Below are positions 1 to 8,038 of a DNA stretch of 8,038 bases, piece by piece. The notes below the pieces were generated by a model, which had not been told where the DNA came from, did no database searches, and saw only the letters and a program-made list of their open reading frames with translations. Source of the DNA: Candidatus Woesearchaeota archaeon (GTDB lineage: Archaea; Nanobdellota; Nanobdellia; Woesearchaeales; ARS49). The stretch covers positions 1 through 8,038 of the forward strand of contig DAOVMP010000013.1 in assembly GCA_030630695.1 (NCBI GenBank). The letters are read 5' to 3'. The translations under genes were made by a program, and so were the position numbers. Positions within the stretch are counted from its first letter, which is position 1; each line of letters starts with the position of its first letter.

Positions 1-1
1 A

Positions 2-787
2 ATTTTAGGTTTAGAATTAAAAGATTCGGATATTAAGAGATTATTAGAAATGGCTCGTTTTAATTTTAAAAATCCTGTTGTTGAAATCCCTTGTTTTAGA
101 AATGATATTATGCATTCTGTTGATATTATTGAGGATGTTGGTATTATGTATGGATTTAATAATATTGAAGCATCTCCTTTGTCTACTTATTCTGTTGGAG
201 AAACTTTTGATTTACAGGAGGATGTTGATAAGTTAAGGGATATTGTTACCGGTTTGGGTTATCAAGAGATTTTAAGCTCGATTCTGACTTCTAAAGAGGT
301 TTTGGTTGATAGGATGAATCTTAAGAGGGGCGTGGATATTGTTGAGATTAATAATCCTATGTCTGCTGGTTTTTCTGTTTTAAGATCTTGGTTATTGCCT
401 GGTTTAATGGATGTTTTAATGCATAACAAGCATGTTGATTTTCCTCAGAAGATTTTTGAGCAGGGTTTAATTAATATACGTAATAATGATATTGTTAGTG
501 ATGATGAACATATTGCGGGTGTTTCTACTCATATTAATTCTAGTTTTACAGAAGCAAGGCAGTCAATTGATGTGGTTTTAAGAGTTTGTGGTGTTGAAGC
601 AAGTTATGAAGATTTTGATCACAACTCGTTTATCTCAGGAAGAGCAGCAAAGGTAATTGTAAATAATAAAGAAATTGGTTTTGTTGGAGAAGTTCACCCG
701 TTTGTTCTAAACGCCTGGGGCCTTGACATGCCAGTTGCCGGTTTTGAGTTAAATTTGTCAGAATTATTTAAAATAATAAAACACTAG
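2..787 (+). CDS. pheT: Phenylalanyl-tRNA synthetase beta subunit, C-terminal part (5' end outside window)
   Basis: Beta subunit of the cytoplasmic (alpha-beta)2 enzyme that charges tRNA-Phe. The frame is open from base 2, so the gene begins left of the window; the internal ATG at 50 is not its start. 261 residues are visible. The first ~60 are the end of the B5 domain, with the typical IPCFRNDIMH and VDIIEDVGIMYGFNNIE stretches. The rest is the catalytic-core-like domain, with NNPMSAGFSVLRSWLLPGLM near the middle and GFVGEVHPFVLNAWGL near the end. It stops there, without the C-terminal ferredoxin-like anticodon-binding domain of bacterial PheT, as expected for the archaeal/eukaryotic type. 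Codon style shifts in the last ~190 bases from NNT/NNG-rich to more NNA/NNC. It converges on rpl14e. Identity is firm; the full length cannot be seen. Confidence 0.95.
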   Translation: MLGLELKDSDIKRLLEMARFNFKNPVVEIPCFRNDIMHSVDIIEDVGIMYGFNNIEASPLSTYSVGETFDLQEDVDKLRDIVTGLGYQEILSSILTSKEVLVDRMNLKRGVDIVEINNPMSAGFSVLRSWLLPGLMDVLMHNKHVDFPQKIFEQGLINIRNNDIVSDDEHIAGVSTHINSSFTEARQSIDVVLRVCGVEASYEDFDHNSFISGRAAKVIVNNKEIGFVGEVHPFVLNAWGLDMPVAGFELNLSELFKIIKH

Positions 788-801
788 AAAAATCAAAGAT
801 T

Positions 802-827
802 CACAAGAAAAGCAAAGCTTTTCTGTG
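802..827. terminator. Intergenic hairpin 1 after pheT
   Basis: Perfect 8-bp stem AGAAAAGC (806-813) / GCTTTTCT (817-824) with an AAA loop. CAC (802-804) and GTG (825-827) extend it past a single bulged base. It starts 15 bases after the pheT stop, between convergent genes. The dyad is directly visible. A role in 3'-end formation or transcript protection is inferred, because archaeal termination depends mainly on T-tracts. Confidence 0.45.
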
Positions 828-850
828 CCCCTTGAGCAAAGCTCTCTGGG
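828..850. repeat. Intergenic hairpin 2, same GCAAAGC core as hairpin 1
   Basis: A weaker dyad: GAGC (834-837) / GCTC (841-844) around an AAA loop, with CCC (828-830) facing GGG (848-850) across a mismatched middle. The seven-base core GCAAAGC occurs in both hairpins (812-818 and 836-842). The two therefore form a tandem pair, possibly from duplication. Function unknown. Confidence 0.4.
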
Positions 851-873
851 TAAAAAAAGAAATTATTTCTTTT
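851..873 (-). terminator. T-tract and AT dyad at the 3' end of rpl14e
   Basis: Read on the minus strand, the seven As at 852-858 become a T7 tract starting a few bases past the rpl14e stop (863-865). This matches the oligo-T signals at which archaeal RNA polymerase terminates. A 9-bp dyad, AAAAGAAAT (855-863) / ATTTCTTTT (865-873), spans the stop codon. The T-tract is seen; the terminator call is an inference. Confidence 0.5.
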
Positions 874-1249
874 CTGGCGCTTTCTCGGCATTAGTTGCTC
901 CCTTTGTTGTCCCTTTCACAACTTTCTTTGCTTTCTTCTCTGCCGGAGTTTCTTTCTTAGCCAACTTGCTTCTTCTTAGCTTTCTTGGTCTTACTGTTTT
1001 CTTTTTTGGTTTTGTTTCTCTTGTTTCAAGACTTATTTTCTTTAAAGCTGTTTTAACTTCATCATGGCTTGCGCCTTTTTTAATATTAATTTTGTCATCA
1101 AGAGGTTCTAGATGTGCTAGATTGCATTTTCTTCTTCTTGTTTCGCCGTCTATCATTACATATTGTCCTTTTAGAATATCAACTATTATGCATTTTTTGT
1201 TTGCATCTCTTCCTGCGATTTTAACACAAATTCTTCCAACTTCAATCAT
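863..1249 (-). CDS. rpl14e: Ribosomal protein L14e (eL14) with a long basic tail
   Basis: Protein of the large ribosomal subunit, found in archaea and eukaryotes. The SH3-like KOW-type core is at residues 1-~55, with the family's opening MIEVGRICVKIAGRDA, then KKCIIVDI and the RRRKCNLAHLEPL segment. I chose the ATG at 1249 because the canonical N-terminus begins there and a GGAGG Shine-Dalgarno (plus-strand 1257-1261) lies 7 bases upstream; an upstream in-frame ATG at 1270 would add seven residues before the ribosome site. The protein has 128 residues. From about residue 80 it is almost entirely Lys, Arg, Ala, Thr and Pro, unusually long for an archaeal L14e and probably disordered. It follows rpl34e by 44 bases in an apparent two-gene operon; cmk and cbf5, common neighbours in other archaea, are absent here. 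Confidence 0.93.
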   Translation of the reverse strand: MIEVGRICVKIAGRDANKKCIIVDILKGQYVMIDGETRRRKCNLAHLEPLDDKINIKKGASHDEVKTALKKISLETRETKPKKKTVRPRKLRRSKLAKKETPAEKKAKKVVKGTTKGATNAEKAPEKK

Positions 1250-1261
1250 TTTATTTCCTCC
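1250..1261 (-). promoter_or_regulatory. Strong Shine-Dalgarno of rpl14e
   Basis: On the minus strand, GGAGG (plus-strand 1257-1261) is followed by seven bases and the ATG at 1249. This is one of the clearest ribosome-binding sites in the window and decides the rpl14e start. Its presence inside an operon contrasts with the leaderless first genes nearby. Confidence 0.8.
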
Positions 1262-1293
1262 TTCTTCCAATCATTTAGTAGCAGTTACCTATT

Positions 1294-1569
1294 CTACTTG
1301 GAAGTAGCTCTTGTTTGTCCTATGATTTTCTTTCGTGTGCATTTAGAACAAAGCTTTCCGCCGTATGGGCGTTCAGGCCTTTTTTTGGTTTTTGGCATGT
1401 TCTGCATCTTGTAAGGCCGTTCACGTGGAACTCCTTTTAGATAAGCTCCGCAGTCTGCGCACTGTGCTTTTCCTGGCTTTCTTTTTAGATAGACTTTTTT
1501 TGTTTTTCCGCCAGGTGTTTTTTTAAACACTCTTCTGAATGTTCTTGATCTTTTCTTGCCTTCAACCAT
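1294..1569 (-). CDS. rpl34e: Ribosomal protein L34e (eL34)
   Basis: Zinc-binding protein of the archaeal/eukaryotic large ribosomal subunit, 91 residues, a normal length for archaea. The N-terminal half is highly basic (KKRSRTFRRVFKKTPGGKT). The zinc site is formed by two CxxC pairs, C37/C40 (CADC) and C74/C77 (CSKC). RERPY near residue 50 and RPYGG near 67 are typical. It is first in a two-gene unit with rpl14e. The start at 1569 is favoured because a minus-strand TATA box (plus-strand 1591-1600) is centred about 26 bases upstream, so the transcript should begin at or next to the ATG. It is divergent from iscS. Confidence 0.95.
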   Translation of the reverse strand: MVEGKKRSRTFRRVFKKTPGGKTKKVYLKRKPGKAQCADCGAYLKGVPRERPYKMQNMPKTKKRPERPYGGKLCSKCTRKKIIGQTRATSK

Positions 1570-1590
1570 GGGTTATAGGATTAATAGTTG

Positions 1591-1607
1591 GTTTAAAAAG
1601 CTTTCGT
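1591..1607 (-). promoter_or_regulatory. TATA box and BRE-like element of the rpl34e-rpl14e unit
   Basis: The minus-strand sequence is ACGAAAG followed by CTTTTTAAAC: a purine-rich BRE-like stretch, then a TATA-like box. The box centre lies about 26 bases from the rpl34e ATG, the usual TATA-to-start distance in archaea, which implies a leaderless mRNA. Confidence 0.65.
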
Positions 1608-1634
1608 ACACTTATAGAGGAATGCCTACATAAC

Positions 1635-1644
1635 CTTTATAAAC
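1635..1644 (+). promoter_or_regulatory. TATA box of the iscS-iscU-thiI-ttuA operon
   Basis: CTTTATAAAC, a near-consensus archaeal TATA box, is centred about 27 bases before the iscS ATG at 1666. Transcription should start at or within a base or two of the ATG. No Shine-Dalgarno lies in front of iscS, consistent with leaderless initiation. I see no other TATA box inside the operon, whose genes all overlap. Confidence 0.7.
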
Positions 1645-1665
1645 TCATGGAAGCTAAAATTCTAT

Positions 1666-2808
1666 ATGAAAAAAGTCTATCTAGATAATGCCGCAACTAC
1701 ACAAGTAGCTAAAGAAGTAGTTGAAGTTATGCAGCCTTATTTTTTAGAAAAATATGGTAATGCTTCTTGTCTGCACTCTTGGGGGCAGGAAGCAAGAGAT
1801 GCTGTTGAACAGTCAAGAAAGGTTATTGCTGAAAAGATAAATGCAGAACCTGAAGAAATAATTTTTACTGGCGGAGGTTCTGAATCTAATAATTTGGCAA
1901 TTAAAGGAACTGCTTTTCAATTAAAAGATAAGGGAAATCATATTATTACTTCTGAATTTGAGCATCCTGCTGTTTTAAATATTTGCAAAGCTTTGGGAAA
2001 AAAAGGTTTTGAAGTTACTTATGTTGCTATTGACAAAAACGGTTTTGTTAATCTAGAGCAATTAAAAAATTCTATTACAAATAAAACTGTTTTAGTTTCG
2101 ATAATGCATGCAAATAATGAAATAGGAACAATACAAAACATAAATGAGATAGGAAACATTTGCAAAGAAAATAATATTGTGTTTCATACTGATGCTGTTC
2201 AGTCTTTTGCTAAAGTTCCTATTGATGTTAAAAAAGAAAATATAACCTTAGCTTCTTTTTCAGCTCATAAACTGCACGGCCCTAAAGGAATTGGGGCATT
2301 ATACATAAAAAAAGCCACAAAACTGAAAAAACAGATTGATGGCGGACATCAAGAGTTTAATCAAAGGTCTGGAACAGAAAATGTTCCTGGAATTATTGGT
2401 TTTGCAAAAGCTGTTGAAGTGATAACTGAAAAGAATATTGAAAATATTACTGAATTTCGTAATTATCTTATCAATGAATTATTAAAAATCAAAGGAACAG
2501 CTCTTAATGGCAGTCAGGACAATCGATTATGTAATAATGTCAGCATTTCTTTTAAAAATGTTGAAGGAGAATCAATTTTATTGTCTTTGGATGACAAAGG
2601 AGTTGCAGTTACAACTTCTTCTGCTTGTACTTCTTCTAAATTAGAGTCAAGTCATGTGTTAAAAGCAATTGGTTTAAAATCAGAAGACGCACACGGCACT
2701 ATAAGATTTACTTTAAGCAAATACACAACTAAAGAAGAATTAGACTACACAATTGAATCTGTTAGAGGAATCATTAAAAAATTAAGAGGTATTTCTCCTT
2801 TAAAATGA
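1666..2808 (+). CDS. iscS: Cysteine desulfurase, IscS/NifS type (class V aminotransferase fold)
   Basis: PLP enzyme that removes sulfur from L-cysteine, giving alanine and an enzyme-bound persulfide for Fe-S assembly and tRNA thiolation. It has 380 residues, within the usual range. Visible motifs: YLDNAATT near the N-terminus; TGGGSESNN (68-76); EFEHPAV with H100; the PLP-binding segment HTDAVQS (D176, Q179); the Schiff-base lysine K202 in SAHKLHGPKGIG; RSGTEN (234-239); and catalytic C321 in TTSSACTSSKLE on the longer group I active-site loop. Group I enzymes work with IscU scaffolds, and iscU follows directly with a 4-base ATGA overlap. As first gene of a thiolation operon, it probably supplies sulfur to IscU and to the thiolase. 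Confidence 0.96.
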   Translation: MKKVYLDNAATTQVAKEVVEVMQPYFLEKYGNASCLHSWGQEARDAVEQSRKVIAEKINAEPEEIIFTGGGSESNNLAIKGTAFQLKDKGNHIITSEFEHPAVLNICKALGKKGFEVTYVAIDKNGFVNLEQLKNSITNKTVLVSIMHANNEIGTIQNINEIGNICKENNIVFHTDAVQSFAKVPIDVKKENITLASFSAHKLHGPKGIGALYIKKATKLKKQIDGGHQEFNQRSGTENVPGIIGFAKAVEVITEKNIENITEFRNYLINELLKIKGTALNGSQDNRLCNNVSISFKNVEGESILLSLDDKGVAVTTSSACTSSKLESSHVLKAIGLKSEDAHGTIRFTLSKYTTKEELDYTIESVRGIIKKLRGISPLK

Positions 2809-3179
2809 GTTTTAAATATTCTGATGAGGTTTTAAAGCGCTTTCGTAATCCTGTAAATGCAGGTAAAATAGAAAATCCTGGCGGTGTAGGTGTAGTTGGC
2901 AATAGAAATTGTGGAGATGTAATGCATTTATACCTTAAAGTTGAAAATAATGTGATAAAAGATGTTAAATTTGAAACATTGGGCTGTGCAGCGGCTTTGG
3001 CTTTTTCAGATTTATTATGTGATATTGCAAAAAATAAAACAATTGAGCAAGCATTAAAAATAACAAAAGATGAGTTGGTCAAAGAGTTAGGTGGCGTTCC
3101 TGCACCTAAATTGCATTGTTCCTTATTAGCTGTTGATGCATTACATAAAGCAATTGAGGATTTTCAAAAGAAAAAATGA
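2805..3179 (+). CDS. iscU: Fe-S cluster assembly scaffold IscU (NifU N-terminal family)
   Basis: Scaffold on which Fe-S clusters are built from IscS persulfide and iron. It has 124 residues, normal for IscU. The three ligand cysteines are present: C36 in NRNCGDVM (with the conserved Asp at 38), C61 in GCAAALAF, and C105 in KLHCSLLA. The N-terminal YSDEVLKRFRNPVNAG is typical. The usual GCGSAIAS is GCAAALAF here, and there is an extra Cys at 72. The ATG overlaps the iscS stop (ATGA at 2805-2808), with GAGGT at 2786-2790 about 14 bases upstream, suggesting translational coupling. In this operon its likely client is the Fe-S-type thiolase two genes downstream (inference). Confidence 0.95.
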   Translation: MSFKYSDEVLKRFRNPVNAGKIENPGGVGVVGNRNCGDVMHLYLKVENNVIKDVKFETLGCAAALAFSDLLCDIAKNKTIEQALKITKDELVKELGGVPAPKLHCSLLAVDALHKAIEDFQKKK

Positions 3180-4027
3180 GTTCTATCATTGTCCGATACT
3201 CTGAAATCGGACTTAAAGGAAAAAATAGAATTATGTTTGAGCGAAAATTAATTAATAATATAAGATCCTGCTTAGATAGGAATAAAATTAAGTTTACAAG
3301 CATACGAAAACCCCATGGAAGAATATTAATTTTTGGGATTAATGATTGCAAGCAATTAAATTGTGTTTTTGGTATAAGTTCTTTTTCAAAAGCAGTTAAT
3401 GTTGGCTTTAATATGGATGAAATAAAGCAAAAAGCATTAGATTTGGTAAAAGAAGGTATAACAAATAAATCTTTTTGTGTAAAATGTCAGAGATTAGACA
3501 AAAATTTTCCTGTTAAATCTCCAGATTTCATGAGAGATCTTGGTTCTTTTATACAATATCATACAAAAGCAAATGTTAATTTGAAAAATCCCGATGTAAT
3601 TCTATACGCGGAAATTATCGACGGAGATGTTTACTTATTTACAGAGAAAATAAGAGGTCCAGGAGGTCTTCCAGTAGGTGTTGAAGGAAATGTTATTGTA
3701 ATAGTTGAAGATGAATCTTCTCTATTATCCTCTCTTCTTATGTTAAAACGTGGCTGTAATGTTTTTTGTGTTGCAAAAGAAAAACACAGTATAGATTTAT
3801 TGTCAAAGTATGTATATGGTTCTAAAGTCGAGCTTAAAATCTTAAAAAGCGATAAAGAAATTAAAGATTTTGCAAAAGAAAAGCGATCAAAAGCAATTAT
3901 TGTGAATGATACTTTAGATTCTATTCAAGAACGCCCTTATACTCTTCCAATCTATCGCCCACTCTCTACATTTAATGAAAAACAAATCGAGGAAAAGCTA
4001 AATGAGTTCAGAAAACGAGTTTGTTAA
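3176..4027 (+). CDS. thiI: ThiI-like THUMP protein with a degenerate PP-loop domain
   Basis: Related to ThiI, which makes 4-thiouridine at tRNA position 8. 283 residues. The N-terminal ferredoxin-like region (1-~70) opens with IIVRYSEIGLKGKNR. The THUMP domain (~75-165) keeps the LDKNFPVKSPDF and VNLKNPDVILYAEI patterns. GGLPVGVEG (163-171) marks the normal entry to the ATPase domain. There the SGGxDS PP-loop is missing: VIVIVEDESSLLSSLLMLKRG (173-193, split by no gap) sits where ThiI has an ATP-binding loop. A short remnant with LPIYRPL (257-263) follows, and there is no rhodanese domain. So it has RNA-binding parts but probably no adenylation activity. Eight cysteines, including C101xxC104 in THUMP. 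It overlaps iscU by ATGA, has GAGGA at 3156-3160, and overlaps the next gene by 26 bases. Decayed pseudogene is the alternative, but the frame is intact. Confidence 0.85.
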   Translation: MSSIIVRYSEIGLKGKNRIMFERKLINNIRSCLDRNKIKFTSIRKPHGRILIFGINDCKQLNCVFGISSFSKAVNVGFNMDEIKQKALDLVKEGITNKSFCVKCQRLDKNFPVKSPDFMRDLGSFIQYHTKANVNLKNPDVILYAEIIDGDVYLFTEKIRGPGGLPVGVEGNVIVIVEDESSLLSSLLMLKRGCNVFCVAKEKHSIDLLSKYVYGSKVELKILKSDKEIKDFAKEKRSKAIIVNDTLDSIQERPYTLPIYRPLSTFNEKQIEEKLNEFRKRVC

Positions 4028-4868
4028 GGATTTTGAAAACAAAATTACAGATACGATTAAGGAGTTTGATTTAATCAGTCCAAAAGATAAACTATTAGTA
4101 GCTGTTTCAGGTGGTAAAGATTCAACAGCAGTTCTTTACGTTCTAAAAAAGCTCGGTTATAAAGTTGAAGCATTAACAATTGATGTGATAATCGGTAAAT
4201 ATACTGAAGAAAACCTGAAAAATATTCAAGAGTTCTGTAAAACACAGGATATTAAACTTCATACTGTATCCTTTAGAGAAGCGTATGGTGCTGCTTTGTG
4301 TCACATAGTAGATTTGATTAAATCTAGGGGTTGGAATTTGCAGTCTTGTACTGTTTGCGGAGTTTTAAGACGATACTTGGTTAATTTATACACTAGAAAA
4401 TTAGGTGCAACAAAAGTTGTTACAGGTCATAATTTAGATGATGAAGCTCAGGCATTCATGATGAACTTGTTAAAAAACAAGCAGGAAATGAATGCAAGAC
4501 TTGGATCTGCGCCAGGATTGATTAAAGATTCAAAATTTGTTCCTAGAATAAAACCTTTATACTTAACTAGTGAGAAAGATGTTGAAAAGTATTCAAAAAT
4601 AATGAATTTTCCTGTAAAGTATGGCCGATGCCCTTGTGCAGTTGATGCTTACAGAAATTATATTAGAAATATGTTAAATGATTTAGAAAAAGATTACAAA
4701 AACATTAAAGAAAACATAATCGATTACCTTCTAAAAACACTTCCAGACTTAAAAGCGAAATTCAAAACAGATAAAAAATTAAATGCTTGTAAAGAGTGTA
4801 AAGAACCTTCAAGATCAGAAGTCTGCAGAACTTGTCAAATCTTAGCGTTTGTAAAGAAGCCGAGTTGA
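4002..4868 (+). CDS. ttuA: TtuA/NcsA-family tRNA thiolase lacking the N-terminal zinc finger
   Basis: PP-loop tRNA 2-thiolation enzyme of the TtuA/NcsA/Ncs6 (CTU1) family, which adenylates a uridine and swaps oxygen for sulfur using a [4Fe-4S] cluster. 288 residues. Visible: PP-loop VAVSGGKDS with SGGKDS at 36-41; cluster cysteines C116 and C119 (SCTVCG) and C210 in GRCPCA, with C212 as an extra; GHNLDDEAQ (142-150); RNYIRNMLNDLE near 220; C-terminal zinc finger C263/C266/C275/C278. Family members usually start with another Cys/His zinc finger, and this one does not: an in-frame TAA (3999-4001) abuts the ATG, so it cannot be extended upstream. GAGGA at 3989-3993 gives a well-spaced ribosome site. 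Whether the target is U34, U54 or U8 cannot be read from sequence. Confidence 0.9.
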   Translation: MSSENEFVKDFENKITDTIKEFDLISPKDKLLVAVSGGKDSTAVLYVLKKLGYKVEALTIDVIIGKYTEENLKNIQEFCKTQDIKLHTVSFREAYGAALCHIVDLIKSRGWNLQSCTVCGVLRRYLVNLYTRKLGATKVVTGHNLDDEAQAFMMNLLKNKQEMNARLGSAPGLIKDSKFVPRIKPLYLTSEKDVEKYSKIMNFPVKYGRCPCAVDAYRNYIRNMLNDLEKDYKNIKENIIDYLLKTLPDLKAKFKTDKKLNACKECKEPSRSEVCRTCQILAFVKKPS

Positions 4869-4874
4869 GTGAAG

Positions 4875-4884
4875 CTTTATAAGG
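4875..4884 (+). promoter_or_regulatory. TATA box of the aldose epimerase gene
   Basis: CTTTATAAGG is centred about 37 bases before the ATG at 4917, in the 48-base gap after the thiolase gene. It predicts a start near 4905 and a short leader of about 12 bases without a clear Shine-Dalgarno. This makes the epimerase a separate unit, not the fifth gene of the sulfur operon. Confidence 0.6.
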
Positions 4885-4916
4885 TTAGAACACATCTAAT
4901 AATATAAGAAATTAAA

Positions 4917-5777
4917 ATGTCAAACCAAATTAATTTAAGAGACAGAGACCTTAGTGCAAGGGTAAATCCAGAGAATGGACAGTTAGTTAGTCTTAGCTTA
5001 GGCATAGTAGATTTTTTTCACAATGGCGGCAGTCCTACTTGGCAAGGAAATGGTTGGAGTAATTCTGAGATTGTTCCGTTTCCAGTGTTTGGGCCTGTAA
5101 AAGATTATCGAGTAAAAGTTGGAGATCAAGAATTTTCGTTAGATCAACATGGAATCGCAAGACATACATCCCCGCTTCCGTTTATTGTTCAATCAACTGG
5201 CGAAAATTATGTAATTCTATTACAAGAATATGATGGAAAAGATATAGTTAACTCCAAATTTAAACCAGATAGTGGAAGGCCCGAGAGAGTAAAATGGCTT
5301 CCCTATACACTTGAAAAAAGTTTCAGACTTATAGAAGATTCCTTACTTTGTGAATTAACTATTACTAATCAATCAAAAGTCGAGATGCCTTATATGATTG
5401 CATGGCATCCCGCGTTTAATGTTTTGGGTTTTATTAAAAATAATGTTTTTCTTGATGAGGCCGGAAAAGAATTAGTAAGTTTAGAACAAGTTATTAAAGC
5501 TTCTCAAGGTCCAAAAGCAGCTCTTGCTCTTGAAGGAATAAATTTCATTAAATATCAAGATAGAAAATCAAGTTTAGGGGTAAATGTTTCGAGTAATGAT
5601 TATTCAAATGTTATACTTTGGAGTCCTGGCAGAGATGCAGGAATGGTGTGTATTGAACATACAAGTCAATTACCGGTTATTAAAGGCCAAAATTATTTTT
5701 CTGAATCTAAAAAGTTTGAAAGATTGGCTCCAGGAGAGAAACGAAGTTATAAAATTAAAGTAAAACCTTTTAAATAA
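4917..5777 (+). CDS. Aldose 1-epimerase-family protein (mutarotase fold)
   Basis: Probable sugar mutarotase, interconverting alpha and beta anomers of an aldose, in the GalM/LacX/YeaD group. 286 residues with no signal peptide, so cytoplasmic. Expected catalytic elements are present: H78 and R82 in DQHGIAR, H164 in AWHPAF, and the general-base glutamate E247 in VCIEHTS. The FPVFGPVKDYRV region and the C-terminal LAPGEKRSYKI, which resembles the LxPGE end of such proteins, also fit. At under 300 residues it is closer to the LacX/YeaD subgroup than to GalM, so the substrate could be a free or phosphorylated hexose. No sugar pathway genes are nearby. It converges on the RsuA-family gene with one base between stops. 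Confidence 0.85.
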   Translation: MSNQINLRDRDLSARVNPENGQLVSLSLGIVDFFHNGGSPTWQGNGWSNSEIVPFPVFGPVKDYRVKVGDQEFSLDQHGIARHTSPLPFIVQSTGENYVILLQEYDGKDIVNSKFKPDSGRPERVKWLPYTLEKSFRLIEDSLLCELTITNQSKVEMPYMIAWHPAFNVLGFIKNNVFLDEAGKELVSLEQVIKASQGPKAALALEGINFIKYQDRKSSLGVNVSSNDYSNVILWSPGRDAGMVCIEHTSQLPVIKGQNYFSESKKFERLAPGEKRSYKIKVKPFK

Positions 5778-5778
5778 A

Positions 5779-6459
5779 TTATCTCTTAAACATCAACCCT
5801 TTCAACTCATACTTTTTCAAATACCGCCAGGTGCCTTTTCCAAGTTTACCCAATTTAAGTGGTCCTATTTGAGTTCGACGTAATTTTGTAACATTATAGC
5901 CCATATTGCCAAACATTTTTCTAACAATATGTTTGCGGCCTTCATGAATTTCAAGAACAACAGTTTTGCCGCGGATACTTTTAATTCGTGGTTGAACTTT
6001 AACTCTATCTATAACAATTCCTTTTTTAATTTTCTCCAGAGATTTAAAGGGTTTGCTTAGCCATACTTCATATTTTTTCCAAACTTCCTTAGAAGGATGC
6101 ATTAATCGGTTGGATAATTCTCCGTCATTTGTTATCAAAAGTAATCCTTCTGTATTCTTATCCAGCCGACCAACAGGAAATAATCGTTCTTTTACTTTAA
6201 TCAGTCGCATTACTGTTTTCATTCCATGCTGTTCACTAACAGTTGTTACATATCCTACTGGTTTATTCAACATGATATACACTTTTTCTTCTTTTTTAAT
6301 CAATTTGCCATCAACAGTTATTTTATCTGAAAAAGAAGCAGTATCTCCTAGTTTGACAATAGCATAATTAATTTTAACTCTTCCTTCTTTAATTAGTTCC
6401 TCACATTTACGTCGAGATGCAATCCCTGCTTCTGCCATGATTTTTTGAACTCGTTCCAT
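5779..6459 (-). CDS. RsuA/RluB-family pseudouridine synthase
   Basis: Isomerises a uridine in rRNA to pseudouridine. 226 residues. An S4 RNA-binding domain is at ~1-48 (MERVQKIMAEAGIASRRKCE opening). The catalytic domain has IMLNKPVGYVTT (62-73), the signature GRLDKNTEGLLLITNDGE with nucleophile D100, the RLMHPSKEVWKKYEV segment, and EGRKHIVRKMF (173-183). I start it at 6459, not the in-frame ATG at 6480: the family begins at MERVQK, and the minus-strand TATA element at 6483-6491 lies 28 bases upstream, so the message would start at this ATG; 6480 would lie upstream of the transcript. The family is essentially bacterial and most archaea rely on Cbf5/H-ACA and Pus10, which suggests transfer into this lineage. 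rRNA target unknown. Confidence 0.9.
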   Translation of the reverse strand: MERVQKIMAEAGIASRRKCEELIKEGRVKINYAIVKLGDTASFSDKITVDGKLIKKEEKVYIMLNKPVGYVTTVSEQHGMKTVMRLIKVKERLFPVGRLDKNTEGLLLITNDGELSNRLMHPSKEVWKKYEVWLSKPFKSLEKIKKGIVIDRVKVQPRIKSIRGKTVVLEIHEGRKHIVRKMFGNMGYNVTKLRRTQIGPLKLGKLGKGTWRYLKKYELKGLMFKR

Positions 6460-6481
6460 ATACCTAATAAACAAGGACAAA

Positions 6482-6494
6482 CTTTATATAATTA
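6482..6494. promoter_or_regulatory. Shared bidirectional TATA element for rsuA-like and rnp3 genes
   Basis: The only TATA-like element in the 53-base divergent gap is TTTATATAA (6483-6491), nearly its own reverse complement. Its centre (6487) is 26 bases from the plus-strand ATG at 6513 and 28 bases from the minus-strand ATG at 6459. One TBP site could therefore place leaderless starts for both genes. The geometry is seen; bidirectional use is inferred. Confidence 0.65.
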
Positions 6495-6512
6495 TCTCTC
6501 TATTTCAAACAT

Positions 6513-7115
6513 ATGAAAGATATTGTTATGCCTAAAAATAATGAAAAGGAGTTCATAGATATGGCTAAAAAATTAGGTTTTAAAGAATTAGTTTTTTTAT
6601 ATATTCACAAAAATATGTTTTACAAAGGAAAGCAGGATATAAAGATAACAAATGCTTTGATAGCAGATGAGAAAAAGACACAAAAAGACATAAACACTTT
6701 TGTTAAAAATCCTAAAGATGCCAGATTAGCTTTTGAAAAAGCAAGACCGATTTGTGTTTTTGATTTAGAACTGCAAAAAAGAGATTTTATGCATCAGAGA
6801 GGTTCTGGTTTTAATCATATTATGGCGAAATTCGCAAATCTAAATAATATTCATGTAGGTTTTTCATTTAGCACAATTTTAAACGCGTCTAAATTGCAGA
6901 GCGCAAGAATTATCGGAAGAATTAAACAGAACATTATGCTCTGTAGAAAGTATAAAGCTAAAACAGTAATAGCATCTTTTACTGCAAATCCTTTTGATAT
7001 GCGAGCTCCTAAAGATTTGATAGCATTCTTCACAACCGTGGGCATGCATCCTAAAGAAGCAAAAGATTCTATAAATAGGTCTTTTAAGAAAAAATTAAAA
7101 ATAGAATTAGCATAA
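6513..7115 (+). CDS. rnp3: RNase P protein component 3 (Rpp30)
   Basis: Protein subunit of archaeal RNase P, which removes 5' leaders from pre-tRNAs; Rpp30 normally pairs with Pop5 to support the catalytic RNA. 200 residues with a TIM-barrel-like PHP-derived fold. Recognisable segments: DIVMPKNNEKEFIDMAKKLG near the start, DFMHQRGSGFNHIMAKFA in the middle (usual form HHRNSGLNHVL), FSFSTILNAS, IGRIKQNIMLCRKYKAKTVI and the MRAPKDLIAFFTTVGM segment near the end. ATG 6513 is chosen because the TATA centre is 26 bases upstream and no Shine-Dalgarno is present. The other RNase P proteins are not in the window. Its last 9 bases overlap the end of the opposing cysteine-repeat gene. Confidence 0.92.
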   Translation: MKDIVMPKNNEKEFIDMAKKLGFKELVFLYIHKNMFYKGKQDIKITNALIADEKKTQKDINTFVKNPKDARLAFEKARPICVFDLELQKRDFMHQRGSGFNHIMAKFANLNNIHVGFSFSTILNASKLQSARIIGRIKQNIMLCRKYKAKTVIASFTANPFDMRAPKDLIAFFTTVGMHPKEAKDSINRSFKKKLKIELA

Positions 7116-7562
7116 TCCTTCTTGTTTATAATATGCTTCATTTAATGCAATTTCTGCTTTGCATTGTTCTTGTTCTCTTTTTGGTAATTTATCACAATAA
7201 GCAATATTCTTGCTGGCCTCTGCTTTGCACCACCAGTCTTCAGCCGGACAGAATTTTTCATTTCCAGTGATTATTGCTAGGCAATAGTCTTTATCTGATT
7301 GGGTATCACAATAAGAAGTATCTTTCATTACATGCGCTTTGCAGAATTTAGGATTTCCTGTATTGCCGCAGTAAGTAAGATCTTGGTTTTTAATAGCTAG
7401 AACATAATTGTATAATTCATCATTGATTTGTTCGCAGGTTTTGATTTCTGATTTTGTGATTAAGGAGTATAATAAAACGGTTATGATTATCAGGCAGATT
7501 ACTATTCCTAGGGCGATGATTATTTTTTTCTTATTCATAACTTGTATTTTCTGCTTTCTCAT
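7107..7562 (-). CDS. Membrane-anchored cysteine-repeat protein, unknown function
   Basis: 151 residues; no specific family recognised. Residues 1-13 are basic, ~14-36 form one hydrophobic helix (IIIALGIVICLIIITVLLY), and the remainder carries ten cysteines, so the protein is probably anchored with its C-terminal part outside. From 54 to 145 there are five copies of a 12-residue block, roughly C-[KL]-A-x4-[ND]-x2-[YF]-C, at 54-65, 74-85, 94-105, 112-123 and 134-145. The first copy has V in place of its first Cys, and the last has Y in place of its second. The linkers vary from 6 to 10 residues. Disulfide-linked helical repeats are likely (inference). I start it at ATG 7562, where the TATA box at 7587-7595 predicts a leaderless message; TTG 7580 or ATG 7538 are alternatives. 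It is divergent from another secreted protein gene. Confidence 0.75.
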   Translation of the reverse strand: MRKQKIQVMNKKKIIIALGIVICLIIITVLLYSLITKSEIKTCEQINDELYNYVLAIKNQDLTYCGNTGNPKFCKAHVMKDTSYCDTQSDKDYCLAIITGNEKFCPAEDWWCKAEASKNIAYCDKLPKREQEQCKAEIALNEAYYKQEGLC

Positions 7563-7565
7563 ATT

Positions 7566-7591
7566 TAAATGTTTTCTCAAAGAAACATTTA
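7566..7591. promoter_or_regulatory. Candidate operator: 9-bp inverted repeat between divergent envelope genes
   Basis: Perfect dyad TAAATGTTT (7566-7574) / AAACATTTA (7583-7591) with an 8-base spacer. The right arm overlaps the minus-strand TATA box, and the left arm lies just upstream of the minus-strand start codon. Such placement would let a dimeric regulator block the promoter. The dyad is seen; the operator role is inferred, and it is AT-rich enough for chance to matter. Confidence 0.45.
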
Positions 7592-7595
7592 TATA
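7587..7595 (-). promoter_or_regulatory. TATA box of the cysteine-repeat gene
   Basis: Minus-strand TATATAAAT, centred about 29 bases from the ATG at 7562, predicts a transcript starting at or a few bases before that codon. It is embedded in the right arm of the inverted repeat at 7566-7591. Confidence 0.55.
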
Positions 7596-7606
7596 CTATA
7601 TATACC
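7596..7606 (+). promoter_or_regulatory. Possible TATA box of the right-edge secreted gene
   Basis: CTATATATACC, about 33 bases before the ATG at 7634. The TTATATA at 7590-7596 is an alternative that would leave a leader of about 16 bases. Either way a short leader precedes GAGGG at 7622-7626, which sits 7 bases from the ATG as a plausible ribosome site. Confidence 0.45.
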
Positions 7607-7633
7607 GTTTATTCTTCAAAAGAGGGTTTGGTT

Positions 7634-8038
7634 ATGAAGAAAGCGCTTATCGTTATAGCACTAGTAATACTGTTTTCTGCTACTGTTACAGCTAGTCCTT
7701 TTAAATTGGTTGTTGGTAAGGAAGGTCAAAAAGTGATTGATGTGTGGAGTGTTAATCCTTTTAATTTTAATTTTTATTTTGAAAATTCTGTTTTTGTTGA
7801 AGCGATTAATATGCAGGCTTGGAAGGATTATAATCGGTGTGGTGGCAATTGGTATTCTGAATTGCATCTATCTGGCGATTTGGTTGAGCAAAGTCCTTTG
7901 ATGGATATTTGTAAGAGAACAAGATATGCCGGAACATGGGTTTGTGAAAAGTTTGTGCAAGAAGCGTCTATTGCTCTTTCTGCGTGTATTACAAAGGAAG
8001 TTGGTGGTGATTGTAATCCTATTCTTTATTATGATTTA
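7634..8038 (+). CDS. Secreted protein, N-terminal 135 residues (3' end outside window), unknown function
   Basis: Open from ATG 7634 to the right edge with no stop. Residues 1-20 form a classic signal peptide: MKKA, a hydrophobic core (LIVIALVILF), then SATVTA with likely cleavage before SPF. The mature part starts with a possibly beta-rich stretch (FKLVVGKEGQKVIDVW, then NPFNFNFYFENSVFVEA). It continues with cysteines at 69, 93, 104, 118 and 127, which would suit disulfides outside the cell. No family recognised. GAGGG at 7622-7626 supports the start. Codon choice (many GTT, GAT, TTT, GTG) resembles pheT more than the sulfur operon. It shares the divergent 71-base promoter region with the cysteine-repeat membrane protein, so co-regulation of two envelope proteins is plausible but unproven. 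Confidence 0.75.
   Translation, partial: MKKALIVIALVILFSATVTASPFKLVVGKEGQKVIDVWSVNPFNFNFYFENSVFVEAINMQAWKDYNRCGGNWYSELHLSGDLVEQSPLMDICKRTRYAGTWVCEKFVQEASIALSACITKEVGGDCNPILYYDL

Follow-up and report, generated by a model that had tools for sequence, protein, structure and literature searches.

ThiI, the textbook single-gene tRNA enzyme, is probably made in two pieces in the Candidatus Woesearchaeota archaeon whose DNA we analyzed: a pseudo-ThiI (ThiI-N) and a stand-alone ThiI PP-loop protein (ThiI-C), encoded on different contigs, would be the tRNA-binding and catalytic subunits of a two-gene ThiI and would jointly make s4U8. The window, by which we mean the whole stretch of 8,038 nucleotides that was analyzed, carries the gene for ThiI-N; the gene for ThiI-C lies on another contig (C54) of the same genome (G000). 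The features on which the argument turns are as follows.

1666..2808, + strand: NifS/IscS-type cysteine desulfurase (Aminotran_5, 2.5e-86), opening the apparent operon
2805..3179, + strand: IscU/NifU_N Fe-S scaffold (PF01592, 1.6e-39)
3176..4027, + strand: ThiI-N, a pseudo-ThiI of 283 aa, predicted tRNA-binding subunit
3185..3388, + strand: NFLD of ThiI-N, residues 4-71 (PF22025; 4kr6 alignment)
3410..3643, + strand: THUMP domain of ThiI-N, residues 79-156 (PF02926, 1.7e-14)
3686..4024, + strand: degenerate PP-loop domain of ThiI-N, residues 171-283, a possible dimerisation stub
4002..4868, + strand: TtuA-like tRNA 2-thiolase, 288 aa, with SGGKDS and CxxC plus a further C
Contig C54 of G000, 4781-5422: ThiI-C, a stand-alone ThiI PP-loop protein of 213 aa (PF02568, 1.4e-67)

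The pseudo-ThiI and its operon

The gene order NifS-IscU-pseudoThiI-TtuA is apparently that of one operon: the 3' end of the NifS/IscS gene overlaps the start of IscU by 4 bases, the 3' end of IscU overlaps the start of ThiI-N by another 4, and the ThiI-N and TtuA-like open reading frames share 26 bases. The NifS/IscS product, which scores 515.6 bits against the NCBIfam model FeS_nifS, slightly below the cut-off of 530.75, is the likely sulfur source, and IscU has three cysteines of the scaffold type (in NCGD, GCAA, and HCSL). Farther downstream lie a weak aldose-epimerase-like protein below the Pfam cut-off (4917-5777, + strand), an RsuA/RluB-type pseudouridine synthase (5779-6480, - strand), and RNase P p30 (6513-7115, + strand). 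Inspection by eye located a similar pseudouridine synthase ORF 3' of TtuA, on the opposite strand, at loci L105, L056, and L057 and a p30-like ORF 3' of TtuA at L106 and L109; L105 has no aldose-epimerase-like ORF in the corresponding place.

The original prediction described a ThiI-family protein that keeps the NFLD and THUMP regions and has lost the SGGxDS loop, and this was confirmed by the PF22025 and PF02926 matches and by an alignment in which ThiI-N reads EDESS at the SGGxDS position. The protein also matches Pfam ThiI_fer (8.8e-17), and its match to the NCBIfam ThiI profile (TIGR00342; 153.1 bits, below the cut-off of 264.5) covers positions 1-203 of 373 only. The degenerate PP-loop domain contains no SGGxDS, no GQVASQT, and no catalytic-cysteine loop, the protein ending before the last of these. 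The predicted structure (pLDDT 94.3), to which PH1313 and ThiI are the top PDB hits, matches PH1313 (1vbk) over its full length and aligns to residues 4-332 of the ThiI chain. Residues R7, K14, R18, and R49 of ThiI-N correspond in the 4kr6 alignment to R10, K17, R21, and R46 of Thermotoga ThiI, all of which are kept.

The loss of SGGxDS is not a sequencing accident, because the motif S[GS]G.[DH]S occurs in none of the best 120 of 481 ThiI-N matches, the window's own protein included. Among 37 ThiI-N proteins, K17 is kept in all, R21 in 34 (with Lys in 2 others), R46 in 34, R10 in 28 (with Lys in 5 others), and K19 in only 17; at the catalytic positions, G184 and Q291 are kept in none, and C344 falls in a gap in all 37.

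The stand-alone catalytic half and its distribution

A complete ThiI elsewhere in the genome would have counted against the original prediction; our ThiI searches found none in the assembled part (the genome is 65.7% complete), but when G000 was searched for ThiI domains, the stand-alone catalytic half on C54 was recovered. ThiI-C bears the motifs SGGIDSPVA, TGDCLGQVASQT, and PYPDCC; it keeps SGGIDS and the GQVASQT loop, and its C168, the second Cys of PYPDCC, aligns with the catalytic cysteine of Thermotoga ThiI, Cys344. It has no tRNA-binding domains. Its match to TIGR00342 spans profile positions 174-371 (230 bits, below the same cut-off as for ThiI-N), and the PDB entry closest to its model (pLDDT 90.1, pTM 0.88) is ThiI, with a TM score of 0.90 by query length. 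Residues S182, G184, D186, S187, G286, and Q291 are each kept in all of 34 ThiI-C proteins; the PP-loop has a strict SGG in 25 of them and S-x-G instead in the other 9, and a Cys stands at the aligned C344 column in 24. Residue retention in the 37 ThiI-N and 34 ThiI-C proteins is thus complementary, the one keeping what the other has lost. The CxxC motif, described as a mark of the Fe-S ([4Fe-4S]) class of archaeal ThiI (PMC5372739, PMC9957541), is present in 18 of the 34 ThiI-C proteins and absent from that of the window genome. Public records for P0130, P0135, P0138, P0145, and others give ThiI-C the name "7-cyano-7-deazaguanine synthase," which is probably a misnomer, and those for P0126 and others call it a hypothetical protein.

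Across the class, 188 genomes were searched with one ThiI profile, and full-length, N-half, and C-half proteins were separated by the profile range matched, the halves being sorted by hand from match rows that extended down to an E value of about 1e-11. One genome, G025, was left out because its ThiI was read as one full-length gene broken at contig ends. In the remaining 187 class genomes, each half occurs in 37: both are present in 34, the N-half only in 3, the C-half only in 3, and neither in 147 (Fisher p 2.4e-30). The C-halves of G022 and G133, which are contig-edge fragments, and that of G104, which has internal stops and was counted as C only, enter these figures and were left out of the trees. 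Neither half occurs in any of the 61 genomes counted as having full-length ThiI, and another 21, among the 123 genomes that gave any ThiI match, matched only weakly (best E no better than 4.3e-16); these were classed as having no clear ThiI. A third, divergent ThiI-like ORF of 442 aa (L101:4737-6065) accompanies the two halves in G041, and a divergent long ThiI-like ORF of 489 aa occurs in G079 (L102:3-1472). The association is repeated within the window's family (26 genomes, from which G213 was dropped, its full-length ThiI being likewise broken at contig ends): both halves are found in 6 genomes, the N-half only in G221, the C-half only in G217, and neither in 17, so that a C-half accompanies 6 of 7 N-halves and is present in 1 of 18 genomes lacking an N-half (p 0.0003). 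Of the 14 named genomes that carry an N-half (at least 2 of them already in the class set), a whole or fragmentary C-half is found in 10; G194, G195, G188, and G200 of the named set seem, on their identical coordinates, to duplicate G016, G148, G220, and G214. The Woesearchaeota assembly with locus tag GF358 has both the N-half (00705) and the C-half (00535).

In 6 of the 34 genomes that have both halves (G015, G030, G033, G041, G049, and G127), these are found within 5 kb of each other, where 0.38 such genomes would be expected at random (P 2.9e-6), although the six are not independent events, G033 and G049 being members of one genus and G041 of the same family; in G033 and G049, the halves are divergent neighbors with less than 40 bp between them. 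In the other 28 genomes, the distance exceeds 5 kb or the halves fall on separate contigs. A relaxed search left six genomes in which an N-half is present without a recognizable C-half (G016, G148, G159, G189, G190, and G221), the best PF02568 match in the six being 7.2e-7 and inside other frames; G016 is given as 100% complete and G221, of the window's genus, as 92%.

A quick tree places three C-halves (G000, G164, and G010) within full-length ThiI of the cysteine type, away from the other 31, and a single origin of all C-halves is disfavored (AU test with the 34 as one clade, p 0.008, a question posed of the quick tree after it had been seen). The N-half tree does not decide between a single clade of N-halves (p 0.345), that clade joined by G180 (p 0.707), and a placement of the family's N-halves with full-length ThiI (p 0.311). 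When the stubs alone were compared, the dead domain of the window ThiI-N resembled 27 of the 36 other N-half dead domains, 1 of 34 C-halves, and 1 of 31 live PP-loop domains of full-length or odd ThiI. The stub comparison favors one N-half family, and there are hints that the catalytic half may have been replaced in the window's lineage. The full-length, CxxC-type ThiI of G180 (L032:1459-2670), which is followed by TtuA and the N part of which groups with the N-halves with weak support, may resemble the unsplit ancestor. A wider scheme can be imagined in which the thiolase is modular, with ThiI-N as an adaptor for exchangeable catalytic subunits: ThiI-C would have been replaced in the window's lineage by a half from a full-length ThiI of the cysteine rather than the CxxC type, and the adaptor would also serve the overlapping TtuA-like enzyme. 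We regard this full scheme as unlikely.

The TtuA-like neighbor and competing readings

The gene that follows ThiI-N was said to overlap it by 26 bases and to encode a protein with an intact SGGKDS loop and Fe-S cysteines, and the open reading frames and an alignment with PH0300/TtuA (3vrh; 2.5e-44) bear this out: SGGKDS occupies residues 36-41, and the CxxC cysteines C116 and C119 are accompanied by C210. The protein scores 198.8 bits against NF049949, below the cut-off of 450 and with a match that begins at profile position 23, and 154.2 bits against the NcsA model; it has the C-terminal zinc-type cysteines and no N-terminal zinc finger.

From this overlap, the original prediction drew a pairing in which the TtuA-like enzyme receives tRNA from the pseudo-ThiI and performs the chemistry that ThiI has lost. 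The adjacency that it anticipated in relatives was recovered, with direct overlap of the two genes in G010, G135, L105, and L115 and, judged by match positions, in G221; same-strand pairs occur in G010, G135, and G096 and at 8 of the 14 named N-half loci, although an opposite-strand ORF intervenes in 5 of those 8. Within the window's family, TtuA accompanies 6 of 7 N-halves and is found in 2 of 18 genomes without one (p 0.001), an association somewhat weaker than that between the N-half and the C-half, and three of the N-half genomes that lack a recognizable C-half (G221, G189, and G190) have TtuA adjacent or near. At the class level, however, there is no such association: TtuA is present in 26 of 37 genomes with an N-half and in 114 of 150 without (p 0.53), in 55 of the 61 with full-length ThiI, and in 58 of the 86 with no clear form of ThiI; 9 of the genomes that carry the two halves lack a TtuA at E <= 1e-20. 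Outside its genus, the TtuAs nearest that of the window in our TtuA searches, with 57% (G119), 55% (G208), and 53% (G139) identity, are in genomes for which the ThiI searches gave no match at 1e-10 (G208) or none better than 1e-11 (G119 and G139). TtuA also lies directly 3' of an intact ThiI at 4 of 20 full-length loci, drawn with 1.5-kb flanks from the 61 full-length genomes (G076, G026, G070, and G180), and within 200 bp 3' of a C-half in G121 and G064. Its own candidate carrier, a TtuB-like ORF of 63-82 aa with an SGG end, precedes TtuA at 10 of 19 relatives' loci with a TtuA match of E < 1e-30, the gap being no more than 3 nt at nine of them and 227 nt at the tenth. Because a dedicated ThiI catalytic half exists and tracks the N-half, and because TtuA is unlinked to the N-half at the class level and also stands beside intact ThiI, we consider TtuA quite unlikely as the partner. 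The idea of a pseudo-ThiI with a separate catalytic subunit survives, as a deduction, and the choice of TtuA for that role probably does not: the TtuA-like protein is very probably no replacement for the lost domain of ThiI and is likely a separate 2-thiolase that draws on the sulfur and Fe-S supply of the operon.

The carrier ORFs of the TtuB/ThiS type upstream of TtuA are at L036:5828-6019, L050:217-420, and L058:3711-3914 and in L060, L071, L073, L087, L090, L092, and L100; in L071 and L087, the ORF sits between the ThiI C-half and TtuA.

It is similarly improbable that one tRNA adaptor, the N-half, is shared between ThiI-C, which would use it for s4U8, and the TtuA-like enzyme of the window's family. 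The conserved gene overlap in the family is compatible with such sharing, as is the finding that the four TtuAs of the family that were read at their start (G000, G010, G135, and L105) have neither an N-terminal zinc finger nor a TtuB-like ORF directly before them; there is no TtuB in the window and no convincing one in the 65.7% complete assembly of its genome (best E 0.08, with an approximate query sequence). Against it, some genomes with no N-half (e.g., G119, G139, and G081) likewise encode a TtuA that lacks the zinc finger, and the usual TtuA target, U54 of tRNA, is a different site from U8. A pseudo-TtuA of the window genome (contig C117; L011:2955-3470), a 171-aa protein with an N-terminal CxxC finger and no SGG loop, recalls Ctu2/Ncs2 and belongs to a conserved family of 40 proteins found, GF358_01140 among them, none of which has SG[GT].DS. 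As a zinc-finger partner for the window TtuA, this protein was rejected, there being no association with TtuAs that lack the finger in 39 genomes (6/13 versus 8/26, p 0.48).

That the pseudo-ThiI is a decaying, functionless remnant would suit its lost catalytic motifs and is very improbable, given a conserved open frame with 25 invariant columns across 28 aligned sequences, a fold predicted with high confidence, and the strong co-occurrence with the C-half.

A probable two-gene ThiI and known systems

Solved ThiI is described as a homodimer, joined mainly via its PP-loop domains, in which a tRNA bound by the NFLD and THUMP of one subunit extends to its partner's active site (PMC4041423). Because the homodimer works in trans, paired subunits could divide the active site and the tRNA-binding domains between them, and the retention of a folded but dead PP-loop domain in the N-halves fits a pairing of N with C. 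A heterodimer of ThiI-N and ThiI-C is the natural reading, and we infer that complex formation and s4U8 synthesis are likely. In such a complex, the NFLD and THUMP of ThiI-N would grip the acceptor stem and CCA end of the tRNA, and the dead PP-loop remnant would pair with the live domain of the C54 protein in the manner of the two PP-loop domains of homodimeric ThiI; U8 would then be adenylated and afterwards sulfurated in the ThiI-C active site, with sulfur from the NifS of the window operon carried as a persulfide on C168. The persulfide route is the likelier one here because the ThiI-C of the window genome has no CxxC and NifS leads the operon.

If ThiI is indeed encoded in two genes, annotation can miss the capacity for s4U8 in a large archaeal group, because the C-half goes under the 7-cyano-7-deazaguanine synthase name in several public records and the N-half resembles a dead ThiI. 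Such an arrangement would let the holding of tRNA and the chemistry be studied apart, and it gives PH1313 a testable role. The parts themselves are known, PH1313 as an N-half type and PRK08349 as a PP-loop family; among the papers listed by a search that had subscription journals and preprints outside its range, none names a split, two-gene ThiI in its title or the beginning of its abstract. The occurrence of split genes in DPANN archaea is noted in PMC8407392.

The known relative of the N-half type is PH1313 of Pyrococcus horikoshii, labeled "ThiI-like," the structure of which (PDB 1vbk) was released in 2005. Its activity is given as unconfirmed in PMC9957541, which says that several ThiI homologues are frequent in Pyrococcus and, in the part relied on here, names no partner for PH1313. 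Compared with ThiI/TtuI itself (TIGR00342; 4kr6 of Thermotoga maritima and 2c5s of Bacillus anthracis), which is one gene and a homodimer, the window genome has two genes and a predicted heteromer, the products of which together span the whole profile. A stand-alone ThiI-like PP-loop protein is likewise represented by NCBIfam PRK08349 (NF006222), a "hypothetical protein" model of 198 positions and a family that we take to be that of the Thermococcales; the C54 ThiI-C matches its positions 2-193 with 182.5 bits, below the family cut-off of 251. The TtuA-TtuB system touches the window through the TtuA-like neighbor, which has a TtuB-like ORF before it at the relatives' loci counted above and none in the window, and which, on the favored reading of a two-gene ThiI, stands outside the split enzyme. 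In Ctu1/Ctu2 (Ncs6/Ncs2) and Tan1-NAT10, too, a catalytically dead or tRNA-binding partner aids an active tRNA-modifying enzyme; those systems involve other families and other sites, whereas the dead partner in the window genome derives from ThiI itself.
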